From Chloroflexota bacterium (GTDB taxonomy: Bacteria; Chloroflexota; UBA6077; FW602-bin22; JAMCYS01), in contig JAMCYS010000001.1 of the NCBI GenBank assembly GCA_023473795.1, forward strand, positions 1 to 52,695: a stretch of DNA of 52,695 bases, written 5' to 3'. The notes under the pieces were generated by a model. The model searched no databases and had not been told where the DNA came from. It saw only the letters and a list, made by a program, of their open reading frames with translations. Made by a program: the position numbers and the translations under genes. Shown here one piece after another: positions 1-52,695 of the stretch (positions within the stretch are counted from its first letter, which is position 1; every line of letters starts with the position of its first letter).

Positions 1-99
1 GTATTGCGTCCTGTGCCTCGCGCTTTGCTGGCGGCTCTGCTGCAGCCGTGGGCAATGGCAAACGCTCACTAAGGAGGAATCAATGAGCGAAGGGACGAG
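1..99 (-). repeat. 99-bp inverted copy of the preT 5' region
   Basis: Bases 1-99 are an exact reverse complement of 4394-4492, which holds the first codons, the Shine-Dalgarno sequence (AAGGAGGAAT) and the upstream leader of preT. Identity stops at base 100. The copy carries an orphan start (ATG at 83) that reads only to a TGA at about 128. Because it sits at the extreme edge of the sequence and cuts an aminotransferase gene, a fold-back assembly or amplification chimera is more likely than a real genomic repeat. Confidence 0.95.
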
Positions 100-242
100 T
101 CGTACAGCCAGACGCCCTCGGCGTCGGTGATATACACCGGGTTGGTTTTCGATTGCACGGACCAGGAAACGAGCACGTGCTCGCGCGTGTTGCGCGCCAC
201 TACTTCGGGGTCCGTGTAGGGCGCGCCCGCGGTCTCAACCAT
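100..242 (-). CDS. Class III (omega) aminotransferase, N-terminal fragment
   Basis: The reading frame starts at the ATG at 242 behind an AGAGAGGAA ribosome site and gives about 47 residues including EHVLVSWSVQSKTNPVYI and EGVWLY. This is the typical N-terminus of PLP-dependent class III aminotransferases (beta-alanine/omega-amino acid:pyruvate type). It lies 44 bases downstream of the dihydropyrimidinase stop on the same strand. In reductive pyrimidine degradation such an enzyme would convert beta-alanine or beta-aminoisobutyrate to (methyl)malonate semialdehyde. The frame is cut at base 99 by the inverted repeat, beyond which it reaches a stop within about ten codons. The catalytic lysine region is not present in the window. 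Family assignment from so short a piece is good, but exact substrate specificity is inference from context. Confidence 0.72.
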
Positions 243-286
243 ATTCGCATTCCTCTCTGACGACTGCTCCTGGCTGGCGACGGCGC

Positions 287-1666
287 CTAGGCCGAGAACC
301 GCTTGCGCACGATGTATTTGCCGGCTCCCACCTGGCCGACGAACTTGCCACCCTCCGCCACGACCTTGCCGCGCGACAGCACCGCCGCGACCGCACCCTT
401 GGCCTTGAAGCCTTCGTAGGGGGTGTAGTCGACGTTCTGGTGCAGGGCGCTGGCGGTGATGGTGTGCTCGACCGCGGGGTCGAAGACGACGAGGTCGGCG
501 TCGGCGCCGACGGCCACGGTGCCCTTGTCCGGGTAGAGGCCGAACAGCTTGGCGGGCGTCGTGGCGATGAGATCCACCATCTTGTTGAGGCCGATCTTGC
601 CGCCCAACACGCCGGCCGTGTACATAAGGTACAGGCGCGTCTCGATGCCAGGCACGCCGTTGGGGATGGCGGCGAAGTTATCCCGACCCATGTCCTTCTG
701 CCCCTTGAAGTTGAAAGGGCAATGGTCCGTGGCCACGGTCTGCAGATGGCCGGTGTTCAAGCCCGACCAGAGGCGCGGCCAGTTGGCCTTGTCGCGCAAG
801 GGCGGCGAGCAGACATACTTGGCGCCGCCGAACTCGGGTTCGTCGTAGTCCTCGATCGACTTCAGCAGATACTGAGGGCAGGTCTCGGCGTAGACCGGCA
901 GGCCGCGGTCGCGGGCCGCGGCCACTTTGTCGAGCGCCAGGGCCGCGCTCAGGTGGACGACGTAAATGGGAGCCTCTGCCATCTCGGCCAGGGCGATCGC
1001 CCGGGCCGTCGCTTCGGCCTCGGCCTCTGGCGGGCGGCTCAAGGCGTGATAGCGGGGCGTGACCTGGCCGGCGGCGACCATCTGCTTGACGAGGACGTCG
1101 ATCACGTCGCCGTTCTCGCCGTGGAAGGAGATGAGCGCGCCGGACTCTCTGGCCTTGCGCAGTGCCTTGAAGAACGTCGCGTCGTCCACCATTAGCGAGC
1201 CCTTGTAGGCCAGGAAGAGCTTGAAGCTGCTGACGCCGGCTTCCACCAGCTCCGGCATCTCCGCCAGAACGGGGTCCGGCAGATCGGTAATCGCCACGTG
1301 GAGACCGTAGTCGACGCAAGCCTTGCCCCGCGCCTTCTCCTGCCAGGTATCGAAGGCATCGCGCAGGGACTTGCCCTTGGACTGGATGGCGAAATCGACG
1401 ACCGCCGTCGTGCCGCCCATCGCCGCCGCTCTGGTACCGGTCAGGAAATCGTCCGCGGAAACCGTGCCCCCGAAAGGCATGTCGAGGTGCGTGTGAACGT
1501 CGATGGCGCCGGGCAGCACGTACTTGCCTTTGGCGTCGATCACCCGCTCCGCTTCGGCCTGCAGGTTCTGGCCGATCGCCTGCACCTTCTCGTCGACGAC
1601 CAGAACGTCGGCAACGTAGGTGTCGGCCGCCGTGACGATGGTGCCTCCCTTGACTAGGACGCGCAT
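287..1666 (-). CDS. hydA: Dihydropyrimidinase (D-hydantoinase family)
   Basis: A 459-residue cyclic amidohydrolase that opens dihydrouracil, dihydrothymine or hydantoin rings to N-carbamoyl amino acids in the cytoplasm. The metal site is complete: HTHLD near residue 60, the lysine that becomes carboxylated in FKLFLAYKG, the histidines of SFHGENGD and YVVHLSA, and the aspartate of ATDHCPF. Length matches the family (about 460). The start is the ATG at 1666 because it follows a strong GAGGAGGTGG ribosome site and matches the family N-terminus (MRVLVKGGTIVTA); the open frame extends further upstream only as a by-product of high G+C. It sits third in the preT-preA-hydA-aminotransferase operon, about 115 bases after preA, so dihydropyrimidines are the likely natural substrates. 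Confidence 0.95.
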   Translation of the reverse strand: MRVLVKGGTIVTAADTYVADVLVVDEKVQAIGQNLQAEAERVIDAKGKYVLPGAIDVHTHLDMPFGGTVSADDFLTGTRAAAMGGTTAVVDFAIQSKGKSLRDAFDTWQEKARGKACVDYGLHVAITDLPDPVLAEMPELVEAGVSSFKLFLAYKGSLMVDDATFFKALRKARESGALISFHGENGDVIDVLVKQMVAAGQVTPRYHALSRPPEAEAEATARAIALAEMAEAPIYVVHLSAALALDKVAAARDRGLPVYAETCPQYLLKSIEDYDEPEFGGAKYVCSPPLRDKANWPRLWSGLNTGHLQTVATDHCPFNFKGQKDMGRDNFAAIPNGVPGIETRLYLMYTAGVLGGKIGLNKMVDLIATTPAKLFGLYPDKGTVAVGADADLVVFDPAVEHTITASALHQNVDYTPYEGFKAKGAVAAVLSRGKVVAEGGKFVGQVGAGKYIVRKRFSA

Positions 1667-1782
1667 AGAGCCACCTCCTCTTATTGAACCTCTAACTGAA
1701 CTTCGGGTTCCGGGCTTGGCCCACTTGCCTCCGGCTGGCGCTCGCCGGTGTGAGCGCCAGCGCACCACTAGACGACGTCGCC

Positions 1783-3048
1783 TTAGCCGCCGCGGCAACC
1801 CTGCGCGCCGGCCGCCGACACGTACTGCTCCCAGCTCATGTAAGGCTTGCCCTGGTCCACGCGCGCCATGGCGATGGCGCCCTCCACCGGGCAGGCCAGC
1901 AGACAGAGATTGCAGCCCACGCAGGTCTCCTGGTCGACCATTGGCACCCTGGTGCCGGTTTGCAGTCTGATCGAGTCGTGGCCGCCGTCCCGGCAGGCCG
2001 CGAAGCAGACCTGGCAGCCGATGCACTTCGCCTCGACGATCTGTGAGCGCACTTGGTAGTTGAGGTCGAGCTTGCCCCAATCCGTGAGGCTCGGCACCGC
2101 CTTGCCGATGATCTCCTGAATGGAGTGGAAGCCCTTGTCCTCCAAGTAGTTCGTGACGCCGTCGATCATGTCCTCGATGATGCGGAAGCCCCAGTGCATG
2201 ACCGCGGTGTGCACCTGGGTGCTGGTCGCGCCCATAACCATGAACTCCAGGACATCGCGCCAGGTGGTGATGCCGCCTATACCCGAGATGGGCAGGCCAA
2301 ACTCCTCGTCTTGCGCCAGCGTGGCCACCATGTTGAGGGCAATGGGCTTCACCGCAGGCCCGCAGTAGCCGCCGTGCGTACCCCGGCCGTTGACCGAGGG
2401 AATGGGCTCGAAGCGATCCAGATCCACGCCGATGATGCTGCTGATCGTGTTGATCAGGGACACGCCGTCGGCGCCGCCGGCTTTCGCGGCCCGCGCCGGC
2501 TGCCGGATGTCGCTGATGTTGGGCGTTAGCTTGACGATGACCGGCGTGCGGGCCACCGATTTCACCCAGTCGGTGGTGCGCTCGGTGTACTCGGGCACCT
2601 GCCCCACGGCGGCGCCCATGCCCCGCTCGTGCATGCCGTGCGGACAGCTGAAATTCAGCTCCAGGCCGTCGCAGCCGGACTCCTCGACCTGGCGTACGAG
2701 CTCCTGCCAGGCCTCTTTCTTGCTTTCGGCCATAATCGAGGCGACGACTGCCTGCTGGGGCCAGCGGCGTTTGATGTCGGCGATCTCGCGCACGTTGTCC
2801 TCGATTGAACGGTCTGAGATCAGCTCGATGTTGTTCAGCCCAACCAGGCGCCGGGCGCCGTAGTTGAGTCCGCCCAAGCGCGAGCTGACGTTGATGATCG
2901 GCGTGCCGATGGTTTTCCAGACGAAGCCGCCCCAACCGGCGGCGAAGGCCAGGTCGGCTTGTTTGGCGGTATTGGTGACGGGCCCGGACGACAGCCAGAA
3001 CGGGCTGGGTGCTTTGATGCCGGCCAGATTGACACTCAGATCTACCAT
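1783..3048 (-). CDS. preA: NAD(P)-dependent dihydropyrimidine dehydrogenase, catalytic subunit PreA
   Basis: 421 residues, catalysing reduction of uracil or thymine to the 5,6-dihydro form. Residues 1-310 form a dihydroorotate-dehydrogenase-like FMN barrel; the active-site loop ELNFSCPHGM carries the general-acid cysteine (about Cys135), as in eukaryotic DPD. The C-terminus holds two [4Fe-4S] motifs, CIGCQVCFAAC and CVGCNLCLLAC, which bridge electrons from PreT. The ATG start has an AAGGAGAACAGG ribosome site. It follows preT by 27 bases, so the two subunits are co-translated. The 3' end is rich in G+C and followed by a 116-base gap before hydA. Assignment is firm; preference for uracil versus thymine cannot be told from sequence. 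Confidence 0.96.
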   Translation of the reverse strand: MVDLSVNLAGIKAPSPFWLSSGPVTNTAKQADLAFAAGWGGFVWKTIGTPIINVSSRLGGLNYGARRLVGLNNIELISDRSIEDNVREIADIKRRWPQQAVVASIMAESKKEAWQELVRQVEESGCDGLELNFSCPHGMHERGMGAAVGQVPEYTERTTDWVKSVARTPVIVKLTPNISDIRQPARAAKAGGADGVSLINTISSIIGVDLDRFEPIPSVNGRGTHGGYCGPAVKPIALNMVATLAQDEEFGLPISGIGGITTWRDVLEFMVMGATSTQVHTAVMHWGFRIIEDMIDGVTNYLEDKGFHSIQEIIGKAVPSLTDWGKLDLNYQVRSQIVEAKCIGCQVCFAACRDGGHDSIRLQTGTRVPMVDQETCVGCNLCLLACPVEGAIAMARVDQGKPYMSWEQYVSAAGAQGCRGG

Positions 3049-3075
3049 CGCCTGTTCTCCTTCCTTGTGTCCAGG

Positions 3076-4410
3076 CTAGGCCACGATCGCGGCGTGGATG
3101 CCCCGCGCTGCCCGCTTGGCCTGTTGCACGGCGAAAACGACCTCGCCCCCGCCGGAAACGCAGTCGCCGCCGGCGAAGATTCGTGGCTGCGAAGTGCGAC
3201 CCGTCTCGGCGTCAACCTCGAGCCGCCCGCCCTTCACCTGCAGCCCCAGGCGGGCGATTGTGCTCGCCAGGGGCGCCTGCCCGAGAGCCTTGATCACGGT
3301 GTCCACTGCCATCACGTACTTGCTGCTGGGCACAGGCTGCGGCCGGCGCCGCCCGCTCTCGTCCGGCGCCGCCAACTGCGTGCGCACGCATTCCAGGCCG
3401 GCGACCTGCCCCTTGCCCACGATGCGGACCGGTGCCGCCAGCCACTGGAAATTGACGCCCTCCCCGCGGGCGAAGTCGACCTCGTACTTGTAGGCGGGCA
3501 TCTCCTCCTGGCCGCGGCGGTAGACGACCGTCACCTCGCGCGCTCCCAGTCGCCTGGCCACAGTAGCGGCGTCGATCGCGGTGTTGCCGCCGCCGACGAC
3601 GGCTACCCGCTCGCCAATCCGGATGTGGCCGAGATCGCCCAACTTGGCGGCGGCGATGAGGTCGAGCGCCTCGTAGACGCCGGACAACTCCTCCCCGGGG
3701 ACGCCCAGGTGGGCACCCCCGCCGAGGCCGATAGCCACAAATAGGGCGTCGTAGTCCCGCAGCAGATCCTCAGGCTGCACGTCCCGACCGACCGCCACCC
3801 CCGTTCGGATGGCGACCCCCAGTCCGCGCACCATCTCTACTTCCGCCAGGCTGTTCTCGAGGGGCAGGCGGAGGGGTACGATGCCGTAGGTGTTGAGTCC
3901 GCCGGCCTTCTCGCGCGCCTCGAAGACGGTCACCGCGTGGCCAAGCTGCGCCAGTTCGGCGGCGCAGGTCAGGCCAGCGGGCCCGCCGCCGATCACCGCC
4001 ACTCGTTTGCCGGTCGGTCTGCCAGCCCGCAGTACGCTCTTGCTGTTCGCCGCCGCCCAATCGGTGACGGAGCGCTGCAGACGACCGATGGCCACCGGCC
4101 TATTCGTCTTGCCGACCACGCAAGCCCCTTCGCAGAGCTCGTCGACCGGGCAGACCCGGGCGCAGCTGGCGCCCAGCGGATTGGCCTGGAGGATGACGCG
4201 CGCCGCGCCCCGGAGGTTACCCGTGGTGATCTTGCGGATGAACGCCGACACGTCGACCGCCGCCGGGCAGGCCTGCGCACAGGGAGCGTCGAAACAGTAC
4301 AGGCAGCGCGCTGCTTCGTCCAGCGCGGCCTGGCTGCTGAACGGCGGCGTCACCTCGTTCAGCCTGCCGACCGCCACTCCCCCGCCGAGTTCGCTCGTCC
4401 CTTCGCTCAT
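3076..4410 (-). CDS. preT: Dihydropyrimidine dehydrogenase, electron-transfer subunit PreT (GltD-like)
   Basis: 444 residues, the NAD(P)H-oxidising partner of PreA. The N-terminal domain has the DPD/GltD cysteine pattern (CLYCFDAPCAQACP at about 36-49 and CARVCPVDELCEGAC at about 83-97). It is followed by an FAD dinucleotide fold (VAVIGGGPAGLTCA, about 138-150) and an NADPH fold (VAVVGGGNTAIDAA), then VVYRRGQEEMPA and the GGDC FAD-closing motif. The ATG at 4410 follows AAGGAGGAATCA at ideal spacing. It is the first gene of the pyrimidine-degradation operon and is transcribed away from the NCS1 permease. Its first 17 bases and leader are the part duplicated in inverse orientation at the window edge. 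Confidence 0.95.
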   Translation of the reverse strand: MSEGTSELGGGVAVGRLNEVTPPFSSQAALDEAARCLYCFDAPCAQACPAAVDVSAFIRKITTGNLRGAARVILQANPLGASCARVCPVDELCEGACVVGKTNRPVAIGRLQRSVTDWAAANSKSVLRAGRPTGKRVAVIGGGPAGLTCAAELAQLGHAVTVFEAREKAGGLNTYGIVPLRLPLENSLAEVEMVRGLGVAIRTGVAVGRDVQPEDLLRDYDALFVAIGLGGGAHLGVPGEELSGVYEALDLIAAAKLGDLGHIRIGERVAVVGGGNTAIDAATVARRLGAREVTVVYRRGQEEMPAYKYEVDFARGEGVNFQWLAAPVRIVGKGQVAGLECVRTQLAAPDESGRRRPQPVPSSKYVMAVDTVIKALGQAPLASTIARLGLQVKGGRLEVDAETGRTSQPRIFAGGDCVSGGGEVVFAVQQAKRAARGIHAAIVA

Positions 4411-4492
4411 TGATTCCTCCTTAGTGAGCGTTTGCCATTGCCCACGGCTGCAGCAGAGCCGCCAGCAAAGCGCGAGGCACAGGACGCAATAC
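4394..4492 (+). repeat. Parent copy of the 99-bp edge repeat
   Basis: This stretch covers the preT start codon, ribosome site and adjacent leader, and is matched base for base by the reverse complement of 1-99. The preT promoter palindrome at 4543-4560 lies outside the copied part. Confidence 0.95.
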
Positions 4493-4542
4493 TCCCGCCG
4501 AGACCAACAACAAAACCACGGGTACCGATGGCAACCGTGCCG

Positions 4543-4560
4543 CGGCTACTATAGCAGCCG
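4543..4560 (-). promoter_or_regulatory. Probable preT operon -10 box inside an 18-bp palindrome
   Basis: On the minus strand the sequence CGGCTGCTATAGTAGCCG contains an extended -10 element (TGC TATAGT) and is itself a palindrome with one mismatched pair. No good -35 hexamer lies 17 bases upstream, which would suit an activated or repressed promoter. A regulator dimer binding here would cover the -10 box. Inferred from sequence only. Confidence 0.5.
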
Positions 4561-4636
4561 AGGGTAGGCAAGTACATGCTAATCGACCGCGGGTTCGAGG
4601 CAGGCGCTGGCTCCATTATGGCAGGTGGTTACAGTA

Positions 4637-4664
4637 TTGACAAATGGGCTGGGCTCGCTATACT
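4637..4664 (+). promoter_or_regulatory. Sigma70-type promoter for the NCS1 permease leader
   Basis: TTGACA (4637-4642), a 16-base spacer and TATACT (4659-4664) on the plus strand. Transcription from here would give a leader of about 400 nt before the permease start at 5077. It lies back to back with the preT promoter. Confidence 0.6.
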
Positions 4665-4670
4665 CATGGA

Positions 4671-5076
4671 CTTAATTGGCCCTTCAGAATTGAGCCATTG
4701 CCGCGTCGTCGCGGGCAGATTGAGGCGGAGACGGCCTTCAAGCACTAATGCGTGCCTCCTTTGCCCGCTGGCAGATAGTTCCCGCGACTTGGTACTTGGC
4801 GATAGGCCGCGCACTCTGGGCAGCAATTACTGTGCTGGAGGGTCACAATGCCGGACTGGCGACGCGGCACTGAAGTGGCGCTCAGACCATCACCGTCCGC
4901 CGACAAGGCGGGCCTGATGGTCTTTTTCATTGCCCGGTCGGTCGCCAGACCGAGGGAAGGAGGTGAGGCGCCAAGCGACTAGACAACCGGCCGCGCTGTT
5001 CAGTGTCAATTGGCAACCAACGCGGAACTGAGGTTGGTACGAAATCATTGTCCCCTAGTGATGGAAGGAAGGTGCA
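4671..5076 (+). promoter_or_regulatory. Long untranslated leader of the NCS1 permease, candidate cis-regulatory RNA
   Basis: About 400 bases without a convincing reading frame lie between a good promoter and the permease start. The segment contains several potential helices, an intrinsic terminator at 4884-4927, a small hairpin with CGGTC/GACCG arms near 4938-4957 and an unused AAGGAGGTGAGG stretch at about 4959-4970. I do not recognise a known riboswitch or T-box consensus. The arrangement (promoter, structured leader, terminator, transporter) is typical of attenuation. Confidence 0.45.
4884..4927 (+). terminator. Intrinsic terminator within the NCS1 leader
   Basis: AGACCATCA and TGATGGTCT form a perfect 9-bp outer stem around an inner CCGCC/GGCGG helix, followed directly by five T residues. 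It lies 150 bases before the permease start, so it would stop transcription before the coding region unless opposed by an alternative fold. Confidence 0.75.
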
Positions 5077-6546
5077 GTGGTGGCAAGTCTTGCCTCTGTG
5101 GTTAGAGAGGTAGACGGCCGGTTCGAGCTCACGCAAGAGCTGCCGACCAGCTCTCTCTACAACAAGGACCTGGCCCCAACCCCGCTCTCGGCACGCACCT
5201 GGGGCTACTACGAGTACGCCTCGATCTGGATTGGCCTCGCCGTGTGCGTGCCCACGTGGATGCTCGGCTCGAGCATGATCGCGGCCGGCTTCGACTGGGT
5301 AACCACGATGATCACCATCGCCCTGGGCAACTGTATCGTCCTGGTCCCGATGGTCATGAACTCCTTCCCCGGGGCGAAGTTCGGCATCCCCTTCGCGGTG
5401 CTGCTCCGTTCCAGCTTCGGCGTCTACGGCACCAATCTACCCAGCATTCTGAGAGGAATCGTCGCCTGCGGCTGGTTTGGCATCCAGACCTGGATCGGCG
5501 GTGCCTCGATCGACGGTCTGCTCACCGCTCTCACCCCCGCCTGGGCAGTGGTTCCAGCCCACGTCTGGGTTTCCTTCTTCGTGTTCTGGGCAATGAACAT
5601 GGCCATCTGCTGGTACGCCCCGCCGGGCAAATCGATGCCTGGGGTCAAGTTGATGGCCGACTACGCCGCCCCAATACTGCTGCTCATCGGCGTTGGCCTG
5701 CTCTGGTGGGCCGTTTCCGCAGCCGGTGGTTGGGGCCCGATGCTAAACCAGCCCAACAAGGCAGACATGGCCCTCTGGCCGGCCTTCCTCACCGCAATGG
5801 TCGCCTACTGGGCGACGATGGCCCTGTCCATCGCCGACATCACGCGCTTCGCCCGCAACCAGAAGGTGCAGTACTGGGGCCAGATCCTCGGCATGCCGAC
5901 CACGATGACCGTTTACGCCTTCTTCGGCGTAGCGGTGACCTCGGCTACCGTGGTCATCTACGGCAGCGCCGTCTGGGATCCCATCGAGGTGATGACGAAG
6001 ACCGGCAATCCGTTGTTCATGTTTGTCGGCCTGATCTTCATCATCCTGGCCACCCTGACGACTAACGTCACCGCCAACATCGTTGCCCCGGCCTACGCCT
6101 TCACCAACCTGTTCCCGAAGTACATCTCCTGGCGCGTGGGGGCGATTCTCACCGGAATCGTCGGCGTGATTATGCAGCCCTGGAACCTGCTGGCCGACCC
6201 AACCGCTTACATCTTCACCTGGCTGGGCAACTACTCGGGCTTCCTGGGGCCCATCGCCGGCATCATGATCGCCGACTACTGGATCTGCCGGCGGCACAAC
6301 CTCCACCTGCACGATCTTTACCTCCCCAATGGCCGCTATCGCTACATGAACGGCTGGAACCCCGCCGGCGTCGGCGCCTTGATCGTCGCCGTCGTCGTCT
6401 GCTTCCTGCCCTTCCCGTTCATGACCGACTGGCGGTGGTTCATCGGCGCCTTCGTCGGGCTTGTAGTCTATTGGCTGCTCTACGAGTTCTATCTGGTCAA
6501 GAACTACGAAGGCGAAGCGGCCTCCGCTGGACGCAGTGCGACCTAG
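5077..6546 (+). CDS. NCS1-family nucleobase:cation symporter
   Basis: 489 residues with about twelve hydrophobic segments. The N-terminal stretch YNKDLAPTPLSARTWGYYEY and following SIWIGLAVCVPTW are the hallmark of the NCS1 family (uracil, allantoin, hydantoin, cytosine and purine permeases; Mhp1 fold). The start is GTG at 5077, five bases after a GGAAGG ribosome site. It is divergent from the preT-preA-hydA operon, so uptake of uracil/thymine or a related dihydropyrimidine or hydantoin is the natural inference. The exact substrate cannot be read from sequence. A terminator follows 20 bases after the stop. Confidence 0.92.
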   Translation: MVASLASVVREVDGRFELTQELPTSSLYNKDLAPTPLSARTWGYYEYASIWIGLAVCVPTWMLGSSMIAAGFDWVTTMITIALGNCIVLVPMVMNSFPGAKFGIPFAVLLRSSFGVYGTNLPSILRGIVACGWFGIQTWIGGASIDGLLTALTPAWAVVPAHVWVSFFVFWAMNMAICWYAPPGKSMPGVKLMADYAAPILLLIGVGLLWWAVSAAGGWGPMLNQPNKADMALWPAFLTAMVAYWATMALSIADITRFARNQKVQYWGQILGMPTTMTVYAFFGVAVTSATVVIYGSAVWDPIEVMTKTGNPLFMFVGLIFIILATLTTNVTANIVAPAYAFTNLFPKYISWRVGAILTGIVGVIMQPWNLLADPTAYIFTWLGNYSGFLGPIAGIMIADYWICRRHNLHLHDLYLPNGRYRYMNGWNPAGVGALIVAVVVCFLPFPFMTDWRWFIGAFVGLVVYWLLYEFYLVKNYEGEAASAGRSAT

Positions 6547-6566
6547 CGCTAAGCCTATCTTGCGAG

Positions 6567-6597
6567 ATGGCCGCCGGTCCGACCGGCGGCCATTTTC
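6567..6597 (+). terminator. Intrinsic terminator of the NCS1 gene
   Basis: ATGGCCGCCGGT pairs perfectly with ACCGGCGGCCAT across a three-base loop and is followed by TTTT. Confidence 0.85.
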
Positions 6598-6834
6598 AGT
6601 TCCAGTTTGACAGGGGGACACGCGGCCATTAGACTCCCGACGTATCCTCGTTGCTCGTCTCGGCGTGGCGGCCATCCTGTTGCTCTCCCTCTGGCACTCG
6701 GTCCAATTGTGACGAGGCGTGGAGTAGGTCGTCAGTCTGAGGCCTCGAAGGGGCCGAAGAGTCCTCTCGCCCGAGGATGGCGAGAATATTTGGCCGTCGC
6801 AGCTGGTGTACGAGTTTCAGCCTAGGGCTGGTCA
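6598..6834. other. Intergenic region, no gene seen
   Basis: No frame here has a ribosome site, family similarity or plausible composition. It separates the NCS1 terminator from the repeat preceding the methyltransferase-like gene. Confidence 0.5.
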
Positions 6835-6892
6835 GATTCTTCGCCCGCCCCCTTGCAGGGGACACGGCCGAAGGGCGGGCTCAGAATGACAT
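6835..6892. repeat. Palindromic intergenic repeat (AGATTCTTCGCCC ... TCAGAATGACAT type)
   Basis: Opens with AGATTCTTCGCCCGCCC and closes with GGGCGGGCTCAGAATGACAT, so the arms pair. Read on the minus strand it has the same ends (TGTCATTCTGAG ... GAAGAATCT) as the element at 7738-7851. A related element lies at 34921-35037. Confidence 0.75.
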
Positions 6893-6959
6893 AACCGACG
6901 GACGGCTCGGGGGAATCGACTTACGGCAGTCGCACAGAAGGGACTTGGAGCAACAGCCG

Positions 6960-7646
6960 ATGGATTATCTGCTGGGCGTGGGAATCGCGGCGGCCTACTT
7001 GGCAGTCCGGTACTTCACTCTGCGTTGGGTCCCCACTGGGGGGCGCCGTGCCGAGAGTGCGGTTGTCCGGGAGCCAGGCCTCTACGCCGCTCGGTCTCTA
7101 GTCTCGCTCGTCTTGCTGGCCGCCGCCTTCGCCTTTCTGCTCTTCCGTGCGAGCCACACCAGCCTGCTGTTCCCGCCCGTCAGTGGGGTGGCGGCCATTC
7201 TGCCCAGCGTCGTCGGGGTGGTCTTCTCGCTTCTGGCGCTGATGCAGGTGTCGCAGGCCAAGCGGTTGCCGGAGTTTCTCGGGCTGTCGACGGGGCGAAA
7301 GGTGCTGTTCGTCAATGGGATGTTCGCCCTCTGTCGCCATCCCATGTACGCGGGCGTCTTGCTGGCCCTCTGGGGGCTGCTACTCAGCGAGCCCTACGCG
7401 CTCACCGTATTCGTCGTCGCCTTGCTCAGCCTCTCCTTCATCCTCGAGGCAAGCCACGAGGAGCAAACGATGGTGCGCGACTTTGGCGCCTATTACAGCC
7501 GCTACCAGGCCACGGTGCCTTTCCTGGTGCCGTTCGGCTTCCTTAGGTCCAGACAAGTCGCCGACGCCAATGGCGGCCAGAGCGCGACTGCGCCAGCTAG
7601 TCCGGGCGGCAAGAGGAAGCAAAGTGCCCGTCGTGGGCGCCGCTAG
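6960..7646 (+). CDS. Isoprenylcysteine carboxyl methyltransferase-like membrane protein
   Basis: 228 residues with about five hydrophobic segments. The C-terminal part has the ICMT/phospholipid-methyltransferase signature: RHPMYAG, then an acidic EASHEEQTMVRDFGAYYSRY stretch and VPFLVPF. In this superfamily these residues bind S-adenosylmethionine and face the cytoplasm. ATG at 6960 is chosen because a GGAG site precedes it and the first membrane segment begins at once. The substrate is unknown; bacterial members methylate lipids, isoprenoid carboxylates or act on other small molecules. The gene stands alone, flanked by two copies of a palindromic repeat (6835-6892 and 7738-7851), with a basic tail (GKRKQSARRGRR). 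Confidence 0.8.
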   Translation: MDYLLGVGIAAAYLAVRYFTLRWVPTGGRRAESAVVREPGLYAARSLVSLVLLAAAFAFLLFRASHTSLLFPPVSGVAAILPSVVGVVFSLLALMQVSQAKRLPEFLGLSTGRKVLFVNGMFALCRHPMYAGVLLALWGLLLSEPYALTVFVVALLSLSFILEASHEEQTMVRDFGAYYSRYQATVPFLVPFGFLRSRQVADANGGQSATAPASPGGKRKQSARRGRR

Positions 7647-7737
7647 GAAGCGCCGCCGGGGCGGGCACGGCGGGTGGGGCCGGCTTTCCGAGCAGTTGAC
7701 GGCCGTGTGCGGCCACTTGCAGCAGCGAAGACGCCAC

Positions 7738-7851
7738 CTGTCATTCTGAGCCCCGCCGCGGCGGGGCGAAGAATCTCCTGGCGCTCGCACGCGCGCCCCC
7801 CGCTGCGGCGGGGGAGATTCTGAGCGGCCGCCAGGCCGCGAAGAATGACAG
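7738..7851. repeat. Composite palindromic repeat (TGTCATTCTGAG ... AGAATGACAG)
   Basis: The outer ends TGTCATTCTGAGC and GCGAAGAATGACA are inverted repeats. Inside are a CCCCGCCGCGGCGGGG stem, CGAAGAATCTCC, then GGAGATTCTGAGC and a second stem, so it looks like two copies of one element facing each other. Such elements are often multicopy in Chloroflexota-type genomes; copy number elsewhere is not visible here. Confidence 0.8.
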
Positions 7852-7879
7852 AGGCCGTCTTCGTAGGTGACAAGACAGC

Positions 7880-7920
7880 AGCCCCTGCCTGGGCCGTGCT
7901 GGCCAATCCGGGCAGGGGCT
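7880..7920 (-). terminator. Hairpin downstream of mmsA
   Basis: AGCCCCTGCC and GGCAGGGGCT form a perfect 10-bp stem 28 bases after the mmsA stop. On the minus strand the hairpin is followed by GCTGTCTTGTC, a weak U-rich tail, so termination is likely but not certain. Confidence 0.55.
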
Positions 7921-7948
7921 GGCAGGCTGGGTCGTTCGCCTGCGCCGA

Positions 7949-9472
7949 CTAGGTGCGGTTGGTGGTGCCCTCCCAGGTGCTGATGCGAGACGTGCGGCCG
8001 AGCTCCTCTTCGCTGAACCAGCGCACCGTGGCCGTCTTGGTCTCGGTGTAGAAGGCTAGGCCGTCCCTGCCCAGGATGTGCAAGTCGCCGAAGAACGAGT
8101 CCTTGTGACCGGTGAAGGAGAAGAACGACACGGGCACCGGAATGCCGACGTTCACGCCGCACATGTCGCCGTGGGTGCGGCGGATGAACTCCCGGCCGTA
8201 GTAGCCGCTGTTGGTGAAGATGCAGGAGCCGTTGGCGAAGCGGCTGCCGTTGGCGATGGCCAGGCCTTCCTCGAAGTCGTCGATGCGCTTGATGAAGGTG
8301 ACGGGGCCGAACACCTCCTCCCGCCCGCAGCTCATCTCCTCGGTCACGTGGTCGAAGGCGGTTGCCCCCACGAAATGGCCGCCCTCGCAGCCTGGCACCA
8401 CCGTGTCGCGGCCGTCCAGCAGCAGCTCCGCGCCTTCCTCGGCGCCCCTGGTGATCCAGTCCTTGACGAACTTCTGGTGTTCGGCCGAGACGACCGGCCC
8501 CAGCTCGGTCTTGGGGTCGTAGGCGCAGCCGATCACGCGCTCTTTGGCAAACTTGGTGAAGTAGTGCAGGAACTCGTCGGCGCAGGCGTTCTCCACGCAA
8601 AGCACGGGCAAAGCCATGCAGCGCATACCGGCGCAGCCGTACGTGGAGTTGACGATGCCGCGGGCGGCGCGCTCGAGGGAGGCGTCACGCAGGACGATGC
8701 CGTGGTTCTTGGCCTCGGTCTGCGCCTGCACCCGCTTGCCGTGGGCCGCCGCGGTGGAATAGACGTGCAGGCCAGTGCTGGTGGAGCCGATGAAGGACAC
8801 GCCCTTGATCAAGGGATGGCGCAGCAGGATGTCAGCCTCGCCGCGGCTGCAGGTAACGATGTTGACCACACCGCGCGGCAGCCCCGCCTCGTAGAGGAGC
8901 TCGAGCAGGCGCATGCCCGACAGCGGTACCCAACTGGCCAGTTTGACCACCAGGGTGTTGCCGGCGGTGATGCAGAGTGGCACCAGCCAGCCAAAGGTGA
9001 TCATTGCCGGGAAGTTGAAGGGTACGATGCCGGCGAAGACGCCGAGCGGCTCTCTGTAGGACGACGTGTCGTGGTCGGGCGTCACGTTCATCATGGAGTT
9101 GCCTTGCATCAGCATCGGCAGCGACATCGCCATCTCGCAGGCTTCGGCTATCTTGACGTATTCGCCTCGCGCCTCGTCGAGGTTCTTGCCCACCTCGGTC
9201 GAGGTCAGCACGGCCAGCTCGTCGAGGTGTTGCTCCACCAGGGCCTTGAAGCGGTACATGACCTGGGCGCGCACCGCCACCGGGCGGTTGGACCAGGCCG
9301 GGAAAGCGTCCGCCGCCGCCTGGATGGCATCGTTCACCTCGTCGGCGGTGCAGCACGGTGCCATGGCGATCACTTCGCCGGTGCTTGAGTTGGTGACCGG
9401 CATGTACTTGCTGGCCTTGGACTCCAGCCACTCGCCGTTGATGCAGTACCTCAGTCTCTTCGGTTCCGACAC
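7949..9472 (-). CDS. mmsA: CoA-acylating methylmalonate/malonate-semialdehyde dehydrogenase
   Basis: 507 residues of the aldehyde dehydrogenase superfamily. Diagnostic MmsA/IolA features are PFNFPAMITFGWLVP, the catalytic cysteine in GCAGMRCMALPVLC, and the C-terminal SFTGHKDSFFGDLHILGRDG followed by FYTETKTATVRWF. The enzyme oxidises methylmalonate semialdehyde to propionyl-CoA or malonate semialdehyde to acetyl-CoA with NAD+ and CoA. Start is GTG at 9472. The gene has its own promoter at 9569-9597. It is one step downstream of the transaminase at the window edge: uracil to beta-alanine to malonate semialdehyde to acetyl-CoA (or the methyl analogue from thymine). A role in inositol or valine breakdown is equally possible for this family; context favours pyrimidines. 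Confidence 0.93.
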   Translation of the reverse strand: MSEPKRLRYCINGEWLESKASKYMPVTNSSTGEVIAMAPCCTADEVNDAIQAAADAFPAWSNRPVAVRAQVMYRFKALVEQHLDELAVLTSTEVGKNLDEARGEYVKIAEACEMAMSLPMLMQGNSMMNVTPDHDTSSYREPLGVFAGIVPFNFPAMITFGWLVPLCITAGNTLVVKLASWVPLSGMRLLELLYEAGLPRGVVNIVTCSRGEADILLRHPLIKGVSFIGSTSTGLHVYSTAAAHGKRVQAQTEAKNHGIVLRDASLERAARGIVNSTYGCAGMRCMALPVLCVENACADEFLHYFTKFAKERVIGCAYDPKTELGPVVSAEHQKFVKDWITRGAEEGAELLLDGRDTVVPGCEGGHFVGATAFDHVTEEMSCGREEVFGPVTFIKRIDDFEEGLAIANGSRFANGSCIFTNSGYYGREFIRRTHGDMCGVNVGIPVPVSFFSFTGHKDSFFGDLHILGRDGLAFYTETKTATVRWFSEEELGRTSRISTWEGTTNRT

Positions 9473-9568
9473 TGCTCTACCCTTTCTCTAGAATCTTGTT
9501 GCTGTCGGCTCGCTAGGCCGACGGGGCGACCCCGCAATGGCGACGAGGGATAACTGGAAGGTGCCGGC

Positions 9569-9597
9569 ACTATAGCAGTCGGCCGGTAGCGGGTCAA
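9569..9597 (-). promoter_or_regulatory. Sigma70-type promoter of mmsA
   Basis: On the minus strand TTGACC, a 17-base spacer and an extended -10 TGC TATAGT. Transcription would start about 90 bases before the mmsA start. Confidence 0.75.
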
Positions 9598-9682
9598 GCC
9601 CGGCGCCGCGGCCCGTCCCTGTCTTGAGGAAGGAGAGCAGCAGCCGGAGCGGCGCGCCCAGGTCAATCTCACCTGGGCCAAG

Positions 9683-9716
9683 CAAGAGGGGCGCCCCGGC
9701 CGGGGCGCCCCTCTTG
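9683..9716. terminator. Perfect 34-bp palindrome, terminator of the first YeiH pair
   Basis: CAAGAGGGGCGCCCCGG and CCGGGGCGCCCCTCTTG are exact inverted repeats with no spacer, ending the minus-strand transcript of the small membrane gene at 9790-9912 before the mmsA promoter. Confidence 0.75.
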
Positions 9717-9742
9717 TCGCGGCGAGCAGCTGTTGGCGATTA

Positions 9743-9867
9743 CCAGGGAATCTTGCCCACTAGCATGTTGCCGGCGATGTACAGGACGACTAGGGCCACG
9801 TACCCCAGGGAATCTTACCCACCAGCATGTTGCCGGACATGGCGACGTACAGGACGATTAGGGCCAC
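9743..9867 (-). repeat. Near-perfect tandem duplication within the small membrane gene
   Basis: Bases 9743-9799 and 9805-9867 are two copies of one segment; the second has six extra bases (ACATGG) and a few substitutions. On the minus strand both copies encode VAL(I/V)VLY(V/I)A...GNMLVGKIPW, but the five-base junction puts the downstream copy out of frame. Confidence 0.9.
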
Positions 9868-9912
9868 AAACCCCAGTACTACTGCCATCCAGTCTTCAGT
9901 CAGCTTTAGCAT
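9790..9912 (-). CDS. Small single-pass membrane protein, partner of YeiH-type transporter
   Basis: A 40-residue protein beginning MLKLTEDWMAVVLGFVALIV and ending GNMLVGKIPWGTWP, with one membrane helix at about residues 9-25. It starts 11 bases after the YeiH-family stop with a GAGGT ribosome site overlapping that stop, so it is probably translationally coupled. A downstream duplicate of its last 19 codons (with its own TAA after GKIPW) lies out of frame: the ancestral protein probably ended at IPW and a segmental duplication moved the stop. No family is recognised. The second YeiH gene is likewise followed by a small one-helix protein, which supports it being real. Function as an accessory subunit is inference. 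Confidence 0.65.
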   Translation of the reverse strand: MLKLTEDWMAVVLGFVALIVLYVAMSGNMLVGKIPWGTWP

Positions 9913-9922
9913 TGCATCAACC

Positions 9923-11020
9923 TCACTTGATTGGGAACAGAACGCCGAAGATCATATAGGACACCAGCAAGCCGAGCGCCGCATTGAAGACCGTGGCGAC
10001 GGCGTAGATACCCAGCGGCTTGCCGCCGAGCTTGCGTAGCTCCCCAAAGGCGAACTCGAGGCCGATCGAGACGAAGGCCATCGTGAGGAAGATGTTGCGG
10101 AGGGTCGTGACGTTGTCGCCGATCCCCTTAATGCCGGCGAAGACGCCGATGGTCACTAGAATAGACGTGACGATGAAGCCCAGCACGAATTTGGGGAAAC
10201 GGTACCAGATTTCCATCGCGCTAGGCTTCTGATCGGGCTTGCGCTCGACGACCATGACCCAGTAGAGGGCCAGGAGGAAGGCCGCCACGCCGATGAGGGC
10301 GTTCTGCGACATCTTGACGATGGAGGCCGTGGTCATCGCCCCTTCGCTGTGGATCGCGCCCGCGCCCACCACCGCCGCGGTGGTATCGATGTTACCGCCG
10401 ATCCAGGCGCCGGCAACCGTGGTCGATAGTCCCATCTGGTTCGCCGCCCAGGGCATGAAGAACATCAGCGGCATAGCGAAGAGGATCACCAGTGTGGTCA
10501 CGTACGCCAGCTGCTCTTTCTTGGCCAAGACAGCGCCCGAGGCGGCGATGGCCGCGGACACGCCGCAGATGGACACCGAGGCGGACATCAACGCCCGCAA
10601 CTTCTGGTCGACCTTGAAGAGGCCGCAAATCCACCAGGTGAAGAAGAAGACGCAGGTGATCATGATGACCGCCTGCACAACGCCGCCGGCGCCGACCCTC
10701 AGGACTTCACTGATGTTGATCGTGGCGCCCATGATCACCAGGCCGGTCTTGAGGAAGAGCTCGGTCCTGAAGCCCGCGCTCGCGTACTGCTTGGTCCCGG
10801 TCATAACGAAAACCGCGCTCGCCAAGAGGCCAAGCACTACCGCGGCGATGGGATACTCGACGACGCCCCGACCCCCGAAGAAGGCCCTGTTGCTCCAGTT
10901 TGTCAGCCACTGGGCGAGCCAGGCGAGCACAAAAACGATAACCACGCCGATGACGAATCTTTGCCAGTTAGATAGGCCGGATGGTCGCTCCTTCTGCAGT
11001 TCGATTGCCTGCTGTCCCAT
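9923..11020 (-). CDS. YeiH/UPF0324 family putative sulfate exporter, copy 1
   Basis: 365 residues, about ten hydrophobic segments, of the conserved hypothetical family annotated as YeiH or 'putative sulfate exporter'. Family motifs are ASVSICGVSAAIAASGAV, the LKTGLVIMGATIN loop and WIGGNIDTTAAVVGAG; the C-terminus has FRNIFLTMAF-like TLRNIFLTMAFVSIGLEF. The start at 11020 is preferred over a GTG 41 codons upstream because it follows GGAGGGACAC at good spacing and gives the normal family length. Biochemical proof of sulfate export is weak for the family; related proteins occur with sulfonate and taurine degradation. It has its own promoter at 11178-11206 and forms a pair with the small gene after it. 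Confidence 0.88.
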   Translation of the reverse strand: MGQQAIELQKERPSGLSNWQRFVIGVVIVFVLAWLAQWLTNWSNRAFFGGRGVVEYPIAAVVLGLLASAVFVMTGTKQYASAGFRTELFLKTGLVIMGATINISEVLRVGAGGVVQAVIMITCVFFFTWWICGLFKVDQKLRALMSASVSICGVSAAIAASGAVLAKKEQLAYVTTLVILFAMPLMFFMPWAANQMGLSTTVAGAWIGGNIDTTAAVVGAGAIHSEGAMTTASIVKMSQNALIGVAAFLLALYWVMVVERKPDQKPSAMEIWYRFPKFVLGFIVTSILVTIGVFAGIKGIGDNVTTLRNIFLTMAFVSIGLEFAFGELRKLGGKPLGIYAVATVFNAALGLLVSYMIFGVLFPIK

Positions 11021-11177
11021 GTGTCCCTCCGTTACTCCTTTGTTCTGATTGAGGATTTGCCTCAACCGAAGCAGGTTGGCCGCCGGCATCGCCGGCCACT
11101 TGTGAACGGCGTAAGACAGTAGGTCGCGCGCCTTCTCTTCCACTCCCTGTTGCCTGGCACCACCTCCTCAGCTGCAG

Positions 11178-11206
11178 ATTATTGGGCATAGATGGGCAGC
11201 TGTCAA
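11178..11206 (-). promoter_or_regulatory. Sigma70-type promoter of YeiH copy 1
   Basis: Minus-strand TTGACA, a 17-base spacer and AATAAT. The predicted 5' leader is about 150 bases. Confidence 0.65.
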
Positions 11207-11284
11207 GCAGTCGCTGGTATAAGCATGTGGCATGTTTATCACAAATTTAGCGATTGTGCGCCGAGGGGGTTACAGAAACAGACA

Positions 11285-11358
11285 GGGGGAGCCACACGGT
11301 GGCTCCCCCAAGTGTCAGAAGCAAGTCGCCACGCCGGGCCGCGCCCGGCGTGGCGACT
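11285..11358 (-). terminator. Double hairpin ending the YeiH copy 2 transcript
   Basis: Two perfect hairpins: AGTCGCCACGCCGGGC with GCCCGGCGTGGCGACT (11324-11358), which begins at the stop codon of the small gene, and GGGGGAGCCAC with GTGGCTCCCCC (11285-11309), followed on the minus strand by TGTCTGTTTCTG. Confidence 0.8.
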
Positions 11359-11536
11359 ACCTGAAGAACAGATTGCTGACGACGACCAGCACTACTAGTA
11401 GAGTCACGCCCAGACCGATGCTCCAGGCGATCAGCTTCTTCTCGACCGGCAGCAGTGGTTCGTAGGGGATCTTGCCCATTTCCTCGGCCAGGTTGGGCTC
11501 GGCCGCGGGCACGGGCGCCTTTATTGATTGTTGCAC
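11357..11536 (-). CDS. Small single-pass membrane protein, partner of YeiH copy 2
   Basis: A 59-residue protein read from GTG at 11536 behind AAAGGAGAAGAAA. It has a Pro/Ala-rich start (QQSIKAPVPAAEPNLAEEMG), the stretch KIPYEPLLPVEKKLIAW and a single C-terminal helix (IGLGVTLLVVLVVVSNLFF). It begins 29 bases after the YeiH copy 2 stop and ends in the terminator hairpin. It has no evident sequence similarity to the 40-residue partner of copy 1 apart from a 'GKIP' motif, but size, topology and position are the same. No known family recognised. Probably a small accessory subunit or stabiliser of the transporter. Confidence 0.72.
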   Translation of the reverse strand: MQQSIKAPVPAAEPNLAEEMGKIPYEPLLPVEKKLIAWSIGLGVTLLVVLVVVSNLFFR

Positions 11537-11565
11537 TTTCTTCTCCTTTGCTCCTTCAACCTACC

Positions 11566-12999
11566 CTACGCCAGCGGCGGCTTGACGCCGTTGAAGAACA
11601 GGTAGGAGATGAAAAGGCCGATCCAGATGATGAAGCCAAACAGGGAGAGCACGTAGACCAGCGCCAGCTTGCCGATGCCTTCCTGCCACAGCTTCTTGAA
11701 GTTGGACATCACGCCCAGGGTGAAGAAGGTCATCACGAAGAACAGCACCCGGAAGATATTGCTCTCTGCAGTGGCGATCTTGGCCTGGTTCAGTAGGCTG
11801 GGCGAGTTGACCGCCAGGACAAGGAATAGCACGAAGGTGATGACGTAGCCGATGACGAACTTCGGGAACCGCTCCCAAATCTCGATCGCGCGGACCTTCT
11901 CGCCTTTCTCCTTGTCGATGACGTTGGCCCAGACAAGGGCCAGCACGAAGGCCCACACGCCGATGAAGACGTCGATGAACGTCTTCACCGTCGTCGTGGC
12001 CATCAGGATCCAGCCTTCCTTGTAGTTCACGCCCTGCTCGGCCAGGGCCCTAGCCCTGATCAGCGAGTCGGCGACTGCGCCGCTAGCGGTGGCCGCGCCA
12101 TCGGTCTTCACGGCTAGGCCCATCCAGGCACCGGCTACCATCGGCTCTTGGAACAGGAACGTCTGTGCCAGGAAGGGGAGGATCAGCAGTTCGACTACTG
12201 CGAAGATCACGACCAGTGAGGAAACCATGATCGGCACGATCGGGCGCGCCCGGATGGCACCACCAACCGCGATGGCAGCCGAGACGCCGCAGATCGAGAT
12301 GCCGGCGGCCAGAGGCGCCGCCCACTCGCGGCTGAACTTGAAGAACTTGCGGGCCACCAGGTACACCAGCGCCCAGTAGATCAGGTAGGCTTCGATGATG
12401 GCGGCCAGGCCGCGGAACATCACCTCAGTGGCCAGACCAAGGGCGCCGGCGGCCTGCACGCCCAGGGACGCGCCCAGAATCACGATGGCTGTGCGGATGT
12501 ACCACTCAGGCTTGATGCCTTCCTTGAGATAGTCCGCGAAGCGGGGGAAGAAGTTGCCTACGATCAGGCCGCCGAGCAAGGCCACCACGAAGCCCGCCTC
12601 GCCCGTCAGCCTCAGCGTCCAGGGCACGCTCTTGTAGAGCGCAACATCGGGGGTGGCGGCGATGTAGGCCACGTTGCCGATGACCCAGCAGGCGTAGCTC
12701 AGCCAGAAGATGATGGTGAAGCTAACGGCGAACTTCTTCAGGTTGAGGTTCAACGCTACAGCGCCGAGGCTCATGATAACCAGCAAGAAGAGATAACTGA
12801 GGACGATTGAGAGCACGCCGGGAAGTCCGGCGTAGTTCTTCGAGACTGGCTCGAAGGCCTTGCCCAGGTCGAGCCAGATGTTTGTCTTGACCGCGAAGCC
12901 CAGCAAGTCGACGTTGACCATCGTGAACAGGGCCAACACTACGACCGCCAGGCCGATCCACAGGGCCATCCAGTCATCGTTCTTGAACAGTGAACGCAA
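11566..12999 (-). CDS. YeiH/UPF0324 family putative sulfate exporter, copy 2 (long form)
   Basis: 477 residues with about twelve hydrophobic segments. It shares AAGISICGVSAAIAVGGAI with copy 1, plus IRTAIVILGASLGVQAAG, VAGAWMGLAVKTDGAATASG and WERFPKFVIGYVITF. It is about 110 residues longer than copy 1, mostly at the N-terminus, where extra membrane segments (WIGLAVVVLALFTMVNVDLL, LSIVLSYLFLLVIMSL) are added. The start is TTG at 12999, five bases after AAGGAGGG; a frame extension to 13029 lacks a ribosome site. It lies directly downstream of the response regulator gene, so regulation by that two-component system is likely. The substrate is not known. Confidence 0.88.
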   Translation of the reverse strand: MRSLFKNDDWMALWIGLAVVVLALFTMVNVDLLGFAVKTNIWLDLGKAFEPVSKNYAGLPGVLSIVLSYLFLLVIMSLGAVALNLNLKKFAVSFTIIFWLSYACWVIGNVAYIAATPDVALYKSVPWTLRLTGEAGFVVALLGGLIVGNFFPRFADYLKEGIKPEWYIRTAIVILGASLGVQAAGALGLATEVMFRGLAAIIEAYLIYWALVYLVARKFFKFSREWAAPLAAGISICGVSAAIAVGGAIRARPIVPIMVSSLVVIFAVVELLILPFLAQTFLFQEPMVAGAWMGLAVKTDGAATASGAVADSLIRARALAEQGVNYKEGWILMATTTVKTFIDVFIGVWAFVLALVWANVIDKEKGEKVRAIEIWERFPKFVIGYVITFVLFLVLAVNSPSLLNQAKIATAESNIFRVLFFVMTFFTLGVMSNFKKLWQEGIGKLALVYVLSLFGFIIWIGLFISYLFFNGVKPPLA

Positions 13000-13098
13000 G
13001 GTTTCCCTCCTTGAGAGTGGCGCCGGCAATAGCGCCGGCCAAAATTACCGCCACCGTCGTCGGCGGCTAGGGGGGCGATCGGTCCGGGACACGACAAG

Positions 13099-13124
13099 CC
13101 GCGGTTGATCCCTGCAAACCGCGG
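13099..13124 (-). terminator. Hairpin between response regulator and YeiH copy 2
   Basis: CCGCGGTT and AACCGCGG pair across a ten-base loop 80 bases after the response regulator stop. There is no U tract, so it could be a weak terminator, a processing site or a regulator-binding palindrome. Confidence 0.35.
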
Positions 13125-13202
13125 TCAGTGCCTAGCCAGATCGCCTCACGGTGGTCCGCTTTGGTACTCCCGCCTCCTTTCTGTCTTCCGGCCAGTAGCC
13201 GG

Positions 13203-13862
13203 TTACATCGGCTCGATGATGCCCATGCGCATCGCGTAGCGAATGAGTTCCGTCCGATTGTGGATACCCAGCTTCGCCGCGATGTTGGCTCGGTGGCACA
13301 TCACCGTGCGCTTGCTGACGCACAGCCTGTCGGCAATGCCCTGGCTGGTGTTGCCCTCCACCACCAGCTTGAGTATTTCCCGCTCGCGCTCGGTCAGTGG
13401 ACTCAGCTCCTCTTCCTCTTGCGTCTCGTTCGGGCGCTTGCGGAAGTACTCCAGGACCGTCTGGGCTATGCGCGGGGGCAAGTAGCACTCCCCGGCGCTG
13501 ACGGTGCGAATGGCTGCCATCAGCTCGGCGCCGATTGCTCGTTTGAGGACGTAGCCGGAGGCGCCGGCCTGCAAGATGGGCAGCACGTAGCGGTCGCTGT
13601 CATGCTGGCTGAGCACCAGCACCTTCACCCCCGGAAAGTCGCGGGTCACCCGTTTGGTGGCCTCCAGGCCGTCCATGCCCGGCATCGTCACGTCCATGAT
13701 CACCAAGTCCGGGGCGCTCTCCTTCACCTTGTCCAGCGCTTCGCGACCGTCCCCGGCCTCTCCCACGACCTCGACTTCGGGGCTGAGGGACAGGATAGCC
13801 CGCAGTCCCTCGCGCACGATGGCGTGATCGTCCACCAGAAGCACCCTAATCGGCTCTGCCAT
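13203..13862 (-). CDS. NarL/FixJ-family response regulator
   Basis: 219 residues: a receiver domain with the acidic pair in LLVDDH, the phospho-acceptor Asp57 in LVIMDVTMPGMDG and the conserved lysine in GYVLKRA, then a LuxR-type helix-turn-helix (LTEREREILKLVVEGNTSQG through RTVMCHRANIAAKLGI). It begins 20 bases after the kinase stop, with a GAAGGA ribosome site, so the two form an operon. By position it probably controls the adjacent YeiH transporter genes. Confidence 0.93.
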   Translation of the reverse strand: MAEPIRVLLVDDHAIVREGLRAILSLSPEVEVVGEAGDGREALDKVKESAPDLVIMDVTMPGMDGLEATKRVTRDFPGVKVLVLSQHDSDRYVLPILQAGASGYVLKRAIGAELMAAIRTVSAGECYLPPRIAQTVLEYFRKRPNETQEEEELSPLTEREREILKLVVEGNTSQGIADRLCVSKRTVMCHRANIAAKLGIHNRTELIRYAMRMGIIEPM

Positions 13863-13882
13863 ACATTCCGTCCTTCTAGGCC

Positions 13883-15850
13883 CTACAGCGCCTGGGCGGG
13901 CACCTCGACCCGCACGCTGGTGCCCTGGCCGGGCCGCGACTCGATCGCCAACATTCCGCCCAACATCTCTACGCGCTCGTGCATGCCAATCAGGCCGAAC
14001 GGCGCCTCGGCCTTGCCATCCTTACCGCGGCTGAGCGCTGCCTCCACGTCGAAGCCGCAGCCGTCGTCCTCCACGTCCAGAGCCACGTGTTCCGCGGTGA
14101 ACTCCACCTGCAGGCTGGCATTCTCGGCTTGCGCGTGGCGGACGATATTGGACATCGCCTCCTGGGCTATGCGGAATAGCGTCGTCTCCAGAGCGGGCGC
14201 GAGCCGCCGCTCGTGGCCTACCGTCTCAATCGTCACGCGAATGCCTGCCGGCTTGAGCCGGTTATCGGCGTACCAACCCAGCGCGGGCAGCAGCCCCAGG
14301 TCGTCAAGAAGACTGGGGCGCAGGTCCCGGATAATGCGGGCCAGCTCGTGCGACGTTCGCTCCACCAAGACCCGGGCCGGCACGAGTTGGCTGCGTACCT
14401 CCTCGGCGGTTATGGCCGGCCGTTGCGCCGCCGTCTCGATGGCCATGGCCAGCGCCGTGAGCGACTGGGCCGTCTCGTCGTGCAGGTCGCGGGCGACGCG
14501 CTTGCGCTCCTCTTCTTGAGCCTCGATGTACTTGCGCAGGAAGGCGCTCAGTGCCTCTTCCTTGCGCTGCAGGGTCTCGTAGAGGCGGGCGTTGTCCACG
14601 GCGACGGCCAGCTGGCTGCCAATGGAAACGAGCAGCTGCTGACCAGTGCTGGTGTACCAGTGGCGGGACGCTCCCTGCATGAACATCTCGCCCACCAGCT
14701 TGTCTCCCGCGGCGATTGGCACGCTGAGCAGTTCAGCCCCGCTACTGTCGAGCCGGCGTACCTGCATTGTGCGCTCGGGCAGCGGACCTTTGCCGACCAG
14801 CCTCTCCACCTCGCGCGGGTCCACGCCGCGTGTCACTACGGTGGGCTGGGGCTCGCCGTCCCGCGGGTAGACCAACGCACCGCCACCGGCGCTGTCGGTG
14901 AGAATCAGCAGGTGGTCTATGGCCAATCCGAGGATGGCCTGCAGGTCCATCGAACAGGCGATGGCCGACGAGAGCGAGACCAGCGTGGCCATCTCCTCGC
15001 TCGTGCGGATGACCTGTTCCTCCAGCTGCTTGCTGTCGGTGACGTCCCGGGCTACCTCCAGGACGTTGATCACGTGGCCATCCCCATCCCGGATTGGCGA
15101 GGCCACCACGTCCAGGTATGAAACCACGCCCGACTCGTTGACGTGGGCGTGGGTGACGCGCGCCGGCTGCCCCGTGCGCCACACTGACTTGGCGGGACAA
15201 CGACCGCGCCCTTGGTCACAAGGTTCGTCCAGGTTATAGAAGGCCGCGTAGCAGGTCTCGCCGATCAGCGATTTCGCATGCCCGCGGCGCCGCTGGCGGG
15301 CGCGGTTAACGCCGACCACCCGGTAGTCCCGGTCGATGATGGCCACCTCGTCCTCGAGGCTGTCGAAAAGGACGGCGAGGAAGTCGCGCGAGCGCTCCAA
15401 CCCGTTGCGTGCCTCTTCCAAGGCCGCCGTGCGCTCCTGGACCTGCCGTTCCAACTCGCTGCGCCAGCCGGGCACCTCTGCCTCACGGGCCGCCAAATTG
15501 CTCCGGAGCGTTTCCAGCGAGAGCGCCACCGGCGCCAGTGGCCCGGCGGGCTCGGTGGCGACGGGCTGCGACAGATTGCCGACCGCCAAACGGCTAGAGG
15601 ACTGCGCCAACCTGCGCGCGCTTGCCCGCAGCGAGCAATTCAGCCACCAGACACCGCCAGTGCAAAGGCAGGCCACGCTGGCGGCGAAGATGAGGAAGCG
15701 CTCCCAGGCGATGGTGCGCGCCTGCAGCAGTTCCAGGAGGGCGTAGACCAAGAGGATGACCAGTGTGAGGACGGCGGCGGGTAGGTACGCTCGGAGGGTA
15801 GTCCTATCTCTAGGCGCGCTGGTCGTCAGCGGCTCTGAATCACTAGTCAA
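13883..15850 (-). CDS. Membrane sensor histidine kinase (PAS, GAF, HisKA_3, HATPase)
   Basis: 655 residues. Two membrane helices (about 24-43 and 52-70) with a very short external loop, a HAMP-like linker and coiled coil (about 75-155), a PAS domain (about 155-270), a GAF domain (about 290-425), the phospho-acceptor His457 in VARDLHDETAQSL (HisKA_3 type) and a NarX-like ATPase domain (N-box EAMSNIVRHAQ, then DDGCGF and GTSVRVEVP). The PAS domain has three cysteines (Cys200, Cys211, Cys218: ETCYAAF, DEPCDQGRGRC), suggesting a metal- or redox-sensitive site. The start is TTG at 15850, which follows GGAGGCGAGTCC. Signal unknown. Confidence 0.92.
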   Translation of the reverse strand: MTSDSEPLTTSAPRDRTTLRAYLPAAVLTLVILLVYALLELLQARTIAWERFLIFAASVACLCTGGVWWLNCSLRASARRLAQSSSRLAVGNLSQPVATEPAGPLAPVALSLETLRSNLAAREAEVPGWRSELERQVQERTAALEEARNGLERSRDFLAVLFDSLEDEVAIIDRDYRVVGVNRARQRRRGHAKSLIGETCYAAFYNLDEPCDQGRGRCPAKSVWRTGQPARVTHAHVNESGVVSYLDVVASPIRDGDGHVINVLEVARDVTDSKQLEEQVIRTSEEMATLVSLSSAIACSMDLQAILGLAIDHLLILTDSAGGGALVYPRDGEPQPTVVTRGVDPREVERLVGKGPLPERTMQVRRLDSSGAELLSVPIAAGDKLVGEMFMQGASRHWYTSTGQQLLVSIGSQLAVAVDNARLYETLQRKEEALSAFLRKYIEAQEEERKRVARDLHDETAQSLTALAMAIETAAQRPAITAEEVRSQLVPARVLVERTSHELARIIRDLRPSLLDDLGLLPALGWYADNRLKPAGIRVTIETVGHERRLAPALETTLFRIAQEAMSNIVRHAQAENASLQVEFTAEHVALDVEDDGCGFDVEAALSRGKDGKAEAPFGLIGMHERVEMLGGMLAIESRPGQGTSVRVEVPAQAL

Positions 15851-15908
15851 GGACTCGCCTCCGGCCTAGTCCAGAAGGAGCGTTTACACCTTAGTTACCG
15901 TCCGGCAT

Positions 15909-15937
15909 ACTGTAGCAGAAGTGACTAGTCAGGTCAA
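15909..15937 (-). promoter_or_regulatory. Sigma70-type promoter of the kinase-regulator operon
   Basis: Minus-strand TTGACC, a 17-base spacer and extended -10 TGC TACAGT, about 60 bases before the kinase start. Confidence 0.75.
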
Positions 15938-15953
15938 GCAAAGTGTCTACGTC

Positions 15954-15982
15954 TTGCATTCTTCCGGGCACGGTGCTATCAT
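15954..15982 (+). promoter_or_regulatory. Sigma70-type promoter of the ferredoxin gene
   Basis: TTGCAT, a 17-base spacer and extended -10 TGC TATCAT, about 65 bases before the ferredoxin start and divergent from the kinase promoter. Confidence 0.75.
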
Positions 15983-16047
15983 CTGGCCGGCGTTTTGGGT
16001 GTGCCAACCGCTGAACAAGTTGAACATAGAGAGGGAGCGCGGCAAGG

Positions 16048-16236
16048 ATGTACATCGTCAATATCAACCTGGATGCTTGCGACGGCGCGGGCGAGTGCGT
16101 GGAAGTCTGCCCGGTCGCGATCCTCAGCGTGGTCGACGGCAAGTCGCAGGTTACCGGCGACATGGCCGAATGCCTGGGTTGCGAGAGCTGCGTGGCCGTC
16201 TGCCCGCAGCAGGCCATCACCATTCAGGAAGTCTAG
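16048..16236 (+). CDS. Small bacterial-type ferredoxin with one ligand missing
   Basis: 62 residues, a two-cluster ferredoxin fold. The second motif is complete (CLGCESCVAVCP, Cys42/45/48/52). The first reads CDGAGECVEVCP, so the position normally holding the second cysteine is Ala14. The first cluster would then have three cysteine ligands, as in [3Fe-4S] or labile-[4Fe-4S] ferredoxins; a similar Cys-to-Asp change is known in some sulfate reducers' ferredoxins. It is a single-gene unit with its own promoter and a strong terminator, so it is probably a general electron carrier, possibly for the aldehyde oxidoreductase elsewhere in the window. Confidence 0.9.
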   Translation: MYIVNINLDACDGAGECVEVCPVAILSVVDGKSQVTGDMAECLGCESCVAVCPQQAITIQEV

Positions 16237-16281
16237 CCTAGCGTCCAGATTCCTATCGCCTTTCCAGCGGTTAGGATGTAG

Positions 16282-16336
16282 ACACGAGAAGCCCCGCCGG
16301 TTCGCCAATTGAGACCGGCGGGGCTTCTCGTGTTTG
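16282..16336 (+). terminator. Strong intrinsic terminator of the ferredoxin gene
   Basis: A perfect 20-bp stem (ACACGAGAAGCCCCGCCGGT with its complement at 16314-16333) and a 12-base loop, then TTTG. It would also end transcripts reading in from the minus strand. Confidence 0.88.
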
Positions 16337-16423
16337 AGGCCAAGCTTGCCCAAGTGCCGGCGACAAACCCCATCCCTCGACTCTAGATCCGGCCCGGCAA
16401 CGTGGCTCGCTCCGCGGGGCGAG

Positions 16424-17194
16424 CTAGATTGGGTTCATCTGCCCAGACAGGGGCTGGAGGTTCCGTTCAACCTGTGGGTCCAAGCCCATGAAGGCGATGC
16501 CAGGGAAGCCTGCCCACTCCAAGCTGCGGCGCAGATACTCGACGAACGTTTCGGTCGTCTCTACCTCGCGGAAGCGGCCCGTGCCTCTGTCCGGCCGCGA
16601 CAGGGGAATCCGCACGTTGCGCAGCGGGGTGTCGACGCGCCCATCCGGCAGGCGCACCTCGTAAGGTGCCCCGCCGCTGACGTCGCCTTTGTGATACAAG
16701 TCCGGAGCGAGGGCGACAGTCAGGCGCTCTTCCTCGCTCAGTTCGCTGTCTTCTCTCTGCTCCTCCATCTGTTCCAGCACCCGATCGACGGGATACACCA
16801 CCAACGGGTCAGTCAGGACTTGCTCGCGTCCTGCCTGGTCGAACGAGCCTTGCAGGGAGACACCCCCCACGACCTCCCACCAGGCGCGCAGCGACAACGG
16901 CAGCGGACCCGCTTCGGCCGCTAGGCGGGCGACCTGCTTGGGCGTGTCCGGCGTGGGCGGGAGCCACGCTTCGTTGGCCAGACCTGAGCCGAAACCGGCG
17001 AAACGGTATTGGATACGGCTGAGTTGGTCGACAATTGCCTCGATGTTCTGGCGCGCCCTTGCCATAGTCTCTCGTGCCACCGAGTAGGCATCGTTCCAGA
17101 GCTCGCTACCCTCTGGCAGCGGACCTTCGGACATCATCTCCTGCCAGACCCATTCGCCCAGCACGCGTGGGTTGCGGTAACGCTCGAGGTACAC
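16424..17194 (-). CDS. Hypothetical protein, possibly SUKH/SMI1-like
   Basis: 256 residues, no signal peptide or membrane segment. The central stretch GPLPLSLRAWWEVVGGVSLQGS resembles the helix-strand entry of SMI1/KNR4 (SUKH) proteins, which often act as immunity or regulatory proteins. The rest (YEVRLPDGRVDTPLRN, ETFVEYLRRSLEWAGFPGI) is compatible with that fold. The C-terminus mentions no catalytic motif. Start is GTG at 17194 behind GGAGGGCG. It stands alone next to the phosphodiesterase cluster, with a pair of hairpins between; no toxin gene is adjacent. Identification of the fold is tentative. Confidence 0.7.
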   Translation of the reverse strand: MYLERYRNPRVLGEWVWQEMMSEGPLPEGSELWNDAYSVARETMARARQNIEAIVDQLSRIQYRFAGFGSGLANEAWLPPTPDTPKQVARLAAEAGPLPLSLRAWWEVVGGVSLQGSFDQAGREQVLTDPLVVYPVDRVLEQMEEQREDSELSEEERLTVALAPDLYHKGDVSGGAPYEVRLPDGRVDTPLRNVRIPLSRPDRGTGRFREVETTETFVEYLRRSLEWAGFPGIAFMGLDPQVERNLQPLSGQMNPI

Positions 17195-17361
17195 ACCGCC
17201 CTCCTAAGTCCTCGCTCTTGCGGGTATTCTCCCAGGGAAAGCGCTCCACCTGCAAGGTGGGCAGCGGAGTCTTGGCAACCTCGCTGTCGCGTCTGGATTC
17301 CAGCGGCGGCGTCCACGCTGGAGGGAGAGTCAGAAAGCGAGAAGGCTGGTCGCGGGGATGG

Positions 17362-17443
17362 GATTGCCTTGGCGGCGTTCAGGGAGTCCCCCTGAACGCC
17401 GCCAAGGCAATCGATGGCCCCTCACCGTTCGAGGCGAGGGGCC
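17362..17443 (-). terminator. Two stacked hairpins ending the phosphodiesterase cluster
   Basis: Nearest the gene, GGCCCCTC and GAGGGGCC (17416-17443) form one stem; beyond it a perfect 23-bp stem (17362-17384 with 17390-17412, arms GATTGCCTTGGCGGCGTTC...) closes a five-base loop. They follow the stop at 17453 on the minus strand. Confidence 0.78.
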
Positions 17444-17452
17444 TGGCGTCGT

Positions 17453-19489
17453 CTACGCCTCTACGGCCGGGTTCGGATCTAGCCCCTTCTCGGCCGCCAC
17501 CTTCTGGTATAGCTCCTGCCATTTGGTGGCTTCCGCTTCGGCCTTGCGCTGGAGGTTGAGCCGCAGGTCGGGGTCGACCAGCGCCTCGTAGAGGATCGCG
17601 CCCTCGGCCTGGTGGGGCATCGGGATGCCGATCAGGTAAGCGATGGTCGGCGCCACCGAGGTCAGGTAGGCCATACCCTTGAGGTGCAGGCCCTCTTTCA
17701 CGTTCGGTCCGGCCAGGAAGAAGATCGAACGAATTGAGATGTCCTTCACTCGCGAAGTCGGCAACTCCCGGCCGTGCTCGCCGTCGGCTTCCGGCCGCAC
17801 GGCGAAGATGACGTCGCCGACCCGGTCGCCATAGTGGCCGATCAGCTCCGCCTCGTGCTTCTTCAGCACTATCTGGAAGGCGTGCTTGCCGCTCTTCGGG
17901 TGCCTGTAGGACTTCATGGCCTCGACGATCTCTTCCTGGACCTTGTCGTAGTCCGCTGGATCGACGATGCCATCGATGTCGCGACCCTTCAGGTTCACGT
18001 AAGCGTGAATCGTGCGCTGGACGAAGCCCTTGGTTTGCGACCAATCGACGACACGCTTGCCGTCCACGTTCTTATAGACGAGCAGTCCCGCCTCTTCCAG
18101 CGCCTTGTTAGGATCGATCACGCCCCAGGGTGAGGGGGTGGCGGAGTGGTCGGAGACGACGGCGACGAGCGTGTCCTCGTCGGCCAGGCTCATCAGTTCG
18201 CCCAGCATCCTGTCGATGGATTGGTAGTGGCGGGTATACCAGGAGGTGGCGTTGCGAATCTGGGCCTCGCTGGCGATGTCGGGGTCGAACTGCTGCATGT
18301 AGAAGTGGTTGATGTAGTCGCCGCAGTGCGTCTCCACGTACAGTAGGTCCCAGGGTTTAGTCGAGGTCAAGTACCTGGCTGCCTTGGCCAGCCACTGGTG
18401 CTGGTAGTCCTGCAGCTCGTAGTAGGTGCGCTCGTCGATCCACTCGTAGTGCAAGGCGTCGCGAGCGGGGTTGGTGAAGAAGGGGCCGACGTTCTCGTAC
18501 AGTTCCTCGCCCAGCTCCAGCGGCTGGGTGTAGCCGGAGACGGGCCACAGCTGGGTAGAGAAGAGCTCCATCTCGCCGCCGTCGCGGTTGAGGTTCATCA
18601 GCTTGAAGCGGAACGTGCCCTTGGTGTTGCCCTGGGGCATCAGACCTTCTCGGGTGCGCTGTTCCAGGGTGGCGCGCACCTGAATGTCCTCTTTGCCGCG
18701 ACGATCGCTGGCGCGCAGCTTGGCACGGTCCGCGACCCGCTGAGCCATCTTCTCCTGGTCCACCGTCATGTCGAAGGTGTCGGTTACCCACTCCGACCAC
18801 TGTCCCGAGCGCATGCTGGCCACGGGTTGGGCGGCGTCTTTCTCCTTACAGACCAGCACCGTATCGTAGCCCGAGCCCTTGGATTTCGCGACGAGCAGCT
18901 GGTAGGTGTGTTCGTTGCCGCCGTAGAGCGAGAGCACGACTCGGCCTTCCAGAGCCTCCCACTTCGGGTCAAGGTTCTGCCAGCCCTCGGCGGGTTTGAG
19001 ACGCAACAGGTCGGTCAGGGGTAGCTCTTCGGTGGTGTGCAGGCGCACGGGTCCCAACTCGAAGTAGTTGACGACGCCCGGGCCGCAGCCTTCGATCTGG
19101 AGGCCGTTGTGGCAGGGCGGCCAGGAGACCTCCCACTTGATGAGGATGGGCTTCTTGCCGGCACGCTCAGCCGCCTGCCAGATGTACTCAGCCCGGCACT
19201 TGCGGGTGTCGATGCCCAGGTGGGTCTTGTCCAGCGATTCTTCCGGCTCGTTGGGCAGGTAGAAGTCGGTGATGCCGTGGGTGCCCGGCCAGGCGCCCGT
19301 GGTGATGGTCGTCCAGTTGGGCGGGGTGATGGTGGGCAGCGGCTCGATGATCTCCTTGAAGATGCCCTTCTTCATCATCTTGTCGAAGTTGGGCAGCTTG
19401 CCCTCGCCGACGAAACGCTTGATCAGTTCGGGGTGACCGCCGTCGATGCCCAGAACGATGACCTTCTTCGCTTCTTTCGCTTCTGCCAT
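17453..19489 (-). CDS. Type I phosphodiesterase / nucleotide pyrophosphatase family hydrolase, copy A
   Basis: 678 residues of the alkaline phosphatase superfamily. All metal and nucleophile positions of the nucleotide-pyrophosphatase group can be matched: Asp16 in VLGIDGG, the probable nucleophile Thr55 in LPTITPPNW, the DxxxH pair in ETHCGDYINHFYM, the DH of VVSDHSATPSP and the His of IPMPHQAEG. A large insertion of about 300 residues separates the two halves and must form the substrate cap. There is no signal peptide, so it acts in the cytoplasm. ATG at 19489 follows GGAGCTGCAC. It is a paralogue of the gene at 20288-22330 and is preceded by an OsmC gene, as that one is. The family includes phosphonoacetate hydrolase, phosphodiesterases and phosphomutases; the substrate is unknown. 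Confidence 0.88.
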   Translation of the reverse strand: MAEAKEAKKVIVLGIDGGHPELIKRFVGEGKLPNFDKMMKKGIFKEIIEPLPTITPPNWTTITTGAWPGTHGITDFYLPNEPEESLDKTHLGIDTRKCRAEYIWQAAERAGKKPILIKWEVSWPPCHNGLQIEGCGPGVVNYFELGPVRLHTTEELPLTDLLRLKPAEGWQNLDPKWEALEGRVVLSLYGGNEHTYQLLVAKSKGSGYDTVLVCKEKDAAQPVASMRSGQWSEWVTDTFDMTVDQEKMAQRVADRAKLRASDRRGKEDIQVRATLEQRTREGLMPQGNTKGTFRFKLMNLNRDGGEMELFSTQLWPVSGYTQPLELGEELYENVGPFFTNPARDALHYEWIDERTYYELQDYQHQWLAKAARYLTSTKPWDLLYVETHCGDYINHFYMQQFDPDIASEAQIRNATSWYTRHYQSIDRMLGELMSLADEDTLVAVVSDHSATPSPWGVIDPNKALEEAGLLVYKNVDGKRVVDWSQTKGFVQRTIHAYVNLKGRDIDGIVDPADYDKVQEEIVEAMKSYRHPKSGKHAFQIVLKKHEAELIGHYGDRVGDVIFAVRPEADGEHGRELPTSRVKDISIRSIFFLAGPNVKEGLHLKGMAYLTSVAPTIAYLIGIPMPHQAEGAILYEALVDPDLRLNLQRKAEAEATKWQELYQKVAAEKGLDPNPAVEA

Positions 19490-19542
19490 TGTGCAGCTCC
19501 AAATACAGAGTGCGAGTACCCTCTCCAGAGGGAGTGTCTTTG

Positions 19543-19722
19543 GGGTAGTGCGGAGGCTCGTCCCCCGCGGTCTCATCGGGAATGCCGCCGGAACGGGGAG
19601 CGGACTCAAGTCCGCACTACGAACGACGTAGAGCCCGCGTTTGTAGTAAGGGATTCAGCCCTTCCGATCCCTCCTCAGAAAACCGCCACTAGAACCGCGG
19701 GGGACAAGCCCCCACGCTACGG
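19543..19722. repeat. Cluster of short palindromic repeats between OsmC copy 1 and phosphodiesterase A
   Basis: GTAGTGCGGA (19543-19552) and TCCGCACTAC (19611-19620) are inverted; CGGACTCAAGTCCG is a small palindrome; ACCGCGGGGGACAAGCCCCC followed by ACGCTACGG (about 19693-19722) recurs in similar form at 43599-43618. These are dispersed palindromic units, not coding. Confidence 0.65.
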
Positions 19723-19723
19723 T

Positions 19724-20161
19724 CTAGGAGGCCGCTTCTGCCGCCACGATCCGTATCTTGTGCACCAGCTTGGCCGTGCGGGAGATGGTGTAATGCGCGG
19801 CGCAGTACTTGTCTTCCACGAGGGCCAGGGCACGTTTGACGGCCGCCTCGTCGATGCCGCGACCGGTTATGGTGTGTTCCAGGACGATCTCGGTATAGGC
19901 GGTAGGCGGCTCGTCCGCGCGCACGCCGTCCAGGTTGATCTCGTAGCCGGCGATGTCCTGGTGCATGCGCCGCAGAATGTGGAGCATTGCCCCGCCCAAG
20001 CAACCACCCAGGCTGAGCAGCATGAGTTCCATCGCCCGGAAGCCGGCGTTCTGCCCGCCCTGATCGGTGGGTCCGTCGATGATCAGCGTATGCCCGCTGC
20101 CCGAGCGGGCCCGCCAACGGGCGGGTCCGTCCAGTCGGACGGAGCCGGTCATCCTTGCCAC
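19724..20161 (-). CDS. OsmC family protein, copy 1
   Basis: 145 residues with the OsmC/Ohr fold. The two redox cysteines are in LLSLGGCLGGAM and EDKYCAAHYT, at normal positions, so thiol-dependent hydroperoxide reduction is possible. It shares the sequence plan of the second copy (MELMLLxLGGC, YTEIVLEHTITG, SRTAKL). Start is GTG at 20161 behind AGGAGGCAACC. It lies between the two large phosphodiesterase genes on the same strand. Confidence 0.9.
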   Translation of the reverse strand: MARMTGSVRLDGPARWRARSGSGHTLIIDGPTDQGGQNAGFRAMELMLLSLGGCLGGAMLHILRRMHQDIAGYEINLDGVRADEPPTAYTEIVLEHTITGRGIDEAAVKRALALVEDKYCAAHYTISRTAKLVHKIRIVAAEAAS

Positions 20162-20230
20162 GGTTGCCTCCTGGCAGTGCTGCCGCCGCCGGTGGGATGG
20201 AGACGGTAGGTCGGTGTGTGGCGCGAGCGA

Positions 20231-20262
20231 GGGGAGGAAGCCCGTTTGGGGGCTTCCTCCCC
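20231..20262 (-). terminator. Hairpin between phosphodiesterase B and OsmC copy 1
   Basis: GGGGAGGAAGCC and GGCTTCCTCCCC form a 12-bp stem. No U tract follows on the minus strand, so it may attenuate or protect rather than end the transcript. Confidence 0.45.
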
Positions 20263-20287
20263 GGTCGACACCCCGCGGTGGCGGGGC

Positions 20288-22330
20288 TTACAGGTCGCCC
20301 AACTCCGGCCGGGGGTTCAGATCGTACTCCACGGCGATGCCCCTGTAGAGGGCCCGCCAGCGGTCGCGCTCCTTCTCGGCCTTCTTGCGCATGGTGAGGT
20401 GCAAGTCGGGATCGACCAGCGCCTCGTAGAGCACCGCGCCCTCGGCCTGGTGGGGCATCGGGATGCCCATCAGGTAGCAGATGGTCGGAGTGACCTGGGT
20501 CTGGTAGGCCATGCGCTCCAGGCGCACCCCTTCCTTCACGTTCGGGCCCTTGAGGAAGAAGATCACCCGCATGTCGACGTCCTTGACGCGGGAGGTCGGC
20601 AGCTCGTGGCCGTGCTCCAGGTCCGCCTCCGGTCGGATAGCGTAGACGATATCGCCGACCCGGTCGCCGTAGAGCCCGATGAGCTCGGCCTCGTGCTTCT
20701 TCCAGACCATAGTGTACGGGTTCTTGCCCGACTTGGGGTGCTTGTAGGACTTCATCGCCTCGATGACTTCCTCGCGCACCGCCTCGTAGTCCTCCGGCTC
20801 GACGATGCCGTGCGGGTCGCGCCCCTTGACGTTGAGGTAGACGTAGATGGTCCGCTGGGGATAGGCCTTGGTCTGGGACCAGTCGATCACGCGCTTGCCG
20901 CTCTCGTCGGTCTTGTAGACCAGGAACCCCGCGTTCTCCAGTACCGTGCGGGTGTCCACGTAGCCCCAGGGGGAGGGCGTGCCGGCGTGGTCGGAGATGA
21001 TGCCCACGAGGGTGTCCTCGTCGGCCAGGCTCATCAGTTCGCCCAGCATCCTGTCGATGGATTGGTAGTGGCGAGTGAGCCAGGAGGTGGCGTTGCGAAT
21101 CTGGGCCTCGCTGGCTATGTCGGGGTCGAACTGCTGCATGTAGAAGTGGTTGATGTAGTCGCCGCAGTGCGTCTCCACGTACAGCAGGTCCCACTCACGG
21201 GTGGTCGTGAGGTACTTGGCGGCTTTGGCCAGCCACTGGTGCTGGTAGTCCTGCAGCTCGTAGTAGGTGCGCTCGTCGATCCACTCGTAGTGCAGGGCGT
21301 CGCGAGCGGGGTTGGTGAAGAAGGGGCCGACGTTCTCGTACAGTTCCTCGCCCAGCTCCAGCGGCTGGGTGTAGCCGGAGACGGGCCACAGCTGGGTAGA
21401 GAAGAGCTCCATCTCGCCGCCGTCGCGGTTGAGGTTCATCAGCTTGAAGCGGAAGACGCCCTTGGTCTTGCCCTGGGGCATCAGGCCCTCGCGGGCGCGC
21501 TGGGCCATGGTCAGGCGCGATTGGGTGTCCTGGCCTTCCTTCAGTGCGTAGCTCTTGACCTTAGCCCGCTCCGCCTCGCGCTCCGCCAGTTTCACCGGGT
21601 CGGGGGTCATGTCAAAGACGTCGGTGACCCACTCGGACCACTGGCCCATGCGCATCGTCGCGATAGGCTTGCTCGCATCCTTGTCCTTGAAGACCATAAC
21701 CGTGTCGTAGCCGGAGCCCTTGGACTTTGTGACGAGCGTGTGGTAAATCTGCTCGTTGCCACCGTGCAGGGCCTTGATTACCTGACCCTCCAGGGCCTCC
21801 CACTTAGGATTCAGGTTCTGCCAGCCCTCGGCCTGCTTGAAGTGGACCCGGTCGGTCATCGGCAGGTCCTCGGTGGTGTGCAGGCGCACAGGGCCCAGCT
21901 CGAAGTAGTTGACGACGCCCGGGCCGCAGCCTTCGACCTGGAGGCCGTTGTGCACCGGCGGCCATGAGACCTCCCACTTGATCAGGATCGGCTTCTTGCC
22001 GACCCTTTCGGCGGCCTGCCAGATGTACTCCGCCCGGCACTTGCGCGTGTTGAAGCCGTGCTGGATCTGGTCCAGGTCGTCGCCCGGCTCGTTGGGCAGG
22101 TAGAAGTCGGTGATGCCGTGGGTGCCCGGCCAGGCGCCGGTGGTGATCGTCGTCCAGTTGGGCGGGGTGATGGTGGGCAGGGGCTCGATCATCTCCTTGA
22201 AGACGCCCTGCTCCATCATCTTCTGGAAGTTGGGCAGCTTCCCTTCCTTGACGAAGCGCTTAATGAGCGCGGGGGAGCCCCCGTCGATGCCCAACATGAT
22301 TACTTTCTTGGCTTCCTTAGCTTCCGCCAT
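20288..22330 (-). CDS. Type I phosphodiesterase / nucleotide pyrophosphatase family hydrolase, copy B
   Basis: 680 residues, colinear with copy A. It has the same catalytic set: Asp16, Thr55 of LPTITPPNW, GDYINHF, IISDHAGTPSP and PHQAEG. The N-terminal MAEAKEAKKVIMLGIDGG has no signal peptide. The start follows GAGGAGAGAA. The middle of the gene is almost base-identical to copy A over two stretches (about 21010-21190 and 21224-21450), while flanking parts differ also at third positions, which points to gene conversion. Ends with NPRPELGDL. It follows OsmC copy 2 by 48 bases. Role as for copy A; the retention of two active-looking copies suggests related but different substrates. Confidence 0.88.
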   Translation of the reverse strand: MAEAKEAKKVIMLGIDGGSPALIKRFVKEGKLPNFQKMMEQGVFKEMIEPLPTITPPNWTTITTGAWPGTHGITDFYLPNEPGDDLDQIQHGFNTRKCRAEYIWQAAERVGKKPILIKWEVSWPPVHNGLQVEGCGPGVVNYFELGPVRLHTTEDLPMTDRVHFKQAEGWQNLNPKWEALEGQVIKALHGGNEQIYHTLVTKSKGSGYDTVMVFKDKDASKPIATMRMGQWSEWVTDVFDMTPDPVKLAEREAERAKVKSYALKEGQDTQSRLTMAQRAREGLMPQGKTKGVFRFKLMNLNRDGGEMELFSTQLWPVSGYTQPLELGEELYENVGPFFTNPARDALHYEWIDERTYYELQDYQHQWLAKAAKYLTTTREWDLLYVETHCGDYINHFYMQQFDPDIASEAQIRNATSWLTRHYQSIDRMLGELMSLADEDTLVGIISDHAGTPSPWGYVDTRTVLENAGFLVYKTDESGKRVIDWSQTKAYPQRTIYVYLNVKGRDPHGIVEPEDYEAVREEVIEAMKSYKHPKSGKNPYTMVWKKHEAELIGLYGDRVGDIVYAIRPEADLEHGHELPTSRVKDVDMRVIFFLKGPNVKEGVRLERMAYQTQVTPTICYLMGIPMPHQAEGAVLYEALVDPDLHLTMRKKAEKERDRWRALYRGIAVEYDLNPRPELGDL

Positions 22331-23600
22331 TTCTCTCCTCTGTCCTTGCAGTAGTAGGGCCGCCCGGGGGCCAGCTCCTTACTTGTCCTCTACGATCGTG
22401 AGCGTGTGATTCAGCTTGGCCGTCTTGGAGAACATCGCCGAGGCGGAGCAGTACTTTGACTCCGCCAGGTTGAGCGCTCGCTTGACGTTGGCCTCGTTGA
22501 GCCCGAAACCGGTGATGGTGTGTTCGAGATTGACCTCGGTGTACACCGAGGGCAGATCGTCGGCCCGGGTGCCGTTTAGTTTGAGCTGGTAGCCGGACAC
22601 ATCCTCGCGCATGCGGCGCAGGATCATCAACATGTCGTAGGCCATGCAGCCACCCAGTCCCAAGAGCATCAGTTCCATCGGGCGGAAGCCGGCGTTGTCG
22701 CCGCCCGCCTCGACCGGCCCATCGACAATGACGCTGTGGCCCGAGCCGGCCTCGGCCTTCCAGCGCACGTTTTCCTGCAGGGTAACAACAGCGGTCATCG
22801 TGGACATGCGTAACCTCTTCCTTTGGCGTGGCGCCGGAGCTGCGGCGCAGACGCTCGTAATTGCGGCGGCAAGCCTGCAACTCCAGAATCTTGGCGTCTG
22901 GGTCCTCTAGGGCCTGGTAGATCACGCCGCCTTCACAATCAGCCGGGACCGGCGTCTCGGCCAGGTAGCACACAGTCGGGGCCACGTCGGCCAGCTCGAC
23001 CGGACGGTTGACGACGACGCCGCGCTTCACGCCGGGCCCGTCCATTACCACCAAACCCTCGGCGCCGCCCTCCGGCACGGCCACGAACACCCGCAGGGTC
23101 TCGAAGTCGGCCGCGTCGAGCACCTTGCCGCAGAACTCGTCCGCTTCCGCCAGGCCGCAGGTCGAGGGCACCTGCACGAAGGCGAGGTCCCAGTCCGGGC
23201 TGGACAACAAATAGGAGGAAACCTGGTCGAAGTAGGCGGCATCGCAGGCAGTCGGGGCCACCAGTTCGACGGGATGGTCCTCGTGATATTCAGGCAAGGC
23301 GGAGGCGGGGAAACCCAACAGCAGGCCCCGTTTGCTAGCCTTCTCGGCCGCCTGCCAAAGGTATTGCGCCTGGCACTCCTCCTCGGCGCTGACGCCGTGG
23401 GTCGCGCTGTGCGCGCCTGTGGCCAGGGTCGCCAGACCGGCGGCGGCGGTCTTATCGCCGGCCACCTTAGGGATAGCCACGCCGCTCGCCATCAGCCGCT
23501 GCAAGTTGGCCAGCTTGCCGGCGCGGGCCAGTTCGTAGATCTCGTTGCCGTCGGCGCCCACCAGGGCCGCCACCAGTACCTTCTTGATCTCCTCGGGCAT
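22317..23600 (-). CDS. Degenerate phosphodiesterase-like protein (short paralogue C)
   Basis: Starts at ATG 23600 (MPEEIKKVLVAAL) behind AAAGGAGAG. About the first 265 residues are a shortened relative of the two large phosphodiesterases: VGADGNEIYELARAGKLANL, then TLATGAHSATHGVSAEE, YLWQAAEKASKRG and the C-terminal GVKRGVVVNRP...APTVCYLAETPVPADCEGG. The cap insertion is missing, the DxxxH and DH metal motifs are gone and the last His is replaced, so it is probably catalytically dead. After residue 265 no stop occurs in frame; the literal reading frame runs 160 codons further in Arg/Gly/His-rich sequence, across the entire OsmC gene. The natural end is likely near 22800, either by a lost stop or a frameshift in the assembly. 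Possible regulatory or scaffold role, or a decaying gene. Confidence 0.6.
   Translation of the reverse strand: MPEEIKKVLVAALVGADGNEIYELARAGKLANLQRLMASGVAIPKVAGDKTAAAGLATLATGAHSATHGVSAEEECQAQYLWQAAEKASKRGLLLGFPASALPEYHEDHPVELVAPTACDAAYFDQVSSYLLSSPDWDLAFVQVPSTCGLAEADEFCGKVLDAADFETLRVFVAVPEGGAEGLVVMDGPGVKRGVVVNRPVELADVAPTVCYLAETPVPADCEGGVIYQALEDPDAKILELQACRRNYERLRRSSGATPKEEVTHVHDDRCCYPAGKRALEGRGRLGPQRHCRWAGRGGRRQRRLPPDGTDALGTGWLHGLRHVDDPAPHARGCVRLPAQTKRHPGRRSALGVHRGQSRTHHHRFRAQRGQRQASAQPGGVKVLLRLGDVLQDGQAESHAHDRRGQVRSWPPGGPTTARTEERNGGS
22379..22807 (-). CDS. OsmC family protein, copy 2
   Basis: 142 residues with cysteines in LLGLGGCMAYDML and ESKYCSASAMF, as in OsmC/Ohr peroxidases. It starts at ATG 22807 (MSTMTAVV) behind GGAAGAGG. 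Its whole length is overlapped in another frame by the open extension of the phosphodiesterase-like gene upstream. It forms a pair with phosphodiesterase B, mirrored by OsmC copy 1 with phosphodiesterase A, indicating a segmental duplication of a two-gene cassette. Confidence 0.9.
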   Translation of the reverse strand: MSTMTAVVTLQENVRWKAEAGSGHSVIVDGPVEAGGDNAGFRPMELMLLGLGGCMAYDMLMILRRMREDVSGYQLKLNGTRADDLPSVYTEVNLEHTITGFGLNEANVKRALNLAESKYCSASAMFSKTAKLNHTLTIVEDK

Positions 23601-23650
23601 GAAACTCTCCTTTCACTCTCTACGATCGCTATGCGCACCGTGTCGGTAAC

Positions 23651-25828
23651 TTACTCGAATTCCACGTAGACCGGGCTGCTCCAGGCACGTTCGTCGTCGT
23701 CCTGGAGCACTCGCACCCAGTAGGCGTTGACTCCCGGCTTGGCGCCCTCGTCCAGGTATGCGAAACTGAGGCCGCGGGGGCGCTCGTCCAACGGCAGCCG
23801 CTCGACGCTCACCTCGCATTCGATCATGCCGGCCGGCACCACGTTCGGGGCCTGGCCGAGAGCACCAAGACGCAACGAGAAGCTTACCGGCTCGCTCTGG
23901 AAGCAGAGCTCCGCCTCGGCCGGGGCATCCACGGTCAGCAGGACTCCGTCGGCGTCACCCGCCGTCACCGAGCGCCACTGCACTCGCCGCTCGCCGCACG
24001 CCAGGAGGGCGTCCTGGGGCGCGGCGAAGCCATAGGGTTCGGCGGCAAGGATGCGGCCGGCACTCAGGCTAAGTTCGCCATCCCAGACTGTCTTGTTCAG
24101 CCGGCCGGTGCCCTTCAACTTGGCGCCGGACCACTTGACCAGCAGGCGGCGCGAGTCGCGCGGTGCGAGCCCCGGCGCGGGCGTTTGGTAAATCAGTTCC
24201 AGGCCCCGGTAGAGCTCGATCCCTTCCAGCGGCCCCGTACCTAGAGCCCAGGCCTGGACTCTGGGCGCCTTGCTGGTGCGGAACTCCGAGCCCATTGGCT
24301 GGCCGTCGACTTCCAGCCAGAGGTCGATACGCACCCCGCTCGTGCCGTAGCAGCGACGCGCCCGCAGCGCCTCCAATATGCCGGCGCGCGAGTGCTCGCG
24401 GGCGTAGATGCCGGCCAGGCCTCCCCGCACGTTGCGCCCGTAGAAGTAACCCGGCCGGTCGTTGCCGGGGCGCCCCATCACGCCGTCGCTGCCGGCGATG
24501 AAGCCTACCCGGTAACCGCGCTCCAAGGCCTCGCGCAGAAACCACTCGAAGCGCCCGTGTGCCGACTGCACTTCGAGCAGCCGCTGCACGCCGGGGGCGT
24601 GGAACTCGAGGTTCGCCCGGCGCCCGCCCACGTGGGCAACCACCAGTGCCTCGCTGCCCTCGTACTCCGCGAAGACGTCGTTGATATGCGGCAGGTCGCT
24701 ATCCACGTCCGACTTGTCACGCACCATCTTGTGACTGGCACGGTGCAATACCCCGTCGTCGCCGGGCAGGTACACGTTGTGGTCGCCGCCCAGCTCGAAA
24801 TCGCCCGACCACTCGTAGCCCAACAACGTGGCGAAGCGGCCGGGCTCGTTGAACTCGCGGCAAGCTTGCAGCGTCTCCTTCCACTCGCCCTGCGTCACTT
24901 GAAAGCAGTTGGGCTGGTTGGAGGTAATGTCCACACCGGCGACGTCACGCGCGTAGGCATAGTACTCCCGCAGGCTGCCGGCGCCGCAGCCGATCTCGCA
25001 CTGCCCGTGGATGTCGCCCCAGAGCAACCTATACGGTCTGGTCTCTTTCCGGCAGACGAGCGGATTGCCGCTGCCAGTCAAGCCGACGCCGGAGGCGGCC
25101 AGCTGCCAGATGCCCGAGTGCGGCAAGGTCAAACCGGCGACCCGGCCCAGTCCCTCGCTCACCTCGACGCCGCCCAGCTCAATCTGGTCGCCACTGCCAT
25201 CGCTACCCAGCAGGTGAACCGAGCCCGCGTAGGCGGAGGCGGGGTTGCCGAACTCGTCCTCTGCCCGCACCAGCAGGGCGAAGGGCTCGCCGACCGTGAC
25301 CTCCGAGGGCGCGACTACAGCCAACCTGACCGCCGGCCCGCCCCGCACGGGCAGAGAAGGCCACTCGGCCAGAGCCAAGAGGGCACCGCTGCCGTCGGCG
25401 TCGACCACCGGCACGAACTGGTGCCTCGTTTCGCGGAAGGTCTGCACTCGGCAACCAGGTCCGCCGCGAGCGGTATCGCCCAGCGTTACCACGAGCTCAT
25501 CGCCGGACGCCAAGCCGGCTGGCAGCCGGGCCAGCAGCAGCTTCTGGTAGGGGTCGACGTAGCCCTCGCGGTCGTAGGTGAGCTCCACCGGCGCACCGCT
25601 CGCGGTCCTAGCGGTGGTGTAGTTCTCCCCGGCGGGATCGGCGAACTGGGGCTCGCCCCAATCGCTGGGCCAGACCCAGGCCACGCCGAAGGCGCCGCCC
25701 GCGGCGATGCCGTCCGCACCGGGCCGGTAGGTGAGGTACCAGGTGCCGTGGCTGCCCACGGCCGCCGGCTCGTTCGGTTCGAGGGTTGCCACTCCTAGGT
25801 TGTGCGCTCGCTCGACGTCTAGTCCCAT
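23651..25828 (-). CDS. DUF3604-type (PHP-like) hydrolase with N-terminal beta-rich region
   Basis: 725 residues, no signal peptide. Residues 1-270 look like beta-sandwich modules (PAVRLAVVAPSEVTVGEPFA, VRAEDEFGNPASAYAG). From about 285 the DUF3604/PHP pattern begins: LLWGDIHGQCEIGCGAGSLR, then DVAGVDITSNQPN, LGYEWSGDFELGGDHNVYLP, VVAHVGGR and FIAGSDGVMGRPG, the positions where a PHP metal centre would be built. The C-terminal third is beta-rich. Start ATG 25828 lies seven bases after the ATPase stop, so it belongs to the importer operon. PHP proteins hydrolyse phosphoesters or act as metal-dependent hydrolases; the reaction here is unknown. Its position between importer and phosphodiesterases suggests action on the imported compound. 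Confidence 0.78.
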   Translation of the reverse strand: MGLDVERAHNLGVATLEPNEPAAVGSHGTWYLTYRPGADGIAAGGAFGVAWVWPSDWGEPQFADPAGENYTTARTASGAPVELTYDREGYVDPYQKLLLARLPAGLASGDELVVTLGDTARGGPGCRVQTFRETRHQFVPVVDADGSGALLALAEWPSLPVRGGPAVRLAVVAPSEVTVGEPFALLVRAEDEFGNPASAYAGSVHLLGSDGSGDQIELGGVEVSEGLGRVAGLTLPHSGIWQLAASGVGLTGSGNPLVCRKETRPYRLLWGDIHGQCEIGCGAGSLREYYAYARDVAGVDITSNQPNCFQVTQGEWKETLQACREFNEPGRFATLLGYEWSGDFELGGDHNVYLPGDDGVLHRASHKMVRDKSDVDSDLPHINDVFAEYEGSEALVVAHVGGRRANLEFHAPGVQRLLEVQSAHGRFEWFLREALERGYRVGFIAGSDGVMGRPGNDRPGYFYGRNVRGGLAGIYAREHSRAGILEALRARRCYGTSGVRIDLWLEVDGQPMGSEFRTSKAPRVQAWALGTGPLEGIELYRGLELIYQTPAPGLAPRDSRRLLVKWSGAKLKGTGRLNKTVWDGELSLSAGRILAAEPYGFAAPQDALLACGERRVQWRSVTAGDADGVLLTVDAPAEAELCFQSEPVSFSLRLGALGQAPNVVPAGMIECEVSVERLPLDERPRGLSFAYLDEGAKPGVNAYWVRVLQDDDERAWSSPVYVEFE

Positions 25829-25835
25829 TCTCCTG

Positions 25836-26918
25836 TTACTCGCACAGTCCGAAACAGGACACGGGGTCAATTTGCACGGCCACAGGCTCGCCATCCGCGA
25901 AGGGTGTGCTGCTGGCGGCCTGCACGCGCAGCTCGCGCCCGTTCACTTCCACCCGGTAGTCGGTGTAGTTCCCCAGGAAGGTCATCTTGCCGACCGTGCC
26001 GCGGGCCAGCGATTGGTCCTCCGCAGCCCTGCCCGCCGGCAAGAGGTTGATATCCTCCGGGCGAACCACGAGAGTCACTTTGCCGCCGACCGCGGCCTTG
26101 GCCGGCACCGACGCCGTCACCAGCCAGTCGTCCCCCAGACGTACCTGGGCCTGTCCTTCGTCGTCCAGCCTCTCGATTTTGCCGGGCAACAGGTTGACGA
26201 GACCCATGAAATCGGCCACTAGCCTATTCGCCGGGCGCTTGTACACGTCGCCCGGCGGGCCGTACTGCTGCACCTTGCCCAATTGAATGACCGCCACCCG
26301 GTCGGACATCGCCAGCGCTTCCGCCTGGTCGTGAGTCACGTAGACGAAGGTGATGCCGGTCCGCCGCTGCAGGTCTTTGATGGTGAAGCGCATCTGCTCG
26401 CGCAACTTGGCGTCCAGGTTGCTCAGTGGCTCGTCCAGCAGCAGGATCGTCGGCTCGACCACGAGGGCGCGGGCCAGGGCCACGCGCTGTTGCTGGCCGC
26501 CGGACATCTGGCCGGGGTAGCGGCCCTCGAGCCCGGACAGGCCAACCATTTCCAGCATCTTGGCGACGCGCTCCTTGGTTTCCTGCTTGCCGACCTTCTT
26601 CATCTGGAGGCCGAAGGCCACGTTCTCGAAGACGTTCATGTGCGGCCAGACGGCGTAGTTCTGGAACACCATACCCATGTTACGCCGCTCCGGCGGCGTC
26701 ATGAACGTGGCGTTGGATATCAGCTGCCCGCCCACGCGGATCTCGCCCGCGTCCGGCTGCAGGAAGCCGGCGATCATGCGCAGGGTGGTCGTCTTGCCGC
26801 AGCCCGAGGGGCCGAGCAGGGTGACGAACTCCTTGTCGGCGATCTCCAGACTGACGTTATCCACCACTAGGTTGGTGCCAAACCGCTTGGTGACGTTGAT
26901 AATCTCAATCTCAGCCAT
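25836..26918 (-). CDS. ABC importer ATPase (Fe3+/polyamine/phosphonate type)
   Basis: 360 residues: Walker [18 protein letters not shown], signature [15 protein letters not shown], Walker [15 protein letters not shown], the H-loop in [12 protein letters not shown], and a C-terminal TOBE domain from about 240. This is the PotA/FbpC/PhnT subfamily. ATG at 26918 is preferred to a TTG two codons upstream. It follows the permease by 29 bases. It drives the importer made with the fused permease and the lipoprotein. Confidence 0.93.
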
Positions 26919-26947
26919 TTCCAATCCTTCCTAGCCGGCCTTGCATG

Positions 26948-28708
26948 CTACGTGCCGGCCAGTTCCTCGAGGCTCTTGCCGGCGAGTTTGCGCGTTATGA
27001 GCAAGACTGTCATCGCCAGCGCGACCGTGATCATCGACAGCGCGGCTATGGCCTCAAAATAGCCCAACTCGTTCAATTTGAAGATCATCACCGAAATGAC
27101 TTCCGTGCCCTGTGTGTAGAGCAGAATCGAGGTGTTCAGCTCTTGCAGAGAGGGAACGAAGACGAGAGTCCACGCCACCAGCAAACCGGGTTTGACCAAG
27201 GGCACCGTGATACGTCGCATGGTGTCGCCCCACGAGGCGCCCGCCACGCGCGCCGCCTCCTCCAGCGAGGCGTCTACCTGGCGAATCGCCGTGTTCGACG
27301 AGCGAACCGAGATTGGGATGTAGCGAGTCATATAGGCGATGAGCAGCACCCAGATGGTGCCGTACACGGGAATGGGGCTGCGCAGCCAGGCCTGAATCAA
27401 GCCGACCGCCAGCACGATGCCCGGCACGCCCAGGGGTAGAATGGACAGGTAGTCCAGCAACCGGCGGCCCCGAATCTTGGTGCGCAGGTCGATGAACGAG
27501 ATCAGCAAGCCGAGCAGAACCGCCAGTGTCGCCGCCCCGGCCGCCAGCATGAAGCTATTGAGGATGGCGCGGCTGGAGCGCTGATCATCGAAGAGCACGA
27601 AGGGAAAGTTCCGCAGCGTGAAGTTCGACAGCGAAGGCCCGTCAAGCCAGTCCTTGCTGAAGGCTGCCACGACGAACACGCCATAAGGCAGAATCACCGA
27701 AATTAGAATGATGAAGAAGCTGTAGCCGCACAGCGCCCACTTCCAGGGCCCCAGCTTGACCCGCGAGGGCCGCGTGCCTTTGCCGGAGAGGACAACGTAG
27801 GAGCGCTTCTCCAGGAAGGAACGCTGCACGAAGAGGGCGAATGCCGTCAAGGCGACGATGCCTAGACCCAACGCCGAGGCCTCGGAGTAGCGCGGTGGGT
27901 AGCCGGTGCTGAGCAGCGTCCAAATCTTGGTGGGCAAGTAGTACACGCGCTCCGGCAAACCTAGGAAAGCCTGGGGGCCGAAAAGGGCGATCGAGGCCAC
28001 GAAGCTGAGCAACGCCGCGGAGCTGATCGCCGGCATCACGAGTGGCAACGTCACCCGCATCATCGTCTGGAACTTGTTGGCACCCAGAATCTGGGCCGAC
28101 TCCTCCAGCGAGGCGTCCATCGATTCCAGAGCACTGGTTGTCATAAAGAACGCGTACGCAAATAGGTGGGCCGAGATCACGAAGATTACGCCCACGGGGC
28201 CGAAGATGTTGAAGGGAGCCTGCTGCAGTCCGAAGACGGCCCTTATTGCTTTGTTCAGAAGTCCCGCGTTGGGTCCGAGCAGCATGATGTAGGCTAGGGC
28301 CGAGAGGTAAGGAGCCGTAAGAAAAGCGACCAGCGGCGCCGAACGGAAGAACTTCTGGCCCGGCATATCCGTCCGCGCCACGCCCCAGGCCATTGGTACA
28401 CCCATGACCACCACGGCGACCATCACGGCGAAGCCCAGGACCAGGGTATTCAGCAGGGGCTCCATGTACTGCGTATCGACGATGACGTTGGTGATGAATC
28501 GCGTCGAGAAATCGCGAGGTAGGCCCAGACTGCCTAGCAACAGCCAGGTGATGGGATAGGCGACGAGAATCATCAGCACCAGGGCCGCTAGCGCCATCAC
28601 TATATGCTCAAGGCTAAGAATATCACGCCAGCCCCGTCGCGGTTGCCTGCCTGGCTGGGCCTGGCCCACCGTATCGACGGAGGTGGTGCCGGTTTCCGCC
28701 ATACTCAT
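26948..28708 (-). CDS. ABC importer permease, fused double-domain (FbpB/PhnU-V-like)
   Basis: 586 residues with two BPD_transp_1 domains of about six helices each. EAA loops are visible in both halves: SMDASLEESAQILGANKFQT and QVDASLEEAARVAGASWGDT. Such fused permeases are typical of ferric-ion and 2-aminoethylphosphonate-type importers. ATG at 28708 follows AGAGAGGAAACTG. It lies between the binding protein and the ATPase gene in the same operon. Confidence 0.92.
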   Translation of the reverse strand: MSMAETGTTSVDTVGQAQPGRQPRRGWRDILSLEHIVMALAALVLMILVAYPITWLLLGSLGLPRDFSTRFITNVIVDTQYMEPLLNTLVLGFAVMVAVVVMGVPMAWGVARTDMPGQKFFRSAPLVAFLTAPYLSALAYIMLLGPNAGLLNKAIRAVFGLQQAPFNIFGPVGVIFVISAHLFAYAFFMTTSALESMDASLEESAQILGANKFQTMMRVTLPLVMPAISSAALLSFVASIALFGPQAFLGLPERVYYLPTKIWTLLSTGYPPRYSEASALGLGIVALTAFALFVQRSFLEKRSYVVLSGKGTRPSRVKLGPWKWALCGYSFFIILISVILPYGVFVVAAFSKDWLDGPSLSNFTLRNFPFVLFDDQRSSRAILNSFMLAAGAATLAVLLGLLISFIDLRTKIRGRRLLDYLSILPLGVPGIVLAVGLIQAWLRSPIPVYGTIWVLLIAYMTRYIPISVRSSNTAIRQVDASLEEAARVAGASWGDTMRRITVPLVKPGLLVAWTLVFVPSLQELNTSILLYTQGTEVISVMIFKLNELGYFEAIAALSMITVALAMTVLLITRKLAGKSLEELAGT

Positions 28709-28831
28709 CTACAGTTTCCTCTCTAGAAAACCTAGCCGGCTCCCGTGCCGGTGTCGCGCTTCTCGGTCGCGGCGAAGAGGGCCGGTGGGGCGGCCCGCCG
28801 CCCCACCGGTTGTCGTAGCGCCGCCAGGACG

Positions 28832-29929
28832 CTACTTGGCCGTCATCGCCTTATTGATCTTATCGCTGATCTCGTTCAGGCTCTTCTCGAGGGTGGCGTT
28901 ATCCTCTTCCCAGAGCTTGAGGTCCTTCAATGGCGGGGCGCCCTTGGGTGGGGCCATATCCAGGCGCGGCGAGTACTTGTAGCCGGCCACGTTGGCCTTC
29001 TGCCCCTCGTCGCCCAGCCACCAGTCGATCAGCAGCCGCGCCGCATTGGGGGCCTTCGCGTTCTTCATGAAGGCCAGTCCGCCCGGCTCGGTCGGGAGGC
29101 CTTCCTTGGGGAAGACGATCTGTGTCGGCTTCCCGGAGTCGCGGGAGCGGGCGGAGATGTTGTCGTTCTGGAAGATGGAGACCGGAACTTCGCCCGTCTC
29201 GTTCATCGTGTTCATCACTTGAACGGTCTGCACGAACTTGGGCCGGTTCTTGCCGACCTTCTCCAGCCAGGCCCAGCCATCCGGCAGGTTCGTCACTACG
29301 GTGTAGATGCGCAGGGTCGAGGCGCTCGGCTCCTGGGTTACCAACTTGTTCATATACTTGGGGTCGGCCAGGTCGCCCCAGCCCGTCGGGATGTCGGCGC
29401 CCTTGATGGCGTTGGTGTTGTAGCCGATGATGACCTGAGTTAGCCGGTCCCAGCACCAATAGCCGTCCTTCTCCTTCCTGCTGTCCAAGTAAGCGTCCCA
29501 GGCGGCGTGCTTGTAGGGCACCAGCATGTCTCGGCCCTTCATCACGGCCAGGGTCGGCACGTCGGATACGTCGAGCACGTCTACGTTGTAGGTCTTGGCG
29601 TCCCATTCTGTCAGCACCTTGGTCGCCACGTCACGCGCGCCAGCGCGGTAGTACTTGACGTCGATGCCGTACTTTTGCTTGAAGGGGTTAAGGATCCCGT
29701 CGAGGATGGCCGTGTCGAGGCTCGTGTAGAGCGAGATTACACCTTCCTTCTTGGCCGCGTCCACGTCCGGCTTGCCCGCCGCCTCGGTCTTGGCCGGGGT
29801 CGCCGGCGCCGCCGGGGTCGAGCAGCCGCTGGCCAGCACCGAGCCGCCGCCGACGGCCAGCCCCGCCACCGCCAGCACCTTTAGAAGTTGCCGTCTGCTG
29901 ATCGCCCTGTCGTTGTGTTGGCTTCCCAT
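28832..29929 (-). CDS. ABC importer substrate-binding lipoprotein (family 1, iron/phosphonate-like)
   Basis: 365 residues. The start at 29929 follows GGAGGAGAAC and gives MGSQHNDRAISRRQLLKVL, a twin-arginine signal with a lipobox ending ASGCS; the mature protein would be anchored by that cysteine. The body matches extracellular solute-binding family 1 proteins of the FbpA/PhnS kind (EGVISLYTSLDTAILDGILN, VGYNTN-like IIGYNTNAIKGADIP, GLAFMKNAKAPNAARLLIDW). It lacks an obvious paired-tyrosine iron site, so an anionic organic or organophosphorus ligand is possible, but the substrate cannot be assigned. It is first in the operon of importer, DUF3604, phosphodiesterase-like and OsmC genes. Confidence 0.9.
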   Translation of the reverse strand: MGSQHNDRAISRRQLLKVLAVAGLAVGGGSVLASGCSTPAAPATPAKTEAAGKPDVDAAKKEGVISLYTSLDTAILDGILNPFKQKYGIDVKYYRAGARDVATKVLTEWDAKTYNVDVLDVSDVPTLAVMKGRDMLVPYKHAAWDAYLDSRKEKDGYWCWDRLTQVIIGYNTNAIKGADIPTGWGDLADPKYMNKLVTQEPSASTLRIYTVVTNLPDGWAWLEKVGKNRPKFVQTVQVMNTMNETGEVPVSIFQNDNISARSRDSGKPTQIVFPKEGLPTEPGGLAFMKNAKAPNAARLLIDWWLGDEGQKANVAGYKYSPRLDMAPPKGAPPLKDLKLWEEDNATLEKSLNEISDKINKAMTAK

Positions 29930-30023
29930 GTTCTCCTCCATTGTTCTCTCCGCCGGGCGCATTCATTACGTCCGGGATATTTGCCGCCCGGACCGATCGC
30001 CGCCGGGTGGCTGGGTCGCGCGC

Positions 30024-30052
30024 ATTCTAGACCGTCGCTGCCAGACGTTCAA
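30024..30052 (-). promoter_or_regulatory. Promoter of the importer-phosphodiesterase operon
   Basis: Minus-strand TTGAAC, a 17-base spacer and TAGAAT; it overlaps the last codons and stop of the ROK gene, and would start transcription about 90 bases before the binding-protein start. Confidence 0.6.
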
Positions 30053-31325
30053 CCGTCGGGGCGCTCCGGGCGCCGGCCGACGCCAGCGGCCACGACTCCG
30101 AGGAGTAGACGAACTGCCGCAGCGCTAGCGACAGCGGTCCCACCATTTCGAACTCGCGGCCAAAGCTGGAAGGTAGCAGGGAGACGGTGGCACAACTTGG
30201 CCGGTAGGCACGCTCGTTGACCACCTTCTCCACCCGATGCCGGTAGTTCTCGCCGCCCAGAAGTGCTATGCCGCCAGTCAGAATGACCACCTGCGGGTCG
30301 AAGAGAGACACGTAGTGAGCGACGCCGATTCCCAGGTAATCGGCCGAACGGGCGATGAGTTCGCTCGCCACCCCGTCGCCCTGCTGGGCAGCGCTGAAGA
30401 GGGCATCGAAGGGCAAATCCTCGGGCTTGCCCTTGCCAAGGGCGGCCAGGACGGGCGAACGCCCCGCGCGCGCCGCCCTGGCCGCCTGCGCCACCATCGC
30501 CGCGCCCGACGATACCGTGTCCAGGCAGCCGCGGTGACCGCAGACGCAGGGGTCGCCGTCCTCCACCACGATGATGTGGCCCAGCTGGCCGGCGGCATAA
30601 CTGGCGCCGTGCAGCACCTCGCGCTGGTAGACCGCTGCCCCGCCCACTGTAGTGGCCACGTGCACGAAGAGAATACTGTCGGCATCCTGGTTGGCGCCCA
30701 ACCAGGCTTCCGCCGTCGCCATCACCCGCCGACTGTTGTCAACCGCCACGGGCAGACCCAGCAGCTGCTCGAGGTTCGCTTTCGCTGCCACGCCCCGCCA
30801 GCCGTACTGGGGCAAGTCGACGATCTCACCAAGGGCGCTGTCCACCAATCCCACCGAGGCCACCCCCAGACCACAGAGCTGCTCGCGCGGCACCTGCACC
30901 TCGGTCAGCAGGCGCCGCAGCTGCTCCTCCACCAGGGAGAAGACGGCCTCTGGGCTGCGGCGACCGGGAGAGGGGAAGGAGACTTTGGCCAGCACCCTGC
31001 CCCGCAGGTCTCCCAGGCCGACCTGGATGGAGCGGATACCCAGATAGACGCCGGCAGCGTACCAGCCTCGCGCATTGAGATCGACCAGCAACCGCCTGCG
31101 TCCCATGTAGGGGCCACCGGCGCGCCTCTCAGCGCCCAGCTCCACCACCAGGTTGCTGTTGGCCAGCTCGCTGATGACGTTGCTGATGGTCGCCGGAGTG
31201 AGACGGGTCATCTGGCAGATCTCCGTGCGGGAGATCGGCCCGTGGTGGAGGAGTATGCGCAGAACCAGGCTGCGGTTCTGTCGCCTAACCAGCGGTAGGT
31301 TGGAGCCCAAGAGAAGCGAGGCCAT
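30027..31325 (-). CDS. ROK-family transcriptional repressor (NagC/XylR type)
   Basis: 432 residues. A MarR-like winged helix at about 15-75 (ILLHHGPISRTEICQMTRLT, PATISNVISELANSNLV) is followed by a ROK domain. The zinc-binding motif is CVCGHRGCLDTVSSG and a phosphate-binding-like loop is LGVASVGLVDSALGE. Such proteins repress sugar operons and release DNA on binding the sugar or its phosphate. It is divergent from the carbohydrate importer, with back-to-back promoters, so it probably controls that operon and itself. Its 3' end carries the promoter of the next minus-strand operon, and readthrough could link the two. Confidence 0.93.
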   Translation of the reverse strand: MASLLLGSNLPLVRRQNRSLVLRILLHHGPISRTEICQMTRLTPATISNVISELANSNLVVELGAERRAGGPYMGRRRLLVDLNARGWYAAGVYLGIRSIQVGLGDLRGRVLAKVSFPSPGRRSPEAVFSLVEEQLRRLLTEVQVPREQLCGLGVASVGLVDSALGEIVDLPQYGWRGVAAKANLEQLLGLPVAVDNSRRVMATAEAWLGANQDADSILFVHVATTVGGAAVYQREVLHGASYAAGQLGHIIVVEDGDPCVCGHRGCLDTVSSGAAMVAQAARAARAGRSPVLAALGKGKPEDLPFDALFSAAQQGDGVASELIARSADYLGIGVAHYVSLFDPQVVILTGGIALLGGENYRHRVEKVVNERAYRPSCATVSLLPSSFGREFEMVGPLSLALRQFVYSSESWPLASAGARSAPTVERLAATV

Positions 31326-31372
31326 AATAGCTAGACGATAATTCTTTTCTTTTATGAACTTTCGACTGGCCC

Positions 31373-31401
31373 ACTATAGCACCTGCCCGTAAGAGTGTCA
31401 A
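31373..31401 (-). promoter_or_regulatory. Promoter of the ROK repressor gene
   Basis: Minus-strand TTGACA, 17-base spacer, extended -10 TGC TATAGT: close to ideal consensus. The leader to the ATG at 31325 is about 40 bases and A/T-rich. Confidence 0.8.
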
Positions 31402-31431
31402 CCGAGACGGAGGCACCAAGGGCGGCGAGGT

Positions 31432-31460
31432 TTGACTTGACAGAGGGCCTGTGCTATCCT
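31432..31460 (+). promoter_or_regulatory. Promoter of the carbohydrate importer operon
   Basis: TTGACT, 17-base spacer, extended -10 TGC TATCCT. Its -35 box is 30 bases from the -35 of the ROK promoter, so one repressor-bound region could govern both. Confidence 0.75.
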
Positions 31461-31507
31461 CCCGCAGTCTTCAGGCATTATGCATTAGACTGGACAGGGA
31501 GCCGCAG

Positions 31508-32458
31508 GTGCAGAATACACCCTCTGCCGGCGCCAGCGCGGCCGCTCGCGAGGTCGAGGCTGCGCGCCAGCGCCAGCGCCGTAACCGCTGGCTGGGCGAG
31601 GAGACTCGCTGGGGCTACATCTTCCTTTTGCCGGTGCTCGCGTATCTGGCGGTCTTCGTCGTCTTTCCCGTGGTCTATGCCTTCTACCTCTCCTTCCACG
31701 AGTGGAACATGCTCTCGCCGACGATGAAGTTCGTCGGCCTAGATAACTACCAGCAGCTCTTCCAGGACCAAACGTTCATCCTCAGCCTGGTCAACACGGC
31801 GATCTTCACCGTGGGCGTCATCGGCTCCATCGTCGTGCTCTCGCTGGCCCTGGCCCTGGCCCTGGACACCAAGCTCAAGGGCATCAACTTCTTTCGCGGC
31901 GTCTACTACACCCCGGCCGTCACCTCGGTGATCGTGATTGCGGCCGTCTGGACCTGGATCTACGAGCCCAACTTCGGCATCCTCAACAACCTGGCCAGGA
32001 TGGTGGGTCTGCCCCAGCTGCGCTGGCTCTCCGACACGAGTATGGCCCTGCCCTCGGTGATCATCACCGCCGTCTGGCGCAACGTCGGCTACTTCGGGGT
32101 CATCTTCCTGGCGGGCTTGCAGGGCATCGACACGATATACTACGAGGCAGCGAAAGTCGATGGGGCCAACGCCTGGGAGCGCTTCCGCCATGTGACCATA
32201 CCCTTGCTGATGCCGACCACCTTCTATGTGGTGGTGATGGGCATCATCTCCTCCTTTCAGGTCTTCGGTCTGATCTACGCGATGACAGGCGGGGGACCGG
32301 TCAACGCCACCTCGGTGATCGTCTACTATCTGTACAAGCAGGCCTTCGTCTACTTCCGAATGGGGTACGCCTCGGCCACCGCTTACGTTCTCTTTGCCAT
32401 TATCTTTGCTCTAACGCTCATTCAGTTCCGGCTGCTGGGCCGGCGCATAGAGACTTAG
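31508..32458 (+). CDS. Carbohydrate ABC importer permease (MalF/UgpA-like)
   Basis: 316 residues, six membrane helices, EAA loop YYEAAKVDGANAWERFRHVT. The start is GTG at 31508, six bases after AGGGAG; the frame extends upstream but into the promoter. Family CUT1 permease. It precedes the second permease by 13 bases. Confidence 0.92.
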   Translation: MQNTPSAGASAAAREVEAARQRQRRNRWLGEETRWGYIFLLPVLAYLAVFVVFPVVYAFYLSFHEWNMLSPTMKFVGLDNYQQLFQDQTFILSLVNTAIFTVGVIGSIVVLSLALALALDTKLKGINFFRGVYYTPAVTSVIVIAAVWTWIYEPNFGILNNLARMVGLPQLRWLSDTSMALPSVIITAVWRNVGYFGVIFLAGLQGIDTIYYEAAKVDGANAWERFRHVTIPLLMPTTFYVVVMGIISSFQVFGLIYAMTGGGPVNATSVIVYYLYKQAFVYFRMGYASATAYVLFAIIFALTLIQFRLLGRRIET

Positions 32459-32471
32459 TCAGGACCTGCCG

Positions 32472-33302
32472 ATGATCAAGCTAGGTCGCCTGCTTCCCAA
32501 GGCCCTTCTCCTGCTAGTGTTACTGGTGGGCGCGGCGGTGACCCTCCTGCCGTACGTCTGGATGGTCTCCAGCTCGCTCAAGACCGAGGCGGAGGTCTTC
32601 ACGGCCGGCATCAGCTTCATTCCTGCCCACCCCACGCTCGATGCCTACAGCAAAGCCCTGGAGCGCACGCAGGTGGCGCGCTACCTATTCAACAGCATGT
32701 TCGTTTCCACGGGCGAGACCCTGCTGGTCTGCACCACCTCCGTTCTGGCGGGCTACTCCTTCGCTCGCCTGCGCTTCCCCGGGCGGGACTTGATCTTCCT
32801 CATCGTGCTAGGGACGATGATGATCCCCACCCAGGTAACGATGATTCCGAGTTTCATCATCATCAAATGGTTGGGCTGGATCGATACCTACCAGGGCCTG
32901 ATCGTGCCGCGGGCGGTGATGGCCTTCGGCATCTTCTTGATGCGCCAGTTCTTCATGACCATCCCTTACGAGCTGGAGGAGGCAGGGCGCATCGACGGCT
33001 GCAACCGCCCGCGCCTGCTCTTCCAGATAATGCTGCCGCTAACCGGGCCGGCGCTGGCCACGCTGGCGATCTTCTCCTTCACCAATGCCTGGAACGAGTT
33101 CTTCTGGCCCTTGATCGTCACCACCTCGGAGGATGTCAAGACCATTCAGGTGGCGCTGGCGACGATGCGAGGCGGCGAGGTAGTGGAATGGACCACGCTA
33201 ATGGCCACGGTGACTATGTCGGCGCTGCCGACTTTGGTCGTCTACCTGTTGCTGCAGCGGTACTTCACCAAGGGCATTATCATGAGCGGCATCAAGGGCT
33301 AG
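32472..33302 (+). CDS. Carbohydrate ABC importer permease (MalG/UgpE-like)
   Basis: 276 residues with six helices and the EAA loop YELEEAGRIDGCNRPRLLFQ, typical of the inner MalG partner; ends FTKGIIMSGIKG as these proteins usually do. Second gene of the importer operon. No ATPase gene is present nearby, so a shared MsmX/UgpC-type ATPase elsewhere in the genome must energise it. Confidence 0.93.
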   Translation: MIKLGRLLPKALLLLVLLVGAAVTLLPYVWMVSSSLKTEAEVFTAGISFIPAHPTLDAYSKALERTQVARYLFNSMFVSTGETLLVCTTSVLAGYSFARLRFPGRDLIFLIVLGTMMIPTQVTMIPSFIIIKWLGWIDTYQGLIVPRAVMAFGIFLMRQFFMTIPYELEEAGRIDGCNRPRLLFQIMLPLTGPALATLAIFSFTNAWNEFFWPLIVTTSEDVKTIQVALATMRGGEVVEWTTLMATVTMSALPTLVVYLLLQRYFTKGIIMSGIKG

Positions 33303-33419
33303 TCTGGACGCACTTGGGGGTGGTCAGCTCGCCGGAAGCTTAGCACTGGCACTCGTCTAGCGGTTTCGCGCTTCGTCACTCAACGTTGGCAAGAGATAAG
33401 TAAGGAGGACTATCTGGAA

Positions 33420-34844
33420 ATGTCGAAGAACATCAGTCGCCGCTTGGCGCGCCGCGACTTCCTGAGGTACGCGCTGGCCGGTGGCGTCGGCACTGGCCTG
33501 CTTGGCGTACTGGCTGCCTGCCAGCAGCCGGCGGCGGCGCCCACAACCGCACCCAAGGCCACCGAGGCTCCGAAGCCGGCGGCCACGACGGCGCCCGCTC
33601 CGGCGGCGACCACCGCCCCGGCGCCCGCCGCCACCGCCGCGGCCGCGGCCACCAAGGCCCCGGCCAAGTTCAGTGGCGTCACCCTCAACCTCTGGCAGCA
33701 CTGGTCCGGCAACCTGGAGAAGGTGCTGCGAGACATGGTCACCGAGTTCAACAACTCGGGCCGTGGCATCACGATGAACGTCACCACCGTGCCACTGTCG
33801 GACATGTGGACTAAGGTCCTGGCTGCCGTCGCCGCGGGCGCGCCGCCCGATAGCTACACGTCTGCCGCTATGGTTCGCCCCGAGCTCGCTAAGGACAGGG
33901 CCATCGAGGACCTGAACAAGTACGGCAAGCGCCCGGACTTGCTGAAAGCCTTCGACAGCCCGACCGTCTTCATGGGTGGCTGGTACGGTGTGCCCAACAA
34001 CGGCGGCCTGTGGACCATGTGCTACAACAAGGAGCTGTATACCAAGGCGGGGTTGGACGCCAACAAGGGACCGCAGACCTGGAACGATCTCGTCGAGCAC
34101 GGCAAGAAGCTCACCGATCCGGCCAGCAACCAGTTCGGCATCGTCCTGCCCAACAAGCCTGTGTCCTGGACCACCGAGGTCTGGTACGGCTTCCTGTTGG
34201 AGGCGGGTGGCGACTTCCTCACGCCGGACAACTCGGCCGCGGCCTTCAACTCCGAGGCGGGCGTCAAGGCGCTACAGTTCTGGGTCGACCTGGCCTACAC
34301 CCACAAAGTCAGCTCGCTGTCCTCGATGGACAACAACGGCGTGCAGGCCGCCTACTCTACCGGCAAGGTGGGCATGTGGACGATGTACCCCGTAATTAGC
34401 GGTTCGATCGGGGCCCTCAACTTCAAGTCGGGCAACAACCCGGCCCCCAAGGACGTGAAGCAGGGCACCCACTTCGCCGGCACCTACATGCCGATGATGT
34501 CGGGCGGTAAGAACAAGGAAGCCCTCTGGGAGTTCTTCAGCTGGTGGATGCAGCCCGAGACCAACGGCAAGTGGTGCGCGCTGACGGGCGGCCTGCCCAT
34601 TACGCAGGCGGTGACTCAGACTCAGGTCTACAAAGACTACCTGAAGAGCCAGCCGCTCGCCCAGGCCTACGTCGACAGCTTCGATATCGCCAAGCCGCTA
34701 CCGCTGGTGATCGGTATCTCCGAGATGGAGCAGGTCGTGGCCGAGGCCATCGAAGCCGCCGTGATTGGCAAGCAGCCGGTCAAGGCGACGCTCGACACCG
34801 CGGCCCAGAAGGTCAACGACATCATCAAGAAGTACAAGTCGTAA
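33420..34844 (+). CDS. Carbohydrate ABC importer substrate-binding lipoprotein
   Basis: 474 residues. The N-terminus has a twin-arginine motif (ARRDFLRYALAGG) and lipobox (GVLAACQQP), then a long Ala/Pro/Thr-rich linker (about residues 40-80) characteristic of Chloroflexota surface lipoproteins, then a family 1 sugar-binding domain (VTLNLWQHWSGNLEK, GGWYGVPNNGGLWTMCYNKE, TWNDLVEHGKKL). It follows the permeases by about 117 bases with an AAGGAGGAC site. Substrate class is carbohydrate by family and by the ROK neighbour; the exact sugar is unknown. Confidence 0.93.
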   Translation: MSKNISRRLARRDFLRYALAGGVGTGLLGVLAACQQPAAAPTTAPKATEAPKPAATTAPAPAATTAPAPAATAAAAATKAPAKFSGVTLNLWQHWSGNLEKVLRDMVTEFNNSGRGITMNVTTVPLSDMWTKVLAAVAAGAPPDSYTSAAMVRPELAKDRAIEDLNKYGKRPDLLKAFDSPTVFMGGWYGVPNNGGLWTMCYNKELYTKAGLDANKGPQTWNDLVEHGKKLTDPASNQFGIVLPNKPVSWTTEVWYGFLLEAGGDFLTPDNSAAAFNSEAGVKALQFWVDLAYTHKVSSLSSMDNNGVQAAYSTGKVGMWTMYPVISGSIGALNFKSGNNPAPKDVKQGTHFAGTYMPMMSGGKNKEALWEFFSWWMQPETNGKWCALTGGLPITQAVTQTQVYKDYLKSQPLAQAYVDSFDIAKPLPLVIGISEMEQVVAEAIEAAVIGKQPVKATLDTAAQKVNDIIKKYKS

Positions 34845-34867
34845 GGCCAACCAGCCGCTCGGTAGCT

Positions 34868-34903
34868 GCGCCCGTGGGCAGGCCCTGCCCACGGGCGCTT
34901 TAC
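34868..34903 (+). terminator. Terminator of the carbohydrate importer operon
   Basis: GCGCCCGTGGGCAG and CTGCCCACGGGCGC form a 14-bp stem followed by TTTAC. Confidence 0.8.
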
Positions 34904-34920
34904 AATTAGCAGTCCCTTGC

Positions 34921-35037
34921 CTTGTCATTCCGACGAGCGACGCGAGGAGGGATCTGGGGCGAACGACCGTTTGTACTCTGGTTTACGGGCAATCGTGACG
35001 CGGCCAGCAGATCCCTCGCCGCGCTCGGGATGACAAG
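34921..35037. repeat. Palindromic repeat (CTTGTCATTCCGA ... GGGATGACAAG)
   Basis: The ends CTTGTCATTCC and GGGATGACAAG are inverted, as are the inner GAGGGATCTG and CAGATCCCTC. Structure resembles the element at 7738-7851 with different core sequence, so it belongs to the same class of dispersed small elements. Confidence 0.75.
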
Positions 35038-35112
35038 CGGCGTGGAGCGTGACAACCACGAGCTCGCCCTAATGGCAAAGTACTGATAGACAGTAACTCA
35101 GAGGTGTGAAGA

Positions 35113-35916
35113 ATGAACTCTAGACCTGGTCCTGGGCGCCTGCGGGGCAAGTCGGCCATTGTCACCGGCGGCAGTCGCGGCATCGGCCTGGCCATCGCCC
35201 GGGGTCTTGCCCGCGAGGGGGCCAACGTCGTCCTGGCGGGGCGGCAGGGGAGCGCGTTGGCCGGTCCGGCGGCGGAGCTGGCTGGGCTGGGCGTCAAAGC
35301 CATTCCCGTGCAGGCCGATGTATCTCAACAACCCGACGTTGAGCGCCTGGTGGCGCGGGCGGTCGACGAGCTGGGCAGGGTGGACATTCTGGTCAACAAC
35401 GCTGGCATCCAATACCGCTTGCCAAGCGAGCAAATGGACATCGAGGGCTGGCGGCGGGTAATCGACACCAACCTCAACGGCGTCTTCATGTGCTGCCAGG
35501 CCGCCGGGCGGGTTATGCTCAAGCAGCGCTCCGGCAGCATCATCAACATCGCCTCGCTCTCGTCGTTCGTCGGCATGCCGCAGCGGGCGCCCTACGGCAC
35601 CGCCAAGACGGCGGTCGTGGGCCTAACCAGGGTGTTGGCGGCGGAGTGGGGAAGACGCGGGGTGCGGGTCAATGCCATCGCCCCCGGCTACATTCTCACC
35701 GAGATGACGAAGAACGCCATCGCCACCGGCATGCTGGCGCCTGAGGAGATCATTGCCCGCACCCCTCTGGGGCGCATGGGCGAGCCGGAAGACATGGCTG
35801 GTCTGGCGATCTTCCTCGCCTCCGACGAGTCGGCCTTCATCACCGGCCAGACCATCGCCGCCGACGGCGGCTTCCTGGCCTATGGTTACCTGAGGACCGG
35901 CTCCGAGGTGGAGTGA
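35113..35916 (+). CDS. SDR-family oxidoreductase (gluconate 5-dehydrogenase / FabG-like)
   Basis: 267 residues, classical short-chain dehydrogenase: cofactor loop TGGSRGIG, NNAG motif in LVNNAGIQY, catalytic Ser in IASLSS and YGTAK (Tyr, Lys). The start follows AGAGGTG. Closest in feel to gluconate or sugar-alcohol 5-dehydrogenases. It stands just downstream of the carbohydrate importer beyond a terminator and repeat, so action on the imported sugar is possible but not shown. Confidence 0.9.
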   Translation: MNSRPGPGRLRGKSAIVTGGSRGIGLAIARGLAREGANVVLAGRQGSALAGPAAELAGLGVKAIPVQADVSQQPDVERLVARAVDELGRVDILVNNAGIQYRLPSEQMDIEGWRRVIDTNLNGVFMCCQAAGRVMLKQRSGSIINIASLSSFVGMPQRAPYGTAKTAVVGLTRVLAAEWGRRGVRVNAIAPGYILTEMTKNAIATGMLAPEEIIARTPLGRMGEPEDMAGLAIFLASDESAFITGQTIAADGGFLAYGYLRTGSEVE

Positions 35917-35922
35917 GCCGCG

Positions 35923-36195
35923 CTAGCCGCCGGTGATCTGGGGGCAGATAAAGACGTCGTCGCCCGGCTTGACGGCGTCCTGTGCCTCGGCCAGCTTGCC
36001 GTTCACCACTACCAGCACCGCCTCGTCGCTGGAGCGGTCCTCGTCGAAGTGCGGGGCCAGGGCCGGGTAGCGAGCGGCGAGCTCGTTTAGCAGGCCCTTG
36101 GCCGAGAGCGGCTTGCTCACCTGCAGTGCCACCAGGCGCGCGCCAGCAAAGTCGCTGAAGGGCGCGTAGAGTTTGACCGTCAGTTCCTGTTCCAC
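35923..36195 (-). CDS. MoaD/ThiS-family sulfur-carrier-like protein
   Basis: 90 residues ending in the di-glycine tail ICPQITGG needed for adenylation and thiocarboxylation. The body (LTVKLYAPFSDFAGARLVAL, VLVVVNGKLAE, VKPGDDVFICP) matches the beta-grasp fold. MoaD homologues beside aldehyde:ferredoxin oxidoreductases support molybdopterin/tungstopterin assembly. Start GTG at 36195 lies six bases after a TATAAT, so the transcript may be leaderless. It is separated from the upstream oxidoreductase gene by a terminator. Confidence 0.87.
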   Translation of the reverse strand: MEQELTVKLYAPFSDFAGARLVALQVSKPLSAKGLLNELAARYPALAPHFDEDRSSDEAVLVVVNGKLAEAQDAVKPGDDVFICPQITGG

Positions 36196-36201
36196 AACGC
36201 A

Positions 36202-36207
36202 ATTATA
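36202..36207 (-). promoter_or_regulatory. -10 box of the MoaD-like gene
   Basis: A perfect TATAAT on the minus strand, six bases before the GTG start. No -35 match is visible because the expected position falls within the terminator stem. Confidence 0.5.
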
Positions 36208-36210
36208 CCC

Positions 36211-36250
36211 AAAAACCGGGGGCGGCCGCTGCCTGCCGCCCCCGGTTTTT
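36211..36250. terminator. Bidirectional terminator between MoaD-like gene and oxidoreductase
   Basis: AAAAACCGGGGGCGGC and GCCGCCCCCGGTTTTT form a perfect 16-bp stem with A/T runs on both sides, so it works on either strand. Confidence 0.85.
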
Positions 36251-36378
36251 CTGTCCCCTCTCCGCAACGGGGTTCTGAGCGGACAGTTTGCGATCCGCGG
36301 TGGCGCGGGACCGCCGCCCGTAGACTGTCGAAGTCACGGGGTCGCCGTCGCCCGGCCATAAATGAGCCGGGCTCAGAG

Positions 36379-36436
36379 ACAAAGCCGGCTGAAGCCGGCT
36401 GGGGACGTTCCCCAGCCCCCTTCGAGGGGGCTTTGT
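36379..36436. repeat. Compound palindromic repeat in the oxidoreductase-MoaD gap
   Basis: Outer arms ACAAAGCC and GGCTTTGT enclose AGCCGGCTGAAGCCGGCT, GGGGACGTTCCCC and GCCCCCTTCGAGGGGGC hairpins. The remaining bases of 36251-36572 hold no gene I can support. Confidence 0.65.
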
Positions 36437-36572
36437 ACCCTCGGCCCGGAGCTTGAGCCCCGGGCGACAGCGCCGTATCATCGCGTATATGATACTGTCC
36501 GCCCCTGAAGAGAGGGCGGGGTGAGGGGCGATGCAGCCCATAGCAGATGCTTTCCGTCAGGGCAAGCGCCCA

Positions 36573-36601
36573 CCCTCTCCCTCTTCCTGAGAGGGAGAGG
36601 G
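36573..36601 (-). terminator. Hairpin directly after the aldehyde:ferredoxin oxidoreductase
   Basis: CCCTCTCCCTCT and AGAGGGAGAGGG form a 12-bp stem nine bases after the stop codon at 36611; no strong U tract on the minus strand. Confidence 0.6.
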
Positions 36602-36610
36602 AACTACTCC

Positions 36611-38485
36611 CTACCGCGCCACGTCGGCCAGCAGCTCGCCCAGGCCCAGCTTAGCCAACCGATCCTTGGCAATGGCACCGCTCGCGCGGTCCCAGGCCAT
36701 CGCGTCGTGGAACTCGCCCACCAGGGTGTCTATGTCGATCGTCACGCCCGCAGTCGGGCCCACGTTGATCGGCGGCTTGCCCACCATGCGATCGGGCAAA
36801 ACGAAGTCCGCTGGCTTCAGACCCTCGCGGACATTGAAGGCGTGGCGCAGCTGCTGGATGCGCTCGCCCGTGGTCAGCAGCTCGTCCAAAGTGAAGTCCC
36901 AGCCGGTCGTGGCTGAGATGTACTCGTCCAGCATGTAGCCCATGCCGCTCGGCATCAGGCATAAGCCAGAGGCTTCGGTTACCTGTTTGTAATTGGCCCA
37001 GACTGTCTGCAGCTCGCCCTTGCCCGCGTACTGGTAACGCTCCACCTTCGGCAGGGTGAGGGCGGGGTGGGGCGAGGTGCCGCGGCCAAACTCGGGTGCC
37101 GAGGCGTTGCCAGTGGTGTGGCGCCCCGGGGTTGGGTCGGCTACGTAGGAGGTGCCGCGGCTGGGGCAGAGCTTGCTGTCGTGGAAGCCGGGCTCCTGGC
37201 CGCCGATGTGGACGGCGTATTTGTCCGCGCTCTTGCCGATGCGCTCCGCCGCTACCTTCACGCCGTCGGCGAAGATTGCGCCCAGCCCCTCGCGTTTGGC
37301 GATCTTCTCCAGCAGTGCCACTATCGCCGCGTGGTTGCCCCAGGCCAGGTCCAGACCGCCGGCCTGCTCCTTGGAGATGAGCCCGTTCTCGTAGCACTCG
37401 ATGGCCATCGCCACGCAGGTGCCCGCCGAGATGGTGTCCAGCCCCGCGCGGTTGCAGATGTCGTTGCACTTAATGATCGACTCGACGTTGCTGTTCAGGC
37501 AGAGCGTGCCGAAGGCCGCCAAAGTCTCATACTCAGGCTTGTGCGCTTCTTTGACGGCGTAGGCGCCTACTTCGTTCTTGAAGACGCCGCCGCAGGCGAT
37601 GGGGCAGCCATAGCAGGCGTAGCGCTTCGTCTGGTACTTGGTGACGTTGTCGCCGTTGATCAGATCGACCTCGGGGAAGCTCTCGCGCCCGCCCAGCGAC
37701 CAGTTCTTCGGCGCCGTCGAACCCAGCGTCAGGTTCGGCGCCACGTTGCCGGCCGTGCCCCATTTCCGCAGCGTGGTGGCCTGGGGGGTGGGGTTCTCGC
37801 GCAGGCGCTTGACGAAGTCGGCCTTCAGCTCGTTGAGTTTCTTGCTGTTACCCACTGGCACCTTGCCGGTGCCGCGCACGACCACAGCCTTGAGCTGTTT
37901 GGCGCCCATGACGGCGCCCAGGCCGGACCGGCCCGCCGTGCGGCCCTTGTCGTGCATCACGCAGGCGATCAGCGACTTGGTCTCGCCCGCCTGGCCGATG
38001 CAGGCGATGCGCGCCTTCTCGCCCACCTCGGCGTGCAGCGCGTCCTCGGTCTCGTTGGAGTCGAGCCCCCAGACCTTGCCCGCGTCGCGAATCTCGGCCT
38101 TGCCGTTCTCGACGTATACATAGACCGGCTTCTGAGCGCTGCCCTTGACGAAGATGGCGTCGTAGCCGGCGTTCTTCATCTCGGCGCCGAAGAAGCCGCC
38201 GCAGCTGGCGTCGCCCCAGGTGCCGGTGAGCGGCGACTTGCCGGCGACGCACCAGCGCGACGAGCCCGGCGCGGCCGTGGCGCCCAGCACGCCGCAGGCG
38301 AAGGCGAGGAGGTTGTCCGGGCCCAGCGCGTCCACTCCGGCCGGCTGGCGCTCGTAGATGATCCTGGCGGCCAGGCCGTAGCCGCCGATGTAATCGCGGT
38401 ACATCTTCTCGGGCAGAGCCTCGTCCCAAGTCTTGCCCGCGCTCAGGTCCACCCACAGGACCTTGCCTAAGTATCCCCCTGGCAT
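36611..38485 (-). CDS. aor: Aldehyde:ferredoxin oxidoreductase (tungsten/molybdopterin enzyme)
   Basis: 624 residues. The [4Fe-4S] ligands are in CYGCPIAC (Cys291, Cys294, Cys298) with the distant fourth at Cys509 (SGLCLMPSG). Pterin-binding family motifs include ASCGGFFGAEMKNAGYDAI, the AGRSGLGAVMGAKQLKAV stretch and YAVHIGGQEPGFHDSK. The start ATG 38485 follows AAGGAGAATCT. It oxidises aldehydes to acids with ferredoxin (or the reverse), in the cytoplasm and usually under low oxygen. It has a near-consensus promoter (38568-38596) and a MoaD-like gene downstream. Substrate range within the AOR family (AOR, FOR, GOR, BAM-type) is not resolved. Confidence 0.94.
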   Translation of the reverse strand: MPGGYLGKVLWVDLSAGKTWDEALPEKMYRDYIGGYGLAARIIYERQPAGVDALGPDNLLAFACGVLGATAAPGSSRWCVAGKSPLTGTWGDASCGGFFGAEMKNAGYDAIFVKGSAQKPVYVYVENGKAEIRDAGKVWGLDSNETEDALHAEVGEKARIACIGQAGETKSLIACVMHDKGRTAGRSGLGAVMGAKQLKAVVVRGTGKVPVGNSKKLNELKADFVKRLRENPTPQATTLRKWGTAGNVAPNLTLGSTAPKNWSLGGRESFPEVDLINGDNVTKYQTKRYACYGCPIACGGVFKNEVGAYAVKEAHKPEYETLAAFGTLCLNSNVESIIKCNDICNRAGLDTISAGTCVAMAIECYENGLISKEQAGGLDLAWGNHAAIVALLEKIAKREGLGAIFADGVKVAAERIGKSADKYAVHIGGQEPGFHDSKLCPSRGTSYVADPTPGRHTTGNASAPEFGRGTSPHPALTLPKVERYQYAGKGELQTVWANYKQVTEASGLCLMPSGMGYMLDEYISATTGWDFTLDELLTTGERIQQLRHAFNVREGLKPADFVLPDRMVGKPPINVGPTAGVTIDIDTLVGEFHDAMAWDRASGAIAKDRLAKLGLGELLADVAR

Positions 38486-38567
38486 AGATTCTCCTTGGCT
38501 ACATTATTACTCGCCCGCCGCCAAGAGGCGGACGGGCACTATGGCTGACGCTGCACAATCGAAGGCT

Positions 38568-38596
38568 ATCATAGCAAGCGTCACCAGGAGGGTCAA
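38568..38596 (-). promoter_or_regulatory. Promoter of the aldehyde:ferredoxin oxidoreductase gene
   Basis: Minus-strand TTGACC, 17-base spacer, extended -10 TGC TATGAT, giving a leader of about 75 bases. Confidence 0.75.
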
Positions 38597-38631
38597 TAGC
38601 AGCAAGCGACCGATCGCGGACGGACTCAAGA

Positions 38632-38988
38632 TTGGCAACGAAGCCTGCTCGTCAGACCGGGCGACGGGCGAGCCTCCCGCAGCGGTATGGTCTTCCGCCC
38701 GACGAGGTCAGAGTGCTCTTTCTCCTTGGTCTGGGCTGGAACTTCGCCTACGCGGGCGGGTCGTCGCTGCTCTCCGACCAGCTCTCGGCCCCCGAACGGG
38801 CCAAGGCCCAGGGGTTCAACGACCTGGCCCTGGGCCTGTCGTCGACGGTCGGCAGCTTCGGCAGCGGGGTGGTCTTTGCCGCGACGGGCTTCCCCACCCT
38901 GGCTCTGGTGGGCGCCGCCGTGGCCGTCGTGCCGTTGACCCTGGCCCTCTGGTGGCAATTGAGCCGCCGCCGGCTCGTGACAACCTAG
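38632..38988 (+). pseudogene. C-terminal remnant of a major facilitator transporter
   Basis: Only about 118 codons are open. From LFLLGLGWNFAYAGGSSLLS through PERAKAQGFNDLALGLSSTV to LALVGAAVAVVPLTLALWWQ the sequence matches the last three or four helices of an MFS permease; the first eight helices are absent and no gene precedes it. The first 20 residues (polar, Arg-rich) do not belong. The remnant abuts the oxidoreductase promoter on the other strand, so a deletion or insertion removed the 5' part. Confidence 0.7.
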
Positions 38989-39047
38989 ACTCCGGCCGCC
39001 GGACCGGCCGGTTTGGGCTTTGCGGGAGGGTTCTCCTCGCTTGCCCC

Positions 39048-39962
39048 CTAGGCCGCCCCGGGCTGGGCCGGCTGGGGCGGGAAGGGTGGCGTGCGGGGCC
39101 GACCCTTGGGCCGACGTGCCCACAGCCAGCGCCCAAGCAGCAATAGTGGCAGCAGCCACCACAGCACCCCGACGACCAGCATGATGAGCAGGCTGGCCAG
39201 TCCCTGCAGCAGGGTGAGCGAATTCTCCCAGGCCACGGCGACCGTCTGCAGCGGCTGCCAGCCGCTGCGACCGGCGGCGACCGCGGCCGCCGATTCCGGC
39301 TGCAGGTGCACGGCTATCGAGGACATGTCCACTCGCCGCTTGAGGTAGTTTTGCCGGCCCTGTAACTTCTCGATGTTGCCGCGAATGGCCGTCAGTTCCC
39401 GTTGGATGGACAGGATGTCGTCCATTTTGGTTGCCTGGTTCAGCAGCCGCTGGGTGGACTGCTCGGCCGCTCTCAGGTTCGTCAAGCTGGCCTCGTTGTC
39501 CACGTATTCCTCGGTGACGTCCTGGCTGGTGATCTTGGCGCTCTCCACCACGAGGGCCAGTCCTTTCAGGTCGGCCACCGCCTGGTCCAGGGCCGCGGCC
39601 GGCACCTGAATGGTGATGTCGGCGATGACGCTGGCGCCGTCCCGCCGGCTGGCGCTCTGGGCCACGTAGCCGCCGGCTGCCGCGGCGACCTTCTCCACCG
39701 ACGCCAGCGCCGCCTCCACGTCTTTCACCGTGAGGGTGAGCGTGGCCTGACGCATGATGTAGCGGTCCCAGTTGGTTTGGGCGGCGCTGCCTCCGGCCCC
39801 GCTAGTGTTAGTGGCGCTCTCCCCGGCCCGCGGCGCGGTCGCTCCCGCCGGCGCCGGAGCCTGGTCCGACGGGGCGTATGGCGGGGTGGCCGCCGAAGAG
39901 CAGCCCACCAGCAGCAAGGCAGTCAACAAGAATAGAAGGGCCAGTCGAGTGGCTTTCATCAT
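39048..39962 (-). CDS. DUF4349-domain lipoprotein
   Basis: 304 residues. A lipoprotein signal (LALLFLLTALLLVGCSS) and Ala/Pro-rich linker lead to a DUF4349 domain (YIMRQATLTLTVKDVEAAL, GGYVAQS, VTEEYVDNEASLTNLRAAEQ), a coiled-coil (about 170-210) and a C-terminal membrane helix (LASLLIMLVVGVLWWLLPLL) with a basic Pro-rich tail. Start ATG 39962 follows GGAGGTAGGG. It is membrane-anchored at both ends. The family has no known activity; some members are linked to envelope stress. Confidence 0.88.
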   Translation of the reverse strand: MMKATRLALLFLLTALLLVGCSSAATPPYAPSDQAPAPAGATAPRAGESATNTSGAGGSAAQTNWDRYIMRQATLTLTVKDVEAALASVEKVAAAAGGYVAQSASRRDGASVIADITIQVPAAALDQAVADLKGLALVVESAKITSQDVTEEYVDNEASLTNLRAAEQSTQRLLNQATKMDDILSIQRELTAIRGNIEKLQGRQNYLKRRVDMSSIAVHLQPESAAAVAAGRSGWQPLQTVAVAWENSLTLLQGLASLLIMLVVGVLWWLLPLLLLGRWLWARRPKGRPRTPPFPPQPAQPGAA

Positions 39963-40126
39963 CCCTACCTCCACGCTCAATGACGCTGCGCGCTGACGCT
40001 TTGTTCCGTCGCCGCTCAGAAGGCCTACCGTGGCCCCAATCAGACGCAGCCCCGTGACCCTGGGCGCTCCCTACTTGGCTGACCACCGCTCTTGCCATCA
40101 GGCGGCCATTATGACACCGGCCGAGG

Positions 40127-40786
40127 TCAGCCCTGCCTAGCAAGCCGGGCGATAGCCTCGCGCGCCTGGTCGGAGACGGTGACTGTCACGAGCTCACCGT
40201 CGCGGTAGATCGCCAGCGCCGCTTCGTCTTGCCAGAGCCCTCGCAGCCGCTCCCCCGCCTCCGGCCGGCCCAGGCGCCCCAGGCACCACGACGCCAGACC
40301 GCGCACCGCCGGCCTGGCGTCGTCCAGGCAGGCGAGAGCCGGCTCGTAGGCGTTACCGACAATCACAGGCGCCTGCTCGGCGATGCGCCCAACCCCCCAG
40401 AGAATGCCCGGGCGGAAGTAGTCTTCCTCCAGGGTCTCGAACAGAGCGGCGACGATCGGCCCGAAGTCGGCGAAGAGGTCGGACCGAGCGGCCACAATCT
40501 CGCCCATCGCCTCGGGCGCGCTCCAGCCTATGCCCCCCGATTCGTCGCTCAGCGACCATTGCAGCCGGCGCAGCAGCCCGCGCACGAATTCGGGGTCGCG
40601 CGCCGCCACTGCTCTGGCCGCCAGGCCCAGCGCCTCCACCGCCCGCCAGCGCAGCAGACCCTCCGGCTGATAGGTGAACGGCAAGATGGCGCTGAGCAAC
40701 CGCCTCTTCCGCTGGGCGAGCGCGATCAGGGCCGGCCAGTCGCGCGCCAGCAGGATCGTCTCGATTGCCGCTCTCTGTATGGTCAC
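40127..40786 (-). CDS. HEAT-repeat protein, DVU0298 family
   Basis: 219 residues of helical repeats (LRWRAVEALGLAARAVAARD, ALACLDDARPAVRGLASWCL). The stretch WSLSDESGGIGWSAPEAMGE is typical of the DVU0298 group. No catalytic motif is visible. GTG at 40786 lies six bases after the EamA stop, so it is co-translated with it. Confidence 0.8.
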   Translation of the reverse strand: MTIQRAAIETILLARDWPALIALAQRKRRLLSAILPFTYQPEGLLRWRAVEALGLAARAVAARDPEFVRGLLRRLQWSLSDESGGIGWSAPEAMGEIVAARSDLFADFGPIVAALFETLEEDYFRPGILWGVGRIAEQAPVIVGNAYEPALACLDDARPAVRGLASWCLGRLGRPEAGERLRGLWQDEAALAIYRDGELVTVTVSDQAREAIARLARQG

Positions 40787-40792
40787 TCCGGC

Positions 40793-41791
40793 CTACGCTC
40801 GCTGCAAGAGGATCAGCGCCAGCAAGATCACCAAGCCCCCCAGCACCGTTTGCGCCGACACCACTTCGCCCAGCACCGCGGCTCCCGCGAACACCGCGAT
40901 AGGCGGTTCCAGGTACATCCAGGCCGCGACCTTGCCTGCCTGCAAGCGGGTCAAGGCGAAATTGTACAGTATATAGGCCACGACCGAGCAAACCACGGCC
41001 AGGTAGGCGATGGCCAACCACTGCCGGGGCGAGAGCGCCAGCACAGCTGCCCAGTCGTCCGTCAGTCCAGACCAGAGTAGTAGAAGCGCTGCCCCGGCAA
41101 TCGTCATCCCTGCCGTCACGGTCAGCGGCTGGTACCTGTCGCGCAGGCCGCGCACGAGCGTGCTGTAGATGGCGAAACAGAATGCGTTGGCGATCAGACA
41201 AAGGGCGCCGAGGAGGAAGCCGCTTTGCAAGGAGACTTGCAGCCCCCTCTGGCCGGCGACGACGGCCACCCCCGCGCTGCCCAGGGCCAGCGCTGCCACC
41301 CGCCTGCCGTCTAGAGGCTCACCCAGCGCCACGGCCGCCACAATCGTCGTCGCCAACGGTATTGTGCCCACCACGAGAATGGCGGCCAGGCCGGCGTTGG
41401 TCAGCTGGATGCCGGCGTACTGCAGCCAGAAATAGAGACTGACGCCAAAGAAGCCCACCACCAGGAACGCCGGGATGTCGGCGACCCGCAAAGGTCGCAC
41501 CCGTCTGTGCTGGCGGAGGAGAATTGGCGTGAAGAGGACCGCCGCCAAGGCGAAACGGACCGCCGCCAGGAGTGTCGGCGTTAGGGCGGTCTCTCGGGTC
41601 TCGGGAGCCAGCACCAGCCGGCTGGCGACGAAAGAACCGCCCCAGACGCCCGCGACAAGAAGTAGCAGCGGATAAACGGCCCACTGGCGCCATTTGCCGC
41701 GGGCGTTGGCGATCGCCACCAGGCGAGGGCTGCTCTGCAAGGGCCGGCTCCCCGCGCCCCGTCTCGTGAGGGCGCTCGGCCATTCTAGCAT
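40793..41791 (-). CDS. EamA/DMT-family transporter
   Basis: 332 residues with ten hydrophobic helices in two EamA repeats (VAGVWGGSFVASRLVL; ANAFCFAIYSTLVRG) and conserved PLATTIVAAVALGEPL and YLEPPIAVFAGAAVLGE segments, as in drug/metabolite exporters. The start is uncertain: ATG 41791 has no ribosome site, while GTG 41719 would trim a polar Arg-rich N-terminal tail. Confidence 0.88.
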   Translation of the reverse strand: MLEWPSALTRRGAGSRPLQSSPRLVAIANARGKWRQWAVYPLLLLVAGVWGGSFVASRLVLAPETRETALTPTLLAAVRFALAAVLFTPILLRQHRRVRPLRVADIPAFLVVGFFGVSLYFWLQYAGIQLTNAGLAAILVVGTIPLATTIVAAVALGEPLDGRRVAALALGSAGVAVVAGQRGLQVSLQSGFLLGALCLIANAFCFAIYSTLVRGLRDRYQPLTVTAGMTIAGAALLLLWSGLTDDWAAVLALSPRQWLAIAYLAVVCSVVAYILYNFALTRLQAGKVAAWMYLEPPIAVFAGAAVLGEVVSAQTVLGGLVILLALILLQRA

Positions 41792-41820
41792 GGGAGGCAG
41801 GGTGGTGCGACCGGCCGGCG

Positions 41821-42060
41821 TCAGGCCAGCAGGGCCTGTGCGTTCTCGCCGCCCCAGAACGCGCCCGGCCGGGCGTTGTCCAGGAGGTCGAGGCTTTAGT
41901 GGCCCCCCTCGAACAGCCCGTTGAGAGAGCCCTCCTGGTCGCCGAGGCAGGGATGAATCCCCGCCGCCGGGCCGGCGCCGCGGGCCCGCTGGGTAAAGAA
42001 GCGCGAACCTGCTAGGTGATGTCGCGACAGCCGACGTAGAAGGCGCGCGCCCAGCATCAT
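41821..42060 (-). pseudogene. Possible broken small gene
   Basis: From ATG 42060 an 80-codon frame runs to TGA at 41821 but has one internal TAA (41896-41898). The text on both sides looks coding-like (GIHPCLGDQEGSLNGLFEGG and SLDLLDNARPGAFWGGENAQ). I do not recognise a family; it might be chance in high-G+C DNA. The rest of 41792-42301 shows only the promoter element at 42149. Confidence 0.3.
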
Positions 42061-42148
42061 AACGCACCCGACCGCACGGTTGGAAACCGTTCCTTCTGCC
42101 TTGAGGTCGCCGGCAGCCTCGCCTTGCTTCGCTGCGGGCGAGAGGGGC

Positions 42149-42154
42149 TATAAT
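42149..42154 (+). promoter_or_regulatory. -10 element upstream of the aldo/keto reductase
   Basis: A perfect TATAAT on the plus strand about 150 bases before the gene; TTGCTT lies 19 bases upstream, so the promoter is suboptimal or activator-dependent. Confidence 0.4.
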
Positions 42155-42301
42155 CTAGGAAGACACGCGTACCGTTGCCGCCGCCGGCCCCGCCTGGCCC
42201 GCAACGCGAGGTGCTGACGCGGTGCTGTTCCCCGTGGCACTTGGCGACGCCGGAGAATAACGCTCGCGCGCTCGTAGGCACTCAAAGGAGGAGAAGAAGA
42301 A

Positions 42302-43174
42302 ATGGAAGAACGTCCCTTCGGCAGCACCGGCCAGAAGTTCCCCATTTTGAGCTTTGGTGGCCAGCGCATCGTCGACGCCCACGGTTGTACCGAGGCGGAG
42401 GCGATCAAGATCGTCAACACGGCGATCGATCGGGGCATTCGCTACTTTGACACCGCCTGGGTCTACTCCGACGGCCAGGCCGAGGAGCGGCTGGGCAAGG
42501 CTATCAAAGGCCGGCGCCAGGACATCTGGATCGCCACCAAGGTGCGAGCACGTGACCGCGGCGGAGCCGTGAAGCAGCTCGAGGACAGCCTGCGTCGCCT
42601 GCAGGCCGACCACGTGGACGAGTGGCGCTTCCACAACATCTGGTCTCTGGGCGAGCTGGACCAGGTCACCGGTCCCGGTGGGGCGCTGGAGGCAGCCATG
42701 CAGGCTCGCGATCAGGGCAAGGTCCGTTACGTCAGCATCAGCGGTCATACCGATCCCCAGGTGCAGGTGGAGGCGCTGAATCGCTTCCCCTTCGCCAGCG
42801 TGCTCATTGCCGTCTCGGTCCTCGACCACTTCATCGCCAGCTTTGCCGAGGAGTTCCTGCCCGTGGCCAACGCCAGGGGCGTGGCGACCATAGGCATGAA
42901 GGTGCTGGCGTTAGGCAAATTGGCGCAGGTCTACGACCGGGCGCTGCGCTATACCTTCGGCCTGCCGATCAGCACCGCCATCGTCGGCATGGAGTCGATG
43001 GAACAACTGGAGCGCAACCTGGCCGTGGCCGAGAACTACCGGCCGTTGAGCGATCAAGAGAAGCTGGACCTGTACCGCGAGGTCCTGCCGCTGGTGAGCC
43101 CGCAAGTGGTGCGCTGGAAGGCCGAGGACTTCCAGAACCCCACGAGCTGGAAACACCGGGCAGTCAGGGCCTAA
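42302..43174 (+). CDS. Aldo/keto reductase family oxidoreductase
   Basis: 290 residues. The AKR tetrad is visible: Asp and Tyr in YFDTAWVYSDG, Lys in IATKVRA, His in EWRFHNIW. NADPH-region features are in FGLPISTAIVGMESMEQLER. ATG at 42302 follows AAAGGAGGAGAAGAA. Short C-terminus, no Fe-S motif, unlike the ferredoxin-linked AKRs. Substrate unknown; it is a single-gene unit. Confidence 0.9.
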   Translation: MEERPFGSTGQKFPILSFGGQRIVDAHGCTEAEAIKIVNTAIDRGIRYFDTAWVYSDGQAEERLGKAIKGRRQDIWIATKVRARDRGGAVKQLEDSLRRLQADHVDEWRFHNIWSLGELDQVTGPGGALEAAMQARDQGKVRYVSISGHTDPQVQVEALNRFPFASVLIAVSVLDHFIASFAEEFLPVANARGVATIGMKVLALGKLAQVYDRALRYTFGLPISTAIVGMESMEQLERNLAVAENYRPLSDQEKLDLYREVLPLVSPQVVRWKAEDFQNPTSWKHRAVRA

Positions 43175-43327
43175 CGGTACGCGACCGCAGGGCTCGCGTC
43201 CGTCGATGGTAGATCGTCGCGGCCTGTTGGCGATCAAAGCTGCGGTGAATAGGACGTAGCGCTGGGGCTTGTGCCCGGCTCCGGTCGGCCCCAGGGTTAC
43301 CGGAAGCCCCGGAGCGCGGGAGAAGGC

Positions 43328-43714
43328 TCACCCGCCGTAGAGTCTGGTCACGCAGTTATTGGGGCCATAGAGTCTGGTCTCTTGGGAATAGGCGGTCCGG
43401 TTCGGTTCAGGGGGCGCGCATCCGGGCCAACTCCCACGTAAGTGTCTGCCAGGGTCCGATCCGTTTGGTATGCAGTGCCTTGTGGCGGTCTCGGTGGAGC
43501 CACGGTGGGTGTTGCATACGTGGAGCCACCCCTCGTGGGCCGCTCCGATCACTGGTCCACGCCCCTGGAGTGGGCTAACCTACCCGGACCGCGGGGTACA
43601 AGCCCTCCGCGCTACGGCTTGATTGGAGGCTAGGTATCGCCAACACGTTCCACCGGCCAATCAAAGCGACACAACTCAATGACGAGTCGAGTGACCAGAC
43701 TCTACGGCGGGTGA
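43328..43714. mobile_element. 387-bp element with perfect 24-bp terminal inverted repeats, no transposase
   Basis: The left end 43328-43351 (TCACCCGCCGTAGAGTCTGG...) is the exact reverse complement of the right end 43691-43714. The 12-mer TAGAGTCTGGTC recurs at 43368-43379. No frame encodes a transposase. The core contains the dispersed unit ACCGCGGGGTACAAGCCC (about 43599). No flanking target duplication is clear. It looks like a MITE or the remains of an insertion sequence. The flank 43175-43327 shows nothing. Confidence 0.7.
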
Positions 43715-43744
43715 CACAGGGTCGTGGGAGTGGAGCACTACTAG

Positions 43745-44095
43745 ATGCCTGAGGATTTGACTCGCCAACTATTCAATCGTCTGCGCTACATAGAGGGCCA
43801 GGCTCAGGGCGTGCGGCGCATGTTGATCGGCGGTCGCGCTTCCGAGGACGTGCTGACCCAGCTGCGGGCACTCGAGTCGGCCGCCGCCGGGGCCAGAGAG
43901 CTCTACGTGCGGCAGCTGGTCCAGCAAGGAATGTGGGAGGAGGTGCGCCGCCACCTGGCGGACCTTCTGGAAGCCAGGGGCGAAGGCCCCGCCCTTATCG
44001 CCCGCCTCGAAGCCGACCTCTTCACCCCGCCCGAGAAGCGCAAACGCCGGCGGAGAGCGGTGTCCGCGGAGAGCGGCGAGGTGGATGGGGAGTAA
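43745..44095 (+). CDS. CsoR/RcnR-family (DUF156) protein without canonical metal ligands
   Basis: 116 residues, all-helical, with the CsoR core LFNRLRYIEGQAQGVRRMLI and EDVLTQLRALESAAAGAREL. In copper or formaldehyde sensors a cysteine follows at RYC and a His/Cys pair in the third helix; here these read RAS and LYVRQL, with no cysteine anywhere in the protein. It therefore cannot sense Cu(I) in the known way. The C-terminus carries an Arg/Lys-rich tail (PPEKRKRRRRAV). It starts 31 bases after the inverted-repeat element and has no good ribosome site. No copper or nickel exporter is adjacent. Confidence 0.8.
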   Translation: MPEDLTRQLFNRLRYIEGQAQGVRRMLIGGRASEDVLTQLRALESAAAGARELYVRQLVQQGMWEEVRRHLADLLEARGEGPALIARLEADLFTPPEKRKRRRRAVSAESGEVDGE

Positions 44096-44272
44096 GGGCA
44101 CGGCTGTGCCAAGCCACGGCGACGGAGCGAGGTTGCCCCAAGGCGAGTTCTGGGGTGGACCGTTGGCGCACGTGCCTGTGGACCGGCACCCGGTGCTACG
44201 CTGAAGAGGGATGTTCCCCGCTGCTGCCGATCGCTCCGTCGATCATCTTGGCGCTTCCTCCATCCCTCGTGC

Positions 44273-44339
44273 TCGTAGTGAGCGCTTTAGCGCTTTCTTC
44301 TTACAGTGCGAACGGAAAACGCCAAAGCGCTCACTACGA
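44273..44339. repeat. Palindromic repeat (TCGTAGTGAGCGCTTT ... AAAGCGCTCACTACGA)
   Basis: Perfect 16-bp inverted arms with a 35-base centre that itself contains AGCGCTTTAGCGCT. It has the look of a dispersed element and could end transcription from both sides. Confidence 0.75.
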
Positions 44340-44354
44340 ACCGCCCCTTTCCTC

Positions 44355-45206
44355 CTACCCTGCCCACAGCTGGTGGCCGCCGTCCACGCGCAGGACCTGG
44401 CCGCTGACGAAGTTCTCGGGGTTCAGCAGGAAAGCCACGGCGCGGGCGATCTCTATCGGCCAGCCGTAGCGCTTGAGCGTGCCTTCTTTCACCATCTGAC
44501 TCTGGTCGATGGCCCGCGTGGCCAAGAAACGGGGCGTCACGATTGGCCCCGGGGCGATGCTGTTCACCCGCACGTCGTACTGGCGCAGTTCGGCCGCCAG
44601 GCAACGCGTGTAGTGCACGACCCCCGCTTTGGCCACGCCGTAGATGACCTGCTCCTCCCGGCCGATGAAGGCGGCGTCCGAGGAGATGCTGACGATGCTG
44701 CCGGACTTGCGGGCCATCATCTCCGGCGCCACGGCCTTGCAGACCAAAATCGTCGCCACCAGGTTGCGGTTGAGGATGGCGAAGACGTCGTCCACGGCGA
44801 CGTTGACCGCGTCGTTAGATTCTGGCTTGCCGCCTCGCGGCCCGGCGGTGCCGGCGGCGCCGATATCGCCGCCCGCGTTGCAGACCAGCAGGTCGATGCG
44901 TCCGAACTTGGCCCTGACCTCGCCCACCACACGCTCGACCTCGTGGGGCACCGTCACATCCCCATGGACGGGGAAGATATCGGCGCCAGTCTCGGCAACA
45001 ATGGCCTCCGCCACCGCCCGCAGCGAATCGGCCTCGTTGAAGGCGCGGGTGGAGGTGGGCGTGCTGCCGTGCACGGCCACGCTCGCGCCCAGTTCCGCCA
45101 GGTGCGCCGCGACCACCCTGCCCAGGCCCCGAGAGGAGCCCGTAACGAGGGCCACTTTGCCGGAGAAAGGCAATCGCGGATAGGTTTGAGAGTCCCTGGT
45201 CCCCAT
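44355..45206 (-). CDS. SDR-family oxidoreductase
   Basis: 283 residues, classical SDR: TGSSRGLG cofactor loop, LLVCNAGGDIG, SISSDAAF with catalytic Ser, and YGVAK (Tyr, Lys). An insertion of about 20 residues after the NAG motif (TAGPRGGKPESNDAVN) is unusual. ATG 45206 follows GGAGGGTCGAGA. The C-terminus (RVDGGHQLW) is standard. Role unknown. Confidence 0.88.
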   Translation of the reverse strand: MGTRDSQTYPRLPFSGKVALVTGSSRGLGRVVAAHLAELGASVAVHGSTPTSTRAFNEADSLRAVAEAIVAETGADIFPVHGDVTVPHEVERVVGEVRAKFGRIDLLVCNAGGDIGAAGTAGPRGGKPESNDAVNVAVDDVFAILNRNLVATILVCKAVAPEMMARKSGSIVSISSDAAFIGREEQVIYGVAKAGVVHYTRCLAAELRQYDVRVNSIAPGPIVTPRFLATRAIDQSQMVKEGTLKRYGWPIEIARAVAFLLNPENFVSGQVLRVDGGHQLWAG

Positions 45207-45250
45207 TCTCGACCCTCCATTCAGACTGCGCTTGACGTGGAGTTCTGGCC

Positions 45251-46309
45251 TCACATGCTCTCTTTGATCTTGACCGCGCTGTTCTTCACAGCTTCGACAG
45301 CTTCGGGGTGCCCAACGAGCGCAGTCTCGATCTTGACGCTAGGCCACTTCGTGAAATCATCCGGTAGGTTGGCGAACTGGGGTACCGAAACAAGCCCGGC
45401 GTAGAACTGCCTCGCAACGTCCGTAGGTAACCACCCGAAGTTGAAAGTGAGGTAGCCATTTGTGTAGACACTGAAAAGGCTAATGGTCTTGCCGTTCCTT
45501 AGGTAGTGAAATGTGAATGAGCCTGTCTTGACCCCGTTGCCGTGCCAGAGCCTGTCCGCGTGCTCCTTGGTCCATTCATATAGGTCGATAGCCACCTGCG
45601 CTGCTGGTACACTCAGTTCCGACAGTAGCACTGCGCGAATCCGTGCTTCGTCCCATTGGCTGCGCGGGGTTTGTCGACCTTCGACCTTTCCTTGGACGTG
45701 CGGTACGAGCACCTCTACCTCCTCGCTTTGGAAGCGCCTCATCTCGAGAGCGTGGAAAGAGAAGGCAGGTTTGCCACAGGCGTTGATGAATCTGGTCGTC
45801 CGTTCAAGCTCCGCGTTGATGCTATCCACTGCTACCACCAGCATAAAGGAACCGGTCGCCAGGTTGTCTCGCACCGCTACTCGAAACGACTCCTCGTCCC
45901 AGTCAGGCACGTTGAGTGAATCGCGCACTAGGTCCGCTATACCCTTGCCTGCGGTCTTGCTCACCAGTGAATCGAGCTGTTCGTAGGACATTCCCCACAA
46001 GAAAGAACCGTACTCTAGGATCTGTCCGACGACCTTACGTTTGATTTCTTGATTCGCGGCGAGCTTGCACTCGATGATTGCTATGTCTCCACCTTTGCTG
46101 AAAGCAATGACGTCCGTATAGCCAGATCCAGGCAGCCCTATCTCTCTTACAGCCGCGACGAGTGGGGACGCTCCGTCACGCAACTCGTCGGTCGGGACTA
46201 TGCTAGGTGACTCCACCAGCATTTCGTGCAGTGCTTTCTCACCAAGATAAGACTTGGACTCAACCGGATGCCAGCCGTGCTCTTTCTTGGTGCGGACGAG
46301 TATCCTCAT
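45251..46309 (-). CDS. PD-(D/E)XK nuclease-like protein of lower G+C
   Basis: 352 residues. A PD-(D/E)XK core is visible: Asp66 in GYTDVIAF, Glu80 and Lys82 in IAIIECK, and a QxxxY motif (Gln96-Tyr100, QILEY). The C-terminal half (about 220-340) resembles domains appended to DUF91/NucS-like or anti-phage nucleases: YEWTKEHADRLWHGNGVKTG then SFTFHYLRNGKTISLF. The gene is clearly less G+C-rich than its neighbours with many A/T third bases, which suggests recent transfer. ATG 46309 follows GAGGGGGACAG. No methyltransferase or partner is adjacent. Nuclease activity and a defence role are inference. Confidence 0.75.
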   Translation of the reverse strand: MRILVRTKKEHGWHPVESKSYLGEKALHEMLVESPSIVPTDELRDGASPLVAAVREIGLPGSGYTDVIAFSKGGDIAIIECKLAANQEIKRKVVGQILEYGSFLWGMSYEQLDSLVSKTAGKGIADLVRDSLNVPDWDEESFRVAVRDNLATGSFMLVVAVDSINAELERTTRFINACGKPAFSFHALEMRRFQSEEVEVLVPHVQGKVEGRQTPRSQWDEARIRAVLLSELSVPAAQVAIDLYEWTKEHADRLWHGNGVKTGSFTFHYLRNGKTISLFSVYTNGYLTFNFGWLPTDVARQFYAGLVSVPQFANLPDDFTKWPSVKIETALVGHPEAVEAVKNSAVKIKESM

Positions 46310-46403
46310 AATCTGTCCCCCTCAGCAAACCACAGAATGGGCAGACGGTTTAGCCAATCCGTTAGACTGCGATTCGCCTAGACTCCCGGTCTCACGGTAC
46401 GGC

Positions 46404-47510
46404 TTATCTCGCCAGCACGTAGTGCATACCGCCGAGCTGGCGCACGGCGCCCTTCAGTTCCAGCATGGCCAGGGCGCTCAGCACCTCCGCCGCCGGTAGC
46501 ACGGCCTGCCGGCAGACCTCGTCGATGTGCAGCGGCTCGCGGGTCAGGATCCCCAGGAGCGTCACCTCCGTGGGGTTGGCGGCCACGGCCCCCAGCAGCT
46601 CGCGCATCTCCATCTGCTGGGGCGCAGAGGCCAAGTTCAGTTCATCCAGAACATCCTGGGCGCTCAGCACCAGCTTCGCCCCCTGCTGGATCAGCCTGTT
46701 CGTACCCCGGCTGGTGCGGGCGAAGATCGGCCCCGGCACCGCCAGAACCTCGCGGTTCTGCTCCAAGGCGAAGTCGGCCGTGATTAGCGCTCCAGAGTCC
46801 TCGCCCGCCTCGACCACGACCGTTCCCAGCGAGAGGCCGCTGATGATGCGGTTGCGGGGCGGGAAGTTGGCGGCGTCGGGCTTGGTACCCAACGGATACT
46901 CGCTTACCACCGCGCCTCGTTCGGCGATCTCCTCGGCCAGGCGCTTGTTCTCGTAGGGATAGATGACGTCGAGGCCGCTGCCCAGCACCGCCACCGTGCG
47001 CCCGCCGGCCTGTAGCGCGGCTCGATGGGAGACGGTGTCGATGCCTCGGGCCAGACCACTGACTATAGTGATGCTGTTTGCCACCAGCTCGGCTACCAGC
47101 GCTTCGGCGGCCTCGCGGCCGTACATTGTCGCCCGGCGCGTGCCCACGACGGCCACGGCCAGCTCGTCGGCCGGCAACAGTTCACCCCGCAGGTAGAGTA
47201 CGGCCGGCGGGGCGTAGATCTGGCGCAGGCGTTCCGGGTAGTCGGGGTCGACGACGGTGAGGGCGCGCACCGCCTGGCGCGCCAGCGCCGCCAGCTCCCG
47301 CTCGGGGTCGAGCCGGGGGCGGGCCGCCAGCACCGACTCCACGGCCTTGGCCTCGAGACCGGCCCGGCCGAGACCGGCCGGGTCGGACTGCCAGGCCAGC
47401 GCCAACGAGCCGAAACGATCGTACAGACGCTTGATCTTGATCGCGCCCACGCCTGGGATGCGGTTGAAGGCTATCCAGTAGCCGGTTTCGAGGGGATCGG
47501 CATCAGACAC
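46404..47510 (-). CDS. dprA: DNA-processing protein DprA
   Basis: 368 residues: N-terminal helix-hairpin-helix part (FNRIPGVGAIKIKRLYDRFG), the Rossmann DprA domain (VSGLARGIDTVSHRAALQAG, AVLGSGLDVIYPYENK, FPPRNRIISGLS) and a C-terminal winged helix (about 305-368). It loads RecA on incoming single-stranded DNA in transformation. Start is GTG at 47510. Its promoter overlaps the 3' end of the upstream metalloprotease gene. Confidence 0.95.
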   Translation of the reverse strand: MSDADPLETGYWIAFNRIPGVGAIKIKRLYDRFGSLALAWQSDPAGLGRAGLEAKAVESVLAARPRLDPERELAALARQAVRALTVVDPDYPERLRQIYAPPAVLYLRGELLPADELAVAVVGTRRATMYGREAAEALVAELVANSITIVSGLARGIDTVSHRAALQAGGRTVAVLGSGLDVIYPYENKRLAEEIAERGAVVSEYPLGTKPDAANFPPRNRIISGLSLGTVVVEAGEDSGALITADFALEQNREVLAVPGPIFARTSRGTNRLIQQGAKLVLSAQDVLDELNLASAPQQMEMRELLGAVAANPTEVTLLGILTREPLHIDEVCRQAVLPAAEVLSALAMLELKGAVRQLGGMHYVLAR

Positions 47511-47545
47511 GGCTCATCCTCACCACGGCCGCCGGCCGCACCGGG

Positions 47546-47575
47546 ATGATAGCCTAGCGCCCAAGCGGTGGTCAA
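47546..47575 (-). promoter_or_regulatory. Promoter of dprA
   Basis: Minus-strand TTGACC, an 18-base spacer and TATCAT; the -35 box overlaps the last codons of the neighbouring gene. Confidence 0.65.
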
Positions 47576-48078
47576 GAGTCTTCCCCTTCGTCCCCTTCCA
47601 TGCCTTTGGCGATCAGAAAGCCACGCGCGCGTTCCGTCAGGGGATAGCGGTTCACCAGCCGCCAGAAGCGCGGCGAGTGATTCGGCTGCAGCAGGTGGGC
47701 CAGCTCGTGCACGAGGACGTAGTCGAGGACCCAGTCGGGCATCTCCGCCAGGCGGTGGGACAGGCGGATGCTGCGATCGGCCGGACTGCAGCTGCCCATA
47801 CGGGTGTTCTGGTTGGTGACGAAGCTTAACGAGTTCCACCGCAGCTTGCCTTCGAAGTAGCGCCGGTTCAGTTCCTGCGCCCGCCGCTGCAATTGGTCAT
47901 CTCCGTTGAGTTCCGCTCGCCGATGGGCCTTGGTGGCGCGTTCGGCCATCCGCTCGACCCACTTCTGCTCCTCGGCGGGCGTGAGCCCCGCGGGCAGGCG
48001 CACCACGAGTGTGTCGCCCTGCAAGCGAGCAGAGATGGTCTTATGGCGGCGGGCGCTGCGGAGGATTTGGACCTGCAT
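47572..48078 (-). CDS. YgjP/SprT-like zinc metallopeptidase-family protein
   Basis: 168 residues of the YgjP (DUF45/WLM-related) family. The zinc site is VLVHELAHLLQPNHSPRFW. Upstream are YFEGKLRW, TNQNTRMGSCSP and IRLSHRLAEMPDWVLDY, all typical of this family. The N-terminus (QVQILRSARRHKTISARL) is the usual strand pair. Biochemical function is uncertain; an E. coli homologue has been linked to UTP breakdown. Confidence 0.9.
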   Translation of the reverse strand: MQVQILRSARRHKTISARLQGDTLVVRLPAGLTPAEEQKWVERMAERATKAHRRAELNGDDQLQRRAQELNRRYFEGKLRWNSLSFVTNQNTRMGSCSPADRSIRLSHRLAEMPDWVLDYVLVHELAHLLQPNHSPRFWRLVNRYPLTERARGFLIAKGMEGDEGEDS

Positions 48079-48121
48079 TTACCCAATCTAGCCGGGCGGG
48101 CGGGCGCTGTCAAGGTGATCG

Positions 48122-48150
48122 TTGACACGGATACGATGATGTGCTACGTT
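48122..48150 (+). promoter_or_regulatory. Probable greA promoter
   Basis: TTGACA, 17-base spacer with TGC before TACGTT. Leader to the greA start would be about 150 bases. Confidence 0.55.
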
Positions 48151-48309
48151 ATAGCTACCCCCAGCGAGCAACGCGCCGAGGGCGCGAGCGCATCCAACGA
48201 ACATCAGCCCGCGATGCCGGCTATGCACCGCGCGGCGGTCTCGACCGACTCCGGATCAGGTTTACTTCAGTCGTGCGAGCGTTCTCCTTCTAGCGAGATT
48301 GGAACGGGT

Positions 48310-48780
48310 ATGGAAGACAAGACTATCTCCTTGACGCCCGAAGGGCGAGCCAGACTCGAGGCCGAACTCAAGCATCTGCGCGAAGAGCACCGCCCCCAGG
48401 TGGTGCAGCGTCTCCACACGGCGCGCGAAGACAGCGAGGCCTGGGATAACCCCGAGATCATCGAGGCCAAGAACGATCTCTCGTTCGTGGACGGACGCAT
48501 TCAGGAGATCGAACGCACCCTGGCCAAGGCTGCCCCGATTCCGGCATTGAAGACTCCCGGCCTGGTCACGCTTGGCTCGCGCGTCACCCTGCACAACGAG
48601 GAGACTGGCGAAGACGAGGTCTACACCATCGTAGGCTCGGCCGAAGCGCAGCCGCGCGAGGGCAAGATCTCCGACCGCTCGCCCGTTGGCCGCGCGGTAC
48701 TGGGCCATAGGGAGCAGGACAAGGTGCAGGTCGAGACGCCGGCAGGTCCGTTGGACCTGCTGATCGCGAGAGTCGAGTAG
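48310..48780 (+). CDS. greA: Transcription elongation factor GreA
   Basis: 156 residues, normal for GreA: N-terminal coiled coil (LTPEGRARLEAELKHLREEH; IEAKNDLSFVDGRIQEIER) with acidic tip, then the C-terminal FKBP-like domain (YTIVGSAEAQPREGKISDRS, PVGRAVLG, VQVETPAGPLDLLI). It rescues backtracked RNA polymerase by stimulating transcript cleavage. ATG 48310 is chosen from the family N-terminus; the frame is open further upstream without a ribosome site. Confidence 0.95.
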   Translation: MEDKTISLTPEGRARLEAELKHLREEHRPQVVQRLHTAREDSEAWDNPEIIEAKNDLSFVDGRIQEIERTLAKAAPIPALKTPGLVTLGSRVTLHNEETGEDEVYTIVGSAEAQPREGKISDRSPVGRAVLGHREQDKVQVETPAGPLDLLIARVE

Positions 48781-48790
48781 CCGACCCCGT

Positions 48791-50128
48791 TCAACCCTGC
48801 CGGGCCAGTCCCAACGCCTCTCTTGCCTCGGCCACCACGAACAAAGAGCCGGTGGCGCAGATCACGTCGTCCGGCTGCGCCAGCTGCCGGGCCCTGGCCA
48901 GGGCGGCGGCCACGTCCGTTGCCTCCTCCGCGGTTGCCCCTTGTTCGCGACACAGCCGCGCCAGCCTCTCGCTGGGTGCTGACCGCGGGTGGCGGGAGCG
49001 CGTGCAGATGACGCGGTCCGCGGCCGGCGCCAGTTCGCCCACGATCGCCGGCAGGTCCTTGTCCGCGGAGGTGCCCAGGATGATGAACAGGCGGCGCCCG
49101 GGGAAGAGCTCGCCGAGTGCTTCGCGCAAGCGGCGGGCTGAGTCGTCGTTGTGCGCGCCGTCCACCACGATCGTAGGCCTGCCCGGTACCACCTCCAACC
49201 GCCCCGGCCAGCGCACCTCACTGAGCCCCGCGGCAATGGCCGCGTCCTCGACGACCGGGCCCCCGAGCCCCCGCAGCGCCTGCAAAGCCACCACCGCCGT
49301 CGCGGCGTTGACCAGCTGGTGACGGCCGAGCAAGACCGGCCGCAAGCCGGCCAGCTCTCCGTAAGGGCCTCGCACCGCCAACCCAGGTCGGTCAGGCAAC
49401 CAGTCATCTTCTCGCCACTGCCAGTCGCGTCCGCCCAGCAGTAGGTTTGCCCGTCGCTCGCGGCAGACGGCCACCAGCACCTCGGCCGCCTCCGTCACCT
49501 GCGGCGAGCTGACTACCAAGGCCCCTTCCTTGATTATGCCCGCTTTCTCGCGCGCAATCTCAGCCACGGTGTTGCCGAGAACGTGCATGTGGTCCAGGCT
49601 GATGGCGGTGATGACGGCCACCCGAGGCCGGGCCACGGAGGTGGCGTCGAGCCGGCCTCCCAGCCCAACCTCCAGAACGGCCACATCCGCCCTGGCGCGC
49701 GAGAAGTACAGCAGGGCCAGGGCCGTCAGTACCTCGAACGTAGTGACCAATCCCAGCTCGGCGGCGCGTTCGCGCAGCCTATCGATCGCCGGCCTCAATT
49801 CGGTTACCAGCTCGGCTAAGGTTGCTTCGGGGATCATGGCCGCGCCCAGACGGATACGCTCCCGGAAATTGTGCAGGTGGGGGGAGGTAAAGAGCGCGGC
49901 GCGCAGACCGGCGACGTCCAGGGCGGCCTGCAACATCGCCGCTGTCGAGCCCTTGCCCTTCGTTCCGGCCACCTGCACCACCGGGTAGTCGTCCTGTGGC
50001 CGGCCCAACAGGTCGCAGAGAATCTCTACCCTTGCCAGGCTAAAGCGCGTCGCCGGCCAGGTGCCGCCAATGCTGCGCTCGTAGTCCGAGAAGGAGAGGA
50101 TGTAGGCCAGCGCGTCCTTGTAGTCCAC
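48791..50128 (-). CDS. folC: Bifunctional folylpolyglutamate synthase/dihydrofolate synthase
   Basis: 445 residues. Motifs: ATP loop GTKGKGSTAAML, TSPHLHNFRERIRL, VEVGLGGRLDATS-like VLEVGLGGRLDATSVARP, ITAISLDHMHVLGNT, EKAGIIKEGA and VDGAHNDDSARRL. It adds glutamate to dihydropteroate and folates in the cytoplasm. GTG at 50128 gives the normal N-terminus (DYKDALAYILSF) and lies six bases after a -10 box, suggesting a leaderless mRNA; the frame is open upstream but would cross the promoter. It ends 10 bases from the greA stop, tail to tail. Confidence 0.95.
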   Translation of the reverse strand: MDYKDALAYILSFSDYERSIGGTWPATRFSLARVEILCDLLGRPQDDYPVVQVAGTKGKGSTAAMLQAALDVAGLRAALFTSPHLHNFRERIRLGAAMIPEATLAELVTELRPAIDRLRERAAELGLVTTFEVLTALALLYFSRARADVAVLEVGLGGRLDATSVARPRVAVITAISLDHMHVLGNTVAEIAREKAGIIKEGALVVSSPQVTEAAEVLVAVCRERRANLLLGGRDWQWREDDWLPDRPGLAVRGPYGELAGLRPVLLGRHQLVNAATAVVALQALRGLGGPVVEDAAIAAGLSEVRWPGRLEVVPGRPTIVVDGAHNDDSARRLREALGELFPGRRLFIILGTSADKDLPAIVGELAPAADRVICTRSRHPRSAPSERLARLCREQGATAEEATDVAAALARARQLAQPDDVICATGSLFVVAEAREALGLARQG

Positions 50129-50134
50129 CCGCCA

Positions 50135-50164
50135 AGCATACCGCGCGCTCCCCGCGGCAGTCAA
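50135..50164 (-). promoter_or_regulatory. folC promoter, probably giving a leaderless transcript
   Basis: Minus-strand TTGACT, an 18-base spacer and TATGCT; the -10 box ends six bases before the GTG start, so transcription should begin at or next to the start codon. No ribosome site is present. Confidence 0.65.
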
Positions 50165-50199
50165 CGCGGTTTGCGAGCGCGCCCGCCTCCGTCCCTCGT

Positions 50200-50229
50200 T
50201 TGCGGCCGGGCGAGATGGACGGCTATAAT
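50200..50229 (+). promoter_or_regulatory. Promoter of the radical-SAM operon, probably leaderless
   Basis: TTGCGG, an 18-base spacer and a perfect TATAAT that ends eight bases before the ATG at 50238. No Shine-Dalgarno sequence precedes the start. Confidence 0.65.
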
Positions 50230-50237
50230 CAGCCGCT

Positions 50238-52004
50238 ATGGTCGACATCGATTCTCTTCTCTCCCGGGTAAACAAGCCGGCCCGCTACACGGGGGGCGAG
50301 TGGAATAGCGTCAGCAAGGACTGGCGGGCGGCACGCGTCCGTTTGGCCCTGGCTTACCCCGACATCTACGAAGTCGGTATGTCCAACCTCGGCCTCAGCA
50401 TTCTCTACGACGCGATCAACTCCCGGCCCGACTTCCTGGCGGAGCGCGTCTACGCACCCTGGGTCGACCTGGAAGAGGAGCTGCGAAATAACCAGACGCC
50501 GCTCTTCAGTCTGGAGTCACGGCGCCCTCTGCGGGACTTCGACGTGCTCGGCTTCTCCCTCGGTTGCGAGCTGACCTACACAAACTTACTGAACATGCTG
50601 GAACTCGGTGGCGTCCCACTGCTGGCGGCCGAGCGCGGCGACGACGTACCGCTGGTCATCGCCGGGGGCACGGGCGCCTACAACCCGGAGCCTCTGGCCG
50701 ACTTTGTCGACCTGTTCGTGGTGGGCGACGGCGAGGCGGCTCTGCCCGAGCTGCTGGCTCTCTTTGCCGAGTTCTCCGTCCGACGGGCCGGCGACGGGCC
50801 GCGCTTCGACCGCCGGGCGTTCCTGCGCCGCGCCGCTCAACTGGGTGGCGTCTATGTTCCCAGCCTCTACGCCGTCCGCTACGGGGACGACGGCACTGTG
50901 GAGGCGGTGGAGCCGGCTGTGCGCGAGGCGCCGGCCACGGTGCTGCGGCGGCTGGTGCGACCCCTGCCGCCCAGCACCACGCGGCCCCTGGTGCCCACCC
51001 TGAACACGGTGCACGACCGCGGCGCTGTCGAGGTGATGCGCGGCTGCCCTAACGGCTGCCGCTTCTGCCAGGCCGGACAGGTCTACCTGCCCGTGCGGCT
51101 GCGTCCGGCCGACGAAGTGCTGGCCGCCGTCGACGAGCTGCTGGCCTGTACCGGCTACGAGGAGCTGTCTCTGCTCTCGCTGAGCACGGGCGACTACCCC
51201 GGTGTGGCCGAACTGCTGCGCGACTTGGCCGCACGCCATCCGGACACGAACTTTTCGCTGCCGTCCCTGCGGGTCGATTCCTTCTCGGTCGAGCTCGCCA
51301 ACTCGCTGCGCCGGCGCAAGACGAGCCTCACCTTCGCGCCCGAGGCGGGCAGCCAGCGCCTGCGCGACGTCATCAACAAGCGAGTCACGGAGGAGGACCT
51401 GTTGCGGGCGGCGGCAGCCGCCTACGGTGCCGGCTGGTCGACGGTGAAGCTCTATTTCATGGTGGGGCTGCCCACGGAGACCCCGGAAGACGTGGCGGGC
51501 ATTGGCCGTCTCTCCCGCACCGTGCTCGACGTCGGCCGCCGCGCGGCCGGTCGCCGGGCGCAGCTGCACGTGAGCGTCTCCACCTTCGTGCCCAAGCCCC
51601 ACACCCCCTTCCAGTGGGCGGCGCAGGACAACTCCGAAGTGCTGGCCGCGAAGCACTCGGCTCTGCGGGCGGCGATGCCGCGCGCGGTTAGTCTCAGCTG
51701 GAACGACCCGCGCAGCAGTCTGCTGGAGGCCGCCTTGTCCCGGGGGGATAGGCGCCTAGGCGCCACTATCCTGCGGGCGCGGCAGCTGGGTTGTCGCTTT
51801 GACGCCTGGAGCGAGCATCAGCGCTTCGACCTCTGGCAGCAAGCGGCCCAGGAGACGGGCAGGGAGCTGGCCTTCTATGGCCAGCGGGAGCGCTCCCTGG
51901 AGGAAGTCCTGCCCTGGGGCCACATCCGTAGCGGCGCCAGTCCCGAGCACTTGCGCCGGCAGTGGTTGCGCGCCCTGGGCGGCGCTGCGGAGGGCTCGCC
52001 GTGA
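50238..52004 (+). CDS. TIGR03960-family B12-binding-domain radical SAM protein
   Basis: 588 residues. N-terminal B12-binding-like Rossmann region (VRLALAYPDIYEVGMSNLGL, FDVLGFSLGCELTYTNLLNM, GGTGAYNPEPLADFVDLFVV) followed by the radical-SAM core with CPNGCRFC (MRGCPNGCRFCQAG) and FAPEAGSQRLRDVINKRVTE. Family TIGR03960, regularly followed by TIGR03936 as here. In several phyla the pair precedes ribosomal protein L21/L27 or rne/rng genes. The substrate is unknown; a translation- or RNA-related modification is suspected. The GTGA overlap with the next gene shows coupling. Confidence 0.93.
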   Translation: MVDIDSLLSRVNKPARYTGGEWNSVSKDWRAARVRLALAYPDIYEVGMSNLGLSILYDAINSRPDFLAERVYAPWVDLEEELRNNQTPLFSLESRRPLRDFDVLGFSLGCELTYTNLLNMLELGGVPLLAAERGDDVPLVIAGGTGAYNPEPLADFVDLFVVGDGEAALPELLALFAEFSVRRAGDGPRFDRRAFLRRAAQLGGVYVPSLYAVRYGDDGTVEAVEPAVREAPATVLRRLVRPLPPSTTRPLVPTLNTVHDRGAVEVMRGCPNGCRFCQAGQVYLPVRLRPADEVLAAVDELLACTGYEELSLLSLSTGDYPGVAELLRDLAARHPDTNFSLPSLRVDSFSVELANSLRRRKTSLTFAPEAGSQRLRDVINKRVTEEDLLRAAAAAYGAGWSTVKLYFMVGLPTETPEDVAGIGRLSRTVLDVGRRAAGRRAQLHVSVSTFVPKPHTPFQWAAQDNSEVLAAKHSALRAAMPRAVSLSWNDPRSSLLEAALSRGDRRLGATILRARQLGCRFDAWSEHQRFDLWQQAAQETGRELAFYGQRERSLEEVLPWGHIRSGASPEHLRRQWLRALGGAAEGSP

Positions 52005-52669
52005 CCGCCGTCCAGCGCCTGCGCGTCAGCTTCTCCCGGGGTGAAGCGGCCAAGTACGTCAGCCATCTCGACCTCGCTCGTCTCTGGGAGCGGGCGCTGC
52101 GGCGCGCTCGTTTGCCGGTGGCCTACTCAGCCGGCTTCACGCCCCACGCTCGGCTGGCCTTCGCCGCACCCCTGGCGGTGGGCATCACCGCCAGCGCTGA
52201 GCTGGTAGACGTGTATCTGAGCGAGCTTGTGCCCCCCGCCCGGGCGCTGGCAGCGCTAGCGGAGCAATTGCCGCCAGGCCTGGCGATAGGCGACGTGGCC
52301 GAGGTCGACCTGGTGGAGCCGGCCCTGCAGGCGGGCGTGCGCGCCGCGGATTATGTGCTCACCTTTGCCGAGGACCTGCCGGAGCTGGCGGCGGTGGTGG
52401 CGAACATTCTGGCCAGCGAGGAGGTCCCCGTCGAGCGCCGGCGGGAGGGCAAGGTGGTCAAGATCTTTGACCTGCGGCCGTTTGTCCTCGCCCTGGCGGT
52501 GCTACCCGCCGAGGGTCCGGCCCGGCTGGCGGCGCGGCTGCGATTGGACACGGCCGGCGGCGCCCGCCCCGACGAGCTGCTCGCGGCCCTCGGGCTGCCG
52601 GAGAAGCCGGTGCGTGTGCACCGCGCCGGCCTGGTGCTGGCCAAGGCACGAGAGGAGTTTGGTCCCTGA
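52001..52669 (+). CDS. TIGR03936-family radical-SAM-associated protein (DUF2344)
   Basis: 222 residues, starting at GTG 52001 that overlaps the preceding stop by four bases (GTGA). Family features are LRVSFSRGEAAKYVSHLDLA, FTPHARLAFAAPLAVGITAS and ELVDVYLSE. In some genomes it is fused to the C-terminus of the radical SAM protein. Complete; only 26 bases remain to the window end. Confidence 0.93.
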   Translation: MTAVQRLRVSFSRGEAAKYVSHLDLARLWERALRRARLPVAYSAGFTPHARLAFAAPLAVGITASAELVDVYLSELVPPARALAALAEQLPPGLAIGDVAEVDLVEPALQAGVRAADYVLTFAEDLPELAAVVANILASEEVPVERRREGKVVKIFDLRPFVLALAVLPAEGPARLAARLRLDTAGGARPDELLAALGLPEKPVRVHRAGLVLAKAREEFGP

Positions 52670-52695
52670 GCCTGTGCGCCGATTTGCCGACTTAT

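Follow-up and report, generated by a model that had tools for sequence, protein, structure and literature searches.

The NCS1-family permease gene in this Chloroflexota genome is preceded by what is probably an ordinary premature-termination leader, an orphan in sequence, with a candidate translation-coupled switch. We analyzed a window of 52,695 nucleotides, the start of contig C44 in a genome of 4.44 Mb and 170 contigs. The sequence signals lend good support to a transcript that probably starts at about 4671 and stops, at least in part, at about 4927, ahead of the permease. Our best explanation, favored only tentatively, is that the leader is an orphan attenuator of the permease in which translation most likely sets the level of read-through. 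The evidence for the stop is set out first, followed by the evidence for a switch.

The permease lies on the + strand at 5077 to 6546, with GTG 5077 or GTG 5080 as its start. It was predicted to be an NCS1 permease, and this assignment held: it is a nucleobase/allantoin-type member of the family that scores 345.7 bits against TIGR00800 (E 3.4e-103), slightly below the cut-off of 353.1. The leader separates it from a divergent, - strand operon for reductive pyrimidine degradation. This operon contains a D-hydantoinase/dihydropyrimidinase (287 to 1675; TIGR02033, 643.8 bits, cut-off 393.25), the dihydropyrimidine dehydrogenase subunit PreA (1783 to 3048; NF006183, 627.4 bits, cut-off 335) and, as the divergent neighbor of the permease, a GltD/PreT-type flavoprotein (3076 to 4410). 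The flavoprotein reached no equivalog cut-off among the matches listed; we call it a PreT-like NAD(P)-binding subunit because its neighbor is PreA. Positions 1 to 99 of the window are the exact reverse complement of 4394 to 4492, which span the start of preT and its upstream sequence, and the 99 bases occur nowhere else in the genome. Their exact length suggests an assembly-graph overlap, and the copy would therefore be an artefact of the contig end or else reflect an inverted junction, supported by reads, of the preT-preA-hydantoinase segment.

We found the promoter of the leader to be as good as originally predicted. It is a sigma70-type site on the + strand (4637 to 4664; TTGACA-16-TATACT) that agrees with the consensus at 11 of 12 positions, and just 1 of 2,000 shuffles of 4411 to 5076 yielded a + strand site that equalled it. 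Genome-wide, TTGACA-N16-18-TATACT has 22 occurrences, 12 forward and 10 reverse, versus none for the same pattern read backwards. The pattern is therefore real promoter grammar in this genome. Facing preT on the - strand is a promoter-like site (4615 to 4643; TTGTCA-17-CATAAT) with a TG ahead of its -10 and 10 of 12 matches. The -35 hexamer is common to both sites (TTGACAA, within 4615 to 4664), and transcription of the permease and of preT could compete through it.

The second element, an intrinsic terminator with a T-tail at 4884 to 4927 on the + strand, was likewise confirmed. Its 40-nt hairpin, AGACCATCA..CCGCC-GACAA-GGCGG..TGATGGTCT, occupies 4884 to 4923 and is followed by TTTT to 4927, which gives a T run from 4923 to 4927. 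The predicted stability of -27.2 kcal/mol was equalled in 1 of 300 shuffles of the leader, and 40 of 300 reached -15 or better; locally, 4884 to 4927 is extreme (z -6.9, with 0 of 300 shuffles as stable). A simple consensus scan for terminators in the leader region found 3 against 2.1 +/- 1.5 expected and by itself does not separate the site from chance. In a scan of the window, which also reports many weaker matches within genes, the leader hairpin was among the strongest compact hairpins with a T-tail. Those of similar strength (6593 on the + strand, 36248/36214 on the +/- strands and 11280 on the - strand) sit at or between gene ends, and such hairpins therefore probably terminate transcription in this genome. 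The one at about 36208 to 36255 is a bidirectional terminator of very high stability (-32 kcal/mol), with a T-tail on each strand, that separates the convergent genes at 35113 to 35916 and 36611 to 38485. The leader hairpin (scan position 4921) has no gene on the same strand ahead of it. We also compared 20 of the 22 genomic loci with the promoter pattern, 17 of which had 600 nt of downstream sequence; a hairpin of -20 or better within that distance was present at the permease leader only.

Promoter, intrinsic terminator and gene thus follow one another on a single strand, the general arrangement of an attenuator leader. A search of 4881 to 5070 for sigma70-like sites with at least 8 of 12 matches, confined to this type of promoter, found none. 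This fits read-through, and together with the order of the elements it makes premature termination with read-through the simplest reading. Since a convincing start signal is followed by an early stop signal, we conclude that transcription is probably throttled before it reaches the permease gene. RNA polymerase would start at about 4671, a position deduced from a promoter that itself stands on sequence statistics. By default, many transcripts would stop at about 4924 to 4927, giving an RNA of roughly 255 nt, and the permease would be expressed from the fraction that reads through. In E. coli, transcripts are reported to end prematurely within 5' leaders on an extensive scale (PMC7815308), and an attenuated leader is therefore nothing out of the ordinary.

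Could the promoter and terminator instead bound an independent small RNA gene of about 255 nt, with the promoter of the permease located behind 4927? The two signals do enclose a compact unit. However, promoter-like sites with at least 8 of 12 matches, as sought for sigma70, are absent behind the terminator, the RNA belongs to no Rfam family and has no copy or relative in its own genome or in 400 genomes of the phylum, and its body is not structured beyond chance. We consider a separate small RNA unlikely.

The stretch between promoter and terminator had originally been described as structured, and our results do not support this description. The leader 5' of the terminator (4671 to 4883, + strand) has no structure beyond chance: 4671 to 4882 folded with a z of -0.93 relative to shuffles (55 of 300 as good), 4671 to 4905 with +0.07 and 4694 to 4874 with -1.03. 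The corresponding values were +1.21 for 4928 to 5076 and -0.60 for the whole leader of 406 nt. When the hairpin was included, 4671 to 4935 gave a z of -2.55, but this is owed to the terminator, as the two segments lacking it or its 3' part (4671 to 4882 and 4671 to 4905) make plain. The best case for structure is 4679 to 4880 (z -1.71, 11 of 300 shuffles as good), which contains one long-range helix, 4696-4708/4860-4872, formed by a 13-nt inverted repeat that is 92% complementary.

An antiterminator was no more apparent. The best duplex between the 5' arm of the terminator and the upstream leader was matched or beaten in 185 of 300 shuffles, and computed folding left this arm, before synthesis of the 3' arm, largely unpaired or in weak local pairs. 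One pairing spotted by eye, GGCGGAGACGG (4724 to 4734) with CCGTCCGCC, was not preferred; the best duplex of the arm lies at 4851 to 4874 and is ordinary. When a GC-rich leader has both a strong promoter and a strong terminator, it can thus mimic a riboswitch though the RNA between the two is shuffle-like.

These folding results bear on a further possibility, which counts against our best explanation: the terminator may just be leaky, without regulation. Expression of the permease would then be cut by a fixed factor, and the rest of the 406 nt would be unconstrained spacer. In favor of this, the leader minus its hairpin folds like shuffles, antiterminator pairing is shuffle-like (185 of 300) and conservation of the leader was found nowhere among the places searched (its own genome, 400 phylum genomes and 82 permease loci). 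Yet to transcribe from a strong promoter into a strong terminator, with no gene ahead of the catabolic transporter that follows, would be wasteful unless the terminator is used, and so stable a downstream hairpin occurred at 1 of the 20 promoter loci fetched, that of the permease. We regard a leaky terminator with no switch as a genuine possibility, if not a likely one.

The orphan status of the leader emerged from several searches. Rfam gave no match in the window at the gathering score, and two at E <=10, both meaningless. A DNA search with 4620 to 5090 against 61 genomes recovered its own copy alone; 15 further matches in its own genome all had an E of 0.157 or more, and no relative was detected among them. 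With 4671 to 4935 as query, 17 of 400 phylum genomes matched at E <=0.01. One was its own, and the other 16 matches span 20 to 34 nt. The 13 of these that were inspected (all except L103, L104 and L105) lie in long open frames or, at L095, in a sequence that by its motif looks like a tRNA. No match to the leader DNA was found in the plasmid collection. We also built an RNA model from one sequence, that of the P1-closed domain (A2 to R1). It matched only itself in the 400 phylum genomes (E <=0.01, stricter filters); besides itself, it gave 4 weak matches in 29 genomes of the class (E 0.145 to 0.81) and 11 weak ones in 83 sources, the window plus 82 permease loci (E at least 0.078).

The related permease loci mostly lack such a leader. 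The nearest permeases fetched are 42 to 53% identical in their best segment. At none of the 82 loci is the permease immediately preceded by a match to PreT or PreA in divergent orientation, and 7 have a terminator-like hairpin ahead of the permease by rough gene calls. These 7 loci and L004 contained no Rfam family. Known regulatory classes were also sought in the leader by pattern, using the core sequence motifs of T-box, PyrR and TRAP sites; all were absent, and GAG/TAG triplets number just 12, at spacings of 5 to 114. The expectation that no known riboswitch, T-box or PyrR site would be recognized therefore stands, on these patterns and on the lack of Rfam matches at the gathering score. 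A literature search found no paper that, judged by its title and the opening of its abstract, concerns such a permease leader.

One candidate for the origin of the leader was rejected. Frame 2 (GGDGLQALMRASFARWQIVP) resembled an alpha-hydroxy-acid oxidase with a score of 61, reached in 1 of 2,000 shuffles, as if it were a gene remnant; the oxidase had been chosen via the hit itself. Against a profile of other members of the family (22 loci, L139 to L160), the leader scored -1.3 bits, a value equalled or exceeded by 67 of the 492 shuffles that received a score. We attribute the likeness to selection, because the oxidase was picked by the short hit and the independent profile scores -1.3 bits.

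Folding, pairing and homolog searches thus provided no evidence of an aptamer in the leader. The original prediction favored an attenuator responsive to uracil or another nucleobase. The part of it that concerns the order of promoter, terminator and gene, and a premature stop, is upheld; the sensor is not, as we found no excess structure outside the terminator, no antiterminator better than chance and no relatives. A new class of metabolite-sensing riboswitch, with a nucleobase or a degradation product as its ligand, would suit a terminator within the long leader of a pyrimidine-pathway transporter and could draw on the 13-nt inverted repeat. Against it, structure outside the terminator and alternative pairing of the terminator arm do not exceed chance, the P1-closed domain has no homolog in the class genomes, the phylum genomes or the permease loci, and related loci mostly lack such a leader (hairpin in 7 of 82). 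A sensor unique to this lineage is conceivable; all the same, we think a riboswitch very unlikely.

What remains as switch-like anatomy is a candidate leader ORF. A Shine-Dalgarno sequence, GGAGG (4837 to 4841, + strand), stands 6 nt ahead of ATG 4848, which opens a frame of 44 codons (ORF44; 4848 to 4982, + strand, ATG to TAG) that stays open through the terminator. The hairpin and its tail are located 36 to 80 nt downstream of the ATG, and the stop codon (4980 to 4982) comes 53 nt past the T-tail; with its stop, ORF44 measures 135 bp. In shuffles with the terminator held fixed, a start preceded by a Shine-Dalgarno sequence and open through the hairpin appeared in 132 of 2,000 cases for any start codon and in 33 of 2,000 for ATG. 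The anatomy of ORF44, seen in 2 to 7% of shuffles, is suggestive and is the only switch-like anatomy we found. The same Shine-Dalgarno rule is satisfied by 40 of 1,062 ATGs in the window. Among 30 gene entries, with the permease entered twice, it is satisfied by 12 at the listed start and by 17 if another start in the same frame, no more than 60 codons away, may be used.

ORF44 is not gene-like in composition, with a GC content by codon position of 66/61/70% versus 54/47/86% in the permease. Its frame had no match in Pfam, and a protein search gave no relative beyond chance: 40 of 400 genomes (its own included) matched at E <=0.1, about the number expected by chance, with a best E of 0.0017 in another genome. 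Two other features nearby did not yield a leader gene. A 41-codon ORF at 4748 to 4873, which ends shortly before the terminator, lacks a Shine-Dalgarno sequence, has a codon-position GC content of 62/60/64% and was rejected. Farther downstream, the perfect Shine-Dalgarno sequence AAGGAGGTGA (4957 to 4966, + strand) is followed by no start codon at a usable distance; AGGAGGTGA occurs once in the window, counting both strands.

Under our preferred explanation of premature termination, the read-through fraction would most likely be set by translation. Going by the anatomy of ORF44, a ribosome starting at ATG 4848 and keeping close behind the polymerase would mask the hairpin's 5' arm, and the polymerase would pass. 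UTP-sensitive pausing is not indicated, because no T run of 4 or more precedes the terminator (4671 to 4883); the 36 nt from ATG 4848 onward hold 5 T. A conditional terminator would mean that pyrimidine scavenging is under RNA-level control in a lineage of which few relatives have been sequenced.

We compared the leader with known systems. Long leaders with a terminator before a biosynthesis or transport gene are also a property of T-box, PyrR-site, purine and other riboswitch leaders, but the permease leader differs from these in having no Rfam match or core motif. The leader GraL of E. coli reportedly consists of a promoter, a non-coding leader and an intrinsic terminator, followed by greA. 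The permease leader shares this layout, as does the greA leader of its own genome; it differs in having no sequence relation, a different gene and twice the length. In that genome, greA (L122, 1301 to 1530, contig C62) has the same promoter pattern, with a hairpin-T6 between promoter and start. GraL is the subject of PMC6829880.

Antitermination by a protein was considered because the genome encodes one ANTAR response regulator next to kinase-like and glutamine synthetase-like ORFs. The regulator (L171, contig C62:84055-84216) has these two ORFs on either side of it; we named them by eye, as histidine kinase-like and glutamine synthetase-like. According to PMC3369931, most ANTAR targets are nitrogen genes, and a target RNA forms a pair of hairpins, each with a hexaloop that carries A1 and G4, of which the second sits at the terminator's 5' base. 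Like the ANTAR leaders of eut, nas and ami, the permease leader has its terminator ahead of a nitrogen-related gene in a genome with an ANTAR protein. Unlike them, it has no dual A..G.. hexaloop hairpins by the terminator: the required second hexaloop is missing at the 5' base, and just two 3-bp hexaloops are present, at 4728 to 4739 and 4799 to 4810, at least 73 nt upstream. Protein-controlled antitermination, by this ANTAR protein or by another RNA-binding antiterminator, is the possibility to which we give least credence.

In a pyrBI-type attenuator, the region before the hairpin at which pausing is sensitive to UTP is T-rich. The permease leader has no T-rich pause stretch ahead of its hairpin, and we therefore do not file it as a member of the pyrBI type. 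It differs further in its setting among transport and degradation genes rather than synthesis genes, in the lack of conservation of ORF44 and in the long leader of 177 nt that precedes ORF44. That it represents a lineage-specific, ribosome-coupled attenuator of the pyrBI type, with a 44-codon ORF that spans the terminator and some signal in place of UTP pausing, controlling pyrimidine uptake and degradation instead of synthesis and far from the enterobacteria, is a doubtful proposition, though not a negligible one. In E. coli pyrBI, according to published accounts, a leader gene of 135 bp contains the terminator (PMC4824070), and termination is prevented by close coupling of the ribosome (PMC4824070, PMC5021804). 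As far as these accounts go, the likenesses to pyrBI and its leader gene pyrL are a 135-bp leader ORF that contains an intrinsic terminator, here the candidate ORF44, a pyrimidine pathway and the order of promoter, leader, terminator and gene (PMC4824070, PMC5021804). The shared length of 135 bp may be a coincidence. By analogy, the permease leader may nonetheless work as the pyrBI attenuator does.

Follow-up and report, generated by a model that had tools for sequence, protein, structure and literature searches.

The closest described relatives of the transporters analyzed here are the PSE_2 proteins of the Putative Sulfate Exporter (PSE) family, PF03601, an 11-helix form of PSE with two extra N-terminal helices (PLoS Comput Biol 2021, PMC8396727, in the portion of that paper drawn on here). 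The same portion assigns LrgA/LrgB (CidAB, PftAB) and LysA/LysB (split LysO) to the same re-entrant-helix-re-entrant fold type and records that LrgAB and LysAB occur fused or split; it describes no split PSE form. PftAB is a hetero-oligomeric pyruvate transporter according to the part of PMC5626966 used here. The canonical YeiH/SuyZ proteins (TIGR00698, PSE_1) are likewise built on the PF03601 core; in Salmonella, resistance to sulfite depends mainly on YeiH (PMC12880088), and SuyZ/YeiH has been argued to export sulfite (PMC11582611). The link of YeiH, a widespread protein, to sulfite resistance is new. We found no published description of a small subunit for YeiH, as a preliminary description of the present DNA had supposed.

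The window (the whole stretch of DNA analyzed, 52,695 nucleotides of the Chloroflexota contig JAMCYS010000001.1) encodes two YeiH transporters on the minus strand, where the order is a two-component system (15850-13203), YeiH-B, a 59-aa gene, hairpins, YeiH-A, a 40-aa gene, a palindrome, and an aldehyde dehydrogenase (9472-7949):

11566..12999, minus strand: YeiH-B, a 477-aa PSE_2-type transporter, TTG start at 12999 with AAGGAGGG
12913..12990, minus strand: fused TM-a segment of YeiH-B, LFKNDDWMALWIGLAVVVLALFTMVN
11357..11536, minus strand: 59-aa single-TM gene with a GTG start, 29 bases past the YeiH-B stop (11566)
11324..11358, no strand assigned: 16-bp hairpin beyond the YeiH-B/59-aa pair, -38 kcal/mol, z -7.1
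11285..11309, no strand assigned: second hairpin, 11 bp, between the two transporter units, -24.5 kcal/mol, z -5.2
9923..11020, minus strand: YeiH-A, a 365-aa PF03601 core with a single TM segment N-terminal to the core anchor, TM-b absent
9790..9912, minus strand: 40-aa mini-gene, a standalone TM-a (MLKLTEDWMAVVLGFVALIVLYVAMSGNMLVGKIPWGTWP), ATG at 9912, 10 bases past the YeiH-A stop (9923)
9743..9876, minus strand: partial tandem duplication of the 3' part of the 40-aa gene, spacing 62-68 bases, 89% identity
9683..9716, no strand assigned: perfect 17-bp palindrome beyond the YeiH-A/TM-a pair, -42 kcal/mol, z -5.1

All four genes are preceded by ribosome sites, namely, GGAGGG before the TTG of YeiH-B, AAGGAG 6 bases 5' of the GTG of the 59-aa gene, GGAGGG before ATG 11020 of YeiH-A, and a GAGG that overlaps the YeiH-A stop and precedes the ATG of the 40-aa gene. 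The start at 11020 gives YeiH-A a corrected length of 365 rather than 406 aa, and the end coordinate of 12999 in the preliminary description implies the TTG start of YeiH-B. The observation made there that a small single-helix gene follows each YeiH stands, the frames being conserved and coding, as does that of a strong hairpin after each pair; the hairpins have no strong U-runs, so that a role as terminators is plausible at most. Each small frame has a single strongly hydrophobic stretch (19-residue Kyte-Doolittle means of 2.42 and 2.73).

Both transporters score above the curated Pfam cut-off of 24.5 bits for PF03601 (Cons_hypoth698/PSE/YeiH), YeiH-A with 163.4 and YeiH-B with 85.1 bits. Neither reaches the NCBIfam cut-off of 232.6 bits for the YeiH subfamily model TIGR00698 (84.2 and 29.2 bits, respectively), below which two canonical homologues from the phylum also fall (133 and 167 bits). 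No Pfam or NCBIfam entry matched the small proteins, and both families are invisible to these collections.

The 40-aa protein, MLKLTEDWMAVVLGF..., resembles the N terminus of YeiH-B, LFKNDDWMALWIGL..., and those of long YeiHs, LWKKEDWWAIWLGF..., from Zixibacteria, Thermodesulfobacteriota, Planctomycetota, Nitrospirota, and others. The shared segment, TM-a, is distinguished by the signature EDWW-A--xG...IPW and is the first N-terminal helix, fused in the long PSE_2 YeiHs, including YeiH-B; of the two extra helices that define PSE_2, it is the first. Two separate profiles, one of fused and one of standalone copies only, were built against circularity. The fused-only profile, taken from other phyla, was run on 6005 ORFs drawn from the window and from genomes of its phylum, and 21 of its 22 matches at E<0.02 were fused or standalone TM-a, with the 40-aa protein of the window retrieved at E 0.003. 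Reciprocally, the best 27 matches of the standalone-only profile among 4331 ORFs from loci of other phyla were all YeiH N termini. Standalone and fused TM-a are thus homologous, and the 40-aa gene most probably encodes the first N-terminal helix of a PSE_2-type YeiH, split off as a gene of its own.

The sole outsider retrieved by the fused-only profile was a 113-aa frame in genome G333, away from YeiH; considered as a TM-a candidate, it was rejected as noise, being a weak match with no YeiH alongside. With only about 25-35 residues, TM-a is a short hydrophobic segment, and the specificity of its recognition rests on the EDW-A--xG signature together with linkage.

Counts of TM segments before the core anchor (one in canonical, one in split, and three in fused forms) indicate that the split forms lack TM-b, the second of the extra helices. 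YeiH-B, with three, carries in its chain the two extra N-terminal TM segments of PSE_2, with which it also shares the common core fold. In contrast, the YeiH-A chain contains neither: its single TM segment falls short of the PSE_2 definition, yet it groups with PSE_2-type sequences on the tree (see below). We propose a standalone TM-a family, defined as a single-helix frame with EDW(W/M/L)A--xG next to a short PSE_2-clade core; such frames, of 30-83 aa, are found in 16 genomes.

The systematic sample comprised 400 genomes of the phylum to which the window belongs; the assemblies were for the most part fragmented or incomplete. A profile built from three standalone seeds recovered new standalone frames beside YeiH in G030, G081, G089, G124, G138, G145, G219, G329, G366, G374, and G396 and one clear standalone frame away from YeiH, in G333. 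With an enlarged profile (A3), every one of the 24 TM-a matches with E<=1.2e-4 falls within a YeiH gene or next to one (16 standalone and 8 fused), and the next ones, starting at 2e-3, are noise; these counts arise partly by construction, since A3 includes many of the matches, and the independent evidence is that of the three-seed search and the reciprocal profiles. Among the 64 YeiH loci in these genomes, 23 have TM-a (16 separate and 7 fused, an eighth fused copy in G247 being cut by a contig end and left outside the 7), whereas the 41 canonical ones have it neither fused nor nearby; the YeiH of Escherichia coli likewise has none. Within the TM-a clade, the association of TM-a and YeiH is complete both ways, and 15 other genomes have an orthologue of the 40-aa frame next to a YeiH gene. 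The notion that the YeiH family as a whole needs a small subunit is ruled out by the sequences of the canonical YeiHs, the partner belonging to one clade only. A homologue on a Hymenobacter plasmid is frameshifted and was counted as neither fused nor split.

A tree of 105 transporter cores, from which the TM-a columns were excluded (quick search, unrooted, SH-aLRT support), places the canonical YeiHs, including that of E. coli, on one side of a branch with support of 100 and all TM-a bearers on the opposite side. All 12 split sequences form one group (support of 99), which is monophyletic and spread over many families. When the states none, fused, upstream, and downstream are mapped on the tree, four changes are needed, the minimum possible, compared with about 43 for shuffled labels. 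The usual position in the split clade is directly upstream of the core, with the mini-gene stop overlapping or abutting the core ribosome site (e.g., TAGGAGGAAAATATG in G093 and TAAGGAGTTAAGAAGTG in G219). The downstream cases, YeiH-A of the window and its relative in G019 (73% identical), are nested within the split group (support of 98). A single split group implies that, in this sample, the helix was detached once and that the mini-gene later shifted from upstream to downstream.

On the basis of these observations, we consider it likely that the 40-aa protein is a split-off TM-a scaffold helix, supplied in trans to the core of an elevator-type exporter whose substrate is sulfite or an anion like it, and that the 59-aa protein is a separate accessory. 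In one clade, TM-a was cut off into its own cistron, with TM-b absent, and in the window and one relative, the mini-gene has been relocated directly downstream of the core. Translation of TM-a would be coupled to that of the 365-aa core, and the helix would insert with its N terminus inside, an orientation predicted from an excess of positive charges there (30 K/R on the N side versus 8 on the C side). Fused homologues and linkage suggest that TM-a and the core re-associate physically in the membrane, where TM-a would pack noncovalently on the scaffold domain of the core to give a two-chain elevator-type exporter; a scaffold role is the best reading of this helix. The packing may differ from that in fused chains, as TM-b, which follows TM-a there, is missing from the split forms. 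AlphaFold2 modeled a fused relative (L058, 59-row alignment) with a pLDDT of 90.5 and a pTM of 0.88, its TM-a (residues 27-48) having a pLDDT of 91-96, and YeiH-A alone with a pLDDT of 90.9 and a pTM of 0.87. No relative of YeiH-A was found among PDB chains with phmmer, and the nearest PDB folds are the CitS elevator symporters, with a low TM-score of 0.43.

The immediate neighbors in the window, a two-component system and an aldehyde dehydrogenase, point to no substrate. Relatives lie next to a dsrA/dsrB/DsrC-type cluster (G054), sulfite-reductase-like, TusA, and Cys/Met enzyme genes (G192), Cys_Met_Meta_PP and PALP genes (G042), and TauE (G219). The substrate is likely sulfite or a related sulfur oxyanion.

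One-helix small subunits such as KdpF, CydX, and AcrZ are encoded beside, or act on, a large membrane partner; unlike TM-a, none of them is known to be the split-off version of a helix that sister transporters carry fused. A parallel is offered by LrgAB and LysAB, which also combine a transporter core with a small membrane subunit in fused or split form; the auxiliary part contributes four helices in LrgA, three in LysA, and one in TM-a. The likeness is one of arrangement only, and searches of the window proteins for the Pfam families PF03788, PF04172, and PF03956 (LrgAB/LysO) gave no match. The fused/split logic would thereby reach a third family of the fold, one in which the subunit is as small as it can be. 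With a gene of 40 residues encoding what is probably the transporter's own first helix, part of the YeiH family appears to be two-piece, its second piece previously unannotated and overlooked. Expression of the annotated core alone may then yield an incomplete transporter, and the split clade offers a natural test of what the scaffold helix does, as well as an example of gene-order permutation for a domain fused elsewhere.

The 59-aa protein differs from this pattern. Its family, represented by AEExxKIPYEPLLPVEKKLIAWSLGLG and with the motif PYEPLL-xEKKLIAWS, occurs only in G000, G003, and G009, each time directly after a B-type YeiH, so that orthologues follow YeiH-B in two other genomes. A single family comprising both small proteins was considered and rejected: they have no common motif, neither profile retrieves members of the other group, and YeiH-B has its TM-a fused. 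As YeiH-B already possesses TM-a, the 59-aa protein would be a second, unrelated accessory, specific to its lineage. The earlier reading, that each YeiH has its own one-helix partner, was therefore only partly right, the two proteins not being versions of one partner, with the 40-aa protein a probable detached TM-a and the 59-aa protein a member of an unrelated family. Outside the phylum, in a single scan whose peptide patterns favor close relatives, about 35-39 of 46 fused-YeiH loci are followed by another small family with the motif IDAsalfYtEvE. The 59-aa family was examined as kin of this one and rejected, since no match was found in the loci of the phylum. Small helical proteins are evidently prone to become partners of the TM-a-bearing YeiHs. 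Somewhat short of an even chance, in our estimate, is the bolder reading that a whole branch of the PSE/YeiH exporters consists of obligate two-chain transporters with a one-helix subunit missing from catalogues, that it keeps recruiting such subunits (the 59-aa and IDAsalfYtEvE families), and that small-helix partnership is general to the re-entrant-helix-re-entrant fold.

Many one-helix proteins of bacteria act as small membrane regulators of transporters, and the small proteins here could accordingly be regulators or assembly and stability factors that bind YeiH transiently rather than structural pieces. The repeated gain of small partners downstream of fused PSE_2 genes, the 59-aa family here and the IDAsalfYtEvE family in other phyla, makes this a fair reading for the 59-aa protein. 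However, close relatives contain the homologue of the 40-aa protein as a covalent part of the transporter, and its presence throughout its clade is more readily expected of a structural piece than of an optional regulator. We regard this reading of the small proteins, as regulators or assembly and stability factors, as unlikely overall.

Far less probable is that the mini-gene is a decaying remnant left by a frameshift, an assembly error, or pseudogenization, with the core working alone like the canonical 9-helix YeiH. Canonical cores do function without TM-a in Salmonella (PMC12880088), the tail of the window copy is damaged and duplicated, and in G138 and G161 an intact-looking TM-a frame lies next to a YeiH gene that is interrupted. 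Against this, the monophyletic split over many families comes with ribosome sites of its own, overlaps of stop codons with Shine-Dalgarno sequences, and varied gene orders, and the TM-a codons are under purifying selection, with a pN/pS of 0.19 (four relatives, 34 aligned codons). For the 59-aa gene, the ratio is 0.30-0.41 with synonymous sites near saturation; distant small-gene pairs at 0.53-0.60 (the window 40-aa gene with G019, G219-G396, and G366-G396), also near saturation, were left out, and the small genes of G030 and G042, identical over the 36 codons compared, are uninformative for dN/dS. The two checks set beforehand in the preliminary description, a small frame conserved after YeiH orthologues and coding selection on it, thus came out in its favor, the frame being kept across families and pN/pS being about 0.2 to 0.4.

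That the frames are chance products of GC-rich DNA, where short hydrophobic frames are common and many in the six-frame lists used here are spurious, is ruled out by conservation to the point of being barely credible, given orthologues beside YeiH in 15 (40 aa) and two (59 aa) other genomes, the ribosome sites, and pN/pS values of 0.19-0.41 in most comparisons.

The 40-aa protein of the window departs most from its relatives at its C terminus, where the tail is duplicated. The duplicated 3' copy lies out of frame downstream of the gene and reads YVALVVLYIAGNMLVGKIPW followed by a stop (ending in GNMLVGKIPW). As this second copy ends in KIPW and a stop, the ancestral protein probably ended in IPW, as in several relatives, which suggests a recent origin of the present GTWP tail.

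The gIDAsalfYtEvE motif marks a third family of small membrane proteins, distinct from those of the 40-aa and 59-aa proteins. Its members (70 to 105 aa) have a single helix close to the N terminus, and searches of Pfam and NCBIfam with representatives retrieved zero matches. Their genes lie 0 to 400 bases 3' of the fused YeiH in loci L003 to L048, from other phyla. In Zixibacteria, Planctomycetota, and Thermodesulfobacteriota, the majority of PSE_2 genes of the fused type are followed by one.
L006, after 5071: family example
L032, after 4978: family example

In genome G054, two sulfite reductase-type genes (dsrA/dsrB-like) and a DsrC gene directly follow the fused PSE_2 YeiH, which thereby sits in a dissimilatory sulfite reductase context.
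L139, 4678-9028: fused YeiH and dsr-type genes

YeiH frames are broken by a stop or frameshifts in two genomes, where the TM-a mini-gene 5' of each appears open.
G138:C1:768666-769866 (L134): interrupted YeiH
G161:C4:147935-149076 (L126): interrupted YeiH

A frame change splits a Hymenobacter volaticus plasmid YeiH, for which the PLSDB gene table has no entry; the locus may hold an error, a pseudogene, or a split of another type.
L145, 3597-4873 (NZ_CP095067.1): YeiH with N-terminal EDW helix

In the window, the present GTWP tail of the 40-aa protein derives from a partial tandem duplication of the gene's 3' end, whose downstream copy is out of frame. Elsewhere in the window, two large proteins look like phosphodiesterase/alkaline phosphatase superfamily enzymes.
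9743-9876: duplication, 62-68 bases
17453-22330: two adjacent similar genes (718 and 680 aa)
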